58,921 nucleotides of DNA from Prochlorothrix hollandica PCC 9006 = CALU 1027 (GCF_000332315.1 NZ_KB235941.1:88654-147574); one strand, 5' to 3'. Counted from the stretch's first letter, positions 1 to 58,921 are shown. Notes: generated from the letters alone by a model not told the origin. Made by a program: numbers and translations.

Positions 1-436
1 GGTTTTTGAGTTTGACCACTTGGATCGCATCGGGATCCTCCCGATCTTCCTCGAAGACAAAATCCAGGATGCCCACGGTGTAAACGGGGTCTAGCTTAAA
101 GTTCCACGCCCCTTTTTGGCCCTGTTCTTGGACGGGGAAACTGGCGTAGTAGACGCTGCGGTCTTTGAAGAAGTTTTGTTTAGCTTTCTGGAGTTCAACG
201 ATAAAGCGTTCCCCTTGGGGGCTGTGGCAGTAGAGGTCAAAAATGGCTTTGCGGTTGATCTCGGTGGTGCCCAGGTGTTCAGTGGGGGAGTAGGTGAGGT
301 CTTGGATTTGGTGGTGGGGCGGCAGCAGGCTGTTGAGAAGGTCGATGAGAAGGGCTTTGTTGGGTTCGGTACCGAACAGTTTTTTGAAGCCGAAATCAGT
401 GAGGGGGTTGAGGTAGCGATCGGGGATGCCGTTCAT
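1..436 (-). CDS. Rpn-family nuclease/putative transposase, copy 1 (partial, runs off the left edge)
   Basis: This is the N-terminal half of a PD-(D/E)XK nuclease of the Rpn (recombination-promoting nuclease, PDDEXK_2) type. The frame reads from ATG at 436 leftwards off the window, so the 3' end is unseen. The N-terminus MNGIPDRYLNPLTDFGFKKL is the family signature (RYLNPLTDFGFKKLFG), followed by the nuclease core with 'IVELQ'. The DNA is almost identical to the next gene (offset 894 bp); I count about two substitutions over the 436 bp. It is the first of three head-to-tail copies. Rpn proteins are linked to RecA-independent recombination in E. coli and to phage defence; the role here is inferred from family only. 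No clear Shine-Dalgarno is visible before the ATG. Confidence 0.85.
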   Translation of the reverse strand, partial: MNGIPDRYLNPLTDFGFKKLFGTEPNKALLIDLLNSLLPPHHQIQDLTYSPTEHLGTTEINRKAIFDLYCHSPQGERFIVELQKAKQNFFKDRSVYYASFPVQEQGQKGAWNFKLDPVYTVGILDFVFEEDREDPDAIQVVKLKN

Positions 437-472
437 GGTGATAGAGGGGGTGAGGATTGCTGAGTTCTAAGG

Positions 473-1330
473 CTATGGGTCTAGGTTGGCGATCGCCCGA
501 TCGATGTCAGCCTGGGAAAATCCGGCGGCTTCCATCCCACGGATCAGGGCAGCGATGGTTTCGGCACGGCCTTCTTCCCTACCTTTGGCGCGGCCTTCTT
601 CCCAGCCTTCTTCCCGCGCCGTATCGACGACATTATTGAGGTCCCAGTAGTGTTTGAGACTTTCCCGGTAGGCCACCTGCTCCAGGGGGTCGAATTGGGC
701 CACTTCGGCGGCGGTGAAGAGTTCGCTAAAGACTGATTCCTGGAGGTTCTGGGGTTGATCTAGCAAATGGGACAGGGATTTGAGGAGGAACAGCCATTTA
801 TCGGTGTGGGTTTGGAGTTGGTCGAGGGATTTGGTGAACTTAGGTAGTTCGATGTAGATGAAGGTCAGTTTTTCGTAGAAGGTTTTGCAGTGTTGGTTTT
901 TGAGTTTGACCACTTGGATCGCATCGGGATCCTCCCGATCTTCCTCGAAGACAAAATCCAGGATGCCCACGGTGTAAACGGGGTCTAGCTTAAAGTTCCA
1001 CGCCCCTTTTTGGCCCTGTTCTTGGACGGGGAAACTGGCGTAGTAGACGCTGCGGTCTTTGAAGAAGTTTTGTTTAGCTTTCTGGAGTTCAACGATAAAG
1101 CGTTCCCCTTGGGGGCTGTGGCAGTAGAGGTCAAAAATGGCTTTGCGGTTGATTTCGGTGGTGCCCAGGTGTTCGGTGGGGGAGTAGGTGAGGTCTTGGA
1201 TTTGGTGGTGGGGCGGCAGCAGGCTGTTGAGAAGGTCGATGAGAAGGGCTTTGTTGGGTTCGGTACCGAACAGTTTTTTGAAGCCGAAATCAGTGAGGGG
1301 GTTGAGGTAGCGATCGGGGATGCCGTTCAT
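473..1330 (-). CDS. Rpn-family nuclease/putative transposase, copy 2
   Basis: A complete 285-residue Rpn/PDDEXK_2 protein. The N-terminal half carries the signature RYLNPLTDFGFKKLFG and the PD-(D/E)XK core: 'IFDLYCHSPQGERFIVELQ' supplies the D and the ExQ in place of ExK, common in this family. A helical middle follows, then a charged low-complexity stretch rich in EGR/EEG (about residues 235-255), and a tail ending in QADIDRAIANLDP. The expected role is Mg-dependent DNA cleavage. It lies between two near-identical copies, with 36 bp to the copy 1 start and 44 bp to the copy 3 stop, which implies recent tandem duplication. It could be one transcription unit. The glutamine in the catalytic motif means activity should not be assumed. 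Confidence 0.88.
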   Translation of the reverse strand: MNGIPDRYLNPLTDFGFKKLFGTEPNKALLIDLLNSLLPPHHQIQDLTYSPTEHLGTTEINRKAIFDLYCHSPQGERFIVELQKAKQNFFKDRSVYYASFPVQEQGQKGAWNFKLDPVYTVGILDFVFEEDREDPDAIQVVKLKNQHCKTFYEKLTFIYIELPKFTKSLDQLQTHTDKWLFLLKSLSHLLDQPQNLQESVFSELFTAAEVAQFDPLEQVAYRESLKHYWDLNNVVDTAREEGWEEGRAKGREEGRAETIAALIRGMEAAGFSQADIDRAIANLDP

Positions 1331-1374
1331 GGTGATAGAGGGGGTGAGGATTGCTGTAATGCTGGGATTTCAGG

Positions 1375-2256
1375 TTATGGGTCTAGGTTGGCGATCGCCC
1401 GATCGATGTCAGCCTGGGAAAATCCGGCGGCTTCCATCCCACGGATCAGGGCAGCGATGGTTTCGGCACGGCCTGCTTCCCGACCTTCTTCCCGGCCTTT
1501 GACGCGGCCTTCTTCCCAGCCTTCTTCCCAGCCTTCGTCCCGCGCCGTATCGACGACATTATTCAAATCCCAGTAGTGTTTGAGACTTTCCCGGTAGGCT
1601 ACCTGCTCCAGGGGGTCGAATTGGGCCACTTCGGCGGCGGTGAAGAGTTCGCTAAAGACTGATTCCTGGAGGTTCTGGGGTTGATCCAGCAGATGGGACA
1701 GGGATTTGAGGAGGAACAGCCATTTATCGGTGTGGGTTTGGAGTTGGTCGAGGGATTTGGTGAATTTAGGTAGTTCGATGTAGATGAAGGTGAGTTTTTC
1801 ATAGAAGGTTTTGCAGTGTTGGTTTTTGAGTTTGACCACTTGGATCGCATCGGGATCCTCCCGATCTTCCTCGAAGACAAAATCCAGGATGCCCACGGTG
1901 TAAACGGGGTCTAGCTTAAAGTTCCACGCCCCTTTTTGGCCCTGTTCTTGGACGGGGAAACTGGCGTAGTAGACGCTGCGGTCTTTGAAGAAGTTTTGTT
2001 TGGCTTTTTGCAGTTCGACGATAAAGCGCTCCCCTTGGGGGCTGTGGCAGTAGAGGTCAAAAATGGCTTTGCGGTTGATTTCGGTGGTGCCCAGGTGTTC
2101 GGTGGGGGAGTAGGTGAGGTCTTGGATTTGGTGGTGGGGCGGCAGCAGGCTGTTGAGAAGGTCGATGAGAAGGGCTTTGTTGGGTTCGGTGCCGAACAGT
2201 TTTTTGAAGCCGAAGTCGGTGAGGGGGTTGAGGTAGCGATCGGGGATGCCGTTCAT
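1375..2256 (-). CDS. Rpn-family nuclease/putative transposase, copy 3
   Basis: The third tandem Rpn/PDDEXK_2 gene, 293 residues when started at the ATG at 2256. The frame stays open upstream to 2391, but that extension is proline-rich, overlaps the methyltransferase gene and has no match in the other copies. MNGIPDRYLNPLTDFGFKKL is identical to copies 1 and 2, so 2256 is the start. The protein differs from copy 2 mainly by an eight-residue expansion in the acidic/basic EEGWEEGR repeat before the C-terminus, and by scattered third-position substitutions. It is the most diverged copy, so probably the oldest or the parent of the array. Upstream 2257-2359 holds no clear promoter. Confidence 0.87.
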   Translation of the reverse strand: MNGIPDRYLNPLTDFGFKKLFGTEPNKALLIDLLNSLLPPHHQIQDLTYSPTEHLGTTEINRKAIFDLYCHSPQGERFIVELQKAKQNFFKDRSVYYASFPVQEQGQKGAWNFKLDPVYTVGILDFVFEEDREDPDAIQVVKLKNQHCKTFYEKLTFIYIELPKFTKSLDQLQTHTDKWLFLLKSLSHLLDQPQNLQESVFSELFTAAEVAQFDPLEQVAYRESLKHYWDLNNVVDTARDEGWEEGWEEGRVKGREEGREAGRAETIAALIRGMEAAGFSQADIDRAIANLDP

Positions 2257-2359
2257 GGTGAAACTGGGGGAAGGGGTGTTTTTTATTATGCAAGGGGGGT
2301 TAGGGGGTGGGTTTGCGGGCAGTGGCGATCTAGTGGCCGGGTGGGCCGTGGGGGATGGG

Positions 2360-3199
2360 TTATGCGGGGTTTTCAAAAAACGGTTTTTCAAAGAAAATTA
2401 AATGCTGCTGGGGCAAACTCTCATCGGTTTTGAGCCAGTGGAAACCTAAAAACTCCAGTTCTTTTTTAACCTGGACTTCACTCATTTTATGGAGACCTTT
2501 GATGGGGACAAAGGGATCCTCGGCCCGATATTCCGCCAAGACGACGCGGCCTCCTGGCTTGAGGGCGATGGCGATCGCCGCCATCATTTCCTGGGGGTAA
2601 GCAAATTCATGGTAGGCATCCACCAGCAACACCAGATCGACACTGGCGGCAGGTAACCGGGGATCCTGATCCGTCCCCAGGATCGATCGCACATTGTCGA
2701 TACCCAACTCCTGTTGCAACGCCCCCAGTATCTCCAGCATTTCCGGCTGGACATCCACCGCCCACACTTGGCCCTGGGGCACCTGGGCCGCAAGGCGAAA
2801 GGTCAGGTAACCGGTGCCCGCCCCAATGTCCGCCACCTGATCCGTGGGCTGGAGACCTAACTGCTGCACCAAAACCTGGGGCTGCTCTTGCCAAAGACGG
2901 CTGGGGCGTTCGAGCCAGCCAGCCCCCCGGTGGCCCATCACCTGGGCAATTTCCCGCCCTTGGTAAAAGCGGCCAATGCCGTCGGGGTGGTGGATGGGGC
3001 GGGTCACATAGGCGGCGGGGTCACCGGGGGCGATGGGCACCTCAAGCCAGACCCAGGGCAGCACCACCAGGGCTAAAAAGAGGCCCAGGGCGATCGCCCA
3101 GCGGGAACTCCGTAGAATTGCCAATTTACGCAGGGGACTCCCATCAGGCACAGTAGGTAGGTTCATAGGGTCGGGCGATCGCTGAAAGGGTTTAGCCAT
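2360..3199 (-). CDS. Membrane-anchored class I SAM-dependent methyltransferase
   Basis: A 279-residue protein. One hydrophobic segment near residues 32-52 (WAIALGLFLALVVLPWVWL) follows a positively charged N-terminus, suggesting a signal anchor. A class I methyltransferase fold begins around residue 105: motif I is VADIGAGTGYLT (SAM-binding GxGxG), the acidic motif II residue follows in WAVDVQPEM, and a motif IV region is LVLLVDAYHEF. The substrate is unknown; similar proteins are annotated only as SAM-dependent methyltransferases. It is the upstream neighbour of the Rpn cluster on the same strand (103 bp to copy 3) but functionally unrelated. The start ATG at 3199 is the first in frame; a later methionine (residue 12) is an alternative. 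Confidence 0.85.
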   Translation of the reverse strand: MAKPFQRSPDPMNLPTVPDGSPLRKLAILRSSRWAIALGLFLALVVLPWVWLEVPIAPGDPAAYVTRPIHHPDGIGRFYQGREIAQVMGHRGAGWLERPSRLWQEQPQVLVQQLGLQPTDQVADIGAGTGYLTFRLAAQVPQGQVWAVDVQPEMLEILGALQQELGIDNVRSILGTDQDPRLPAASVDLVLLVDAYHEFAYPQEMMAAIAIALKPGGRVVLAEYRAEDPFVPIKGLHKMSEVQVKKELEFLGFHWLKTDESLPQQHLIFFEKPFFENPA

Positions 3200-3222
3200 G
3201 GGTTCTATACTCCTCCCAAATC

Positions 3223-3325
3223 TACAGCAACCCTAAATCAGTTGTAAGGATCTCGATGGCTGAAACCCTTGGTGTGGTGTGCCTCCTCCGAGGGCACACC
3301 ACACGACCCATTTCGGACTGCTGTA
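3223..3325. repeat. MITE-like element, family A, full-length copy 1
   Basis: A 103-bp element beginning TACAGCAACCCTAAATCAG and ending in GGACTGCTGTA, which gives imperfect terminal inverted repeats bounded by TA. The centre holds a hairpin (GTGGTGTGC / GCACACCAC). It lies between the methyltransferase and nucleoside hydrolase genes. Five other copies in this window have exactly the same length. A TA target duplication is suggested, as for Tc1/mariner-IS630-type MITEs; this is inference. Confidence 0.85.
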
Positions 3326-3420
3326 GCTCCTGCCAAATCTAATTTTACTCAACCCCCCACCAACCCATTCTGGAACGGCTGGTTGACGGACAACAGGCAG
3401 CGTCACGACCCCATGGGTTA

Positions 3421-3519
3421 GGGCACCTCGATTAATTGGGTTGGGCGGTTTCGCCGCCCAACCCACCCCCTATGCTTGCGTTGGTACAGGGGCGATAATT
3501 TGGATTTTTCGAGGTGACC
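3421..3519. repeat. MITE-like element, family B, full-length copy 1
   Basis: A 99-bp element with ends GGGCACCTCGA and TCGAGGTGACC (imperfect inverted repeats) and an internal GGGCGG/CCGCCC hairpin. Equal-length copies lie at 38187-38285 and 46757-46855. A fourth copy near 57.6 kb is interrupted by the tnpB element. Confidence 0.85.
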
Positions 3520-3605
3520 GTTAAAAGGTTTAGATTTGGCATTGGCTGAATACTCCTCATTGTTTCGATCCCGTTTCCTATGGCAGCAGCCCTAAATCAA
3601 CTACC

Positions 3606-4541
3606 ATGAGCCATCCCAAACCGATCATTATTGACTGTGATCCCGGCATTGATGATGCTGTGGCCCTATTTTTAGCCATGGCCTTGGATTCCCTGGATGT
3701 CAAAGCCATTATCACCGTCGCGGGCAATATGCCTTTGGCAGTGACTGAACGCAATGCCCGGTGTCTGGTGGAGTTAGCCCAGCGATCGCAGGTGAAGGTC
3801 TATGGGGGCTGTCCCCGTCCCCTGTTGCGATCGCCCCTGTTTGCCCGCCATGTCCATGGGGACAATGGTTTGGGGGGGCTGCTGCTGCCGGATCCCCAGG
3901 TGCCTCTCCAGCCGACCCATGGGGTGACGGCCCTGATTGAGATTTTGCGCCAATCCCCGGAGCCGGTGTCGTTGGCGACTTTGGGACCCCTGACGAACCT
4001 GGCGGTGGCCCTGGTGCAAGCCCCGGACATTGCCCCCGCGATCGCCGAGATTGTGATCATGGGGGGAGCGATGCGGGCGGGTAATGTCACGCCGTCGGCG
4101 GAGTTTAATTTCTATGCGGACCCCCACGCGGCCCAGATCGTGATGGATAGCGGTATCCCCCTGACCCTCATTGGCCTGGATGTGACCCATCAGGTGATTG
4201 CCACTCCGCCCCGCCTGGAACGCATTCGCCAACTCCAGAATCCGGTGGCCCAAGCGGTGGTGGAGATGGTGAGCCGCTATGGTTCGACGGATCAGCAGGT
4301 GCTGGGGTTAGTGGGACCGCCTCTCCATGATCCCTGTGTCATTGCCTATCTGGTGCAGCCGGATCTGTTTGAAACAAAACCGGGTTATGTGGCGATCGAA
4401 ACCGCTAGTGATTTGAATCTGGGGCGCAGTGTGGTGGATTTCCAAGGACTGATGGGACACCTCCCCAACGCCACTGTTGCCCTCAGTATCGATTCGGTGG
4501 GCTTCTATGAGCTGCTCTTGGAAGCGCTGTCGTTATATTGA
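3606..4541 (+). CDS. Inosine-uridine preferring nucleoside hydrolase family protein
   Basis: A 311-residue protein of the IUNH superfamily, which cleaves the N-glycosidic bond of nucleosides to ribose and base (salvage). The diagnostic N-terminal calcium-binding motif DCDPGIDDAVAL is at residues 10-21. Further family motifs are the ATLGPLTNLA region, EIVIMGGAMRAGNVTPSAEFN (G-G and AEFN ligands) and HDPCVIAYL near the C-terminus, with the catalytic region histidine/aspartate. Length is typical. Nucleobase specificity cannot be read. It stands alone on the plus strand between two repeat-filled gaps. The start ATG at 3606 directly precedes the conserved N-terminus; no strong ribosome-binding site is apparent. 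Confidence 0.93.
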   Translation: MSHPKPIIIDCDPGIDDAVALFLAMALDSLDVKAIITVAGNMPLAVTERNARCLVELAQRSQVKVYGGCPRPLLRSPLFARHVHGDNGLGGLLLPDPQVPLQPTHGVTALIEILRQSPEPVSLATLGPLTNLAVALVQAPDIAPAIAEIVIMGGAMRAGNVTPSAEFNFYADPHAAQIVMDSGIPLTLIGLDVTHQVIATPPRLERIRQLQNPVAQAVVEMVSRYGSTDQQVLGLVGPPLHDPCVIAYLVQPDLFETKPGYVAIETASDLNLGRSVVDFQGLMGHLPNATVALSIDSVGFYELLLEALSLY

Positions 4542-4574
4542 GTCGATCGTAGTGAGTCGATCGTGGTGTCGATC

Positions 4575-4834
4575 GTAGGTTGGGTTGAGCCTGCAACTAG
4601 TCTAGGCTCATTTCCACAACCTCACGGGGCGAAACCCAACGGAGCAAGTTGTAGATTGCCCATTTCCACAACCTCACGGGGCGCAACCCAACGGAGTAAG
4701 TTGTAGGTTGCTTGTTGGGTTTCGTTCCTCTTAGCCAATTTACGGGAAGTATTCATGGGCACAACCTCACGGGGTGAAACCCAATGGGGCACTTGTAGGT
4801 TGCTTGTTGGGTTTCGTTCCTCTACCCAACCTAC
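4575..4834. repeat. Repeat family C (GTAGGTTGGGTT inverted-repeat element), expanded copy
   Basis: The ends are GTAGGTTGGGTTGAG and CTACCCAACCTAC, inverted to each other. Between them the block 'CACAACCTCACGGGG..GAAACCCAACGG' followed by 'TAGGTTGC' recurs three times, so this copy is internally duplicated. It separates the nucleoside hydrolase from the end of the vWA/DGR-target gene. Confidence 0.75.
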
Positions 4835-4897
4835 GAGATTGGTTCAGGTATACTATATGGTCGCAAAAAAAATGAAGAGGGCAAGAGGGCAAGAAGG

Positions 4898-7666
4898 TTA
4901 AAGGGCAAGAGTCCTGGGCGCGGGGCAGGCCACACGAAAACCGAGCCTGTAGTCCCGCAAGACGCGCGAATGGAGGCTCCGATAGGCAGAACGGCAATTC
5001 CTCGGATCATCCTTCCAAGAGCCACCTTTTATTACTTTTTTAGTAGTACGATTGTTCTTGTCTAGCCAAGCACTGCCATCCTCTGGTGCCCCCTGATAAT
5101 TCCTATGCCAGTCGTCCTGGCACCACTCCCAGACATTACCGTGCATATCCAATAGCCCCCAAGCATTCGCCCCCCTCAAAGACCCCACAGGGGTCGTTTG
5201 CTGCCGAAACTGCCCCCTTTGACCCAGACTATAGGTAGCGCCATTATAGTTGGCCACATCAGTGTTTAAGGTGTCGCCAAAGTGGAAGGGGGTGATCGTT
5301 CCCGCTCGGCAGGCATATTCCCACTGGGCCTCGCTGGAGAGACCATAGTCCCGTTGGAACCGTTGACGCAGGCGGGCACAGAATTCTACCGCATCTTTCC
5401 AGGACACCTGCTCTACCGGATGATTAGCGCCTTTGAACCGGGAAGGGTCGGGGTCCAGGTTTTGGGTCACCTGATCCCAGCGGGCCACAATGCGCCATTG
5501 GGCCTGGGTAATGGGGTAGCGGCCCAGGTAGAAGGAGGACACACTGACACGATGCTGGGAGTATTCATCGCCGTATGACCGTGCCTCGGTCCTAGGGGCA
5601 CCCATCAGGAACTCACCACCGGGGATGGCGATCATTTCAAGTTCGGCAAGCTGTTCAGGATTATTTTCATGAATTAGGGTTTCAATAAAGCCGGTGGTGC
5701 TAGCCCCATAGCGTTCTCGATCGCTGCCGTCGGGGTTGAGGGTAACGACGGTGTAGTTGAACTGGGTGGGTTGGGTGCCGGGAAGGGGAGCAGGGAGGCG
5801 GTCTGTGGGGAGTGGTTCTTCAACGAGTTGGGCAACGGTATAATCTGTGGTCTCAAGGGGGAGTGCGTCATTCTCCCAAACACCCCAGATGACTTCTAAG
5901 GGTTCAAACGTAAGACTACTATCAGCGTCTGTTGCCACACCTGCTGGGGTTTGTGCCGTCAGCCGATCGGCGATCGTCTCAAAATCGCTCCCCAATCCCC
6001 GCAGAATCTTACCAGTAACCGTTGCAAAGGCTTGGAAAAACTCAGTTTCCGATGAATCTTGCCCGTTACTAGGGGTTTTCAGTAACGCGCGGAACTCCTG
6101 CACCGATTTCCCTAAGCCCTGGGCCACATACAACGAGACCCGGTTCAACACATCTTGGGTTTCTAGGAACGACCCCGATCGCAGCCGCTCCCGCACCGCC
6201 TCATCCACCAACTCATAGGCAATGCGTTCTGCATTCTCAAAATTAGGGGTATCCCGGCCACTGACCTTGAGCAAGCCGCTCATAAACACTTCCGCAAAGT
6301 GTACCGTGCGGGCCTGGGGCAACATGGCACGTCGAATCAGCCGGACAATGGGCAAGGTAATCACGGGGGCCGCCGTCAGCAGGGTTGCCAACTCGCGGGA
6401 TAGGGGAGAAGCCCGCAGAATAAACGTATCAAGGCGATCGCCCACGGAGGGCCGCTGGGCTGAGGATGGAGCCGGAGCCAGGGTCGCCGGGGAGGCATCC
6501 CAGACTATCCCCAAGGTTCTCTGGCGGCGATCGCCCGACAGCACCCCAGCCCAACGCCCCAACGCCTGGGGATCGAGGGGCACCACTGGCATATAGGGGA
6601 CATCGGGGACATCGGCCTGCCCCTGGGCTGCATCGAGGCGGGGCTGATCCCACACCGACAGCACTGTCGGCTTCAGGGTACTGTTGGGGGTATCGGCGGT
6701 CTTGGCTTGGAACTCCACGGTGATCGATCTGGCTAGGGCCGTGCGAGACCACAGCCGTTCTGGGAAAACCTGAAACACCACTGTCGGTAAGGTCTTTGCC
6801 CATACCCCCACTAAGGCCCGCATTTGGCCATTGTGCCAACCTGCCCCCACACAATCGCTGAGAATGACCACCAGACGGCGACGATCGCCCGTCAACAGCT
6901 CGCTGGGTTTGTGGCAGACTGTCCGGTTACGGGAGACGAAGCGAACGCCCTCCCCTTGCGGCTCCAAAAACCAGATGCGCACATCCCGAAATTGCCCATA
7001 GCGACAGAGAACACGGTGTAAATCGGCGGCGAACCGTTGCCATAGACACATGGAGGGGTGCTGATCAAAAACCAAGGCCACATCCCACCACAGCTCCTGC
7101 GCTGGCCGCAGCACCGGTTGCCAAATTCCCATCTCGGCCACACGATCCACCGTGGCCGCTTCATCTAAAATCCTCGGCTGTCCCACGTCGGCTTTCTTGG
7201 CCAGAACCCGCAGCGATCGGGCAATCTCCAAGGGATCCGCAATCCCAGAGGCATCGGGCACCGGAATAGGACGATAGTTCTCTGGGAGTACCAGAGTATT
7301 AACAGGTTCCGGCACCAGTTCTAGAGTATTAACAGGTTCCGGCACCAGTTCTAGAGTATTAACGGGTTCCGGCACCAGGTCTGCGGCGGGTGGGTCTGTA
7401 TCAGGAGGAGGCAAAAACGGGGATGTATCATCATCTTCCGCCTCGATCGCAGGATCGGTTACAGAGCGTTGTGGATCATCATCTGGGGTCTCTGGGGTCT
7501 CTGGGGGTGGCGGGTCTACGGGCCTTGCCGGGATATCAATGATCTCAGATCGGGCGATCGTCGCGGCAAACCACATCACCTCCGCAATTTCAGTGCCAGT
7601 TAACCCCTGTTGACTGAGAACAGTGGTCAGTTTCTGTAAGGCTGGGCTAAGGGTTGGAGTCGCCAC
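4898..7666 (-). CDS. vWA (SAV_2336-like) protein with C-terminal DGR-diversified FGE-sulfatase domain (target 1)
   Basis: A 922-residue multidomain protein. Residues 1-45 form a small helical domain. Residues 46-150 are an acidic/proline-rich linker with three direct repeats of LVPEPVNTLE. Residues about 185-385 are a vWA-like domain: ALVFDQHPSM resembles a degenerate MIDAS, and LVVILSDCVG is the central strand. A helical region follows, then an FGE-sulfatase/C-type-lectin-like domain from about 665 to the end ([29 protein letters not shown]). The last 37 residues are variable repeat VR1. The gene overlaps the upstream moxR gene by one base (ATG/stop), so the two are translationally coupled. 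The likely role is the vWA partner of the MoxR ATPase, with a hypervariable ligand-binding tip. It lacks obvious FGE catalytic cysteines, so the domain probably binds rather than oxidises. The domain calls are solid; the function is inferred from family. Confidence 0.9.
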   Translation of the reverse strand: MATPTLSPALQKLTTVLSQQGLTGTEIAEVMWFAATIARSEIIDIPARPVDPPPPETPETPDDDPQRSVTDPAIEAEDDDTSPFLPPPDTDPPAADLVPEPVNTLELVPEPVNTLELVPEPVNTLVLPENYRPIPVPDASGIADPLEIARSLRVLAKKADVGQPRILDEAATVDRVAEMGIWQPVLRPAQELWWDVALVFDQHPSMCLWQRFAADLHRVLCRYGQFRDVRIWFLEPQGEGVRFVSRNRTVCHKPSELLTGDRRRLVVILSDCVGAGWHNGQMRALVGVWAKTLPTVVFQVFPERLWSRTALARSITVEFQAKTADTPNSTLKPTVLSVWDQPRLDAAQGQADVPDVPYMPVVPLDPQALGRWAGVLSGDRRQRTLGIVWDASPATLAPAPSSAQRPSVGDRLDTFILRASPLSRELATLLTAAPVITLPIVRLIRRAMLPQARTVHFAEVFMSGLLKVSGRDTPNFENAERIAYELVDEAVRERLRSGSFLETQDVLNRVSLYVAQGLGKSVQEFRALLKTPSNGQDSSETEFFQAFATVTGKILRGLGSDFETIADRLTAQTPAGVATDADSSLTFEPLEVIWGVWENDALPLETTDYTVAQLVEEPLPTDRLPAPLPGTQPTQFNYTVVTLNPDGSDRERYGASTTGFIETLIHENNPEQLAELEMIAIPGGEFLMGAPRTEARSYGDEYSQHRVSVSSFYLGRYPITQAQWRIVARWDQVTQNLDPDPSRFKGANHPVEQVSWKDAVEFCARLRQRFQRDYGLSSEAQWEYACRAGTITPFHFGDTLNTDVANYNGATYSLGQRGQFRQQTTPVGSLRGANAWGLLDMHGNVWEWCQDDWHRNYQGAPEDGSAWLDKNNRTTKKVIKGGSWKDDPRNCRSAYRSLHSRVLRDYRLGFRVACPAPRTLAL
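4907..5025 (-). repeat. DGR variable repeat VR1
   Basis: 119 bp aligning without gaps to the template at 12939-13057, at the extreme 3' end of the vWA gene. By hand I count about 11 substitutions at template adenines and three at non-adenines: AAC to AAG, AAT to TTG (third base) and AAC to AGG (third base). The GC-rich 3' part (GTGGCCTGCCCCGCGCCCAG) is invariant and is followed by G where the template has C, the expected IMH/IMH* difference. Confidence 0.93.
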
Positions 7667-8766
7667 TAATCCTCCTCACTTAACCCCTTGAGCAGCAGAT
7701 TCACCAGCTTCTCCCGTTCCTCTGGTGTCTCAGGTTTCACCTCACGAGTCAGCAAGTAGACCACATTCAAAAGCTGGTCTGTCGCCACATTGGCGTTCAC
7801 TGACGCTCCCCGTTCCATAAAAGCCTCCACTAACTTCGCTGCATCCGCTTTCAAGCGGGGCCATCGCTCTTCATCGGAACCCCGTTTCAGGTGAGATTCC
7901 ACAATATGGGTTAAGGCATCTTTGTTTTGGCTTGGATCGGGCATTCGTAGCCGTAAACAGCGACGCAGGAACGCTGGCGGAAAGTCCCGCTCGCCGTTGC
8001 TGGTCATAATCACCAATGGGAACTGATAGCAGGTCACACTGCCCCCCGCTATCTCCACCCGCCCATCCTGATCCGCAGTCCGCACCTGCACCCGTTGGAA
8101 TTCAGACTCATCTTTGCAGCGCACCAGCTCTGGGATTTCGTAGCTGCCTTCCTCAAATAGGTTTAAGAGGTCGTTGGGTAGGTTAATGTCGCACTTATCG
8201 ATCTCATCCACCAACAACACCCTCGGCAGGGACCAGGGTAGAAAGGCCGTGCCCAGGGGACCAATGCGAAAATAATCCCCCATCGATCGTTCTCGCTGAA
8301 GCGATCGTTCTCGCCGAAGCTGGGCATCTTGGAGACGGGCCACGGCATCGTAGCGGTACAGGGCATCGGTCACCGTAGAGCGGGCATTGACGGGCCAAGA
8401 TAGGACAATGCCCAATTGCAATTCATGGGCGATCGCATAGGCTAAGGAGGTTTTCCCGGAACCGGGTTTACCCGTCACTAACAACGGTCGCCGCAAATGC
8501 AGGGCTGCGTTGACGGCATGGGTCACCTCTTGATAGGCAGCGTTAATCTTGAAACGAGTGCCCCGTTCCTTTCCCCGTCGGTCCTGCTTGCTTAGTGCTT
8601 TAACCTGTTCCCAGCGTGTTTGGGCTTCCTCCGCAATTTTGGCAAAGTCTGCCTTGCCCATAAATTGCCGCCAGCCGGGAGCCTCCGGCAGGGTTTCGGC
8701 GGTCAAGGGCTGGGAGTCACCATTCCCTAAGAATTTCTGCCAACTAGAGCGATCGGGGTCTGTCAT
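7666..8766 (-). CDS. MoxR-family AAA+ ATPase
   Basis: A 366-residue AAA+ ATPase of the MoxR clade. Walker A is GKPGSGKTS (about residue 97), Walker B is LLVDEIDKCD, sensor 1 is VIMTSNGERDFP, and the arginine-finger segment is FLRRCLRLRMPDP. MoxR ATPases act as chaperone-like remodellers with a vWA-domain partner. The partner gene starts one base into this gene's stop and completes the MoxR-vWA pair. Upstream is VMAP, with a gap of 114 bp. Inside the operon the ATPase would provide the NTP-dependent threshold switch; that role is inferred from published comparative genomics of such systems. The N-terminal 60 residues (WQKFLGNG, WRQFMGKADF) contain a short repeated motif possibly contacting partners. 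Confidence 0.93.
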   Translation of the reverse strand: MTDPDRSSWQKFLGNGDSQPLTAETLPEAPGWRQFMGKADFAKIAEEAQTRWEQVKALSKQDRRGKERGTRFKINAAYQEVTHAVNAALHLRRPLLVTGKPGSGKTSLAYAIAHELQLGIVLSWPVNARSTVTDALYRYDAVARLQDAQLRRERSLQRERSMGDYFRIGPLGTAFLPWSLPRVLLVDEIDKCDINLPNDLLNLFEEGSYEIPELVRCKDESEFQRVQVRTADQDGRVEIAGGSVTCYQFPLVIMTSNGERDFPPAFLRRCLRLRMPDPSQNKDALTHIVESHLKRGSDEERWPRLKADAAKLVEAFMERGASVNANVATDQLLNVVYLLTREVKPETPEEREKLVNLLLKGLSEED

Positions 8767-8880
8767 GGGGGGTTCCTCGTCAGTTTAAGTAGGCTGGGTA
8801 AAATAAACAGGTTTAGAAGTGGCTGAAACCCCTGCTCTGTCATCATCTCTACTTCGGATTCATTATCCTGATCTACTTCA

Positions 8881-10089
8881 TCAAGGCCAAGACAAATACT
8901 CTGACTGGGGCGCAGGGGGGGTATAGCGGAGATCTTCGTACAAGACTCCCAAACAACCAACTGCTGCACCAGCATCAAGCTGGTCTTCGCGGACTATAGG
9001 GATGTTGTCTAAGAATGTAAAGCGGTTCTCCTGGACTAAGTCTGAGAAGTATGTCTCAACAGCGCAAGGATCTAGTTGACTCTCACTCATCCACAGTGCC
9101 AAGGGAATCCCTGCTTTAACCAGGTCTTGCCAGTATTGTAGATATTCTGTCCCTGGCCTGAGCCATTTCCCATAACACCGCACCCCAGAATACCTCTTCC
9201 ATTTGACCTTTTCAGACTGGGCATCGAGATCACTACTATATAACCATTGCAGATCTTCTAAGGAGGAGATGCCGTTTGGGCCGGGTGAGTCGGGACAACA
9301 TTTCTGGAAGCGTTTCGACCACCCCGATTTGAGAGAATTGTAGAAGATAGGGGCATAAGTATCATTATGCTTGAAGCGATCTGAACAGCCTAAAACTAGC
9401 GCGTGATCCTGGAGAATGGAGGATTGCACCCCACACCAATCGGTTAGGGGATTTCCCAGTAACTCTACCGGTACAAATAGAGAGATCGTCAGTTCCCACG
9501 GCCTCAATGGATCAGGAAAAGGCTTGGGTAAAGTGCCAAAAGCCAAGCCGATTAGCCTTGTTAGAAATTCAGGAAAGTCATCCTTAGACACCTTAAAGTC
9601 ATCAGACACCTTAAAGTCATCTTTTTTCTCATCACAGTCATCTTGTTTCATTAAATGTAAAGACTCGGTACAAATAAACTCCTGTTCCTTTGGATCGCGG
9701 TAGAAAATTTGGGCAGAGACCTTAAAGGTAGGGGGGGTTAGGTTTTGCGAAAATACAGCTAATACTAGATATGCCCTACCAGGATCTTCTTGGCATAAGA
9801 TGGGGCTTGATTCTCTGACTATATCCTTACTAGATTGTCTGACTATATCCTTACTAGAAGGAGATATGTTTTCGTTAATAACCTGATCTGGCAAAAGTTG
9901 AAGTTCTTGAATTCTCTGACATACACGTCCGATTTTTTGAACTAAGTTCTCTCTTTCAGCCTCTGACCGAACCTCTTCAGGCCCACTGACAGTGAGCAGT
10001 TTAGCAGTCACAGCATCGAGTTGATCTTTTAAGCCCTGAAGTTGTGTTTGTAGGGAATCCAAGAGATACAGATCAGCCTCGCTGGTCAT
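8881..10089 (-). CDS. VMAP-like protein (vWA-MoxR-associated protein, C-terminal domain) with N-terminal coiled coil
   Basis: 402 residues. The first 50 are a coiled coil (LLDSLQTQLQGLKDQLDAV) resembling the coiled C-terminus of the neighbouring protease, so the two may pair. From about residue 115 the protein matches what I remember of the VMAP-C domain: a strand-rich start (YLVLAVFSQNL), then 'ELTISLFVPVELLGNPLTDWC', a tryptophan-rich RWKRYSG-like segment, 'AGIPLALWM' and a final 'GVLYEDL'. VMAP joins MoxR and vWA in ternary conflict systems. The gene overlaps the protease gene by 17 bp. A tandem DFKVSDDFKVSKDD acidic insert is at about 155-170. Calling the domain rests on motif memory, not a search. 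Confidence 0.72.
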   Translation of the reverse strand: MTSEADLYLLDSLQTQLQGLKDQLDAVTAKLLTVSGPEEVRSEAERENLVQKIGRVCQRIQELQLLPDQVINENISPSSKDIVRQSSKDIVRESSPILCQEDPGRAYLVLAVFSQNLTPPTFKVSAQIFYRDPKEQEFICTESLHLMKQDDCDEKKDDFKVSDDFKVSKDDFPEFLTRLIGLAFGTLPKPFPDPLRPWELTISLFVPVELLGNPLTDWCGVQSSILQDHALVLGCSDRFKHNDTYAPIFYNSLKSGWSKRFQKCCPDSPGPNGISSLEDLQWLYSSDLDAQSEKVKWKRYSGVRCYGKWLRPGTEYLQYWQDLVKAGIPLALWMSESQLDPCAVETYFSDLVQENRFTFLDNIPIVREDQLDAGAAVGCLGVLYEDLRYTPPAPQSEYLSWP

Positions 10090-11275
10090 AGCCCGCCTCC
10101 TCCAGTTGCCGATCGACTTTGGTAATTTTCTTGGCTATCAAATTACGTTCTTCGTTTAGTCGCATTTCCTGAGCGCCACTGGCTGCCAACAGTTCATCCG
10201 TTGTTGCCTCTAGTTGTTGCTGCAAACCTTTCCGTTGCTTCAACAAAGAATTGATTAAGTCGGTATTCATTTCGGCATTGATCACAGCAGGTGGATTAGA
10301 AGAAGCACCCATAGACGGCGAGTCTTTTGCTGGAGTGCAGAACGGAACAATCTCCTGTTCAATTTTCTCCATCTCCTGCTCAAATTGGGCAAGCCGCCGC
10401 TCTAATCGGCTTCGGTTCACAGGATCAAGTTCAGTCTCTAGTTGTCTTTGAACTGCTATATACTCCTCTTCCGATCGTTTCAGTTCCCCTTGTAGACGAT
10501 CGAGCTTGAGTTGCTGAACTCGACTGAGGGAAGGAGCAGGATGATGAGATGGCATAGGCTGTGCAGACGGAATAGAAATAGAAAGCTGATTCGGTTTTCC
10601 ACAAGGCTGAAGTAAAATCTGCGATCGGCTGTGAGACTCTACTTGATGACGGAACACTTGGCCAATCTCATGATGTTCAATGAGCCAGCCGATCGCCAGA
10701 ACCTCCAGCACCTCTCCTCGAAATTCCTCAAACCCTTGGGTCACGATGCCCGCTAGCAAGCCATTTTCCGTAAATACTGGAGAACCAGAAAATCCCTTCC
10801 ATGCCTGCATTCCACTGTTGGGAATCTCGTCCTCGATCTTAAACTTAGCTAGGGCTGGCTCTTTCACAGAACCAAAGGGAGTAAGCTGTCCTTTAAGCGA
10901 ATAATCCCGATAGCGTCCTTCTGTTTGAGCAAAGGCGGGAAATCCACAGGCTTGGCAAACAATAGTCTGGCTCGGCTCTAATCGCGCAATGGGAGGGATC
11001 GTGATCCCTTGGCCAATCAAGCGCTGTTCATTCTCGCTAAAAAAGACTAAAGCAATATCAAGCGTCTCGTTAAACCAGATGCGGCTAGAGTGCAGCCAAC
11101 GATCGGGATCTGCCTGAAAATCACCTAATAACCGGAAACTTACGCCAGTGTCGGGGCAATCTTTGATCACATGATGGGCCGTCAACAGGCACCCCGAACA
11201 GAGCAGGTAACCTGTGCCCCGTGATTCCGTCGCCTCCACCCAAATTTCCGCAACTTGTGTCTGCACCAATGCCAT
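10073..11275 (-). CDS. Trypsin-like serine protease with C-terminal coiled coil
   Basis: 400 residues. The N-terminal 200 form a chymotrypsin-fold protease with an intact triad: histidine in LLTAHHV (about H35), aspartate in TLDIALV (D73) and serine in GFSGSPVF (S163). No signal peptide is seen, so it is probably cytoplasmic. A linker follows, then two helical coiled-coil hairpins (about 245-300 and 335-395) rich in Glu/Gln/Arg. The second resembles the start of VMAP. It lies 35 bp downstream of the Trypco2 gene and overlaps VMAP by 17 bp. Proteases like this co-occur with VMAP/MoxR/vWA, where a proteolytic cascade is thought to trigger or release effectors; that is inference here. Confidence 0.9.
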   Translation of the reverse strand: MALVQTQVAEIWVEATESRGTGYLLCSGCLLTAHHVIKDCPDTGVSFRLLGDFQADPDRWLHSSRIWFNETLDIALVFFSENEQRLIGQGITIPPIARLEPSQTIVCQACGFPAFAQTEGRYRDYSLKGQLTPFGSVKEPALAKFKIEDEIPNSGMQAWKGFSGSPVFTENGLLAGIVTQGFEEFRGEVLEVLAIGWLIEHHEIGQVFRHQVESHSRSQILLQPCGKPNQLSISIPSAQPMPSHHPAPSLSRVQQLKLDRLQGELKRSEEEYIAVQRQLETELDPVNRSRLERRLAQFEQEMEKIEQEIVPFCTPAKDSPSMGASSNPPAVINAEMNTDLINSLLKQRKGLQQQLEATTDELLAASGAQEMRLNEERNLIAKKITKVDRQLEEAGYDQRG

Positions 11276-11310
11276 TACAACTTACTCTCTCTGCGGTCGA
11301 TGGCATGAGC

Positions 11311-11637
11311 CTAGCGGGGCTTATTGGCTCCCGTTTGGGAGACCTGAACCGATCCACCTTGGGTAGTCACCGGTTTGAGAGTGAGCTTGACGGTGTGGGT
11401 GGTGGCTTTGGAGCGTTTCAGTTCGCCTTCCGCCGAGACTTCTAGGGCAACAACCCCCACATTAAAGCCAGCACTAGCACCGCCTGTACCGCCCTTTTCT
11501 TCGGAGATTTCCACTTGGAACTCCAGCTCGATCGGCCCTAGGTCAAATTTAATCGCTTCGTTTTCACCGGCTTTCACAGCAGTCACAATTTCGCTGCGAA
11601 TTGCCTGAATCGCTTGGGCGATCGGAATTGTAGCCAT
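11311..11637 (-). CDS. Trypco2-like (trypsin-co-occurring domain) small protein
   Basis: A 108-residue protein starting MATIPIAQAIQAIRSEIV. An N-terminal helix (about 1-22) is followed by strand-rich sequence: IKFDLGPIELEFQVEIS, a GG-rich turn, then FNVGVVALEVSAEGE and THTVKLTLKPV. This matches the Trypco2 pattern (a helix, 'lelevevt', GG, 'hrikltL'), a domain named for its linkage to trypsin-like proteases, here 35 bp downstream. The longer frame to 11697 adds a non-conserved leader; the ATG at 11637 has GAGAGAAAT just before it. It is the first gene of the five-gene protease/VMAP/MoxR/vWA operon. Biochemical function is unknown; it may inhibit or tether the protease. Confidence 0.78.
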   Translation of the reverse strand: MATIPIAQAIQAIRSEIVTAVKAGENEAIKFDLGPIELEFQVEISEEKGGTGGASAGFNVGVVALEVSAEGELKRSKATTHTVKLTLKPVTTQGGSVQVSQTGANKPR

Positions 11638-11946
11638 ATTTCTCTCAAGGTTGCAGGGTTGATCTCGTCGGGTCGGGCTGCCGGAGAGGCTGCACACGCT
11701 CCGGTGTGACAGCGAAAGATTGCCTTAGTCTAGCAGACCAAGCCCCCCACATCAGGACAGAACAGCCCCCAGGAGAGCCATTCCTAAAGGAACCATGACC
11801 CATTGGGATTATCCCGGTAACGGGCGGCATCCTGGGGGGTGCAGGGTTCATCCCAATAATTTCGATCGCTCCGCGCAGGGTTTGGATAGTTCAAATGTAC
11901 TATATAGCTGCTCAAAAAAATTGAAGAGGGCAAAAGGGCAAGAGGG
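11638..11946. other. Intergenic region between DGR target 2 and the Trypco2 operon
   Basis: No gene is recognised. The right end (about 11895-11945) is the target-associated trailer shared by all three DGR targets: a purine-rich AAGAGGGCAAAAGGGCAAGAG block and GTACTATATAG. On the minus strand a short reading frame (ARYRDNPNGSW...) lies here, but it is out of frame with target 2 and could be a remnant. The promoter of the five-gene operon is expected here; I could not fix its boxes. Confidence 0.4.
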
Positions 11947-12813
11947 TTAAAGGGCAAGAGTCCTGGGCGCGGGGCAGGCCACACGAAAACCGAGGTTGAA
12001 GCTCCGATGGTCGCGCGAATCGTAGTCCCGATAGGCAGAACGGCAATACCTCGGATCATCGTACCAAGAGCCGCCTCTTCTTATCTTGCTGATAGTACTA
12101 TTGTTCTGCTCTAACCAAGCACTGCCATCCTCTGGTGCCCCCTGATAATTCCCATGCCAATCATCCTGGCACCACTCCCAGACATTACCGTGCATATCCG
12201 ACAGGCCAAAGGGGTTGGTGATGGTGTAGTGGTCAACGGGGGTGGTCTGGCCGATCGGTTCTCCCTTTACGCCTTGGGGACCATAGGTTTTTGAACAATC
12301 ATAGTTGGCCACTTCAGGGCTGAGGGTCTCGCCAAAGTGGAACGGGGTAGTGGTTCCGGCGCGGCAGGCATATTCCCACTCCGCTTCCGTGGGTAGGCGG
12401 TAGGGATGCCCCGTCTGGGCAGCGAGACGGACGCAAAATTCCACCGCATCCTCCCAGGAGACCTGTTCCACGGGATGGTTCGGGCCTTTGAAGCGGGATG
12501 GGTCTGGATCAAGGTCGTGTTCTTGTTTAGGGAACTCAGCCACAGCTCGCCACTGGGCCTGGGTGATGGGATAGCGACCCATGGCAAAACTAGGCACCGT
12601 AACCAGGTGTTGCGGCTTTTCATCGTCATAGTCGCCCTCCTCCCCAGGGGAACCCATCATAAAATCACCCCCTGGAATCCAGATCAACCCAAGAGGGATT
12701 GCACCTGCTTCCAGAGATAGAGGTTCTATATGCTGCTGAACAGTGTGAGGCTGGCGGCGCAAACGGAGGGCGGGCATGGGCAAACAGAGACGCAGGGGGA
12801 GAAGCCAGGGCAC
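11947..12813 (-). CDS. DGR target 2: FGE-sulfatase/C-type-lectin-like protein
   Basis: 288 residues, almost only an FGE-sulfatase domain: IWIPGGDFMMGSPGEEGDYD starts the fold near residue 45. It continues with [41 protein letters not shown] and [11 protein letters not shown], ending in variable repeat VR2. No signal peptide or partner domain is visible. The start is GTG at 12813, preceded by AGGAAG about 9 bases upstream; ATG at 12777 is an alternative with no visible ribosome-binding site. The template repeat lies 126 bp upstream of the start, on the same strand. By family it is a ligand-binding scaffold tolerating massive surface variation, as in other cyanobacterial DGR targets. The ligand is unknown. 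Confidence 0.92.
   Translation of the reverse strand: MPWLLPLRLCLPMPALRLRRQPHTVQQHIEPLSLEAGAIPLGLIWIPGGDFMMGSPGEEGDYDDEKPQHLVTVPSFAMGRYPITQAQWRAVAEFPKQEHDLDPDPSRFKGPNHPVEQVSWEDAVEFCVRLAAQTGHPYRLPTEAEWEYACRAGTTTPFHFGETLSPEVANYDCSKTYGPQGVKGEPIGQTTPVDHYTITNPFGLSDMHGNVWEWCQDDWHGNYQGAPEDGSAWLEQNNSTISKIRRGGSWYDDPRYCRSAYRDYDSRDHRSFNLGFRVACPAPRTLAL
11956..12074 (-). repeat. DGR variable repeat VR2
   Basis: 119 bp aligned to the template at 12939-13057. By hand there are about ten substitutions, every one at a template adenine (for example AAC to TAC, AAT to GAT, AAC to TTC), and none elsewhere before the IMH G/C difference. This is the classic signature of adenine-directed mutagenic retrohoming. Changed codons give Y, D, Y, D, Y, D, H, S and F in place of template Asn. 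Confidence 0.96.
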
Positions 12814-12938
12814 GGTTCGGACTTCCTACTAAGCGACCTGACTTCGGGGTATTTTTGGACAGCTTGCGCCATCACTGGACTAGGTCTGGACTCTTCAAGA
12901 TGCTCCCGACAGATTCCCATCTGCCAGTTCTGACGCAG

Positions 12939-13057
12939 AAGAGTGCTGGGCGCGGGGCAGGCCACACGAAAACCGAGGTTGTTGTTCCGATTGTCGCGCG
13001 AATTGTTGTTCCGATAGGCAGAACGGCAATTCCTCGGATCATTGTTCCAAGAGCCGC
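12939..13057 (-). repeat. DGR template repeat (TR)
   Basis: The non-coding template of the retroelement, between the reverse transcriptase gene and target 2. Its minus strand carries clustered Asn codons: AACAAT, AAT, AACAACAAT, GACAAT and AACAACAAC. Each lines up with variable residues of the three targets. In all three VRs a G follows the GC-rich CCCCGCGCCCAG where the TR has C, marking IMH* against IMH. Homology stops at AAGAGT on one side and GCGGCTC on the other. Flanks are unlike those of the VRs. It is probably transcribed with avd and the RT gene. Confidence 0.96.
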
Positions 13058-13140
13058 TTTGCGGCCTAGCCCGCTTTCTATGCTACTGGATGGGTTCCAG
13101 AAATCCTAGCTTAACTGCCCCTTGCAAATCGTCAAAAGGT

Positions 13141-14229
13141 TTAGTTCTCCTCCTGGGAGGGGTTAGGGGTGGCGTGGCGTTGGAATAATAACTGTTGCCA
13201 AATACGCTGGCGGAGGCGATAGGTGTCGCCGTGGGCGAGGTGTGCTTCCCAACTTTGGAGCCGTGTTATCAGTGCTGGGAGGGTGATATCTCCGTGGGCA
13301 TAGGCTTTCTGGAGCTGTTTACAACGGCGACGGGCACGATAGAGGTTATCGTTGCGAACTCGAAGACGATCGGGCAAAACCCGAAAGCCGACAAAATTTA
13401 CACCATGCTGGGTTTCAAAGATTTGGGTCTTGGCGGGATGGAGACGCAGCCGCAGACTTGCTAAGTAGTGGTGAATCTGGTGCTGGGCCTGGATAAGCTG
13501 GGGCTTACTATCTGAAAACAAGGCAAAATCATCCACGTAACGGAGATAGGCACCTATTGTGAGCTTCTCTGCAATGAAGTGATCCAAACCATTGAGATAG
13601 AAATTGGCAAAAAACTGGCTGGTTAGGTTGCCAATGGGCAACCCTCGTCGCCGCTCCAGAGGACTGAGGAGACTGTCCCCTGGAAAATGCACCACATCAG
13701 AGTCTTGGTCATTGCTGCCATCAATAATTTGATCGAGGAGCCAGAGGGTAGGCTGACACTTCAGTTTGCGGCGGAGCTGGGTTTTGAGAATGGTGTGGTC
13801 AATGCTGGGGAAGTAGCGGCGGATGTCGCACTGGAGAATGTAGCGGTGGCGACGGGCAAGACGGGTGAAGTGCTTCAGGGCGCGGTGGGTACCATAACCC
13901 GTTCGGTTGGCATAGCTTCCCCGTACAAAGCTACGTTCCAAAAGTGGGACTACTACATTACAGACTGCATGATGGACAACCCGATCGCGGTAGGGCGCTG
14001 CCGAAATCATTCGGAGCTTGGGGTCATGAATCATAAAGCTGCGATACGGGCCAGGGCGATAGGTCTGGGTGCTTAATTCGTGCTGTAGCCGCAGGAGTTC
14101 TGACTCGATGTTGTAATTAAATTCGAGAACATTCTCTCGGTAACGTTTTTGGCGCTGGGCTTGCTTTGCCGCCTGTAACAGGTTCTCGAAGGCAATAATC
14201 TGGGTCCATAACCGTCCGTAGCGTTTCAT
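13141..14229 (-). CDS. DGR reverse transcriptase
   Basis: A 362-residue reverse transcriptase. Motifs are VVHHAV and GYGTHRAL (RT2 region), [13 protein letters not shown] (motif A aspartate), [17 protein letters not shown] (the DGR-specific GxxxSQ form) and [10 protein letters not shown] (YVDD catalytic site). The thumb carries GVNFVGFRV. It makes mutagenised cDNA from the TR transcript, misincorporating opposite adenines. Avd ends 7 bp upstream, so they are co-translated; the TR begins 83 bp past the stop. Length and motif set are standard for bacterial DGR RTs and no lesion is visible. With VR2 and VR3 showing adenine-only changes, the element is probably active or recently active. Confidence 0.97.
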
Positions 14230-14236
14230 CTGCGTT

Positions 14237-14587
14237 TCAAGATCCCAGGGTGAGCTGTTGCTTCAACCACCCCCCTAGGTCTATACCAACTCCATTAATT
14301 TGTTCGCTGGCGTAGCGGTAGCGATCGATCGACACCAACTCAAAATCCAACAATAGCCGGGTTTGATAGCGCAGCAGATCCAAGCGCACGTTCAGCGCCT
14401 TCAACTGTGGTACTTTCTGCTGTTGGTAGCGCACAGCGATCAAGCTTTCCAACAATCCATATAGTTCAGAGACCATTCTGTCACCTAGCTGAAAGCGATG
14501 ATGACGCGGTAATCGGTTCAAAATTGGCACATACCACTTAATTAAGTCGTAGGTCTTCTGAATAATCGGCAGTTCTTGCTTTTTCAT
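14237..14587 (-). CDS. avd: DGR accessory protein Avd (four-helix bundle)
   Basis: 116 residues, all helical in pattern and rich in Arg/Lys/Leu/Tyr, of the Avd/S23-like four-helix bundle family: [20 protein letters not shown] starts near residue 13, then [30 protein letters not shown] and a C-terminal helix. Avd forms a basic pentamer that binds the RT and is needed for cDNA synthesis in studied DGRs. It is placed 7 bp upstream of the RT gene. The ATG at 14587 begins [16 protein letters not shown], the usual Avd N-terminus. Upstream is the trailer of DGR target 3. Confidence 0.93.
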
Positions 14588-14728
14588 GACTTTAACCTAG
14601 ATCTCAACCTCTCCACAGTAACCAATAACGGCTTACGGCATCCATTAAGAAGTGTAAATCATTTATATAGTCTCTTTGTACTATATAAATCCGTAAAAAA
14701 TTTTTAAGAGGGCAAAAGGACAAAAGGG

Positions 14729-15574
14729 TTAAAGGGCAAGAGTCCTGGGCGCGGGGCAGGCCACACGAAAACCGAGGTCGTAGTCCCGAAGGCCGCGCGA
14801 ATCGTAGCCCCGATAGGCAGAACGGCAATACCTCGGATCATCGTCCCAAGAGCCGCCCCTTCTTACTTTTATAGTAGTACTATTGTTCTCATCTAGCCAA
14901 GCACTGCCATCCTCTGGTGCCCCCTCATAATTCCCGTGCCAATCGTCCTGACACCACTCCCAGACATTGCCGTGCATATCCACTAACCCCCACTGGTTAG
15001 CAACCCCGTAGTGATCCACTGCTGTCGTCTCCCCTACCTTCTTCCCCTTCACCCCTCGCGGCCCATAGGTACTTCCACAGCTATAATTCGCCAACTCCGG
15101 CACCAACGTTTCCCCAAAGAAAAACGGGGTCTCGGTTCCGGCGCGGCAGGCATATTCCCACTCCGCTTCCGTGGGTAGCCGGTAGCCCCGCTGGGTCTGG
15201 GCCGCTAACCGGGCACAAAACTCGATGGCATCGTCCCAGGACACCTGCTCCACCGGGCGATTGTTACCCTTAAAGCGCGACGGGTTTGGCTTCAATTCCC
15301 GCTCCTGCTGGGGCATCGCCGCCACCGCCCGCCACTGGGCCTGGGTCACCGGATACTGCCCCAACAAAAAACGGGGCACCACCACCCGATGCTGCGGCCC
15401 TTCCCGTTCATCTCGTTGCGCTTCACCCTTCGGAGAACCCATGACAAATTCCCCCCCTGGGATCAGCATCAGCCGCAAGGGCAGATCCCCCTCGGCCAGA
15501 TTCAGCGGCTCCAGACAGCTCTGGGCCTGGTGCTGGCTGCGCTGCACTATTAACGGACGCAATGATGTACTCAC
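14729..15574 (-). CDS. DGR target 3: FGE-sulfatase/C-type-lectin-like protein
   Basis: 281 residues from GTG at 15574. The frame is open to 15697, but the extra 41 residues are translated from repeat family C. The GTG is preceded by AGGAGTGAGAGG and the resulting N-terminus aligns with target 2, so 15574 is preferred. The protein is a single FGE-sulfatase fold: [58 protein letters not shown] and [11 protein letters not shown]. It ends with VR3. It lies upstream of avd and the RT gene on the same strand, giving the order target, avd, RT, TR, target. It is close to target 2 throughout, so the targets are paralogues. The ligand is unknown. Confidence 0.92.
14738..14856 (-). repeat. DGR variable repeat VR3
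   Basis: 119 bp aligned to the template. I count about 13 substitutions, all at template adenines, including both adenines of AAC to GGC and AAT to CTT. Variable residues are D, D, Y, G, Y, D, G, L, D, Y and D. It is the most diversified of the three repeats by adenine changes, with no non-adenine change in the core. Confidence 0.96.
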
Positions 15575-15632
15575 CCTCTCACTCCTGCTTAACTGACAAA
15601 ACGTCTGAAAGGCTCCTGTTTCGGTAGTTTCC

Positions 15633-15748
15633 GTAGGTTGGGTTGAGCCTGCAACTAGTCTGAGCGCATGGCCACAACCTGAGGGGGCGAAACCCAACGG
15701 AGCACTTTATAGGTTGCTTGTTGGGTTTCGTTCCTCTACCCAACCTAC
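15633..15748. repeat. Repeat family C, single-unit copy
   Basis: About 116 bp with ends GTAGGTTGGGTTGAG and CTACCCAACCTAC (inverted repeats) and the internal block GGGGCGAAACCCAACGG. It lies between ligA and DGR target 3 and causes the false N-terminal extension of the target's reading frame. Confidence 0.8.
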
Positions 15749-15753
15749 AGCGA

Positions 15754-17980
<2,227 letters not shown>

Positions 17981-18102
17981 AGCGACTACAGCGACCATCT
18001 TGTGTCAATCAACCAGGGGCTTGACTGGGCTAGTTGCGAGCAATAGGGGTTGATGGCCACAGGGGTTGATGGCCACAGGGGTTGATGGCAAAAAATGGGG
18101 TC

Positions 18103-18945
<843 letters not shown>

Positions 18946-19248
18946 TTAACCCTTGGGCTGATCCGCTGACCGTTTTTGGATAATCCCCTGGCGGAACCCC
19001 AAGACCACCAAAATATTGGACAGGGTTAAAAACGATTCAGCGCTGCCATGGAGCCAATCCACATCGGCCAACTGCTGTCCATAATGGGCCTGGGCATAGA
19101 TCCCCGCTGGGATCGTGACCGCCACAAAGACCAGGGTCATATAAAAACCAATGAGGGCGAGGCGGGGCGTTTGGCCCGATCGCGTCAAAAACCACAGACC
19201 CCCCAAATAGGGAAACAGGGACAGAGCAAACAGGGTTTCTTTGGTCAT
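18946..19248 (-). CDS. DUF3593-like small membrane protein
   Basis: 100 residues with two to three hydrophobic segments (LFALSLFPYLGGLWFL, ALIGFYMTLVFVAVTIPAGI, FLTLSNILVVLGF). The pattern SLFPYLGGLWFLTRS and the acidic-His loop DVDWLHGSAESFLTLSN match the DUF3593 family that I recall in cyanobacteria and plastid-bearing eukaryotes. It is an integral membrane protein of unknown function. It sits 72 bp upstream of fabG's first in-frame ATG on the same strand, possibly co-transcribed. The full family length appears present. Confidence 0.82.
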   Translation of the reverse strand: MTKETLFALSLFPYLGGLWFLTRSGQTPRLALIGFYMTLVFVAVTIPAGIYAQAHYGQQLADVDWLHGSAESFLTLSNILVVLGFRQGIIQKRSADQPKG

Positions 19249-19331
19249 GGGGTCAACCTCACCGGGGCGCTACGGGATATCTACAGCTTAGGGTCTAGGG
19301 TCCAGTCTAGCGTTGATGGTCAACCTGGGAT

Positions 19332-20618
19332 CTACTCTGGAACCGTTACGGTATCGACGATTCCACTCGCCCCGGATTCTGTCATCTGCCAAACCCCATA
19401 GGTCTGACCCACCTCGCCCCAGCCATTGAAATCCAGGGCACTGCTGGCTCCCTGGTAGTCTAGCTCCTGATCTTCTCCCCCTAAGGCTATGGCTTGGCAA
19501 ATATCCAAGACTTCGATGCCGGGGGGACTGGCGACCGGCACCACCTGGGTTTTAATCTCCCCGCCGAGGGTACTATTGCGCCGTTGGGCGGCGAGGGCCA
19601 ACAGGGTTACCCCGTCCCACACTTGGGCATCGTCAAGCTGGGGTTCGCGATCGTAGGCTTGACGATATAGAGCCGCAAATTGCTGGAAACCAGGGCCAGG
19701 GGTGGGGGGAACAAGGCCCAGGGATCCCGCCATTCGAGACTGGCCTTGGGGAGTCTTTGCCCCCAGTTCCAGCAGATCCTCAGCGGTCACGGCATCCGTC
19801 ACCAGCAGGGGAACCTGCCCCAGCAAACCCTGGTCGGCTAAGGCTTGGAGCAGGGACCGGCCCGTGTTGGCATCAGCCAGCAGCACCACCGCCTCGGGTT
19901 GACTAGCGAAGGCTTCGGTTACGGGTGCATCCCAACGGAGGGTATCGGGATCATAAAAACTCGGTTGGCCCTTCGGGGTGAGGATGCCCCCTTGGGCGGT
20001 AAAGGTGTCTATAAAGGCTTGGGCTAGCTCTCGGCCCTGGTCAGTCTGGACGGCAAGGAGGGAAACCGTCTTAAATCCCCGTTTTTGGGCCACCTGGGCC
20101 AGGGCTGATCCCTGGAGCGCATTCCTCGGCACTAGGCGAAACCAGAAGTCCTGGAACTGGCCCGTTCGGGCTGCTGCGGTGTCCTGGGGGCTAGGGGTGC
20201 TGGCAGAGAGTTGCAAAATTTGCTGCTGGACAGCGATCGCCGCCGTAGCCTGGGATCCCGCACTCGCATGAGCTTCCACCACCCCCAACAGCCCCTCGAT
20301 CGCCGCCCACTCAGTCATGGTCGCCGCGATCTGGCTCGGTTCCCCGCGAGAATCGGCCACCCTTAGTTCCAGTTGTCGTCCCCGCACGCCGTCGCACTGG
20401 TTGATGCGATCGACGGCAAGACGGGCGGTAGCCTCCATCGATGCACCCTGGGGGGCCAACGGGCCGGTGAGGGGTAACAGGGTAGCAATGGTGCGGGGGG
20501 GCTTGGGGGGTGGCGTGGTAGTCCTCGAAGGGGGGGAGGCTTGACAAGCACTGAGGCTCAGGCTGAGGGCCAGGGCGATCGTCCTCAGGCGGGGGCACAA
20601 CGGGGAATTAAAAACCAT
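19332..20618 (-). CDS. ABC transporter substrate-binding lipoprotein (branched-chain amino acid type)
   Basis: 428 residues. An N-terminal signal peptide ends in a lipobox (LSLSLSACQ), so it is exported and lipid-anchored. A Pro/Thr-rich spacer leads to a type 1 periplasmic-binding fold of the LivJ/Peripla_BP_6 kind: IATLLPLTGPLAPQGASMEA, GVVEAHASAGSQATAAI, RTGQFQDFWFRLVPRNALQG and FNGWGEVG near the end. It would capture amino acids or related small ligands. No permease or ATPase genes adjoin it, so it is an orphan binding protein or a sensor. An alternative reading is a penicillin-binding-activator-like protein. The start ATG at 20618 gives a good signal peptide. Confidence 0.88.
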   Translation of the reverse strand: MVFNSPLCPRLRTIALALSLSLSACQASPPSRTTTPPPKPPRTIATLLPLTGPLAPQGASMEATARLAVDRINQCDGVRGRQLELRVADSRGEPSQIAATMTEWAAIEGLLGVVEAHASAGSQATAAIAVQQQILQLSASTPSPQDTAAARTGQFQDFWFRLVPRNALQGSALAQVAQKRGFKTVSLLAVQTDQGRELAQAFIDTFTAQGGILTPKGQPSFYDPDTLRWDAPVTEAFASQPEAVVLLADANTGRSLLQALADQGLLGQVPLLVTDAVTAEDLLELGAKTPQGQSRMAGSLGLVPPTPGPGFQQFAALYRQAYDREPQLDDAQVWDGVTLLALAAQRRNSTLGGEIKTQVVPVASPPGIEVLDICQAIALGGEDQELDYQGASSALDFNGWGEVGQTYGVWQMTESGASGIVDTVTVPE

Positions 20619-20641
20619 AATAAGGGTGGGGCTAACAGGGC

Positions 20642-20896
20642 ATGGACTCCCCCATAACTAGTCGCCCCCAGCTAAACCCCCAACTCAAAGAGTCTAGTCC
20701 TGAAGAGCCTAGTGCTGACGAATTTCCGACCGTGCCCAATCATAACGCCCCTGGGTTCTGTTCTTGTTGCCGACTCTTGCTGCCAAGCCGACTCTTGCTA
20801 CCGACTCTTGTTGCCAACCTGGGGTGTCTAGACTGGGATTGCATCTACCACGGGGTGCCTACCCCTAAACCCACAGCTCCCCTAGATCCAAGCTAA
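20642..20896 (+). CDS. Possible small ORF, unrecognised
   Basis: 84 residues divergent from the lipoprotein gene. It has Pro/Ser-rich sequence then CSCCRLLLPSRLLLP and GCLDWDC, that is, several Cys pairs that might bind metal. The middle is encoded by a short tandem repeat (GACTCTTGCTGCC-like), which weakens the case. It overlaps the end of the Uma2 fragment on the other strand by 32 bp. I do not recognise a family; it may be non-coding. Confidence 0.2.
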   Translation: MDSPITSRPQLNPQLKESSPEEPSADEFPTVPNHNAPGFCSCCRLLLPSRLLLPTLVANLGCLDWDCIYHGVPTPKPTAPLDPS

Positions 20897-21383
20897 ACCC
20901 CGGTAAGAGGGGGTGTCCCGACAGGCGATCGGGCCGTTCCATAATCTCCACCGTCATCTCCACCGTCATCTCCCATGTCCTCGCCGCTGTCCTCGCCGCT
21001 GTCCTCGTCTCTCCCTTGGCTGGCACCTGCTCTGGCGGATCAACCGCCCCGATCGCCCTGCGGTAAATTTCCACCCGTTGACCTTTGCGATCGATCAGCC
21101 ATCCCATCTCCGTACCATTGGCCAAATAGTCCCGCATTTTGTCCTGTAAGGGTTTGAGGTTATCCGAGGCCGATCGCAACGCCACCACAAAATCGGGAGC
21201 CAGGGGAGCGAATCCTTCCTGGTCCACAGGGGTCAGCGCATCCCAGCGATCGTGACGGATCCAAGCAGCATCAGGGGAACGAATAGAACCATCGGGTAAC
21301 TTAAACCCCGCCGAGGAATCAAAGGTCTTGCCCAGGCGGGTTTGTCGGTTCCACAGCCACAGTTGACCCGCAATATTGAGATT
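20865..21383 (-). pseudogene. Uma2-family endonuclease, 3' fragment (gene split by the RM module)
   Basis: An open reading without a start: immediately after the hsdS-like stop codon (TAG, 21384-21386) the same frame resumes as NLNIAGQLWLWNRQTRLGKT, then GFKLPDGSIRSPDAAWIRHD, LAPDFVVALRS and GWLIDRKGQRVEIYR, ending LLPGFSLDLGELWV. These are the middle and end of a Uma2/DUF820 PD-(D/E)XK nuclease. The missing N-terminus lies 2.6 kb away at 23996-24115, on the far side of the restriction-modification genes. An Arg/Thr/Glu-rich insertion (ARTAARTWEMTVEMTVEIM) is encoded by short tandem repeats. The residual ATG ORF from 21227 is unlikely to be functional. Confidence 0.85.
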
Positions 21384-22106
21384 CTAGCTGTCGGTTCTAA
21401 GAGTTAGATTACCAAGTACAAGCTGAGCTAAGTCATTAGCTTTCTTTGATTGTTCTGCCGCCAATGTCCTTAGCGTAAACTCTTGTTCGACAGCATCTCC
21501 AATTTGTGTTTGAATCTCTTCTGGGGGAACAATTATTTGTAATTCTAGTAATCTAGACGGGCTAATTCTCTGCCGCCCTGTTGCACCAGTAACGTTTGCT
21601 GTCGCTTGTCGGGTAAAGTGATCAGAACGTAAAGCCCGAAAAAGGTAATAAAGATTAATCTCAGCTTGTGCTTTTTTGCGCAAAACAATAAATTCAGTTG
21701 AAGCTACTGCATTAGTTACATCTTGAGTTACTAGTGCAATCTTTTTGTTTGCCAAGCTGGGCATGATCTTTGCGAAAAGAATGTCATTTTTTTGAAAGCG
21801 ATGTTTTATACTTCCAATCTCACTTCCTTGATTAACTTTAAGAGTTAGTATATAGCCATAAATATCATCTACTTCTCGTAAATCTATATATTCAAAAATT
21901 TGACCAGCATATCTACTAGAGCGTGGATCAACCCTTATTGATACGACATCTACAAAGTTTGCTAAAGGCTGCTGTTCAAACTCACCTCTTTGCTCATGCA
22001 AATATTGTGTATAAGCTGCACCAGCATCAACTGTATCTATACTACTGGCTGATTCTTCAGTGATTGTTAATATTAAAGGGTCTGTTTGAATTAACTCGAT
22101 AGTCAT
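21384..22106 (-). CDS. Restriction-modification specificity (S/HsdS-like) subunit, single target-recognition domain
   Basis: 240 residues, about half a canonical HsdS. The N-terminal half is a target-recognition domain (VSIRVDPRSSRYAGQIFEYI, FQKNDILFAKIMPSLANKK, STEFIVLRKK). A conserved helical dimerisation segment follows (ISPSRLLELQIIVPPEEIQTQIGDAVEQ). It provides DNA sequence recognition, here probably as a dimer or with the upstream subunit. It overlaps the nuclease-methylase gene by 4 bp (ATGA). It ends exactly at the Uma2 3' fragment. The gene is clearly AT-richer than its flanks, a sign of transfer. No second recognition domain is present. Confidence 0.85.
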   Translation of the reverse strand: MTIELIQTDPLILTITEESASSIDTVDAGAAYTQYLHEQRGEFEQQPLANFVDVVSIRVDPRSSRYAGQIFEYIDLREVDDIYGYILTLKVNQGSEIGSIKHRFQKNDILFAKIMPSLANKKIALVTQDVTNAVASTEFIVLRKKAQAEINLYYLFRALRSDHFTRQATANVTGATGRQRISPSRLLELQIIVPPEEIQTQIGDAVEQEFTLRTLAAEQSKKANDLAQLVLGNLTLRTDS

Positions 22107-23869
22107 TGTAAGTTTAGCTTTACTCTATGATAGGCTTCCGCGATAACAGGTAAGTCATTGAGATCAGTTTCTCTATAATATTTTGAGGTAATGTCATAGC
22201 CAACACGTTCAGCTTGTGCTAGAAAACGCTTTTTATTGTTTCCAGCAGTCTTCTTGAGATACAAAACACAGGTTCTAGCATTAGACCCTCCAAACGGCTT
22301 AAATGATCCGACAGGTAAGCTTATACAACCATGAATATATGCATTAGATTTCACAAAGTTGCGAACTTCAGTATCGGAAACTCCGCTGGCAACACCATGC
22401 GGCAAAATAACTAACAAACGTCCAGTTTCAGGCTTCAATAGTCGAATTGCTCTCTCAAGAACTAAGTAGTCTGAACCTTGAGCAGATTTACCTCGTCCTA
22501 GATAATACCGATTTAGAGTAGCAGAATCTTCATAGGGTATATTGAACGGGGGATTAATGAGAATTACATCAAACATTGCTGCGTTATTTTGCTCAATGTC
22601 TGAAAAATTAGTTCTCCGTCCATCTGTATTCTCAAAAAAATCTTCTCTGATTGAATCTCCTGTATAAATATGTTCATAGCCATCACCATGTAAAATCATA
22701 TTTATTCGACATAAAGTGGCTAGCCGTGGATTTATCTCAATCCCCCATAAATTATTCATTACAAGATTACGAACCAAATGATCTTTTTCATCTTGGCTAG
22801 AATTAAGAGATCGAATTTTTTTGCGGATATTGATAAATGATCTAATAAGAAAGCCACCACTTCCGCATGATAAATCAAGGACTTTTTCTTCAATTTTTAT
22901 ATCAGCTATCTCGACCATGAACTCAACTAATTGTCTTGGGGTTAAATACTGTCCTAAATCTCCTCGAAGTGTTCCGGTAAGAAAGGCTTCATAAACAGAA
23001 CCAACTACATCTCCTCCTGCTCCAGCCAAGCCAAGTGGTGTCTTAAAACCATAAAGACCAAAAGGCTCTAATTCACGAATAATTTTTTCAACAGTTTCGT
23101 TACTTCTAATTTGAATTTGAGTTCCTGTAGGGAATACATTAAAAGTCTGTTTCGCTTCAGCAAACATTTGCTGTAAAGCAGCTAGAGGTCCACTGCCAAG
23201 AAGCCAGTGAGATGTGAAGCGATTGTACGCAAGACCTTCAGCAGCTCTTTTCTCTTCATTAAACTTACAAGTGAGAATTTTAGTTAGCTCATCAAATGCA
23301 GACTCGGCAATGAGTCCTTCTTTAGCCAGCTCTTTTCGACATTTCCTAAATGCTATTTCTAAATCACCTTTATTTTCAATAGTTAATAAAAGCCGCTCAG
23401 CAGCTTGTCGCTTTTCTAATTGAACTATATTGCTAGAGATAGCAAGTATTCTGCTTTCAAGCTCTTGCGGTTCAGGAATGGATTCTAAGCCACCAATATC
23501 ATCTCTATCCAAATAATAAATTTCCCAATCACGTCCATTAGTTAGAACTGCGATTGGTGTAGATGGTTCAAGAAGTTGAGCATAGGAAAGCGCTTGATTA
23601 ACATCCTCCTCACTCAATCGATGCTGAATACGCTTGGTTTCAACAACAAGAGCCGGATGTTCCCTAACATAAACAACGATATCAGCTTGCTTTCTAAATC
23701 GATGTCCTGAAGTTCCAGTGATTGAAACTTTTCGACGTATCTGGTTCCTGTCGTAACCAAGCCTCATTAGGAAAGGAATAACAACATTCTCAGCACAGTC
23801 GTCCTCAGAGTTCAACGGTGGTGCGCTGCGAAAAATGTCATCTAAGATAGCCTGTTTATTCAACGGCAT
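22103..23869 (-). CDS. Fused nuclease / N6-adenine DNA methyltransferase (BcgI-like or type I-like RM subunit)
   Basis: 588 residues from ATG at 23869 (the frame is open to a GTG at 23896). The first 130 residues resemble the type I R-subunit N-terminal PD-(D/E)XK domain: KQADIVVYVREHPALVVETK gives the D ... ExK pattern, with QALSYAQLL after it. A helical region leads to an HsdM-type N6-adenine methylase: FLTGTLRGDLGQYLTPRQLV, motif I VLDLSCGSGGFLI, motif IV LINPPFN, and LPHGVASGVSDTEVRNFV. Combined nuclease and methylase in one chain plus a separate S subunit is the architecture of BcgI-type enzymes. No separate HsdR helicase is present. AT-rich, and inserted in a Uma2 gene. A methylase-only role is possible if the nuclease domain is inactive. 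Confidence 0.88.
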   Translation of the reverse strand: MPLNKQAILDDIFRSAPPLNSEDDCAENVVIPFLMRLGYDRNQIRRKVSITGTSGHRFRKQADIVVYVREHPALVVETKRIQHRLSEEDVNQALSYAQLLEPSTPIAVLTNGRDWEIYYLDRDDIGGLESIPEPQELESRILAISSNIVQLEKRQAAERLLLTIENKGDLEIAFRKCRKELAKEGLIAESAFDELTKILTCKFNEEKRAAEGLAYNRFTSHWLLGSGPLAALQQMFAEAKQTFNVFPTGTQIQIRSNETVEKIIRELEPFGLYGFKTPLGLAGAGGDVVGSVYEAFLTGTLRGDLGQYLTPRQLVEFMVEIADIKIEEKVLDLSCGSGGFLIRSFINIRKKIRSLNSSQDEKDHLVRNLVMNNLWGIEINPRLATLCRINMILHGDGYEHIYTGDSIREDFFENTDGRRTNFSDIEQNNAAMFDVILINPPFNIPYEDSATLNRYYLGRGKSAQGSDYLVLERAIRLLKPETGRLLVILPHGVASGVSDTEVRNFVKSNAYIHGCISLPVGSFKPFGGSNARTCVLYLKKTAGNNKKRFLAQAERVGYDITSKYYRETDLNDLPVIAEAYHRVKLNLQ

Positions 23870-23995
23870 AATAATCTCTGCACCTATCCGTTTCACGAAA
23901 ACTAAGCGTACTGCAACCTAGAGCACTACACAAGATATAACTATACCATTCAGGGTTACGCTTTATGTTCTGGAAGGGGAAGGCTGCTCAAGCCG

Positions 23996-24115
23996 CATAA
24001 CAATCAGTTCTCCCGTGGCGGTACGTTCCAAGCGGCGATCGCGGTTAGCCTGGGCCAAGGCTTCAAATTGGGACAGCGTAAGGTGAAAAGGGCTGGGAAT
24101 CGTCAGACTGACCAT
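23996..24115 (-). pseudogene. Uma2-family endonuclease, 5' fragment (gene split by the RM module)
   Basis: Forty codons from ATG at 24115: MVSLTIPSPFHLTLSQFEAL, then ANRDRRLERTATGELIVM. This is the standard Uma2/DUF820 N-terminus (FEALAQANRDRRLERTATGELIVM is normally followed by PPTGGETG). After the final Met the frame continues into unrelated sequence and stops within a few codons. The continuation of the protein is at 20865-21383, so this gene was cut by insertion of 21384 to about 23995. About ten codons at the junction are missing. Confidence 0.85.
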
Positions 24116-24254
24116 AATCGGGAGACCGATACAAGGTGAGCGGAAAGGCTAGATCTAGGGTAATTCAGCGCTACAGGTCACGATAGCCGAGGCAGGGGAT
24201 TGGCACGGTGCTTTAGGCCCGTCCAGCATGAGTTCCACCCATATTACTGCGAGT

Positions 24255-24357
24255 TACAGCAACCCTAAATCAGTTGTAGGCATCTCGATGGCTGAAACCC
24301 TTGGTGTGGTGTGCCCCCGGAGGGGGCACACCACACGACCCATTTCGGACTGCTGTA
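24255..24357. repeat. MITE-like element, family A, full-length copy 2
   Basis: 103 bp, TACAGCAACCCTAAATCAG to GGACTGCTGTA, with a near-perfect central hairpin (GTGTGCCCCC / GGGGGCACAC). It lies upstream of the Uma2 5' fragment, in the same orientation as the copies at 3223 and 54650. Confidence 0.88.
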
Positions 24358-24439
24358 TGGGTATAAGGTAGGGATTAAGGGGGGAATAGGGCACAGCTAA
24401 CCCCAGATTTTTGGTAATCTTGAACCATAGTGCTGAATT

Positions 24440-24531
24440 GGTACGGCTAGATCGGTGTGGCTGAATCGGTACGGCTGAATCGGTACGGCTGAATCGGTAC
24501 GGCTAAATCGATGCGGCTAGATCGGTGCGGC
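24440..24531. repeat. 14-bp tandem repeat (GGCTGAATCGGTAC)
   Basis: About six imperfect head-to-tail units of GGCTGAATCGGTAC, decaying to GGCTAGATCGGTGC at the right end. It lies in the 400-bp gap before gmd. A second tandem (CAGAGTACCCC, about four units, 24648-24687) lies closer to the gene. No ORF is supported in 24358-24756. Confidence 0.75.
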
Positions 24532-24756
24532 TGGCCTATGGGCCAGTAACATCCCGCTGGCTAGGGTTGCCCTAGGTTTGTCCTGTCATCTTGAGTCAGG
24601 GGGTATCGGGTGTATCGGGGCGATCGCGGTTCAGCCCAAGCACCCCAGAGTACCCCCAGAGTACCCCCAGAGTACCCCCAGAGTACCGCTAGGGTCGCAT
24701 CTGAACAGCCCTGTTTCCTTACCAACCCTGTCCTCCGGTCCCGGTTAACCCGTCCT

Positions 24757-25719
24757 ATGAAAACAGCCCTGATTTGTGGTGTCTCTGGCCAAGATGGAGC
24801 CTATTTAGCCCAATTATTGCTCGATCGCGGCTACCAGGTCTATGGCACCTCCCGCGATGCCCAAATATCCACCTTTCGCAACTTAGAGCGGTTGGGCATC
24901 CGCGATCGCATCCATCTGCTCTCCATGGCCCCCAGCGACTTCCGCAGCGTCCTCCAGGTTTTGACCAAAGCGCAACCCCAGGAAATCTATAACCTGGCGG
25001 GCCAAAGTTCCGTCGGTCTTTCTTTCGATCAACCCGTGGAAACCCTGGAAAGCATCGCCACCGGCACCCTCAACCTCTTGGAAGCCATCCGTTTTTTAGG
25101 GGGAGGGATCAAATTTTATAATGCGGGATCCAGCGAATGTTTTGGAGATGCGGGTCATGCTGCCGCCGACGAAACCACCCCCTTTCGCCCCCGCAGTCCC
25201 TACGCGGTGGCCAAGGCCGCTGCCTTTTGGGAAGTGGCCAACTACCGGGAAGCCTACGGGCTATTTGCCTGTTCGGGGATTTTGTTTAACCATGAATCCC
25301 CCCTACGGCCCCAACGGTTTGTGACCCAAAAAATCATCGCTGCGGCCTGTCGCATTGCCCAAGGAGAGGCCACCCCCTTGGAACTGGGCAACATCTCCGT
25401 ACAGCGGGACTGGGGCTGGGCACCGGAATATGTGGAGGCCATGTATCGCATGGTGCAACAGCCTGAGGCCGATGATTATGTGATTGCCACGGGGGTGACC
25501 ATCAGCCTGGAGGATTTCGTAGCCCACGCCTTCACCTGTGTGGGGTTGAACTGGCAGGATCATGTGATCAGTGACCCCACTCTGTTCCGACCGACGGATA
25601 TTGCGGTGGGACGGGCTAATCCTGCCAAAGCCCAACGCCAGTTAGGTTGGGAAGCCCAATATCAGTGGACGGATGTGGTGCGATCGATGGTGGAAGTCCA
25701 GCAAGGGTTGCAAGCCTAG
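24757..25719 (+). CDS. gmd: GDP-mannose 4,6-dehydratase
   Basis: A 320-residue extended short-chain dehydrogenase. The NADP-binding motif TALICGVSGQDGAYLAQLL is at the N-terminus; GVSGQDGAYLA is characteristic of GMD. It also has EIYNLAGQSSVGLSF, YNAGSSECFGDAG (catalytic Ser/Thr region), PYAVAKAAAFW (YxxxK), FNHESPLRP and GNISVQRDWGWAPEYVEAM. It converts GDP-mannose to GDP-4-keto-6-deoxymannose, the first step to GDP-fucose or GDP-rhamnose for surface polysaccharide. The frame is open to 24610, but that leader is encoded by tandem repeats; ATG at 24757 starts the conserved fold. No partner epimerase/reductase gene is adjacent. Confidence 0.93.
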   Translation: MKTALICGVSGQDGAYLAQLLLDRGYQVYGTSRDAQISTFRNLERLGIRDRIHLLSMAPSDFRSVLQVLTKAQPQEIYNLAGQSSVGLSFDQPVETLESIATGTLNLLEAIRFLGGGIKFYNAGSSECFGDAGHAAADETTPFRPRSPYAVAKAAAFWEVANYREAYGLFACSGILFNHESPLRPQRFVTQKIIAAACRIAQGEATPLELGNISVQRDWGWAPEYVEAMYRMVQQPEADDYVIATGVTISLEDFVAHAFTCVGLNWQDHVISDPTLFRPTDIAVGRANPAKAQRQLGWEAQYQWTDVVRSMVEVQQGLQA

Positions 25720-25844
25720 GGAAACCCTTACCCCGTTACAGTCCTGGGGGTGATAGCAGAGATCCCATCTGTCCTGACTATGGTGTTGGTTCCTGCAAAG
25801 GTATAGCACCTGAGATCCTGCAACACTGCTATCCCCCTTGAGCC

Positions 25845-27047
25845 ATGAGCGACCTTTGTTTAGTTGCCACGATGCTGGCTAAAATGCAGTTGGCCAACGC
25901 CGACCCCCATGGACCCAGTCGTCTGATTTCCCCCCCCGATCGCCTTAGCCCTAGCCCCAAAGCTGTGGCCGGTCGCAAATCCGCCATTCACCCCGATCGC
26001 GGTTATCCCAGCGCCACTATCCCAGAACTCAGTGGCCGAGCCAGCGGCAGCACGCTCCCACCCTGTCAAACCGCTGTGGAACGGGTAATCCAGAGAGAAG
26101 ACACCGCCACAGAAGCCAGGGAAAGGGTGGTGCCCGTCGTCCTGCGATCGTCCCAAACCCCAACCCTCACTGCACCTCGCCCCGTCACCGCGCCGCCGAC
26201 CCAAACCCCTAGGGCGGTAGCTGTGGGATCTTCTGCCCCCTTAAGCCTGCCCTCCTTAAGCCTGCCCCCCGCCTCGACCCAACCCACCCCCCGCTTTGCC
26301 GCCAACTACCAGGGACCTGTCTCGGGTCCCCAGCTTTACCAACAACGGCGGGCTTCCTTACAGGCGGGCCGTCTCTATACCCGTTTACCCAGCGACAGTT
26401 TCCGCAGCAGTTGGGTCAATGCCAGCCAGCAGCCCAGCTATGACCAGTGGAAGCTCCTGTTGGCGGCGGAATCCCGCGCTGTGGCCGTGGGTCAGGGTAA
26501 CCGTCGTCTCAGTATTGTGGTGGGGGATTCCCTCAGTTTGTGGATGCCCCGGGAAGCCCTGCCCCAAAACCGGCTCTGGCTCAACCAGGGAATTTCCGGG
26601 GATACCACCACGGGAATATTGCAACGGATCCAGGCGTTCCGGGACACCCACCCCGATACGATTTATGTGATGGGGGGGATTAATGATTTGTTGCAAGGAT
26701 CCAGTGATGCCACGGTGATCCGGAATTTGGAAGCGATCGTCAGCCAACTGCACCAAGCCCATCCCCAGGCCAATATCATTCTCCAATCGATTTTGCCCAC
26801 GGATAACCGCATCCCCAACGATCGCATCCGGGCCATTAACCAACATTTGGCCCAAATCGCCCAACGCCAGGGGGTGCAGTATTTGGATATACACTCCTAT
26901 TTTGCCGACGATCGCGGCAATATGCGCCGGGACTTAACCACGGACGGGGTCCACCTCACCGCCATGGGCTATGGCATGTGGCAATCCCTCTGGCGGCAGG
27001 CCAATGGCTTACTGGCCCAAACCCGATCGCGGGAACCCGTACTCTAG
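25845..27047 (+). CDS. SGNH/GDSL-type hydrolase with long disordered N-terminus
   Basis: 400 residues. The first 190 are low-complexity Pro/Ser/Thr/Arg-rich sequence without a clear signal peptide. The SGNH fold follows: block I LSIVVGDSLSLW (nucleophile Ser in GDSL), block II GISGDTTTGIL, block III VMGGINDLLQGS (GxND) and block V LTTDGVHLTAMGY (DxxH catalytic pair). It is an esterase/lipase/acylhydrolase, perhaps acting on cell-surface glycans given the neighbouring gmd gene, which is inference. It is 125 bp downstream of gmd on the same strand. The start at 25845 is the first ATG; the disordered region makes the exact start uncertain. Confidence 0.88.
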   Translation: MSDLCLVATMLAKMQLANADPHGPSRLISPPDRLSPSPKAVAGRKSAIHPDRGYPSATIPELSGRASGSTLPPCQTAVERVIQREDTATEARERVVPVVLRSSQTPTLTAPRPVTAPPTQTPRAVAVGSSAPLSLPSLSLPPASTQPTPRFAANYQGPVSGPQLYQQRRASLQAGRLYTRLPSDSFRSSWVNASQQPSYDQWKLLLAAESRAVAVGQGNRRLSIVVGDSLSLWMPREALPQNRLWLNQGISGDTTTGILQRIQAFRDTHPDTIYVMGGINDLLQGSSDATVIRNLEAIVSQLHQAHPQANIILQSILPTDNRIPNDRIRAINQHLAQIAQRQGVQYLDIHSYFADDRGNMRRDLTTDGVHLTAMGYGMWQSLWRQANGLLAQTRSREPVL

Positions 27048-27164
27048 GGCACACCCCCGATCTGGGGATCCTCCAAGGGGATCCTCCAATCTGGGTTTAA
27101 CCCTCATACTCCCCTAGGAGACTGCGGCTTACCTATCGCTACCCTCTAGAAACCCCTGTAGCCC

Positions 27165-27968
27165 CTAGGACACAAAATCTTGGGGATCTAAGCCCTGGGC
27201 CTGTAACCGTTGCAGTAGCGCCTGATATTGGCTCTCCGCTTGTTCTGCTCGGCGTTGGGCCTCTTCTTTTTCCCGGCGTTCCTGGGTGACTTGTTCCGCT
27301 GTCGTTGGGATCCACTGGTTGTCTACGCCATACCATCGCAACCAGCGACCCCCAATGCCTTGATAGTCACCATCCCACAGGCCCAAGCCTAGGCCCAGGT
27401 CTTCAAGCCAAAACTGGGAGCGAGGCAGATCCAGTTCCTGGTAAAGACTGCCCTGGAGGCAAAATAGACGGAATTGGTTCTGATAACGATCGTAAACGCC
27501 ATAATAAGGCACCCGCAACAACCGTTCATACACCTCCCATTTCCGGGGCGGCTGGTTGAGAGACCGCAGCGCAGTCCCCAGATCTTCGGCCTCAGTACCG
27601 GGGGACAAAAATTCCAGCACCAGGAAAGGGGGCACAGACTCTTGCCACACCAAATAGCTCCAGCGCAGATCCGCCTGCTGGTTGGCCTGGGGCACATCTA
27701 GGGCCAGGAACCAATCGGGACGTTTGTAGAGGCTGGTGTTGCGGGAGTCGTAGTAAAGGTTCAGGTCACAGGCAATAAAGCAGCGATCGCGGTCATACAG
27801 CGGCGATCGACAGGTTTCGGTTAATAGTTCCCCCTGCAACCGATGAAATTCATCCGGCAAACCCGACTCCCCCACCTGCTCACTGGGTAAATCATACATA
27901 GTGGGCAAACCAGTGGGCAAGCCAGTGGGCAAACCAGATGGGTGGGGAGCGGGAGACGGTTGAGACAT
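27165..27968 (-). CDS. Uma2-family endonuclease (intact)
   Basis: 267 residues of the Uma2/DUF820 PD-(D/E)XK superfamily, abundant in cyanobacteria with unknown targets. Core: DRCFIACDLNLYYDSRNTSL, YKRPDWFLALDVP (the P-D of the fold), PPFLVLEFLSPGTEAEDLG (the E-x-x-S region) and YYGVYDRYQNQFRLF. A C-terminal coiled coil (ERREKEEAQRRAEQAESQYQ) is typical. The N-terminal GLPTGLPTGLPT comes from a 12-bp triplication, so translation may begin at Met24 (27899). It is convergent with the GDSL gene. No partner gene is evident. Confidence 0.88.
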   Translation of the reverse strand: MSQPSPAPHPSGLPTGLPTGLPTMYDLPSEQVGESGLPDEFHRLQGELLTETCRSPLYDRDRCFIACDLNLYYDSRNTSLYKRPDWFLALDVPQANQQADLRWSYLVWQESVPPFLVLEFLSPGTEAEDLGTALRSLNQPPRKWEVYERLLRVPYYGVYDRYQNQFRLFCLQGSLYQELDLPRSQFWLEDLGLGLGLWDGDYQGIGGRWLRWYGVDNQWIPTTAEQVTQERREKEEAQRRAEQAESQYQALLQRLQAQGLDPQDFVS

Positions 27969-28123
27969 GGGGAGGCTCCTGGGGCAATGTTATAGCCCAT
28001 TATAGAAGAGGCCCATTCTCGAAATAGAAGCGGCCCAGTCTGGAAGCAGCCCCAGGGCAGAAACCCAAACGGGGTTAATCCATGGCGGTTAGCCCTACGG
28101 TCCACCATTTCCAGGAAATAACG

Positions 28124-28645
28124 ATGACCCACCAACGGGTACTCGTCACCGGAGCCACCGGACGCACGGGGGCGATCGTCCTCCAAAAATTGCGCCAAGA
28201 CCCCGATCGCTTTGAGGGCATCGGCTTTGGGCGATCGACCCAAAAAGTTCAAGACCTCTTTGGATCCCTAGACGGCTTCTTTTTCGGCGATGTGCGCGAT
28301 CGGGCCAGCCTAGACACCGCCCTCGTAGGGTGCCATAGCCTGATCATTGCCAGCAGTTCTATCCCCCAACTGAAAGCGCCGCCCCAAGCGGGTCAACGGC
28401 CTGAGTTTGAGTTTGCACCGGGGGAAATGCCGGAGGCGATCGACTACCAGGGCCAAGTTAACCAAATCGATGCAGCCCAAGCCGCTGGAGTCTCCCACAT
28501 CGTCCTGATTAGCTCTATGGGGGGCACCCAAGCCGATCACCCCCTCAACCGCCTCGGCAACGGCAATGTTTTAGTCTGGAAACGCAAGGCGGAGCAATAC
28601 CTGCTGGACTCTGGTCTCACCTATACCATCATTCATCATCGCTGA
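28124..28645 (+). CDS. Atypical SDR (NAD(P)-binding, NmrA/HSCARG-like), 3' truncated
   Basis: 173 residues from ATG at 28124, preceded by AGGAAAT; the open frame begins at 28082. Rossmann motif RVLVTGATGRTGAIVLQKL is at the N-terminus, then FFFGDVRDRASLDTALVGCH, YQGQVNQIDAAQAAGVSHIV, LISSMGG, and it ends at LLDSGLTYTIIHHR. Relatives (about 250 residues) carry on after YTIIH with a GG-rich loop and the end of the fold. Here the frame runs into a truncated family A repeat (28637-28707) and stops. The gene has lost its last third and may be a pseudogene, though the nucleotide-binding part is intact. Confidence 0.75.
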   Translation: MTHQRVLVTGATGRTGAIVLQKLRQDPDRFEGIGFGRSTQKVQDLFGSLDGFFFGDVRDRASLDTALVGCHSLIIASSSIPQLKAPPQAGQRPEFEFAPGEMPEAIDYQGQVNQIDAAQAAGVSHIVLISSMGGTQADHPLNRLGNGNVLVWKRKAEQYLLDSGLTYTIIHHR

Positions 28646-28707
28646 AATCCCTGACGGGGTTCGTGCCCGGAGGGGGCGAACCACACAACCCACCTCGGAC
28701 TGCTGTA
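28637..28707. repeat. MITE-like element, family A, truncated copy
   Basis: It contains GCTGAAATCCCT, the central GTGCCCGGAGGGGGCGAACCACAC hairpin half and the terminal GGACTGCTGTA of family A, but lacks the TACAGCAACCC end. The missing end is where the SDR gene is cut, so gene and element were broken at the same place. Confidence 0.7.
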
Positions 28708-28723
28708 TAGCCTAAGTCTAGCC

Positions 28724-29383
28724 CTACATAGAGCTGAGGCAATGGACTAATTCTTGCTTTTTGAGGCGGGAAAAACTGGGAATTTTTGCAGCTTTAGCCA
28801 ACTTCTGTAATTGTTTCAGGGTCATGGACCCATAGTCGGGCTGGGGGCCGGGTTCGGGGTAAATGGGATTGGGGGATGTAACGGTGGGGAGTTGCAATAA
28901 CCGGGCTTCAATACGATCGAGCAACTGCTCTAGACTCAACACCCGTGCAATACTGTCCGGGTCGGCAGCGGTACCCAGCAAGGTATCAGCCTCGGCCCGG
29001 AGCCTGTGGCGTTGTTGTTCCAGGCGATCGCACAGTTGGGGATCCATGGCAGGGAGGGGCGTGAGGGATGGGGAGGCAATGGGATCGTCGAGGGCCACCT
29101 GGGCTAAGGTGTGGGCTGTCGTGAAGGCGGCGGTGGCAAAGTCTCCCACAGCACCATAGACCTGGCGATCGGTGCTGTCCCAGGTGCGAGACAGATGATC
29201 GAGGCGCTCATCAGCCCAATCTAAGCTAGTTTCTAGGCTAAAAGGGGGCACCACCTCAGGGGTGATGGTGGGCGCTGCGGGACTCCCACCTTCCACGGCT
29301 GCAGCCTGGACATCAGCGGATTTTTCCTGGGTTTTAGCCACTTTTTTGGATTTAGCCTTAGGGTGGGTTTTTGTTTTTTTCAT
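28724..29383 (-). CDS. Rho termination factor N-terminal (Rho_N) domain protein
   Basis: 219 residues. A Lys-rich start (KKTKTHPKAKSKKVAKTQ) is followed by an acidic linker. A helical middle region (SLDWADERLDHLSRTWDSTD and LEQLLDRIEARLLQL) may be a coiled coil. A C-terminal Rho_N/SAP-like module follows: MTLKQLQKLAKAAKIPSFSR, then LKKQELVHCLSSM. Rho_N modules bind nucleic acid; small cyanobacterial proteins with this end are of unknown function. It ends 16 bp from the truncated family A element. The start is ATG at 29383. Confidence 0.78.
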   Translation of the reverse strand: MKKTKTHPKAKSKKVAKTQEKSADVQAAAVEGGSPAAPTITPEVVPPFSLETSLDWADERLDHLSRTWDSTDRQVYGAVGDFATAAFTTAHTLAQVALDDPIASPSLTPLPAMDPQLCDRLEQQRHRLRAEADTLLGTAADPDSIARVLSLEQLLDRIEARLLQLPTVTSPNPIYPEPGPQPDYGSMTLKQLQKLAKAAKIPSFSRLKKQELVHCLSSM

Positions 29384-29428
29384 AGGGTCTGGAGGCGATG
29401 GGGTGCCATGGCAAAGTTTAATCGGGAG

Positions 29429-29491
29429 CAGGGTCTGGAGCAGGGTCTGGAGCAGGGTATGAAGCAGGGTATGAAGCAGGGTATGAAGCAG
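29429..29491 (+). repeat. 15-bp tandem repeat encoding (E/K)QG, possible relic of an Rpn C-terminus
   Basis: Two units of GGAGCAGGGTCT followed by three of ATGAAGCAGGGT-type sequence. In the plus frame this reads EQGLEQGMKQGMKQ, like the charged repeats that end many Rpn nucleases, but no Rpn core precedes it. The rest of 29384-29666 shows no recognisable gene. Confidence 0.4.
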
Positions 29492-29666
29492 AAAGCAGGG
29501 CCATCCTGGGGGAGGATCGCAGAGCCTAGCCCTTGTCTAGTCAGGGCTTCAGCCTTGAGCGATGCAGGGTCTTGTTGTGGAGCGACTGAGGCGCGATCGC
29601 CCATGGACTGAGGCGCGATCGCCTTACGACTTGACTCCGTTTGGATCACTCCCGAAAAGTGCAGGG

Positions 29667-29852
29667 TTAACGATCGAGGAGCGATCGATTAATCGTTTCT
29701 GTGGTTTCCTTAGTCCAGTCCTCCCCGTCCGTTGGCTCCATGGGTTTCGGGTTCTGGGACGAGGGGGCACCTAAATCCTGATGCAGGAACTGAAAGACGG
29801 CCCGGATCAAGCGGTTAAATTTATCAACAGGGTTACTGCGATCGTCCCGCAC
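29667..29852 (-). CDS. Possible small ORF downstream of hisZ
   Basis: 61 residues from GTG at 29852, 19 bp after the hisZ stop on the same strand. It starts with a plausible amphipathic helix (VDKFNRLIRAVFQFLHQDLG), followed by a polar tail. No family is recognised and there is no convincing ribosome-binding site. It could be a real small protein of the hisZ unit or chance. Confidence 0.3.
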   Translation of the reverse strand: MRDDRSNPVDKFNRLIRAVFQFLHQDLGAPSSQNPKPMEPTDGEDWTKETTETINRSLLDR

Positions 29853-29871
29853 CGCGTCTGGCCATTGCCGT

Positions 29872-31155
29872 CTACTCCACGATTTCTAAATCGGGTAAGG
29901 CATCGGGTCGGATCCAGGCAATGCGCTGCAAGCGGCGATCGCGGGCATAGTCCCGAATCTCTTGGGGACTCATGTCCGGCTGCAAATGTAGCTCCACCCG
30001 CACCGCCTCCGCTGTATCTCGTAGTTTCTGGCCATAGGCGATCGCCGCCCCATAGACCATGGGCACCATGGGCACCACCAGCCACTGGCTAGCGGGGGGA
30101 AACTCCGGCAACTGACCCAGGGTCAACAAGACCTGTTGCAAGACCTCGATATTCAGGGAAAAGCCAATGCCGGGATGGCAGGAACCGTCGGGGTTATACA
30201 GCCCCAATAACTGATCGTAGCGACCCCCCTGGCCCAGTTGCCACTGGCCCGAATCCGTTTGGCGCACCACCTCAAAAATAATGCCGGTGTAATAGTCAAA
30301 GGTTTGCACCAGGCTGAGATCCAGAATTAAGGGCGATCGCCCCCCAAAGCTGGGGAACCGGGATTTGAGGCTCTCCCCCAGGAGATGCACCAAATCCTTG
30401 AGATTGGTGACCCGCTCCCGCTGTTGGGGGGTTAAGTTTAACTGGCTGACCCGCTGCAACACCTGGGCCGGTTCTCCCCGTAAATCAAACAGTTCCAAGG
30501 CATAGGCTTCCAGATCTGGCCCTAGGGCCAAGGTTCCCAGGCCCAGGCGATCGAGGTGGGCAATGGCGTGGCGCACCGGTTTGCGCACGGCCTCTGGGAA
30601 CGGATCCAGCAAGGAATGGGTTAAACCGGCCTCCCCCAGAATTAAAAACCAGGGCAGGGGGGACGATTCAGGGTCGTTCTGCTCCGCAGCGGTGGGCACT
30701 AGCCCTAGGGTGGCTAAACAGTCGGTCAACAGCAAGAGGGCTTCAGCATCGGCCAACAAGCCCCCGCTGCCCAGGAGTTCAATACCCGCTTGGTAATATT
30801 CCTGGGGGATTGTGCGCCCCCCTTGGTAAACCTGGCGGAAAACATTGGCCTGGTAATACAGGCGCAGGGGAAAGGACGTACCCGCCAACCGGGTCACCGC
30901 TGCGCGGGCAATGGAGGCAGTTAGCTCAGGGCGCAGGCCCAACTCCACCTCATCATCCCCTTGGACGGTGACGACGGACGATCGCTCAATGGCATCCCCC
31001 GCCATCAGGGTATCTAAGCGTTCCAGGGTGGAGGTAATGATGCGGTGATAGCCCCAGCCCTGGAAAACACGGCGTAAACGGGTTTCGACCCACTGTTTTT
31101 GGGTCACATCGAGGGGTAATAGATCCCGTGCGCCCCTGGGAGGTTGATGAACCAT
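29872..31155 (-). CDS. hisZ: ATP phosphoribosyltransferase regulatory subunit
   Basis: 427 residues, a HisRS-like catalytic fold without tRNA-binding parts. N-terminal VHQPPRGARDLLPLDV, motif 2-like LRPELTASIARAAVTRLAG and RLYYQANVFRQVYQGG, then SLVQTFDYYTGIIFEVV and GQGGRYDQLLGLY, the substrate-pocket motifs. HisZ forms an octamer with the short HisG and confers histidine feedback inhibition on the first step of histidine synthesis; hisG is not in this window. The start ATG at 31155 overlaps the stop of the upstream J-domain gene by one base. Typical length. Confidence 0.96.
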   Translation of the reverse strand: MVHQPPRGARDLLPLDVTQKQWVETRLRRVFQGWGYHRIITSTLERLDTLMAGDAIERSSVVTVQGDDEVELGLRPELTASIARAAVTRLAGTSFPLRLYYQANVFRQVYQGGRTIPQEYYQAGIELLGSGGLLADAEALLLLTDCLATLGLVPTAAEQNDPESSPLPWFLILGEAGLTHSLLDPFPEAVRKPVRHAIAHLDRLGLGTLALGPDLEAYALELFDLRGEPAQVLQRVSQLNLTPQQRERVTNLKDLVHLLGESLKSRFPSFGGRSPLILDLSLVQTFDYYTGIIFEVVRQTDSGQWQLGQGGRYDQLLGLYNPDGSCHPGIGFSLNIEVLQQVLLTLGQLPEFPPASQWLVVPMVPMVYGAAIAYGQKLRDTAEAVRVELHLQPDMSPQEIRDYARDRRLQRIAWIRPDALPDLEIVE

Positions 31156-32126
31156 TATTTTTTCTTACCCCCAAATAGACCACCGAGAAATCCCCCCCCT
31201 TGATCAGACTTGGAGTCCGACCTGCGGGTGCTGCTGCTAGAACCGCGTTTGGTGCTGCCACCCACGTCTACCGTTTGGCCCAGTTTTTCCAGCCGTTGTT
31301 TCGCCTTCAGGGCAATGCCATTGCTGGGATCTAATTCAAGGGCGCGTTTAATGGAAACCCGGGCCATGGGTAAGTTCTTCTGCTCTAAATACAGCGTCCC
31401 CATTAAAGCATGACAGCGGCTGTCGTTGGGATCAACTCGCAGGGCATCCCGCAGATCCAGGGTGGCGCTGCGGAAATCCTTTTGGGCAATGTAATCCTGG
31501 GCACGGCGGAGATAGCTATCCAGGGATGAGGCGGTCTTAGAGGGGGCAGTTTCTGTCGGGGCTGCGGGACTGGTGGTCGTCGAGTTCGAGGGATCGTTAC
31601 CCGTGGTCGCCGAGGCAGTTGGGACTGTTGGGATCGATCGGGATCCCCCTTGGCTCAGCATCAAATAGGTTAAGTTCAGTTCGCTGAGTTGGCCGATGAT
31701 GTCCAGGCTTTGGGTCAGCACCTCATATTGCACCGGCACAAGACTCGCCAAGGCTTGTTCGTAGGCTGCATCTAAGTTTGCAGCCTGGGCCAGGGTCGGG
31801 GCAATGTCCCCTAAGGTGGCCAGGGACACCTGCTGCTGAATGGCCTGTTTGCCTTTGAGTTGAATCAACAGCAGATATTCTTTACGATCGCGTTCCTGGC
31901 AGAGGGTGTTGTAGGCAGGTCCTACTAATTTAGAGAATAATTGGGTCGCTAGCTTCTTATAGCTCTGATCCTGACCGATAAAGCTGTCAGGATGGAGGCG
32001 ACGGGCGATTTTGAGGTAACGCTTACGAATGGTATTCGTATCGGCAGTAACCGCTACCCCCAAAATGGCATGGCAGTCGTTGAAGTTGTCGAGGGAAAAG
32101 AGTCCTTGGGTGACTTGAAAAGACAT
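31155..32126 (-). CDS. J-domain protein with TPR repeats
   Basis: 323 residues. An N-terminal J domain (about 12-80) keeps the HPD tripeptide in ARRLHPDSFIGQDQSYKKL, so it can stimulate an Hsp70 (DnaK). A helical central region follows, then a Ser/Thr linker (about 175-200) and two to three TPR units near the C-terminus (AQDYIAQKDFRSATLDLRDA, LMGTLYLEQKNLPMARVSIK). A Gly/Ser/Lys tail ends in GGLFGGKKK. It is one-base overlapped with hisZ, so the two are co-transcribed. Role: co-chaperone or assembly factor, by family. It begins at ATG 32126. Confidence 0.88.
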   Translation of the reverse strand: MSFQVTQGLFSLDNFNDCHAILGVAVTADTNTIRKRYLKIARRLHPDSFIGQDQSYKKLATQLFSKLVGPAYNTLCQERDRKEYLLLIQLKGKQAIQQQVSLATLGDIAPTLAQAANLDAAYEQALASLVPVQYEVLTQSLDIIGQLSELNLTYLMLSQGGSRSIPTVPTASATTGNDPSNSTTTSPAAPTETAPSKTASSLDSYLRRAQDYIAQKDFRSATLDLRDALRVDPNDSRCHALMGTLYLEQKNLPMARVSIKRALELDPSNGIALKAKQRLEKLGQTVDVGGSTKRGSSSSTRRSDSKSDQGGGFLGGLFGGKKK

Positions 32127-32717
32127 ATCTACAGCCCTTGGTCGGTAGTTAAAGGTCAGTTGGGTTAACGCGGCGATCTACGTCCTGCCACCGTTGCGGC
32201 ACCATTGAACCTCTTTTGATAATGAGCCGTGAACCCTGCTGGACAGGGGACGCATCCTGGTTGCTATAAACGCACTGGCGGTCATGGTTGCTGCTGACGC
32301 GATCAAGTTTCATGGAGGTTTAGCTACAGTTCCCCGTACAACTACCCAGTACCCCATCTTAGCAGGATGTTCCCTGTAGACTGCTGCTAGGGTATGGGTT
32401 CATAGAGGGTTGGGAAACTCAGCATCTTGACCAAGGGATAGGGTTTTATCCGCCCAGAGGGGGTTGATCATGACCCTCTAAGGGCGAAACGCTAGGGGTA
32501 ACAGGGGATCTTAATGGATCTCAGCTAGTCCTGATGGAGCCATTGTAGCCAGTGGCCGTAACCTTGGCTGTCGGTGACATTGCCCTAGATGCGGAGGTTG
32601 TCCAACCTTTGGCTGATCCTGTCTTTTGCGAGTGGCGTAGAAATGCACGACGTTTAGAAAACTGGGACCACCTCAATCAATGGGGAAATGCGGCGTAGCT
32701 CCTCGCTACAATCCGAG
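32127..32717. other. Intergenic region, no gene recognised
   Basis: No convincing ORF, RNA gene or full-length repeat is seen. Around 32570-32695 a short plus-strand frame (DIALDAEVVQPLADPVF...) looks protein-like but has no start and soon stops; it may be a decayed gene end. The promoter of the J-domain/hisZ unit should lie at the left end. Confidence 0.5.
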
Positions 32718-32830
32718 GGTTTCACTCAAATAATGCTGTGGGGGGATGGCGATCGCTAGCATCTGTGGGCCTGGGTCGTGATGCCTAATTACATTGGCTG
32801 GACCCTGTTGAACGTTGTTCAGTCCTGCAT
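32718..32830. repeat. Leader-like repeat preceding hairpin array 1
   Basis: About 113 bp starting GGGTTTCACTCAAATAATGC and ending TTGAACGTTGTTCAGTCCTG. It occurs a second time at 42917-43030, also directly left of an array of the same hairpins. The internal TTGAACGTTGTTCA is itself an inverted repeat. It has no coding content. Confidence 0.8.
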
Positions 32831-33133
32831 GGGATTGTCGAGTTGTACTCGACCCAAAGCCGACTGCAAGTCGGCTCTCCCAGGGGGATTTGGGATTGTC
32901 GAGTTGTACTCGACCCAAAGCCGACTACAAGTCGGCTCTCCCAGGGGGATTTGGGATTGTCGAGTTGTACTCGACCCAAAGCCGACTACAAGTCGGCTCT
33001 CCCAGGGGGATTTGGGATTATCGAGTTGTACTCGACCCTAAGCCGACTACAAGTCGGCTCTCCCAGGGGGATTTGGGATTGTCGAGTTGTACTCGACCCT
33101 AAGCCGACTACAAGTCGGCTCTCCCAGGGGGAT
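32831..33133. repeat. Double-hairpin tandem array 1 (five 61-bp units)
   Basis: Five head-to-tail 61-bp units. Each contains two perfect palindromic hairpins, GTCGAGTTGTACTCGAC (loop TGT) and AGCCGACTACAAGTCGGCT (loop ACA), then CTCCCAGGGGGATTTGGGATT. Loops of neighbouring hairpins are complementary. Units differ by single bases (AAAG/TAAG, TGC/TAC). No spacers, so not CRISPR. It lies 128 bp downstream of pgi. Confidence 0.9.
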
Positions 33134-33261
33134 TATCGATAGTCCCAGGCAGGACATCAATGCCCCAGTGTCCCTCAGGGTTGGGGACACCGTTGGCGGG
33201 GGCTGGCGCATAGGGTCTCCATGCCCTGGATATGAACCCCTGGGGGGCAGAACCCCGGCGT

Positions 33262-34860
33262 TTAGCGGACTTCAACGCGGGCTTCAACGCTGAGGGTAGC
33301 GGGTTGGGCGGGGTTACCAATGAGTTTGATCGATCGCCCATTGGCATCCAAATGGCGGAGGATTAGGTATAGGCTTTCCACCTGATCCGGGGCTTGGATT
33401 TTGTGGGCCAACTCCGTTAAAGACAGGGCTTGACCCGCTGCCTGCACCGCTGCCACGGCCTTGGTTTGCAAGTCGAGTACTGTGGCGGCGGCTTTTTTGC
33501 CCGCTTCCACGCCCGGTTGGTGATAGGCATTGACATTGATCATGAAGCCATAGAGACCGACAGCCCGATCGTAGAGGGCAATCAAGGCTCCCACCAGGCG
33601 GGGGGTCACCGCTGGAATGGTGAGGGTGATGCTGTCCCGTTGGTTGCCATAGAGGGCGGCGCGGGTGCCCTGGAGGAAACCGGAGAGGAAGTCGCCGGTG
33701 GTGGCTCCGTTGTCGATGGCGATCGAGGGACCGGTGCGATCTTCCAAGACTTCAATCAGGGTGGCGAAGAAATTAGGAACCCCTTCCCGCAGTTGCTGCA
33801 CATAGGCATGTTGATCGGTGGAACCCTTGTTGCCATAGACCGCTAGACCTTGGTAGACCGTGTTACCGTCTAAGTCTTTTTCTTTGCCTAAGGATTCCAT
33901 CACCAACTGCTGCAAATAGCGACTAAACAGCAGCAGACTATCTTTGTAGGGCAAAACCACCATGTCTTTTTCCCCTTTGCCGTTGCCGGCATAGTACCAA
34001 CTGAGAGCCAGCAGGGCAGCGGGATTTTGCTTGAGCTGGGGAATGCGGGTGGCTTCGTCCATGATCTTGGCCCCCTGGACCATGGCCTGGATATCAATGC
34101 CCAGGAGCGAGGCGGACACGAGTCCCACGGCGGAGAGTTGGGAGGTGCGTCCCCCCACCCAGTCGTGCATGGGGAAGGTGGTGATCCAGCCTTCTGTTTT
34201 AGCCTGTTGATCGAGGCTGCTGCCGTCACCGGTGATGGCGACAGCATGGCGGGCAAAGACGAGACCCTGCTGTTGGTAAGCGTGTTGGACTTCCACCATG
34301 CCATTGCGGGTTTCGGGGGTGCCGCCGGATTTGGACACCACGAGCACGAGGGTGGTGCTGAGGTGATCCCCTAGTTTGGCGAGGATGCGATCGATGCCGG
34401 CGGGATCGCTGTTGTCAATGAAGGTGATCTGGAGGGGCGCATCAGCCGGGGTTAAGGCTTCGCTGACAAACTGGGGACCGAGGGCCGATCCCCCAATGCC
34501 AATGGACAAAATATGGGTGAAGCGGGAGGCGGAGGGGGGACGCACGGCACCGCTGTGGATCTGGTGGGTGAAGGTGGTAATGTCGGCCAAGGTTTGGTCG
34601 ATGTCTTGCTTCAGGGCTGGGGTGGGAGCCAAGTCAGAGTTACGCAACCAGTAGTGGCCCACCATGCGCTGTTCGTCGGGGTTGGCGATCGCCCCAGCCT
34701 CTAAGGCGGCCATACTTTGGAAGGCTTGGGTCAAGGCAGGGGTGAGGCGATCGACAAAACCATCATCAAAGCCCATGCGACTGACATCTAAATACATGCC
34801 TAGTTCAGGGTGGTAATAAAGCCAGTCCTGATAACGTTGCCACAGTGCCGCAGCGTCCAT
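33262..34860 (-). CDS. pgi: Glucose-6-phosphate isomerase
   Basis: 532 residues, the usual cyanobacterial size. It contains the SIS-fold signature [35 protein letters not shown], the catalytic-region [15 protein letters not shown] and [20 protein letters not shown]. It interconverts glucose-6-phosphate and fructose-6-phosphate in glycolysis, gluconeogenesis and the pentose phosphate/Calvin network. Start ATG at 34860. It is monocistronic by spacing. The 273 bp upstream carry a short direct repeat (GGGTTCGGTGTCTGAA, twice, 35082-35114) but no gene. Confidence 0.97.
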
Positions 34861-35133
34861 AAAGCCTCCTCAATGATGAGCTTAAACCGATGACCTTAGC
34901 CTATCTTGCAACCTTAGTACGAATCCCCCCACAAATCTAGTAATGTCGGGGTTGATCAGGGTTCAAGGGATGCTGCTGGAGAGGGCGGAACCCCTGGGGG
35001 ATGGGGCTAAACCGAGCTTCGACTGCGTTCAGATCCCTGCTTCGGATCCGCTCAGCTAATGGGGTATGGGGCTGGGGTGGGGTTCGGTGTCTGAATGGGT
35101 TCGGTGTCTGAATTTAGGGATTGGGTCTGGGGT

Positions 35134-36108
35134 TTAGGTGTCGGGGTAGTGGGCGGGATCCCTGGATGGGGACAGGCCAGGGTCGATCGTCGGGGTTCGA
35201 TCGCCGGGGTTGGGGGGGGGATAGGATGGGGTTTCTGGGGCGAGGGGCGATCGCGATCGGGCCATCTTGTCCCCCACGGTGACATTAAGCTGGTAGCCGA
35301 TTAACATCACCAGGGCGCAGAGATTGAGCCAAATCATCAAAATAACAGCGGTGGCTAATGCTCCATAAACCTGGGTGTAGCCATCAAAGTCCCGTAAATA
35401 ATGGCGAAATCCAAAGGAGAGGGCCAACCAGGCCAAGGCCGCTAAAAACGCCCCCAGAAAAATGGGCCGTCGTCGATCCCACTGGCTGGGACCAAATCGA
35501 TAGAGACAGGCAAAGGCCAGGGTGATCAGGCCCAGAGAAATGGGCCAATTTAACATCCACCACAACCCCAGCAATACAGTCTTTACGCCCCCGGCATGGT
35601 GCGCCAGGAGCCGGATCACAAAGTCGCCAATAAAAATTAAAAACGCAGAAATGATATACAGAGCCATAGTGCCCAGGGTCAGCAGGACGGCAATGCTCCG
35701 GGTTTTCCAAAAGGGGCGGCGTTGGCTCCGGGGGGTTTGTTGAATCTGATCTAAGGCGGCCATGGTGGAGGCTAGGGCGCTGGAGGAGACCCAAAGGGCC
35801 ACGAGAAAACTGATTTGAAAGAGGCGACCGGGAGGGCGATCTAGATCGACAAAACTGCGGATCAGATCCACCACTTCCAAGGGGGCCATGGCGGCAAACC
35901 GTGTTGCTAGGCTTTTCAGGGCAGGCCGCGATAGATCCAAGGTGCTAATGGCGGCGAGGAGGGACAAAATGGTGGGAAAAAGGGAGAGCGTGGCGTTATA
36001 GGCGATTTCCGCCGCTAGTCCTGGTAACCGCTGTTTTACCACCGATCGGGTGACCCCTACGCAAGTAGACCAATTGATATAGCGAAGGGCATTGAACATG
36101 GAACGCAA
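35134..36108 (-). CDS. YihY/BrkB-family inner-membrane protein
   Basis: 324 residues with about six membrane segments. Conserved family features: LPGLAAEIAYNATLSLFPTI (the polar-aromatic first segment), a long loop, VALWVSSSALASTMAALDQI, TLGTMALYIISAFLIFIGDF, GAFLAALAWLALSFGFRHYL and VYGALATAVILMIWLNLCAL, then VMLIGYQLN. The C-terminal 50 residues are Pro/Arg-rich and disordered. These proteins (formerly 'RNase BN') have uncertain function; transport or envelope roles are suggested. Start ATG at 36108. It is divergent from glmM across a 549-bp gap holding a candidate structured RNA. Confidence 0.92.
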   Translation of the reverse strand: MRSMFNALRYINWSTCVGVTRSVVKQRLPGLAAEIAYNATLSLFPTILSLLAAISTLDLSRPALKSLATRFAAMAPLEVVDLIRSFVDLDRPPGRLFQISFLVALWVSSSALASTMAALDQIQQTPRSQRRPFWKTRSIAVLLTLGTMALYIISAFLIFIGDFVIRLLAHHAGGVKTVLLGLWWMLNWPISLGLITLAFACLYRFGPSQWDRRRPIFLGAFLAALAWLALSFGFRHYLRDFDGYTQVYGALATAVILMIWLNLCALVMLIGYQLNVTVGDKMARSRSPLAPETPSYPPPNPGDRTPTIDPGLSPSRDPAHYPDT

Positions 36109-36189
36109 TCATGAGCACAACAGCAGTCAGTTAAAACACTCGTCCTAGGGCAGCCTTTCCCAATATAGAGAGGGGAATATAGAGAGGGG

Positions 36190-36310
36190 TTTTGACACCA
36201 ATGGCGACCCTAGGGCAGTACCCACCGTAAGGGACGAGTGCGGAGGTTGACCTTGGAGGTTTACCGCAGCAGGAAGGCTCCTGAATCCAAACTATGCTGT
36301 TTTGTCGTAT
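36190..36310 (+). ncRNA. Candidate orphan omega-RNA (HEARO-like) structured RNA
   Basis: A segment with several nested hairpins. TGCGG (36239) pairs with CCGCA (36264) around AGGTTGACCTTGGAGGTTTA. CAGGA pairs with TCCTG (36270-36283) over an AGGC loop. A CCCTAGGGCAGTACCC segment precedes them. The order and the stretches GTAAGGGACGAGTGCGG and TTTACCGCAGCAGGAAGG resemble, from memory, the HEARO RNAs associated with IscB nucleases. No iscB ORF follows; glmM starts 350 bp to the right. This would be a solo RNA or remnant. The identification rests on recall, not on a covariance search. Confidence 0.4.
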
Positions 36311-36487
36311 CCCATGGTCATGATTAGGCCAGTCTGCCCCTTGGTTGGGTCTGGGGAGGGGAGTAATATCAAGTATCGCAACATTAAGAAATATAAAGCT
36401 GAACCGGTGTTGATCATCCGTGCCGGGGCAGTCGGGGCTAGGTTCCCTCCTATTTTCCTGAGAGACGCTGTATAACAGGCACAACTG

Positions 36488-36560
36488 GTGCCTTACGAGT
36501 GCCTTACGAGTGCCTTACGAGTGCCTTACGAGTGCCTTACGAGTGCCTTACGAGTGCCCT
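36488..36560. repeat. 11-bp tandem repeat (GTGCCTTACGA) upstream of glmM
   Basis: Six perfect units of GTGCCTTACGA followed by two decayed ones (GTGCCCTACTGATGCCCTACC), about 100 bp before glmM. It is possibly variable in copy number. No ORF is supported here. Confidence 0.85.
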
Positions 36561-36657
36561 ACTGATGCCCTACCGATAGCTGTTCTCAATGTTGCCGATC
36601 GAGGGATCTGCCCTGGGCAAGTCCCCCCCCTTTGTGTTGTGAGGAGTCTTAACTGCC

Positions 36658-38154
36658 ATGATTTCATCCCTATTTCGTCCCGGTTTGCGATCGGAGGCTG
36701 ATCCCCAAACCGCAGCCAACAGTCTCTCCCATGCTCCGCTGCAAGTGGTGGAGTCCTTCCCCTGGGGAACCCTACCCCTGCCCCAGGGTCCCCTCTTTGG
36801 TACCGATGGTATTCGGGGGGAGGTGGGGGATTTGTTGACCGCTCCCCTCGCACTCCATCTAGGATTTTGGGCGGGGAACGTGTTGCGCCACCAGGCGGGC
36901 TTAGGCTCTGGGGGCGATCGAGCCACCGTGATTTTGGGTCAAGATTCCCGCACCTCCAGCCCCATGTTGGCCCTGGCCCTGTCCGCCGGACTGACGGCTG
37001 CTGGGGTGGATGTCTATCCCATGGGGCTGTGTCCCACCCCCGCCGTGGCCTACCTGACCCACCACACCGAAGCCATTGGCGGTCTGATGATTTCCGCTAG
37101 CCACAATCCCCCCGCCGATAATGGCATCAAGATTTTCAATGGCCAGGGGACGAAGCTCAATGGGGATCTTCAGCGATCGATCGAAACTGGGCTGCGCAGT
37201 GGCATCCGCTCCGCCCTGGAAGCTTCCTCCTGGGGTCAGCAGATCACCCATGGCCAGCCCCTCCAGCGCTACGTTGAGATGCTGCACCAGTCTTTGGGAT
37301 CCACCTCTTTGGCTGGATTGCGGGTGGTCTTGGATCTGGCCTGGGGTTCAGCAACGGCCTTGGCTGGTCAGGTGTTCACGGATTTAGGGGCAACGGTGAC
37401 CATTCTCCATGGGGAACCCGATGGCAGTCGCATTAATGTCAACTGTGGATCCACCCACCTGCGCCACCTCCAGCAAGCGGTGGTCGAGCATCAGGCCGAT
37501 GTGGGGTTTGCCTTTGATGGGGATGCCGATCGGGTGCTGGCGGTGGATCACCAAGGGCGGGCCATTGATGGGGACTATATTCTCTATCTCTGGGGTCAAC
37601 ACCTGAAACGGCAAAATGCCCTACCCCACAACACCATTGTCACCACGGTTATGGCCAATTTGGGCTTTGAACGGGCCTGGGAAGCCCAGGGAGGAACGCT
37701 GCTGCGCACGGCGGTGGGGGATCAGTATGTGCAAGCGGAAATGGCCCGCACTGGAGCCATGCTGGGGGGGGAACAGTCGGGCCATATTCTCTGTAGCCAC
37801 TATGGGCTAACGGGGGATGGGTTGCTGACGGCCCTGCACCTGTGTCAGTTGGTGCAGGAATCGGGGAGTTCCTTGGCGGAGTTGGTCAATGCCAGTTTCC
37901 GTCCCTATCCCCAACTGTTGCGCAATGTGCGGGTGGAGGATCGGCAGCAGCGTCTCCAGTGGCAATCCTGTGAACCCCTCCAAGGGGCGATCGCGCGGGC
38001 TGAGGCGGATTTGGGCGATCGGGGCCGCATTTTGGTGCGGGCTTCGGGCACGGAACCCCTGATCCGGGTGATGGTGGAGGCGGCGGAAGCTTCGTTGGTG
38101 GAACATTGGACCCACGAGCTAGTGCAGGTGGTGGAGCAACATCTGGTGGGTTAA
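36658..38154 (+). CDS. glmM: Phosphoglucosamine mutase
   Basis: 498 residues of the alpha-D-phosphohexomutase superfamily. After a 40-residue N-terminal extension comes [15 protein letters not shown] (substrate/phosphate loop), then [20 protein letters not shown] with the phosphorylated serine in [21 protein letters not shown] is the Mg-binding DGDAD loop, [20 protein letters not shown] the sugar-specificity loop, and [15 protein letters not shown] the distal phosphate loop. The GEQSGH form favours GlmM (glucosamine-6-P to glucosamine-1-P for peptidoglycan) over phosphomannomutase. GAGGAG lies about 11 bases before the ATG at 36658. Confidence 0.93.
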
Positions 38155-38186
38155 AACTTATGGTGGGTTAAAACTTAGACAATACA

Positions 38187-38285
38187 GGACACCTCGATGA
38201 ATGGGGTTGGGCGGCTTCGCCGCCCGCCACACCCCCTATGCTTGCGTTGGTACAGGGGCGATAATTTGGATTGTTCGAGGTGCCC
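38187..38285. repeat. MITE-like element, family B, full-length copy 2
   Basis: 99 bp from GGACACCTCGATGA to TTCGAGGTGCCC with a GGCGGCTTCGCCGCC hairpin inside. Its right end touches a family A element at 38286 with no base between them, which suggests nested or targeted insertion. Confidence 0.87.
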
Positions 38286-38388
38286 TACAGCAGTCCTCAA
38301 TGGGTCGTGTGGTGTCCGCCCGGAAGGCACACACCAGCCAAGGGGTTTCAGCGATCGAGATCCTTACAACTGATTTAGGGTTGCTGTA
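38286..38388. repeat. MITE-like element, family A, full-length copy 3 (inverted)
   Basis: 103 bp read in the opposite sense: TACAGCAGTCCTCAATGGG to ATTTAGGGTTGCTGTA. It ends 35 bp before the PH-domain gene, whose ribosome-binding site lies just to its right. Confidence 0.88.
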
Positions 38389-38423
38389 TCTTGCAATTAA
38401 ATAACCCTGGAGGGTAAGTGCTC

Positions 38424-39038
38424 ATGTTCAAAAATGTTGCTGCTGATATGTTGGGATTGAGTGACATTGGTGCCGTCATTAAACCCGCCGATTATGACAA
38501 AGTCGATGCCGATGATTATGTACTCCATGAAGATGGGGAGAAAATCTACTTTTTGATTAAATCTAAAACCGATGAATATTGTTTTACCGATCGTGCCCTG
38601 ATCCACTTAGATGGTACATCGGCAGTCAGCAAACGCCGGATGTTGCGGCGGTTCACCTATGCCCACCATGCTTTCTCTGATGTACGCCTAGAAACCGCTG
38701 GCACCGTTGACTTAGACATCGAAATCAAGTTTAAGCTGGGCAAACAAGACTATTCCATTGATGTGGGAAAAAGTTATCTGCCAGAACTGAAGAAGCTTTA
38801 CAAAGCCTTACTCAAAGTAGCTTCTATTCAAGCCTATAATGCGCTTCATCTCCACCATACCCAAGCCAGCCTCACCACTGCCACCAACTGCATCAATCGT
38901 TCCACCAGTACCACCAGTGCTGATGAACAGTTTAAGGCCATTAATCAATATGTCTTTGAATGGTTAGAACGGAGCCATAAAACCTACACCCGCCATGACT
39001 TTTCAGAGGTTTTCTCCCATTATTTAGGACTCGTATAG
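38424..39038 (+). CDS. Bacterial PH-domain protein (YvbH-like)
   Basis: 204 residues from ATG at 38424 (MFKNVAADMLGLSDIGAVI); another ATG lies two codons upstream at 38418. The N-terminal 125 residues match the bacterial pleckstrin-homology fold seen in Bacillus YvbH: PADYDKVDADDYVLHEDGEK, IYFLIKSKTDEYCFTDRALI, HLDGTSAVSKRRMLRRF and VRLETAGTVDLDIEIKFKLG. The C-terminal helical part (INQYVFEWLERSHKTYTRHD) fits the YvbH oligomerisation region. Function unknown; possibly a cytoplasmic ring-forming protein, sometimes linked to stress or phage. Base composition is more AT-rich than in its neighbours. Confidence 0.87.
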   Translation: MFKNVAADMLGLSDIGAVIKPADYDKVDADDYVLHEDGEKIYFLIKSKTDEYCFTDRALIHLDGTSAVSKRRMLRRFTYAHHAFSDVRLETAGTVDLDIEIKFKLGKQDYSIDVGKSYLPELKKLYKALLKVASIQAYNALHLHHTQASLTTATNCINRSTSTTSADEQFKAINQYVFEWLERSHKTYTRHDFSEVFSHYLGLV

Positions 39039-39059
39039 CGGGTTGACTGACAAAAAATC

Positions 39060-39140
39060 GGTATCAACTTAAGCCGGGACAGTGGGGCACGCAGCGCACT
39101 GTCCCGTTAATCTTGTCCCGCCTTAAGCGGTAAGCCCTAG
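39060..39140. repeat. Repeat family F, copy 1
   Basis: About 80 bp: GGTATCAACTTAAGCCGGGA, then CAGTGGGGCACGCAGCGCACTG (hairpin) and TCCCGTTAATCTTGTCCCGC, ending GGTAAGCCCTAG. Other copies are at 40213-40290 (inverted) and 46667-46750. It follows the PH gene. Confidence 0.75.
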
Positions 39141-39162
39141 CAATCAATGGGCTAAAAATATT

Positions 39163-39257
39163 TGTAACCGTCCCAGAGACTCCGATCGAGGTTGGTAGCG
39201 AACGAGTTTAAAGGGTTTCAGCTATTTCAGGCTGAACCGATCAATCTTCGTTAAATG
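39163..39257. repeat. Repeat family E, right-truncated copy
   Basis: It begins TGTAACCGTCCCAGAGACTC and matches the copy at 39419-39531 base for base as far as AAATGCCTGG, then diverges. The intact copy continues GACGGTTACA, so this copy lost its right terminal repeat. Confidence 0.8.
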
Positions 39258-39309
39258 CCTGGTACATTTACGTTCGTAATAACGACTTCAGTCGTTCCCC
39301 TCCAGGAAG

Positions 39310-39405
39310 CTATGGACCAGAGCGACTGAAGTCGCTACTACAAACCTGAGCGACTGAAGTCGCTACTACAAACCTGAGCGACTGAAGTCGCTACTACAAA
39401 CCTGA
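39310..39405. repeat. 28-bp tandem hairpin repeat between two family E copies
   Basis: Three units of GAGCGACTGAAGTCGCTACT plus ACAAACCT. Each unit carries the hairpin AGCGACTGAAGTCGCT. A related inverted hairpin (AACGACTTCAGTCGTT) lies just to the left at 39278. The block sits exactly between the two family E copies. Confidence 0.85.
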
Positions 39406-39418
39406 GCCTTGAATTGTT

Positions 39419-39531
39419 GTAACCGTCCCAGAGACTCCGATCGAGGTTGGTAGCGAACGAGTTTAAAGGGTTTCAGCTATTTCAGGCTGAACCGATCAAT
39501 CTTCGTTAAATGCCTGGGACGGTTACAAATA
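39419..39531. repeat. Repeat family E, intact MITE-like copy
   Basis: 113 bp with perfect 13-bp terminal inverted repeats, TGTAACCGTCCCA and TGGGACGGTTACA. The body contains TTTCAGCTATTTCAGGCTGA (inverted). It lies just before the small minus-strand ORF at 39543. Confidence 0.85.
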
Positions 39532-39542
39532 TTTGATGGGGG

Positions 39543-39767
39543 TTAATAGCTTTCGTCGCTGTTGACCACCTGCAACTCCAGCAAATGGTTAGCCTGGTTG
39601 AGGCGATCGGCCACGACCTGACGTTCCTGTAAGTTCACCGCCAGATCCGCCAGGGCTTCCTGCACCGTCTGGCGACAAGATGCACTTTGGGCCACATCCA
39701 AGCGCTCTTGATCCTGGCCTTCCAATAAAATGAGACATTCCTCAAGGGTTGTGGGAGCAGTCCGCAT
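39543..39767 (-). CDS. Small hypothetical protein, coiled coil
   Basis: 74 residues: MRTAPTTLEECLILLEGQDQ, then a predicted helical stretch (QTVQEALADLAVNLQERQVV) and LNQANHLLELQVVNSDESY. The heptad-like leucines suggest a short coiled coil. No family is recognised. The reading frame is open over its whole length with normal local codon usage, and no better frame overlaps it. There is no obvious partner: the flanks are repeats. Confidence 0.5.
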   Translation of the reverse strand: MRTAPTTLEECLILLEGQDQERLDVAQSASCRQTVQEALADLAVNLQERQVVADRLNQANHLLELQVVNSDESY

Positions 39768-40346
39768 AATTCAAAGCCTCGCAATAAATAAGCCTTGCCA
39801 TCCAAAAACCATGTCACCCCTGGTCCCAGGGGCGGGATCCTGGACCACGATCGAGCAAACATACCATTTACTCCATCGCTATCTTGACCCTTAACCAACC
39901 CCATACCGCTCCAACTTAGGAAAGCGTGTTACTTCGTTACAGATCTTCAGGGTTTAGCTAGCGGTTCATGGTGGGGCACCTTAGGCTGACCCTCTTGGAA
40001 AACCCTGTGGTGGGGTGGGGTGGTTACCCTGGGGTATTCTCCGCAGTCTGAGCAATGGAGCCAGAACAGGACTGCCATGGCCGTAAGTCGTTAGACTGAG
40101 GGGGATGGGCTTACCATCGCGATCTGGTCTCCCTGCGTTTATACCAGATCTGAGTCTCAGTACTGAACTTGATGCAGTCTAGCTGTACCTACTTCAGGTC
40201 TCATTCCATGGGGTTCCCGCTGAAAGCGGGACAAGATTAACGGGACAGGGGGGCACGGAGCGCTCCACTGTCCCGGCTTAAGTTGATACCCATTCAATGC
40301 GAATGATCCTGTCGTTTGCGATCGCGATCCGTTTAGAACGTTGCCT
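39768..40346. other. Intergenic region upstream of the histidine kinase
   Basis: It holds one repeat, family F copy 2 (40213-40290, inverted: GCGGGACAAGATTAACGGGA to GGCTTAAGTTGATACC). Apart from that I see no gene; frames here are short and without starts. A HIP1 octamer lies at 40319. Promoter elements for the kinase could not be fixed. Confidence 0.6.
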
Positions 40347-42815
40347 ATGGTTACCCCGACCCAGCCCCCTTGGATCCAATCGGTTCCCACCTACCCCAGC
40401 ACCACCCCCTTGGGGGATGTTTTGTTGGATCTACACTGCTCTGCCCCCGTCCCCCCGTTGGCGACGGGAGAACGGTTAGTTATTTTGGGCGATCGCCACC
40501 AGCCCCCCAGCCTGCTGTACCTTCAGGATCTTGTGGCAATCATGGCCCAAACCCTAGATCCCCGTACTGGGGGCACTACGGGGACACTGCCCGCCTTGCC
40601 CGCCTTGGGGAGCTTGTCCCAGCGTCGATCCCTCACCCTCCTCCCCTGTCCCAGCGCCTTCACCGATCCCTGGGTGCTGTGGTCGAGCCTAGAGTTCACC
40701 CCAGGGAAACCAGGGGATTACGGCTTTATTCACCCCAGTACAGGGGAATTTTTGGGCCTGTTAGATTACGGTTCCTTGTTGGCGGCGATGGTATCCCGGC
40801 AACTGTTGGGTCAAGATGGACCGGGACCAGAGGCACCCCATGCTGAGCCAGGGACATTGAAGAGCGGGGACGACTGGAGCGGGGACGACTGGAGCGGGTT
40901 GCCCCATCTGCCGTCGGACTCTGAGGGATGGAGAACTAACGATCGTGGGCTGGATCATCGTATAACTTGCGATCGTCCAGCCCACGATCGTCTAACCCAT
41001 CCCCCTGGCAGCAGCGATCGCGGCTCCTTGACCCTAGCCAATGCTTCGGTCCCCCTGGAGCCTCAACCCACCGCGAACCGGACTGCTGCCCCTGCCAACG
41101 TCTCCGCGTTGCCCTTGCCCCCTGAGGATGGCGAATCCCCCCAAACCCTCGCGGCCCAAAACATCACCCTATTTCACCTCAATGCCCTCAAAGATAAATT
41201 GTTGCTGCGGGTGAGTCACGAACTGAAAACCCCCATCACCGCCATTTTGGGACTGTCTACCCTGCTGAAGGAGCAAACCGCCGGCACCCTCACGGAGACG
41301 CAAACCTACTATGCCCGGTTGATCCACCACAGCGGACGGCAGTTGATGTTGATTGTCAACGATGTGTTGGACTTAACCCGCCTGGAAACCCAAAGCCTCA
41401 CCCTCAACCCCCACCCCATTAATCTTCCGGAAGCCTTTGATCTCGCCCTGATCAAAGCCAAGCAATGGTTGTTGGAAACCCAGGACGTTGCCCCTCCCTC
41501 CCCCTTGGATGCCAGCCCGGTGGCGACCGATACCGCCACCTATCGCCTCGATATTCCCCGCCAGATCCCCCCCTTCTCTGCGGATCCCCTGCGGTTTCAG
41601 CAAATGGTGGCCCACCTCCTGAGCAATGCCTTTAAGTTCACGGGAGCCGAGGGCAGCGTGACCCTACAGGTACGACCCTGGGGCGATCGCTGGATGGCCT
41701 TTAATGTCACGGACACCGGCCAAGGCATTGCCCCCCCCCAACAAACCCTACTGCTCCACCAGGAACCAGACACCTGCACCGACTACCAACCCCTGACCCA
41801 GGGGGCGGGCCTGGGGCTGATGTTGACCCAGCGCCTTGCCCAAATCCATGGGGGTGATCTCAGCTTTCGATCGCAACTGGGCCAGGGCAGTCAATTTACC
41901 CTGATTTTGCCCCTTCAACCCCAGCGATCGGCCATCGATAGCCTAGCCCTAGACCCTGGAGCCTCCCCTGCTGATGCTGGGCGGCGCTGTTTCTTATTGG
42001 TGACCCAGAATCCCCACCACATCGATCATCTGGTCAAGTGTTTGTCGGCCCTGAACTATGACTGGTTGGTGGCCCGATCGCGCCTGGAAGCCCTGGAGAA
42101 AATTCGTCGTTTTCGGCCTTGGCACATTTTCCTAGGGGAAGACTTAGAGACCTTTGTGGATGGCCCGTGGCAAGCCGCCTTGCAGCGAGACGATCGCCCC
42201 ATTGGCTTAAGCCTACTGCGATCGGCGGACACCGCACCCCTGGACTCCCGGCAATCTTGGACGGATCAAGGCCCAGACCCTACCTCCACCTATCCCGTCC
42301 TCCCCCTACCCACCACTCTCCAAACCCTGCAAATCCATCTCCATCCTTACCAAATTATTGAACCCCCCTCCCCCCCCAACAACACCCCCCTCACCATCCT
42401 CTGTTTACGGGCCTGTGCCGCCGATGGCACCGTCCTCAGTTCCTCCCTCTTGACGGCCCTACCCAGCCATCTGCCTCAACTTCTGCCCCAACACCGGGTC
42501 TTAGAAGCCCAGGACTTGGAACAAGCCAACTTGCTCACCCGCATCTGGAATCCCCAGGTTTTGCTGCTGGATGCCAGTGCTTGCAGTGATCCCTTTTCCT
42601 ATGTAAACCAGTTACAGGCGTATCCAGCCCTATCCCAGTTACCTATCATTACCTTTGACAGCTTAACCACGGCGGCGGCTAATCAAGTGCCCCATTTAAC
42701 GGTTTTCCCCTGCTTAGTGCTGGAATCAGCCCAACCCGTGATCCCCAAACAACTCACCGACGTACTCCTGCCGGTGATTCAAATGGCGGCGATCTATACG
42801 ATCGCTCCCCCCTAA
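40347..42815 (+). CDS. Hybrid sensor histidine kinase with degenerate receiver-like C-terminus
   Basis: 822 residues. The N-terminal 240 are a cytoplasmic sensor-like region (CBS-like ending near GDYGFIHPSTGEFLGLLDYG) followed by a disordered linker. HisKA dimerisation/phosphoacceptor domain: LLLRVSHELKTPITAILGLS, with the histidine near residue 291. HATPase_c: N box HLLSNAFKFTGAEGS, G1 DTGQGIAPP and G2 GAGLGLMLTQRLA. Two receiver-like folds follow (about 545-650 and 690-815). In the first the phospho-acceptor position reads IFLGED, so it has lost the aspartate; the second keeps VLLLDAS. No transmembrane segments, so soluble. A response regulator gene is not adjacent. A TTG at 40341 is an alternative start. 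Confidence 0.9.
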   Translation: MVTPTQPPWIQSVPTYPSTTPLGDVLLDLHCSAPVPPLATGERLVILGDRHQPPSLLYLQDLVAIMAQTLDPRTGGTTGTLPALPALGSLSQRRSLTLLPCPSAFTDPWVLWSSLEFTPGKPGDYGFIHPSTGEFLGLLDYGSLLAAMVSRQLLGQDGPGPEAPHAEPGTLKSGDDWSGDDWSGLPHLPSDSEGWRTNDRGLDHRITCDRPAHDRLTHPPGSSDRGSLTLANASVPLEPQPTANRTAAPANVSALPLPPEDGESPQTLAAQNITLFHLNALKDKLLLRVSHELKTPITAILGLSTLLKEQTAGTLTETQTYYARLIHHSGRQLMLIVNDVLDLTRLETQSLTLNPHPINLPEAFDLALIKAKQWLLETQDVAPPSPLDASPVATDTATYRLDIPRQIPPFSADPLRFQQMVAHLLSNAFKFTGAEGSVTLQVRPWGDRWMAFNVTDTGQGIAPPQQTLLLHQEPDTCTDYQPLTQGAGLGLMLTQRLAQIHGGDLSFRSQLGQGSQFTLILPLQPQRSAIDSLALDPGASPADAGRRCFLLVTQNPHHIDHLVKCLSALNYDWLVARSRLEALEKIRRFRPWHIFLGEDLETFVDGPWQAALQRDDRPIGLSLLRSADTAPLDSRQSWTDQGPDPTSTYPVLPLPTTLQTLQIHLHPYQIIEPPSPPNNTPLTILCLRACAADGTVLSSSLLTALPSHLPQLLPQHRVLEAQDLEQANLLTRIWNPQVLLLDASACSDPFSYVNQLQAYPALSQLPIITFDSLTTAAANQVPHLTVFPCLVLESAQPVIPKQLTDVLLPVIQMAAIYTIAPP

Positions 42816-42841
42816 ACCGTAATCTGGCCTGTTCCCGTTCG

Positions 42842-42914
42842 TACAGCAATCCGAGATGGGTTGTGTGGTATGCGCCCGGAGGTCGTACACCCCGTAAGGG
42901 GTTTCAGCTATCGG
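42842..42914. repeat. MITE-like element, family A, truncated copy (inverted)
   Basis: It starts TACAGCAATCCGAGATGGGT and runs through GTTTCAGCTATCGGAG, then is lost; leader repeat 2 follows at once. Left terminal repeat present, right one absent. Confidence 0.75.
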
Positions 42915-42916
42915 AG

Positions 42917-43030
42917 AGTTTCACTCAAATAATGCTGTGTGGGGATGGCGATCGCCAGCATCTGTTGGCCTGGGTTGTGATGCCTCATCACATTGGCTGA
43001 ACCCTGTTGAACGTTGTTCAGTCCTGGATT
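42917..43030. repeat. Leader-like repeat preceding hairpin array 2
   Basis: The second copy of the 113-bp sequence at 32718-32830 (GTTTCACTCAAATAATGCTG to TTGAACGTTGTTCAGTCCTG), with about 10% differences. It again abuts a double-hairpin array on its right. Confidence 0.8.
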
Positions 43031-43353
43031 GGGATTGTCGAGTTGTACTCGACCCTAAGCCGACTACAAGTCGGCTCTCCCAGGGGGATTGTCGAGTCTC
43101 CCAGGGGGATTGTCGAGTTGTACTCGACCCTAAGCCGACTACAAGTCGGCTCTCCCAGGGGGATTGTCGAGTCTCCCAGGGGGATTGTCGAGTTGTACTC
43201 GACCCTAAGCCGACTACAAGTCGGCTCTCCCAGGGGGATTGTCGAATCTCCCAGGGGGATTGTCGAGTCTCCCAGGGGGATTGTCGAGTTGTACTCGACC
43301 CTAAGCCGACTACAAGTCGGCTCTCCCAGGGGGATTGTCGAGTTGTACTCGAC
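43031..43353. repeat. Double-hairpin tandem array 2 (54-bp and 21-bp modules)
   Basis: The same two hairpins as array 1 (GTCGAGTTGTACTCGAC and AGCCGACTACAAGTCGGCT) in four full 54-bp modules. They are separated by 21-bp short modules in which GTCGAG joins directly to TCTCCCAGGGGGATT, and a terminal lone first hairpin closes the array. The short modules look like deletions between GAG and the CTCTCCC sequence. Confidence 0.88.
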
Positions 43354-43604
43354 ATGATTGGAGTGAAACTCGGATTTCCGCTTAAAGCGGGAACCCGGCG
43401 GACGACCTAAATATTAAGAAATTCAACAGATCGAGAGAAATCAACAGGGATCAGATCGGCTGAAACCCTTATGCTGTCATTCATCTTGGCTTTGGTATTC
43501 ATGCTCCTGATCTAGTTTAGTATTTTACGCTACTGAAACTTAAACCCACTAACTCCGAAGATCATTACAATATTCTAAACTTCCCAAATAGTTTTTTGAA
43601 GTAT

Positions 43605-43707
43605 TACAGCAGTCCTAAATGGGTCGTGTGGTGTGCGCCCTCTGGACACACACCACACCAGGGGTTTCAGCCATTGAGATCCTGACAACTGATTTAGGAT
43701 TGCTGTA
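43605..43707. repeat. MITE-like element, family A, full-length copy 4 (inverted)
   Basis: 103 bp, TACAGCAGTCCTAAATGGGT to ATTTAGGATTGCTGTA. The central hairpin is imperfect (GTGTGGTGTGCGC / GCACACCACAC-like). The rest of 43354-43875 contains no supported gene; a 68-residue minus-strand frame crosses this element and was rejected. Confidence 0.88.
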
Positions 43708-43875
43708 AGGGATTCTCTCAGCGCCAATGTTATTGTTGCGGCATTAAGCCTATCCCAAATATCCAATAGATTCCTGGCCATGGGACATTATTTGTTCTGT
43801 AGTCACCTCGATCTAGTGGTTCTTAAAGATCTGAGTTATTTTCCCTGTCTGACTAAACTCTACGTTGTTTGACTT

Positions 43876-44151
43876 ATGGCTACCATGACACCTTGTCTCC
43901 ACTACTCCATTGATTCTGCTCCCGACGGGAAAAATGTGATCCTGAAGATTTGGGAGCCATTTCCCACTAATCGTAAGCCTTATCTCTATCAGTTGAACTA
44001 TCGACTGGCCTCGGAAGCCATGGCGCGGCAGGTACTCAATCAGCATTTATCACTGTTGGGGGGTGAAGAAATCCGTGCAAATCAACCCCTGCCGATCGCA
44101 GGAGAACTGTCCGGATCCCAAGATGCAACGGTTTCTATGCCTATAGCCTAG
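43876..44151 (+). CDS. Small hypothetical protein
   Basis: 91 residues: MATMTPCLHYSIDSAPDGKN then VILKIWEPFPTNRKPYLYQL, LNYRLASEAMARQVLNQHLS and a polar C-terminus. It looks like a small alpha/beta protein and is probably conserved among cyanobacteria, but I do not recognise a family. A likely bidirectional terminator begins 24 bp after its stop, supporting it as a transcribed gene. Convergent with the SulP gene. Confidence 0.6.
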   Translation: MATMTPCLHYSIDSAPDGKNVILKIWEPFPTNRKPYLYQLNYRLASEAMARQVLNQHLSLLGGEEIRANQPLPIAGELSGSQDATVSMPIA

Positions 44152-44174
44152 AATTCAGCACGTCCTTAAACCTA

Positions 44175-44223
44175 CAAAAGTCCCCGCCGATCCCTGCTCT
44201 GGGAACCACGACGGGGGCTTTTG
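44175..44223. terminator. Bidirectional intrinsic terminator
   Basis: Inverted repeat CAAAAGTCCCCGCCG ... CGACGGGGGCTTTTG with T-runs on both strands, sitting between the convergent small ORF (ends 44151) and SulP gene (ends 44240). Confidence 0.85.
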
Positions 44224-44239
44224 TGTTATGGAACCAAGG

Positions 44240-46072
44240 TCAGGACCCTTGGGCTTGGCACCACGCTAAGCCTGCTTGGACACTGGGGAACAGATGGCAA
44301 CGGTTATCCTGTTGAGATAAAGCCTGTCCTCGCATCAACTGGGTTTGCAGAGGCGGAGCAACATTGGTGTAGATCACCCCTAGGTTTTTCTGGTAGGCAA
44401 ACTGCATGATGCGCTGGAAAGACAGGACAGCCGAGGCATCCAGACCATGAACCTGGGCAAAATCCAGCATTAGGTAGCGATAGTCAGGATTGGGGCTATT
44501 CCCTGGCAACGGAGGGGATGGGGGCTGGGTGAGGGCACGCACCTGGGTGAGGAGGCTGTTGGCATTGCCAAAAAAGAGGAAGCCCTGGAGATGGATGGGC
44601 AGAACCCCACAGGCATGGGGATCCAACGTTAGGGCAGGGGAGGCAGCATCAATCGTAGCTGGGTTAGCGGCTGGGTCAGCGGTTGGGTTAACTGCGGCAG
44701 GACTATCCTGGACCACGGTCAACTGACTATAGCGACTGAGAAATTCCAGCAAAACGAGGACAAAACCCGTCAATATTCCTTCTAAAAAGCCAAAGTAATT
44801 AATAACCCCCATGGTTACTAAAATGATGCCATAGTCAAAGGTAGAAAACTGCGATCGCGACTCATACAGCCACTGAAACAGCAGGTTTAGGCCCAAATAC
44901 ACCAACAGGGAGCCTAGGATCGGTTTGGGTAAAAAGGGCAGAAAGGCAGACCCTGCCAGCAAAACCCCCAGGCAACACAGGGCTTTGACCAGTCCCACGA
45001 GGCGGTAGCTGGCTCCCATTTTGTAGACCAAAAGGGTGCTGGGGAGGGCTTGGTTGCCCGCCATACTGCTGCTGAGACCTGCCAGGAAATTGGCTAAACC
45101 AATGGATTTTAGCTCTTGATCCAGATCCAGATCCTTGCCCACACTCAGTTCAATCCCATTGTTAGTGAGGACTAACGACAGCAAACTGACAAACATCAGC
45201 AGGGCAATACTATCCCAGTGGGCCGCGATCGCCCCCCACTGTACCTGGGACAGATCCCCTAGGCTGAGGGGGTGCCAGAGATGGTCGGCCTTAAAGGTGC
45301 CCAACAGCCAGCCCGCCGATCGGGCTTCCCCAATGGAAACCCCCTGCCACAGCAGTACCCCATAGAAGAGGCCAATGGCGGCTAGGAGACTGAGGGGCAT
45401 GGCTAAGTAATGCTTAAATTGCTTGGAAATCACCAATAGAGCCGTACCAATCACCAGTCCCGTCAGCCATTGGGCCAGACAAGTCCCTCGGCAAATATCC
45501 AGCACCGTGGCAAATTTCAGGGACTCATCGGTGATCACTTCAAAGGCTCCCCGTATCAGTAGCCAACCGGTGCCTGCCATAAACCCCCCAATGACGGGAT
45601 AGGGGATGAACTGTACGGTGCGAGCCAGCTTGAATTGACCCAAAAGCCAGAGAAATGCCCCAGTACAGAGGGATCCTAAAGCAATCGCAGCAATCACGGT
45701 GAGGGCAACGGTTTGGGGCGGAACCTGACCGATCAGATCCTGGGCCAGACCCGCTGCCAAAATGGACAGGACAGCGGTGGGGGCAGCGAGGGGGGTGGCA
45801 ATCATCCCCGGTAGGGAACTGGTGAAGGTCACCACTACACTGATGACTGCTGAACTGAGGATGGCCATGCCAATGCCCAGATCGAGATGCACCGCGAGGG
45901 ATCCAGAGAAAATCAACGCAGCGTAGGAAATGGCTCGGATGACCCCAATAATGGCGGTAATGAGTCCAGCGGTACAACTAGCGATGATGTGGCTGGGCTG
46001 TAGATCCTGGAACCAGTTCTGGATAGCCGGAACGCTATAGGGGGTGGGGGAAGGATGGGGAGTAAGGGTCAT
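44240..46072 (-). CDS. SulP-family anion transporter with STAS domain
   Basis: 610 residues of the SLC26/SulP family. The membrane domain (about residues 25-440) opens with SHIIASCTAGLITAIIGVIR and has IAYAALIFSG-like and PLAAPTAVLSILAAG substrate-site segments, VIGGFMAGTGWLLIRGAFEV and GNQALPSTLLVYKMGA. A C-terminal STAS domain (about 490-600) includes YRYLMLDFAQVHGLDASAVL. It probably carries sulfate, bicarbonate or another anion; the substrate cannot be read. A low-complexity Ala/Pro linker precedes the STAS domain. A paralogue with an added cNMP domain lies 800 bp upstream on the same strand. Confidence 0.92.
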   Translation of the reverse strand: MTLTPHPSPTPYSVPAIQNWFQDLQPSHIIASCTAGLITAIIGVIRAISYAALIFSGSLAVHLDLGIGMAILSSAVISVVVTFTSSLPGMIATPLAAPTAVLSILAAGLAQDLIGQVPPQTVALTVIAAIALGSLCTGAFLWLLGQFKLARTVQFIPYPVIGGFMAGTGWLLIRGAFEVITDESLKFATVLDICRGTCLAQWLTGLVIGTALLVISKQFKHYLAMPLSLLAAIGLFYGVLLWQGVSIGEARSAGWLLGTFKADHLWHPLSLGDLSQVQWGAIAAHWDSIALLMFVSLLSLVLTNNGIELSVGKDLDLDQELKSIGLANFLAGLSSSMAGNQALPSTLLVYKMGASYRLVGLVKALCCLGVLLAGSAFLPFLPKPILGSLLVYLGLNLLFQWLYESRSQFSTFDYGIILVTMGVINYFGFLEGILTGFVLVLLEFLSRYSQLTVVQDSPAAVNPTADPAANPATIDAASPALTLDPHACGVLPIHLQGFLFFGNANSLLTQVRALTQPPSPPLPGNSPNPDYRYLMLDFAQVHGLDASAVLSFQRIMQFAYQKNLGVIYTNVAPPLQTQLMRGQALSQQDNRCHLFPSVQAGLAWCQAQGS

Positions 46073-46131
46073 GGCGATCGTAAAAACAGCAAAACCGATC
46101 CCAAAGAGGGTAATGGCAGATTTTGGCCAGA

Positions 46132-46234
46132 TACAGCAGTCCGAAATGGGTCATGTGGGGCGCGTCTTCCGGGCGCACCCCACCCAAAGGGTTTCGGCGA
46201 TCGAGATCCTTACAACTGATTTAGGATTGCTGTA
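46132..46234. repeat. MITE-like element, family A, full-length copy 5 (inverted)
   Basis: 103 bp, TACAGCAGTCCGAAATGGGT to ATTTAGGATTGCTGTA, 59 bp upstream of the SulP start, so it may replace or carry promoter sequence of that gene. Confidence 0.88.
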
Positions 46235-46288
46235 ACTAGCCCTAGATAAGGGTATCAACTGACTGACTGACTGACACAAGTCCCTCAT

Positions 46289-46583
46289 TAGACAGGGGCT
46301 TGGTTAGACAAGGGGCTTGGTTAGACAAGGGGCTTGGTTAGACAAGGGGCTTGGTTAGACAAGGGGCTTGGTTAGACAAGGGGCTTGGTTAGACAAGGGG
46401 CTTGGTTAGACAAGGGGCTTAGTTAGACAAGGGGCTTGGTTAGACAAGGGGCTTAGTTAGACAAGGGGCTTGGTTAGACAAGGGGCTTGGTTAGACAAGG
46501 GGCTTAGTTAGACAAGGGGCTTAGTTAGACAAGGGGCTTAGTTAGACAAGGGGCTTAGTTAGACAAGGGGCTTAAGCCCCTTG
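46289..46583. repeat. 17-bp tandem repeat array closing in a palindrome
   Basis: About 17 units of TTAGACAAGGGGCTTGG, with G/A variation in CTTGG/CTTAG that is not random: A variants cluster at the right. The last unit runs into CAAGGGGCTTAAGCCCCTTG, a perfect 20-bp palindrome. The array is flanked on both sides by CTGACTGACACAAGTCCCT as direct repeats (46265 and 46586). Confidence 0.92.
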
Positions 46584-46666
46584 TTCCTGACTGACACAAG
46601 TCCCTGAAGCGACGCAAACTCATAACGAGATTTCAAGGGTTTCAGGAGATCTGTCAGTCAACCAGG

Positions 46667-46750
46667 GGTATCAACCTAAGCCAGGACAGTGGGGTGCGGA
46701 GCGCCTCACTGTCCCGTTAATCTTGTCCCGCTGGCAGCGGTAAGCCCTAG
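46667..46750. repeat. Repeat family F, copy 3
   Basis: GGTATCAACCTAAGCCAGGA to GGTAAGCCCTAG, with the CAGTGGGG / CCTCACTG hairpin. Same orientation as copy 1. Confidence 0.75.
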
Positions 46751-46756
46751 ACAAGA

Positions 46757-46855
46757 GGGCACCTCGATTAATTTTGACCGGCGGCTTCGCCGCCCGCCAC
46801 ACCCCCTATTCTTGCGTTGGTCCAGGGGCGAGAATTTGGATTTTTCGAGGTGCCC
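46757..46855. repeat. MITE-like element, family B, full-length copy 3
   Basis: 99 bp, GGGCACCTCGATTAATT to TTCGAGGTGCCC. It contains TATTCTTGCGTTGGTCCAGG, one mismatch from the sequence that flanks the right end of the tnpB element near 57.6 kb. It ends 14 bp before the stop of the SulP-cNMP gene. Confidence 0.88.
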
Positions 46856-46869
46856 AAGAGTTAATGACC

Positions 46870-49155
46870 TTAACTCATAACTCGTAGTTGCTCTTCCCGG
46901 CGGGTCAAACTATCACAAAGTAGCTTAACAATATATTCCTCCAAGGCATAAACTAAGTCAGGGGCTTCTAACTTCATTTGGGCTAAGGCCGTGGGGGGAA
47001 GGTAATAAAAATGACAGGGTAAATCTGTAATCACCACCGTCGAAAGGGAACGCTTACCAAAGAAGCGCATTTCCCCTAAGATGCTGCCACCCTGACAGGT
47101 TTGGAGTCGTCGGGTCTTGCCATCCTCAAATTCCGTGAGAACAGTCACCTGCCCGGTTTCCAAAAAGTACAGTCCCTTACTGGGTTGATCGCGGGTTAGG
47201 AGGATCTGCCCTTGAGGCAGGTCTTCTGGCACCAGATAGGCCATAAAAGTGGGTACCTGGTTGGGGGTGAGGAATAGGTCCGTCAGGCGTTCTTCTAGGC
47301 GCTTGGTTTCAGAACTGAGGGCTTGGGCTTGGCTCAGGATTTGGTTTTCGCACCATTCTAAGCCTCGATCGATGTCCGGAAAAACCCGGCAGCGATCGGA
47401 GTGATCCTCAAATCCATCCCCCTGAATTAAACGAGCCTGGAACTCTGGCTGGATATTGGTAAACAATAAAACCAGATCCTGTTTCCGGGCCAGCTTTAAA
47501 ACCTTATTAAAGGTTAGAACAGCCGATGAATCTAAACCAGTCACTTGCCGAAAATCAAAAATAACGTAACGTAGCGGTAGTAAATCTTGAGGTTTAGGGG
47601 AGACCTCCAGCCAGGGTTGCTGCATCAAGGCCCGCTGCCGCACTTTGGTCAGCAGATAGTTGGCTGTCCCAAAAAAGAGAAAGCCCTGTAACTCTAAGCC
47701 AAACACCTGTTCCCCCAGGTTGGTCAGCATCTCCCGCTGCACCGGCGATCGATTGATGACATTACTGCGGGTGATGAAGCCGGACAACTCGGTTTTAGCG
47801 ACGTTCACCTGGCTATAGTTGTACATAAAGGTGAGCACGGTCACCACAAAACCCACGGTAATCCCCTGGAGAAAGCCCCAACTGTTGATCACCACCAGGG
47901 TAATTAAGACCGCTACATAGTCTTCTGGGGGTAGTTTCGATCGGGCCTCATAGACCCACTGGATCAATAGGGATAAGCCCAAATACAACAGCAAGCTGGC
48001 CAGCACTGGCTCCGGCACATAGGGCAGAAAGGAGGATCCCAACAGCAAAACCGTGATACTGGGCACCATCGCCACTAGCCCCGTCAGGCGGGTTTCGGAC
48101 CCGATTTTATTGACCAGCAAGGTACTGGGAAGCGCTTGATTCCCCACCATGCCGCTACCGACACCGGCCACTAGGTTAGCCCAACCGATGGCCTTCAGCT
48201 CGCTATTCAAGTTAATATCCCGCCCCACCACCAATTCAATGCCACTGTTGCTGAGGGCCAAGGACAGCAGGCTCACTAACATGACTGTGATGATGCTATC
48301 CCACTGGTGGGCGATGGCCAGCCACCGCACTTGGGCCAGTTGTCCCCCCTGGAGGGGATGCCACAACTTACCATCTCCTTCGGGGAATGCCTCCAACAGC
48401 CACCCCGCCGATCGAGCCGTGTCGAGGGAGGTGTGGGTGAGATGCAGGGTCAGATAAAAGAGGGCACTGAGGACAATCAAGGTTCCCGGCAAGACCAGGT
48501 AATGTTTCCAGCGCCGCGCCACCGCCAATAAAATCAGGCCAAAGACAAAACCGGGTACCCAGCGCAGGGCAACGGTGGGGTTGCTCAGGGGTCCCAAATT
48601 CTGGAAGGTGAGGGGTAATTCCGTAGACATTTGCACAAAACCAGCCACCAACAGCCAGCCGGTGCCCGCCATGAAGCCCCCAATGACCGGGTACGGAATG
48701 ACCCGAATTTTGCTACCCAGGCGCAACCACCCCAACAGCAGCAGCAGCCCCCCGGTGACCAGGGAGGTGAGGGCAATGGCGGCCACGACGGTGATTAAGA
48801 CGACGCTGCTGTCTTCCCCTTGGAGTTCGCTGGCGATGTGGGTGGCCATCAAGGCCAAAAGGGCGGTGGGGGCGGCGAGGGGGGTGGCGATCATGCCGGG
48901 GTGGGCACTGGTGAGGGCCACAACCCCAGAGGCAATGGCGGAGCTGAAGACGGTGAGTCCAACCCCGGTGGGCAGATGGATGGCGAGGGATCCGGAAAAG
49001 ATGAGGGTGGCGTAGGAAATGGCGCGGATGACCCCAATGATGCCGGTGACGGTGCCAGCGGTGAGGCTGGGTAGGAGTTGGTTGGGAATCAGCAGTTCCC
49101 GGATCAGGCGATCGATGGTGGGGGATTTAACGTCGGGAATGGCGGTTTGGGTCAT
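46870..49155 (-). CDS. SulP-family transporter fused to STAS and cyclic-nucleotide-binding domains
   Basis: 761 residues from ATG at 49155 (MTQTAIPDVKSPTIDRLIRE); the frame is open to 49251, but that leader is not conserved. Membrane part: LTAGTVTGIIGVIRAISYAT, PLAAPTALLALMATH, VIGGFMAGTGWLLVAGFVQM and GNQALPSTLLVNKIGS. The STAS domain has YVIFDFRQVTGLDSSAVLTF. C-terminal cNMP/CAP_ED domain: GQILLTRDQPSKGLYFLETG, RRLQTCQGGSILGEMRFFGK and STVVITDLPCHFYYL. The acidic-Arg phosphate cassette is only partly recognisable, so nucleotide binding is uncertain. It is an anion transporter possibly gated by a small ligand. Paralogous to the downstream SulP gene. Confidence 0.93.
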   Translation of the reverse strand: MTQTAIPDVKSPTIDRLIRELLIPNQLLPSLTAGTVTGIIGVIRAISYATLIFSGSLAIHLPTGVGLTVFSSAIASGVVALTSAHPGMIATPLAAPTALLALMATHIASELQGEDSSVVLITVVAAIALTSLVTGGLLLLLGWLRLGSKIRVIPYPVIGGFMAGTGWLLVAGFVQMSTELPLTFQNLGPLSNPTVALRWVPGFVFGLILLAVARRWKHYLVLPGTLIVLSALFYLTLHLTHTSLDTARSAGWLLEAFPEGDGKLWHPLQGGQLAQVRWLAIAHQWDSIITVMLVSLLSLALSNSGIELVVGRDINLNSELKAIGWANLVAGVGSGMVGNQALPSTLLVNKIGSETRLTGLVAMVPSITVLLLGSSFLPYVPEPVLASLLLYLGLSLLIQWVYEARSKLPPEDYVAVLITLVVINSWGFLQGITVGFVVTVLTFMYNYSQVNVAKTELSGFITRSNVINRSPVQREMLTNLGEQVFGLELQGFLFFGTANYLLTKVRQRALMQQPWLEVSPKPQDLLPLRYVIFDFRQVTGLDSSAVLTFNKVLKLARKQDLVLLFTNIQPEFQARLIQGDGFEDHSDRCRVFPDIDRGLEWCENQILSQAQALSSETKRLEERLTDLFLTPNQVPTFMAYLVPEDLPQGQILLTRDQPSKGLYFLETGQVTVLTEFEDGKTRRLQTCQGGSILGEMRFFGKRSLSTVVITDLPCHFYYLPPTALAQMKLEAPDLVYALEEYIVKLLCDSLTRREEQLRVMS

Positions 49156-49547
49156 GCAGAAACGTTGGGGTGGGTCTGACGTTGCGGCGATGGCGGGGCG
49201 TTGGGGTATGGCACCGGGCCACCCGATGGTTGAGCAGTGGTCTGCCTTCAAGCCGTATTATACGCTCGCCTTGGGAACCCATCTGTCTGGTAGTTACGGA
49301 TTCCAAAACATAGGGCGATGGGCGATCGCCCAAGCCAAGACCCTACCCCAGCCCCCTGTTTACGTTTTAACTGCGCCCTCACTAAAGACTAATCGGTATA
49401 ACGTGTCTCATGACCAGCAAGCCACTGACATAGACCGTCAAGCGGGTAAGTAAATTAATTGGGAGAGGCTGCGCCGTCCCCTGCTACAGATCAGATCCTC
49501 ATGTTGGCACCGGGACAACACTGGGAATGATTCAAAGTACCCAGTCA
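49156..49547. other. Intergenic region, no gene recognised
   Basis: It contains the upstream region of the SulP-cNMP gene and, at its left side, the end of the AT-rich pilin-like gene region. HIP1 (GCGATCGC) is at 49322. No ORF of note, repeat family or RNA is recognised. Confidence 0.5.
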
Positions 49548-50648
49548 CTAGTCAACTTCTTTGGTTCCCGCTGAACATTTGGGTTCATTATCAACTAGAT
49601 ATGGAAATGCAGGTTGTCTTGACAATGGCTTAAGGGTTTCACATAGAATAGCTTCAGTAGTTTTATAACCATCTGTATTAACTAGAAAAACACCACCCAC
49701 AAATGCTAATAAACCGGGTTGTTTAGGGATGGCAGTGGTTATAGTACTATCTGATCCAGAGATCTCAATTTCATAGATATAGTTTGCTGTTTCTGAAGCA
49801 ATACCCAAGCCCAAGTCATTGATATTGTCTGAAAAATCGCTATTTTCCAAGAAAACAGCTTGCTGCGCTCTATTCATAGAGCCAACATATTGTTTTCCCT
49901 CCGATTCTCTTGCTTCATTGGCTTGATTTGAAAAAGGAAGTAGGACAACCATCATCATTCCAATCGCAATGGGAAGTCCTACGATACTAAGGATAATAAT
50001 AAAGAATGTTTTAACTAAATCAGAACTTGATTTTGCTCCAGAATAATTTCCTTCGTCGAACTTTACATTTATTTCAGAAGATTGAATAACGGCAAAGATT
50101 CCCAATGGAAAGAATAAAAGTAAGGATAAGATAGCCATCCATAAACGATCTGGAGGACGTGGTGGCTTGCGTATAGTTTTCTGGGTAGTGGCGTTTAAAG
50201 ATTTTGTTGTTTTAGGTCTAGAGGAATTTGTAGACGAGGATTGGGGAATCGATGGAGGCAGATCATCATTATCTCCTTGTTCTTCTTCAATTTCTGCTTT
50301 TGATGTAACTTGAGTGTGTAGATCGGGGAATGTTAATGGATTTTCAGTCATTAAAAATTCTTCCGTCCAGGATGGCACTGCTTCACCGAGTTTCTGGCCG
50401 TAAACCTGTACTTTTTCAATGGATTGAATTTCTAGCTGCTGTAAACTTTTCTTGAGGAAGTCGATCACAGTAGCTTGCTGTTGATCAATTTTGCCTCCAA
50501 CCAGAAGAACCCGGATAGTTTGAGCTTTTCTATCGCAGTTTTGAATGGAAACCCCACCCGCAGCCAAGGATTTTCTAAGTAGCTGAGCAATCGCATTTGG
50601 ATCTCCCTGTTGAGCTAATAAATAAGTTGATGAGCTTTTATTGTCCAT
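49548..50648 (-). CDS. Type IV pilin-like G/H family protein
   Basis: 366 residues. The N-terminal 105 (GDPNAIAQLLRKSLAAGGVS, VYGQKLGEAVPSWTEEFLM) form a small alpha/beta domain common in cyanobacterial proteins of this kind. A polar linker follows, then two hydrophobic segments (RLWMAILSLLLFFPLGIFAV, FIIILSIVGLPIAIGMMMVV). The C-terminal pilin-like G/H domain is YVGSMNRAQQAVFLENSDFS, LGLGIASETANYIYEI and AFVGGVFLVN. It lacks the usual N-terminal prepilin cleavage site because the domain follows internal membrane segments. The role is probably at the membrane; function unknown. AT-rich relative to its neighbours. Confidence 0.82.
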   Translation of the reverse strand: MDNKSSSTYLLAQQGDPNAIAQLLRKSLAAGGVSIQNCDRKAQTIRVLLVGGKIDQQQATVIDFLKKSLQQLEIQSIEKVQVYGQKLGEAVPSWTEEFLMTENPLTFPDLHTQVTSKAEIEEEQGDNDDLPPSIPQSSSTNSSRPKTTKSLNATTQKTIRKPPRPPDRLWMAILSLLLFFPLGIFAVIQSSEINVKFDEGNYSGAKSSSDLVKTFFIIILSIVGLPIAIGMMMVVLLPFSNQANEARESEGKQYVGSMNRAQQAVFLENSDFSDNINDLGLGIASETANYIYEIEISGSDSTITTAIPKQPGLLAFVGGVFLVNTDGYKTTEAILCETLKPLSRQPAFPYLVDNEPKCSAGTKEVD

Positions 50649-50686
50649 CTCCCAGTATCCTCGATTATTAGATAGATTTTACGCTA

Positions 50687-51415
50687 TTAAATTCTTGATT
50701 TTAGAATTGCAACCGCAGACATTTTAAATTGTCGCATCACCAGAACCCAAAGAATTAAGGTTGCTACCCACGCCAAAAGGTTGACATAGGGTATAATTGA
50801 TAAACAAATAGTAATGCAGTACCAAAGCACAAGATTTTCATCAATCTTCGGTGATCTAATCTTTCGAGTTCTGATATATTTATTAGTATCTTTTGCGAGT
50901 CCTAAATAGGCAACAAAACACCAGTAGAAATTGAAAAATGGAATAAACAGAAATCCAACAGCTTTTCCTGGAGTAGTTCTAGGCTGACCATTTTGAATAA
51001 TTTTCCAGAACTTGAAGAGCATCATATAACTAAAAACTAAAGATGCAATAACTCCACCGATACCAATGATAATAATAGTAAGAGGTGCTCCAACAGCAAG
51101 ACAAATCCAGTATGCCTTAAACCAGGTTTCTAGTTGGTTTATTTCTCTCTTTGGATCAGATTGACCAGAGGGTTCGGAAATAAAGGAATTTAAGGTAGGA
51201 CTTGAATCAGTCTGGAAATCACTGATAGGTACTGGGGGTGGAGCGTATTGATCAATAAATTTTTTAAATTCTGTTTGATTAATGGGTAACCACTCCGTCA
51301 TACCTTTTTGCCAAACTAAGGTTGTAGGCGTAATGCGACCATTTAGCACCAACTCTTGGAGTGCTTCCAAATCGACAGGACCCTGTTTTGTCTCATTTTC
51401 AACAAAGTACCACAT
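50687..51415 (-). CDS. GYF_2-domain membrane protein
   Basis: 242 residues. The N-terminal 55 are a GYF_2 domain: MWYFVENETKQGPVDLEALQ, ITPTTLVWQKGMTEWLPI. A Pro-rich spacer leads to about four membrane segments (YWICLAVGAPLTIIIIGIGG, AVGFLFIPFFNFYWCFVAYL, VLWYCITICLSIIPYVNLLA, WVATLILWVLVM). This resembles GYF plus DUF4328/DUF4234-like membrane proteins. GYF modules bind proline-rich peptides in eukaryotes; the bacterial role is unknown. 38 bp upstream of the pilin-like gene on the same strand, so probably co-transcribed. AT-rich. Confidence 0.82.
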   Translation of the reverse strand: MWYFVENETKQGPVDLEALQELVLNGRITPTTLVWQKGMTEWLPINQTEFKKFIDQYAPPPVPISDFQTDSSPTLNSFISEPSGQSDPKREINQLETWFKAYWICLAVGAPLTIIIIGIGGVIASLVFSYMMLFKFWKIIQNGQPRTTPGKAVGFLFIPFFNFYWCFVAYLGLAKDTNKYIRTRKIRSPKIDENLVLWYCITICLSIIPYVNLLAWVATLILWVLVMRQFKMSAVAILKSRI

Positions 51416-52091
51416 ATGCTAATCATCTCAGTTGGAGTTTTCTGGATTTGACAGGACAAGGTTAGGCAAAATTTTCCTCAAAGCTTGCGGGAACGAGTAT
51501 AGTGCCGAGGCAAGTCAAAAGCCTTAAAAGGCTTACTGTCTCAGCTTTGTAGTGAAGTCTTCTCCATTATAAACCAGGGTAATACGCTTGGTTCATAAGA
51601 ACTGTAACACTAGATAAATAGCGGGTCAAGTCATTTTGTCTGAGTCGTGCAGAAAAGTCTGATATAACTATAGTCTAAATAGGATAAGTATCTCAGCCTT
51701 TAGGGACTAACAGATTTAGGGTAAGACCCAGCAAAATCACTTCCTCTCTAGCAGTACCCCCTTTGCCCGTCAAAGCCGTACCCCCTTTGCCCGTCAAAGT
51801 CTAGGTGAGTCCAATAGCAATTCTAAATCTGGAATGTAACTCTTGATACATAAAATTGAAGTAACTATTCAGGAATCTACGGCAGAATGCGGGTTTCAGG
51901 CTCTGGAAATCTAGGATCGTTGCACTTCAAGCCATTTTACCCCTCGATCGGAGGGCTGAAACGCACTAACTTCGTCCCCCCCCTGAACGGTTACCCCTGA
52001 CAAGGGCGTTCCAGACGCGCTTACCCTGCATAGACAACCTGACTAACTCACCGACAACCTAACTTTATCCCTTTTTTAAACGGTTACGAAA
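51416..52091. other. Intergenic region with family H element, no gene
   Basis: It holds a direct 25-bp duplication at 51752-51801 (TACCCCCTTTGCCCGTCAAAG twice, abbreviated) and one family H inverted-repeat element (51861-51994). No ORF is supported. The promoter of the GYF/pilin-like pair should be near 51420-51600. Confidence 0.6.
51861..51994. repeat. Repeat family H, copy 1
   Basis: Ends GTAACTATTCAGG and CCTGAACGGTTAC (imperfect inverted repeats). Inside are GGGTTTCAGGCTCT and GCTGAAAC.C.ACTAACTTCG. The same ends and blocks recur at 53854-54048, on the other side of the ATPase gene. Confidence 0.78.
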
Positions 52092-53837
52092 TTAACGGTT
52101 ACAAAGTTGATTCAATTTATTAAAAAATTGATGGACATCTTCATGGATTTCATCGGCAATCATACTAGCCGAAACTATTTCGCGGGTTAACTCTAAGCCA
52201 GAAACTGATTGTATCGGTAACCCATAGGATTTAAGACGTTGAAAAAGAGAGTCTGAATTCTCAAACAAGAGCTTCTTACCATTTACAACTTGAAAGATAT
52301 TTGCCTTGACATTTCTCCAAGATTGACCGGGTGGAAGAGTCAGGTTCTCACCAGCAAAAAAGTTTTCAATCAATTGTCGAACTGGAGAAAACACATCATT
52401 ATCACCAACACCAATTTTTTGTAAGGCTGCCCTGATCCAGGCATCTGAAACCAGTAAATAATTCTCAATATTTTTACGTCGCCATTCATAGAGTACCGGG
52501 TTATCCTTTTCTGGGTGGAATGTTGACTCATCATCATAATCAAACAAGATCAGCCGCTTTGCAGCAGGGATAACTTGTTTGACTCCTTCAAAATGACGAT
52601 CGCTATCCGCCTTCATTTTATTTTTAGAACCACCTCGCATAACACGAAAGCAAACCTGATTTAAGAGATCCTGTCTATTCAAGGCAGTAGACCAGCCTCT
52701 TAAAAGACGCTCATCCGTTTCTCCTTCAACATATAAAAGTATAGGTATAGAAAGCTCCGAGAGTTGAGTAATCTCCAAATTAGAAACATCGGCCATCGCA
52801 GTCAAAATAGCTGGGGTTGCGTCTACACGTTTAGGTACCTGATCCAGTAATGAAATGATTTGGCGAACATCAACTCCTTGAATAAACGCTTCAGCATGGG
52901 TTGCAATCAGAAATTGAGTATGTCTCTGAAGTGCCTTCTGATTTTTGAAGTAGTCTAAAATCTCTCGTTGCAAATTAACGTGGAGATGTGCATCCGGCTC
53001 ATCCAGCAAGATGGTAGTAGATTTATACCCATAGAAGAATGCCAAGAGCGTTAACGTTTGATGAAAACCACTCCCTCCAGCAATAATGTCGTAAGATTTC
53101 TCGCCTTGTCTATATTCACAAATTATCTGTGTATCGATTCCCTTCTCATATTGAGGATCTCTTAAATCGACACTGAACCACTGCTGGATAACTCGTTGAA
53201 TCTCAGACCAATCTTCTCGATTTTCTTCCCAAACTCGCAGCAGAAGATTTCTTAGCACACTGCCGGGTTGGGCTTTACCAACCTGCTTGCGTAAAGGGCC
53301 ATCATCTCGCCACTCTTCGTTAGGTTCCAAACCAGAGAAGGGTGGAACATACGCAATAACAGGTAACAGGGAGTCTGACTGATTCGACTTACCTTCCAAC
53401 TCTCGAAAATGCTCCCATCCCTCTGAAGGAATGGCATAAATTGCTTGAGGAGAACTGTAACGTAACTTGACTCCAAACGAGTATTGCTTAGGGTCAGCGG
53501 CATCAGTTATCCAAGTCACATCAATTTCTACTAAGATAAACTCTTGCTTCTTGGAACCATTCACTTTAGGATAGCGACGGTCAGTTTTTTCTCTCCAAAG
53601 AAGGTTGAATTCGGGGACGGGAAGAGCGGTAAAGTTAGGAAGAACAACTTGCTTTCCGGTGTTACCCCGACGCTTAACTCGACGGAATTCATCAATACAA
53701 AACTGCCAGATGGCTAAAGCTTGTAGGATAGTGCTTTTGCCACAGTTGTTACGCCCCACCAGAAGATCAAATTGAGCAAATTCGTAGGTTTGCTCCTCAA
53801 TGCTCTTAAAGTTTCTTAAAGTCAGTGTAGTTATCAC
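52092..53837 (-). CDS. ATPase-TOPRIM protein (OLD/PARIS-like, candidate defence gene)
   Basis: 581 residues. N-terminal SMC/RecF-type ATPase: ITTLTLRNFKSIEE, Walker A LLVGRNNCGKSTILQALA, signature-like IAGGSGFHQTLTLLAFF, Walker B TTILLDEPDAHLH and FLIATHAEAF. From about residue 345 a TOPRIM/DUF4435-like part follows: ILLYVEGETDERLLRGW (Glu), RLILFDYDDESTF (the D-x-D) and RRKNIENYLL. ATPase plus TOPRIM in one chain occurs in OLD nucleases and in fused AriA-AriB (PARIS) proteins. Partner genes such as gajB are absent. AT-rich, and bracketed by family H elements. Antiphage function is inference. Confidence 0.85.
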   Translation of the reverse strand: MITTLTLRNFKSIEEQTYEFAQFDLLVGRNNCGKSTILQALAIWQFCIDEFRRVKRRGNTGKQVVLPNFTALPVPEFNLLWREKTDRRYPKVNGSKKQEFILVEIDVTWITDAADPKQYSFGVKLRYSSPQAIYAIPSEGWEHFRELEGKSNQSDSLLPVIAYVPPFSGLEPNEEWRDDGPLRKQVGKAQPGSVLRNLLLRVWEENREDWSEIQRVIQQWFSVDLRDPQYEKGIDTQIICEYRQGEKSYDIIAGGSGFHQTLTLLAFFYGYKSTTILLDEPDAHLHVNLQREILDYFKNQKALQRHTQFLIATHAEAFIQGVDVRQIISLLDQVPKRVDATPAILTAMADVSNLEITQLSELSIPILLYVEGETDERLLRGWSTALNRQDLLNQVCFRVMRGGSKNKMKADSDRHFEGVKQVIPAAKRLILFDYDDESTFHPEKDNPVLYEWRRKNIENYLLVSDAWIRAALQKIGVGDNDVFSPVRQLIENFFAGENLTLPPGQSWRNVKANIFQVVNGKKLLFENSDSLFQRLKSYGLPIQSVSGLELTREIVSASMIADEIHEDVHQFFNKLNQLCNR

Positions 53838-53853
53838 GGGACTATCTTGGCAA

Positions 53854-54048
53854 GTAATTATTCAGGGGTCCACAGGAGAATGAGGGTTTCAGGCTCTAGA
53901 CAACAGACCTTAGGCGATTGGAGAGGGTCTATCTCACTGGGGTGGGTTCAACGATTTTGGTAGGGGCAATCCCCCCGTGGTTGCCCCGCTCTGACCGGTG
54001 ATCGTCGGGCTGAAACCCTACTAACTTCGTCCCCCCCTGAATAGTTAC
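53854..54048. repeat. Repeat family H, copy 2
   Basis: Ends GTAATTATTCAGGGG and CCCCTGAATAGTTAC, in the same orientation as copy 1. The centre is longer than in copy 1 (195 against 134 bp) and contains GTAGGGGCAATCCCCCCGTG. It begins 16 bp upstream of the ATPase start codon, so the ribosome-binding site of that gene is at the junction. Confidence 0.78.
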
Positions 54049-54079
54049 ACCAAGATTCCCGGAGAGCCTTGTAAGGTAG

Positions 54080-54364
54080 TCAAGAAACTTGAATATCTTG
54101 TAAGGCTTTAGTTAAGATTTCCTCGCTGACACCGTGGTGCTTCAGGCTTTCCATAAAACTGGACAAGGGATCATTGTCTAAACGTTCAAGATCTAAGCGC
54201 AAACCTTGGCTAATATAAGCTCGCATCAAGGGTTGATAGCCCGAAAATCCTAGCAAAGGAGCGATACGCTTCAGATCACTGATCACATCTTCAGGCATTC
54301 GGATACTCACGGTGGTCATGGGCCGATCGCGATCGAGTCTTTTCTTTAAATCACTGGTTTTCAT
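54080..54364 (-). CDS. Ribbon-helix-helix antitoxin (partner of BrnT-like toxin)
   Basis: 94 residues. The MTTVSIRMPEDVISDLKRIA segment (about 16-35) is a CopG/Arc ribbon-helix-helix start. FSGYQPLMRAYISQGLRLDL completes the second helix and the C-terminal tail would bind the toxin. It is not the canonical BrnA sequence but occupies the antitoxin place. It overlaps the toxin gene by 14 bp, so translation is coupled, and it probably represses the operon. Upstream in-frame ATGs were considered; 54364 (MKTSDLKKRLDRDRP) fits. Confidence 0.85.
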   Translation of the reverse strand: MKTSDLKKRLDRDRPMTTVSIRMPEDVISDLKRIAPLLGFSGYQPLMRAYISQGLRLDLERLDNDPLSSFMESLKHHGVSEEILTKALQDIQVS

Positions 54365-54650
54365 ACTGTAGTCGTTCTTTACGGGTAGTTTTGCGGGCTG
54401 AAATGATGCGAATCATGTCGTTTTCTCGCTCCGTATAGACAACATAGAGAGCATTCCAGCATCTATCGAAGCCAATTACAGCATCCCGCACCTCATTATT
54501 GCGGCGAGCATCTACCACCATTAAAAGGGGATCAAAAAAAACTTCCGCTGCTTGGGGAAAGGTGACTCCATCGTGTGCGGTTGGGTTGATTCTGGCCTTA
54601 TGCTCGTCCCAGACAAAAGTGATGTTATTCAGGACAAAGTAAACATCCAT
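54351..54650 (-). CDS. brnT: BrnT-family toxin
   Basis: 99 residues with the BrnT pattern: ITFVWDEHKARINPTAHDGV, FPQAAEVFFDPLLMVVDARR, IGFDRCWNALYVVYTEREND and IRIISARKTTRKERLQYE (the C-terminal RIISAR..T..ER). BrnT is a RelE-fold ribonuclease that blocks growth until bound by antitoxin. The start codon lies at the very end of a family A element (TGCTGTATGG), so the natural upstream region was replaced and no Shine-Dalgarno remains visible. The gene precedes its antitoxin as in other brnTA operons. Confidence 0.92.
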   Translation of the reverse strand: MDVYFVLNNITFVWDEHKARINPTAHDGVTFPQAAEVFFDPLLMVVDARRNNEVRDAVIGFDRCWNALYVVYTERENDMIRIISARKTTRKERLQYENQ

Positions 54651-54752
54651 ACAGCAACCCTAAATCAGTTGTAAGGATCTCGAACGCTGAAGCCCTTGGT
54701 GTGGTGTGCCCCCTCCGGGGGCACACCACACGACCCATTTAGGACTGCTGTA
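54650..54752. repeat. MITE-like element, family A, full-length copy 6
   Basis: 103 bp, TACAGCAACCCTAAATCAG to GGACTGCTGTA, between the brnT start and the groEL terminator. The A of the brnT ATG is part of the element's TA end. Confidence 0.9.
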
Positions 54753-54831
54753 GCTCTAAATTTTAACAATTTGTATATGTATCGTCAATACGCTTGTCTA
54801 GATACAATGAGATCGATCTCCAGGGGTTCAT

Positions 54832-54863
54832 AAAAAAACCGGGGTAGGTTACCTGCCCCGGTT
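54832..54863 (-). terminator. Intrinsic terminator of groEL
   Basis: On the minus strand, AACCGGGGCAGGTAACCT pairs with ACCCCGGTT and is followed by seven T's. It lies 79 bp after the groEL stop. A strong GC stem with U-tract. Confidence 0.92.
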
Positions 54864-54941
54864 GAGATGTTGAGACTGGGATTTAGACCGTAGCTGCGAG
54901 TCTAATCCAGTCAAAGTTATAGAGGAAAGAAACCTTAGACC

Positions 54942-56633
<1,692 letters not shown>

Positions 56634-56685
56634 CTAGGGGAAGTGGGGCTGCTGCCCTAACCCAAGTCCAAGAATCTAAAATCAA

Positions 56686-56997
56686 TTAGGCCACGATCGC
56701 CAAAATATCTTTCTCAGTCAGCAACACATACTCGTCGCTACCCAGTTTGATGTCGGTGCCGGCGTACTTGGAGTACAGCACTTTGTCGCCAACTTTGACT
56801 TCGATGGGGCTGTGGGAGCCGTCATCGTTGCGCTTGCCGGGACCCACTTGCACCACTTCGCCCACTTGGGGCTTTTCTTTGGCGGTGTCGGGTAACAAAA
56901 TGCCACCAGCAGTCTGCTGCTCAGATTCAGATACTTTTACAAAAACGCGATCGCCCAGGGGCTTCACGGTCGAAACACTTAGCGTGACGGCTGCCAT
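56686..56997 (-). CDS. groES: Co-chaperonin GroES (10 kDa subunit)
   Basis: 103 residues: [20 protein letters not shown], the mobile loop [30 protein letters not shown] and [20 protein letters not shown], ending [11 protein letters not shown]. It caps the GroEL ring as a heptamer. First gene of groES-groEL, with a CIRCE operator and promoter about 150 bp upstream. Confidence 0.99.
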
Positions 56998-57143
56998 AGT
57001 TTATCCTCCAGACATTAGATAAGGTAGGATCACGGTCTTGGGGCAAAACGGGAGTCAGGCTGTATCTACGGGTTGTATCTACAGGGGGCTGCTCCAGTCT
57101 CCTGAGGCCGGATCGGTGGGGTGAGGGGAACCAAAATCTTGGT

Positions 57144-57170
57144 TTAGCACTCTCACCCCCTGAGTGCTAA
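57144..57170. promoter_or_regulatory. CIRCE operator (HrcA site)
   Basis: A perfect inverted repeat TTAGCACTC - 9 bp - GAGTGCTAA, upstream of groES. CIRCE is bound by the heat-shock repressor HrcA. It overlaps the start-proximal end of the promoter, which fits repression by occlusion. Confidence 0.98.
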
Positions 57171-57198
57171 TTTACCGAAGGGCGATCGCTTCTATCAA
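57169..57198 (-). promoter_or_regulatory. Candidate sigma-70-type promoter of groES-groEL
   Basis: On the minus strand TTGATA and TAAATT are separated by 18 bp, with the CIRCE repeat overlapping the -10 box. The spacer contains a HIP1 octamer. The boxes are plausible but were not compared with mapped starts. Confidence 0.6.
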
Positions 57199-57583
57199 CT
57201 TGCAAAGCTGTACGGGTTACCGAATAGAATCAGGAGGGTAAGGGGCTTAAGGCTTGTACCACAAGGGTTCTGGCCTCCGGTAAGGTCAGCCCCTTCGGCC
57301 TGTTGCTACCTCAGCGCTGCTGGTTTACCCGATCCTAGGGATCATCTGCGTCGATAACCCGATCGATCACGGGGTCTGTCACGGGGTCTGTACTGGACCC
57401 AGGGCACCCAAGCAAAATCCCTCCCCCAGGATGGGAAAGGGATTCAGAGGACAGGCCCATATTTCCGTAGGTTGGGTTTCGTTCCTCTACCCAACCAGGG
57501 ATCTATAAAAGTGATCCGCAAAGTGATCCGTCGGGTAGCGTCAGGTTACAGTTATCAAGTTTTTTGACCTGACGGACTATAGA
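57199..57583. other. Intergenic region between groES promoter and the tnpB element
   Basis: No gene is seen. It contains short direct repeats (GATCACGGGGTCTGTCACGG, AAAGTGATCCG twice), a minimal family C copy at 57467-57496 (GTAGGTTGGG to CCCAACC), and an inverted repeat GTCAGGT ... ACCTGAC at 57540-57573. Confidence 0.55.
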
Positions 57584-57632
57584 GGGTACCTCGAAAAATC
57601 CAAATTCTCGCCCCTGGGCCAACGCAAGAATA
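57584..57632. repeat. MITE-like element, family B, half copy interrupted by the tnpB element
   Basis: It matches the right half of family B in inverse orientation (GGTACCTCGAAAAATCC to CCAACGCAAGAATA), and identity with other copies ends abruptly at 57632. The other half would be beyond the far end of the tnpB element, outside the window. Confidence 0.8.
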
Positions 57633-57672
57633 TTGACATGCTCCCCGACCTAAAGGTGCGGGGATTCTCCGG
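57633..57672 (-). ncRNA. Right end of IS605/IS1341-type element: hairpin and 3' part of the tnpB guide RNA (reRNA)
   Basis: Directly after the tnpB stop, the minus strand has a hairpin (TCCCCGCACCTTTAGGTCGGGGA) followed by GCATGTCAA, the form of an IS200/IS605 right end ending in TCAA. In TnpB systems the guide RNA overlaps the 3' end of the gene and this end, and the following chromosomal bases form the guide. Here the guide would start TATTCTTGCGTTGGCCCAGG. Placement of the exact end is inferred. Confidence 0.6.
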
Positions 57673-58893
57673 CTAGGCGAATAGTCCAAGCTGTTCGCTG
57701 TACGGCTGGCTAGACAAAGCAGTCGGATTGCCAGACATCCTGGTCTTACGCCCGTTCTTTGTCCATTTAGAGTCTTGGGTTAGCCCCAACCCAGACTTTT
57801 CGATATTTTTGGCGGCATTACCATCTCTATCATGTTCGGTTCCGCAACTCACACAGAGGATGGAACGAACCGATAGAGCAACCTTGCCCCACCGAAAGCC
57901 ACAATCAGAACAGATCTGACTGGTTGGCTCCCACCGACTGATGATCCTGACCTCTCGATCATTAACCCTGTTGGCCTTGGCCTCGCACAAGGTTCGTGCG
58001 GTGCCCCAACCCTGCTGACTGATGGCCCGTGCCAACTTCCGATTACCAAGCATATTCTTCACCGCCAGATCCTCCAACACCACCACTTGATTTTCGTGGA
58101 TGAGCTGGGTCGTGGTCTTGTGCAGAAAGTCTTTTCGGATATTGGCCGTTTTTAGCTTCAGCTTTGCAAGGCGCAGCCTAGTCTTTTCGCGACGCTTAGA
58201 CCCTTTAACTTGGCGGGCCAGCTTACGCTGAAACCGTCGCGTCTTGCGGTCTAACCGATGATATCCAGGGGATTCTACCCGATCACCTGTGCTGAGAAAA
58301 GCAAAGTTTTTGATGCCTAAATCCACCCCAATCGAGGGCCGTAGTGGCTCAATGTTGATGGGTCCAATCTCCACTACAAAGCTGGCATGGTATTGCCCAG
58401 CCGTGTTGCGGATAATGGTCACAGAGCTAGGTTCAGAGGGCAGTGGCCTTGACCACTTCACTTTGAAGCGGCCTAATTTGGCTAGTTCAAGCTTATTGCC
58501 CTTGAGGGAAAATCCCGTCCGAACAAACCGTGCCGACTGTTGGTTCAGCTTCTTTTTGAACCGAGGGAAGCCCACCTTTGACCCTTTTCGTTTGCCGCTA
58601 CGGCTCTCAAAAAAGTTCTTGAAGGCAGCACCTAAATCCTGAACCGACTGCTGCAAGGGCACGGCTGACACATCGGCCAACCATTTCCGTTCAGCCGTCT
58701 TTTTGGCCTGAGTGATCACCAGCTTTTGCAGTTCAGCATTGCTAGGCCATTTCGCGCCCTGCGGCACTGACCGCACAATCGCCAGGGCATCGTTGTACAC
58801 AACTCGGCAACACCCAAAAAGCTGATTCAGCCCTTTGACCTGTTGCGGTGTCGGATAAATTCGATACTGGTATCGTACTTTCATGCTAACCAT
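57673..58893 (-). CDS. tnpB: RNA-guided endonuclease TnpB (IS1341-type transposase-associated)
   Basis: 406 residues. The N-terminal YQYRIYPTPQQVKGLNQLFG is typical. RuvC-like catalytic residues are in place: Asp in GVDLGIKNFAFLSTG, Glu in QVVVLEDLAVKNMLG and Asp in HDRDGNAAKNIEKSG. A zinc finger separates the last two, with paired cysteines CSDCGF and CVSCGT. TnpB is the Cas12-ancestor nuclease guided by the element's right-end RNA. No tnpA is found in the window, so it may rely on a transposase elsewhere. The frame is intact from ATG 58893; the ATG at 58884 (MKVRYQYRIYP) is an equally good start. The left end of the element is outside the window. Confidence 0.96.
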   Translation of the reverse strand: MVSMKVRYQYRIYPTPQQVKGLNQLFGCCRVVYNDALAIVRSVPQGAKWPSNAELQKLVITQAKKTAERKWLADVSAVPLQQSVQDLGAAFKNFFESRSGKRKGSKVGFPRFKKKLNQQSARFVRTGFSLKGNKLELAKLGRFKVKWSRPLPSEPSSVTIIRNTAGQYHASFVVEIGPINIEPLRPSIGVDLGIKNFAFLSTGDRVESPGYHRLDRKTRRFQRKLARQVKGSKRREKTRLRLAKLKLKTANIRKDFLHKTTTQLIHENQVVVLEDLAVKNMLGNRKLARAISQQGWGTARTLCEAKANRVNDREVRIISRWEPTSQICSDCGFRWGKVALSVRSILCVSCGTEHDRDGNAAKNIEKSGLGLTQDSKWTKNGRKTRMSGNPTALSSQPYSEQLGLFA

Positions 58894-58921
58894 GATAGCA
58901 TAGATGGATAGACGATGGGTA

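Follow-up and report, generated by a model that had tools for sequence, protein, structure and literature searches.

The DNA analysed here, a stretch of 58,921 nt from Prochlorothrix hollandica PCC 9006 = CALU 1027 (GCF_000332315.1 NZ_KB235941.1:88654-147574; "the window"), raises the question of whether it carries a working diversity-generating retroelement (DGR), which genes such an element would serve, and how far its enzyme would reach into the rest of the genome. The first-pass annotation had proposed a complete, apparently functional DGR with three targets. Our analysis points with high probability to an intact, recently active DGR embedded in a cyanobacterial VMAP ternary conflict locus. 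This reading is based on adenine-restricted differences between the template repeat (TR) and variable repeats (VRs) in three genes, on an intact reverse transcriptase (RT) and Avd, on a structured RNA element, on a C/T-rich tract and on the adjoining conflict genes.

All features of the window lie on the minus strand. In the order of transcription the right FGE target is followed by avd, the RT, the TR, the structured RNA element and the left FGE target, and 3' of the latter by genes for Trypco2, trypsin-EAD9, VMAP-C and MoxR proteins and then by the distant target. The left target (11947..12813) is an FGE/C-type-lectin-only protein of 288 aa as called (Pfam FGE-sulfatase 2.5e-55), and its AlphaFold model (mean pLDDT 81) resembles FGE-fold proteins. 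Its called start overlaps the RNA element, and an in-frame ATG is found near 12777. The right target (14729..15574), of the same FGE/C-type-lectin-only kind, has 281 aa from a GTG start; its ORF can be extended to 15697. In the distant target (4898..7666, 922 aa) a SAV_2336/vWA-like N-terminal region is fused to FGE (NCBIfam SAV_2336_NTERM 4e-102, Pfam FGE), and a vWA fold is weakly indicated by a low-confidence model (pLDDT 51) with its best vWA fold match at E 0.018. The start of this gene lies about 5.3 kb from the TR and its VR 7.9 kb, in agreement with the third target previously placed 8 kb away.

The 362-aa RT (13141..14229; Pfam RVT_1 9e-22) has an intact ORF. Its best PDB match is 8ub7, "Reverse transcriptase" (1.2e-50, aligned over the length of the RT), and the SQ and xxDD motifs are intact, the SQ-motif block and YVDD aligning with GIPIGSLTSQ and YMDD of the 8ub7 RT chain. 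The Avd accessory protein (14237..14587) is open over 116 aa and scores 135 bits with NCBIfam DivGenRetAVD, above the curated cut-off of 80, with a further match to Pfam bAvd. The whole assembly of 13 contigs has a single DGR RT and a single Avd, namely those of the window. An RT on contig C6 was considered as a second DGR enzyme and rejected: its motifs are IPTGPDTS and YYDDY, and no Avd, TR element or FGE gene was seen adjoining it.

The template repeat TR1 (12939..13057) has 119 nt, the first 112 of which form its core, and aligns gap-free and in register to the C-terminal coding ends of all three targets. Within the core the VR of the left target (11956..12074) differs from TR1 at 10 adenines and that of the right target (14738..14856) at 13 adenines, neither of them at any other site; the VR of the distant target (4907..5025) differs at 11 adenines and at 4 other sites. 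Calculated over the whole 119 nt, including a C-to-G change shared by all three VRs, adenine enrichment gives Fisher values of 4.8e-7 (VR 11956), 1.7e-9 (VR 14738) and 1.6e-5 (VR 4907). The shared change is at position 113, just past the core, where TR1 has C and every VR has G; it represents an IMH*/IMH-type 3' mark. AAC or AAT make up 10 of the 36 counted core codons. The adenines of TR1 are confined to codon positions 1 and 2. None of its codons can be turned into a stop, and the number of products reachable from the core codons is about 1e14.

Most of what the first-pass annotation stated about the local element is borne out by these results: the Avd and the RT with its catalytic motifs, the 119-bp template with its Asn codons, and the intactness of all core parts with three targets for TR1. 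Its estimates of about 10 and 13 changes in the adjacent VRs turn out to be exact in the core of the computed alignment. That all changes fall on template adenines holds for both adjacent VRs, but not for the distant one. The term "functional" is best taken as a prediction, drawn from the signs of recent rewriting.

How recently the VRs were rewritten can be judged from the sites which mutagenesis leaves alone. The left and right VRs are identical at 87 of 87 non-adenine core sites, while their 150-nt 5' flanks differ at 30 sites (20%; P 3.7e-9), as expected if the template overwrites the core but not the flanks. This is evidence that the two adjacent VRs were probably rewritten recently. In the distant VR 4 of 87 non-adenine sites are changed, three of them adjoining mutated adenines, which may reflect either less recent overwriting, or drift, or errors accompanying homing. 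The left and right VRs further carry the same base at seven of eight shared mutated sites (P 0.003; 0.009 if the base spectrum observed is taken into account). Copying from one VR to the other might account for this, and the pattern is no more than suggestive, since it could also arise if the same residues were selected in both.

Directly behind the TR lies a structured 3' element of the template RNA (12802..12934), about 133 nt long with three conserved stem regions. In relatives the region 3' of the TR covers about 135 nt and contains invariant blocks, e.g. AGTCCA, and a near-invariant TCCAAAA; RNAalifold predicts 34 pairs for it, 29 of which show compensatory changes. A covariance model, R1, was trained on 18 relatives, leaving out the Prochlorothrix genome. 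Applied to that genome it finds exactly two elements, the one in the window (106 bits) and one at C4:225664-225799 (114 bits, E 4e-22). A search of Rfam over 11800-14700 gave no match up to E 5, and this covarying RNA element behind the TR, with no Rfam family match, is new. In Bordetella phage BPP-1 the region behind the TR recruits RT-Avd and primes the cDNA (PMC12875486), and by analogy the element in the window may do the same.

A second feature separates the VRs from the TR. Each VR is followed directly by a C/T-rich octamer tract, reading GCCCTTTA-ACCCTCTT-GCCCTTTT-GCCCTCTT after the left-target VR (11924..11955) and located at 14706..14737 after the right-target VR and at 4875..4906 after the distant one; octamers such as GCCCTTTT and GCCCTCTT are its units. 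The mean pyrimidine content of the 60 nt 3' of a VR is 73%, compared to 45% for a TR, with zero overlap between 30 VRs and 18 TRs, counts which take in related genes and are not independent. Of 454 other genes examined, only 3.3% attain a pyrimidine content of 65%, and in none does the motif occur twice. No description of the tract was found in a literature search, and its occurrence after VRs and not after TRs is new. We propose that it marks VRs as recipients, playing the part of the hairpin/cruciform that is required behind the VR in BPP-1 (PMC3240598). The tract could then be a specific candidate for the distinction between donor and recipient in this lineage.

The genes next to the left target place the element in its functional context. 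They encode a Trypco2 (Trypsin-co-occurring domain 2) protein (11311..11697; Pfam Trypco2 1.4e-22), a trypsin-like peptidase with the effector-associated domain EAD9 (10073..11275; Pfam EAD9 2e-19, Trypsin_2 1e-8), a VMAP-C domain protein (8881..10089; Pfam VMAP-C 5.2e-9, above cut-off) and a MoxR-type AAA ATPase (7666..8766; Pfam AAA_5 8.5e-9). The window thus has its DGR inside a predicted VMAP ternary conflict locus, an arrangement already published for cyanobacteria. According to passages from Kaur et al. 2020 (PMC7159879), about 80% of the VMAP ternary systems in cyanobacteria and gammaproteobacteria are associated with a DGR, and a sensor model is put forward in sections of Dore et al. 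2024 (PMC10907252), where the cyanobacterial systems form clade 5E. As far as these parts of the two papers go, the systems described there share with the window the MoxR, VMAP, trypsin/EAD and Trypco components, a SAV_2336/vWA-like-FGE fused target, a DGR with Avd and several targets, and the window itself shows no essential difference from them. The same passages do not describe an orphan second template or a recipient tract. Following both papers, a putative sensor role in the conflict pathway may be assigned to the targets.

From these parts a sequence of events can be envisaged. By comparison with the family, TR and structured 3' element would be transcribed as one RNA, to which RT-Avd would bind through the element, copying the TR to a cDNA with random bases at adenines; this cDNA would then replace the VR. 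The common 3' end together with the C/T tract would mark the recipients, and the TR, which has the RNA element in this place instead, would be spared. Each target could in this way display a re-randomised ligand-binding face, drawn from the roughly 1e14 variants given above. Binding by the vWA-like/FGE target might be relayed via MoxR to the partner proteins, VMAP and trypsin, and the two FGE-only targets might supply further binders.

The count of three targets holds for TR1 only. The first-pass annotation had missed a second template elsewhere, which matches five more genes. TR2 is an orphan template rich in Asn codons on contig C4 (G000:C4:225527-225638), and the second RNA element found by R1 lies just downstream. 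Its targets are FGE-domain genes at C4:220002, C12:83424, C1:1488340, C9:1201116 and C1:650401, whose VRs show, in this order, 10, 13, 13, 15 and 14 changes at adenines and 0, 0, 0, 0 and 4 other changes, so that four of the five are unchanged at all 81 non-adenine sites compared per VR. The copies at C12:83424 and C1:1488340 are identical and therefore represent one event. At a site immediately beyond the core, an A in TR2 stands against a G in all five VRs, a 3' mark of the same type as that of TR1. No RT or Avd is present in the neighbourhood of TR2, which sits in a truncated FGE fragment. The extra homology of TR2 to one of its targets extends over 165 nt with one mismatch, none at an adenine, and points to a probable origin of TR2 from a copy of a target. 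An orphan template on C4 which matches five more targets, in a genome whose only DGR RT lies in the window, is new.

To judge how common such arrangements are we surveyed 291 sampled genomes of the cyanobacterial class. The RT family of the window (E <= 1e-60) occurs in 52 of them. In most of 20 loci of relatives that were scanned directly, the TR was accompanied by one to three VRs nearby; these loci include the target-avd-RT-TR-target order and vWA-like/FGE targets, and a window-like layout with such targets is seen in five relatives (L074, L076, L078, L079, L090). Several targets per template, as had been pointed out for this locus, is a correct but ordinary observation. DGR-ternary association, multiple targets and remote targets are also reported in parts of published surveys (PMC7159879, PMC10907252, PMC7517822), remote targets in PMC4891356 as well, and the local layout is of an already known kind and a described association. 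The R1 model matches in 85 of the 291 genomes. Leaving out the weakest, we compared the positions of 128 elements with those of RTs. An RT lies no more than 6 kb away in 63 cases and is absent from that distance in 65, some of which may owe this to a contig break, as some genomes are fragmented; 27 of the 65, in 21 genomes, have an RT elsewhere. With this covariance model the templates of cyanobacterial DGRs can be found without an RT, and half of those recovered lie apart from one.

Does the RT-Avd of the window, then, also serve TR2 in trans, as one enzyme with two templates and eight targets on the window, C4, C12, C1 (two) and C9? We incline slightly to this view. It is in agreement with the adenine restriction of the TR2 VRs, with the TR2-family VR cores, which are identical at non-adenine sites despite flanks that differ by up to 50%, and with the second element having been recovered by an independently trained model as one of exactly two in the genome. 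No other DGR enzyme competes for the role in the assembly, the C6 RT differing in motif and neighbourhood. A parallel is found in G096, a single contig whose one DGR RT serves a cassette; 1.4 Mb from that RT there is an orphan pair of TR and VR, with 8 changes at adenines and 0 at other sites. On the other side, the RNA element of TR2 groups not with that of TR1 but with another DGR lineage (76% to L085/L158), so that the first RT of TR2 may have been a different one; the assembly is in 13 contigs; and clean orphan pairs of TR and VR persist in G288 and G190, genomes with no full RT. Orphan templates are real, but use in trans does not follow from a clean pair by itself.

Because of these RT-less clean pairs our inclination stays slight, and a place is kept for a different history, in which TR2 and its five targets are the relic of a second cassette that recently lost RT and Avd, the template lying idle and the window DGR serving its own three targets only. 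We hold this to be possible with less than even confidence. Decay of cassettes is visible in this genome. Its FGE search yields 19 matches, with kinases, NACHT-HEAT, caspase and TPR among the N-terminal partners, and two further sets of FGE genes, one of four genes and one of two, vary in the same manner, their template being gone: neither DNA search nor RNA model found one. An Avd fragment beside the third target family, at C9:750 kb, would explain one of these template-less families as a decayed cassette. G288, G190 and G237 likewise possess the RNA element in genomes without a full RT, and the truncated FGE fragment around TR2 fits a relic. It is harder to reconcile with an idle template that the TR2 RNA element keeps its full score, and that four of the five VRs carry no non-adenine change.

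If TR2 is used in trans, one enzyme diversifies many immune-like sensors, and surveys anchored on the RT would miss such templates. The wider proposal would be that cyanobacterial DGRs are split genome-wide systems, in which stand-alone template RNAs with one conserved element are served in trans by a single RT-Avd and act on separate C/T-marked target sets; we regard it as evenly balanced between true and false. If true, two templates and eight sensor genes would depend on a single enzyme in the present genome. A related case is that of the DGRs of Thiohalocapsa PB-PSB1, for which the portions of PMC10907252 dealing with them describe degenerate loci, as well as targets that machinery at another place is believed to diversify in trans. 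In that organism the targets lacking machinery correspond to the TR of a different locus, whereas in Prochlorothrix it is TR2 that lacks machinery and has its own set of targets.

It seems improbable to us that the strain carries a DGR which is altogether dead or silent, with VR differences of old date. The drift of the distant VR would fit, as would the laboratory Trichodesmium in which strong template RNA expression was seen without mutagenesis (cited in a passage of PMC8867640), but RT, Avd, TR and RNA element are intact and two VRs show zero drift. The idea that no retroelement is involved and that the genes are ordinary FGE paralogues with a repeat due to chance, an idea which the many FGE genes and the conserved C termini of FGE relatives might invite, is refuted by the adenine restriction of the TR-VR changes and has a negligible probability, other FGE paralogues differing from TR1 at 25-43% of non-adenine sites as against 0, 0 and 5% for the three VRs.

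The intact DGR favoured here for the window can be set beside two well-known elements. That of Treponema denticola (TvpA; Nimkulrat et al. 2016, PMC4891356) likewise has FGE/C-type-lectin targets, several of them remote per template, and in both sequence and fold (TM 0.68/0.70) the left target resembles TvpA (2y3c). The RT lineage is a different one, with Treponema RTs about 40% identical to that of the window. With BPP-1 it has in common the RT, the Avd, a TR followed by a structured RNA (the analogue of the "sp" region), the IMH-type 3' mark and adenine mutagenesis. Unlike the phage element it is chromosomal and its targets are cellular FGE-fold proteins, and the place directly after the VR, taken by a hairpin/cruciform in BPP-1, is taken by the C/T octamer tract in Prochlorothrix. 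Some relatives have a GC hairpin after the C/T tract.

The two VRs of the window at the ends of the left and right FGE targets (11956-12074 and 14738-14856) are both mutated at 8 of the template adenines. At 7 of these 8 sites the replacing base is identical in the two VRs, and this agreement exists despite a divergence of 20% between their flanks. Among the VRs matched to TR2, the orphan template on contig C4 of the same genome (G000), the copies at C12:83424 and C1:1488340 are identical including 150 nt of flank; the ORF that holds the former is short (164 aa), and that of the latter spans 1060 aa. The VR at C1:650401-650512 of this family differs from TR2 by four non-adenine changes, all of them G to T.

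In other cyanobacteria the FGE gene can be followed at once by the template RNA element (L158, L159, L166, L170, L172, L173, L174 and L176). The C/T-rich octamer tract that directly follows VRs is absent at all of these loci. This arrangement could represent the scar of a recombination between VR and TR in which avd and RT were deleted, comparable to a solo LTR. Alternatively, it might be a self-templating gene.

Within G000, an Avd fragment on C9 (750634-750735; L096:10635-10736, minus strand; residues 4-37, 56% identity) adjoins a family of FGE targets without a template, and both together are a decayed DGR cassette. On the same contig, a kinase gene (157952-158997, L097) codes for two FGE domains in tandem, each of which has a VR-like C-terminal end.

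The second RT-like gene of the genome, a non-DGR gene with a YYDDY motif (C6:68409-68750, L095), adjoins transposase-like sequence, is apparently split and is perhaps Abi-like. Further repeats in the window are near-identical tandem copies of a putative PD-(D/E)XK transposase-like gene (1-2400, spaced by about 900 nt) and tandem arrays at 32769-33144, 42969-43343 and 46226-46616 with spacings of 61, 75 and 17 nt, respectively.
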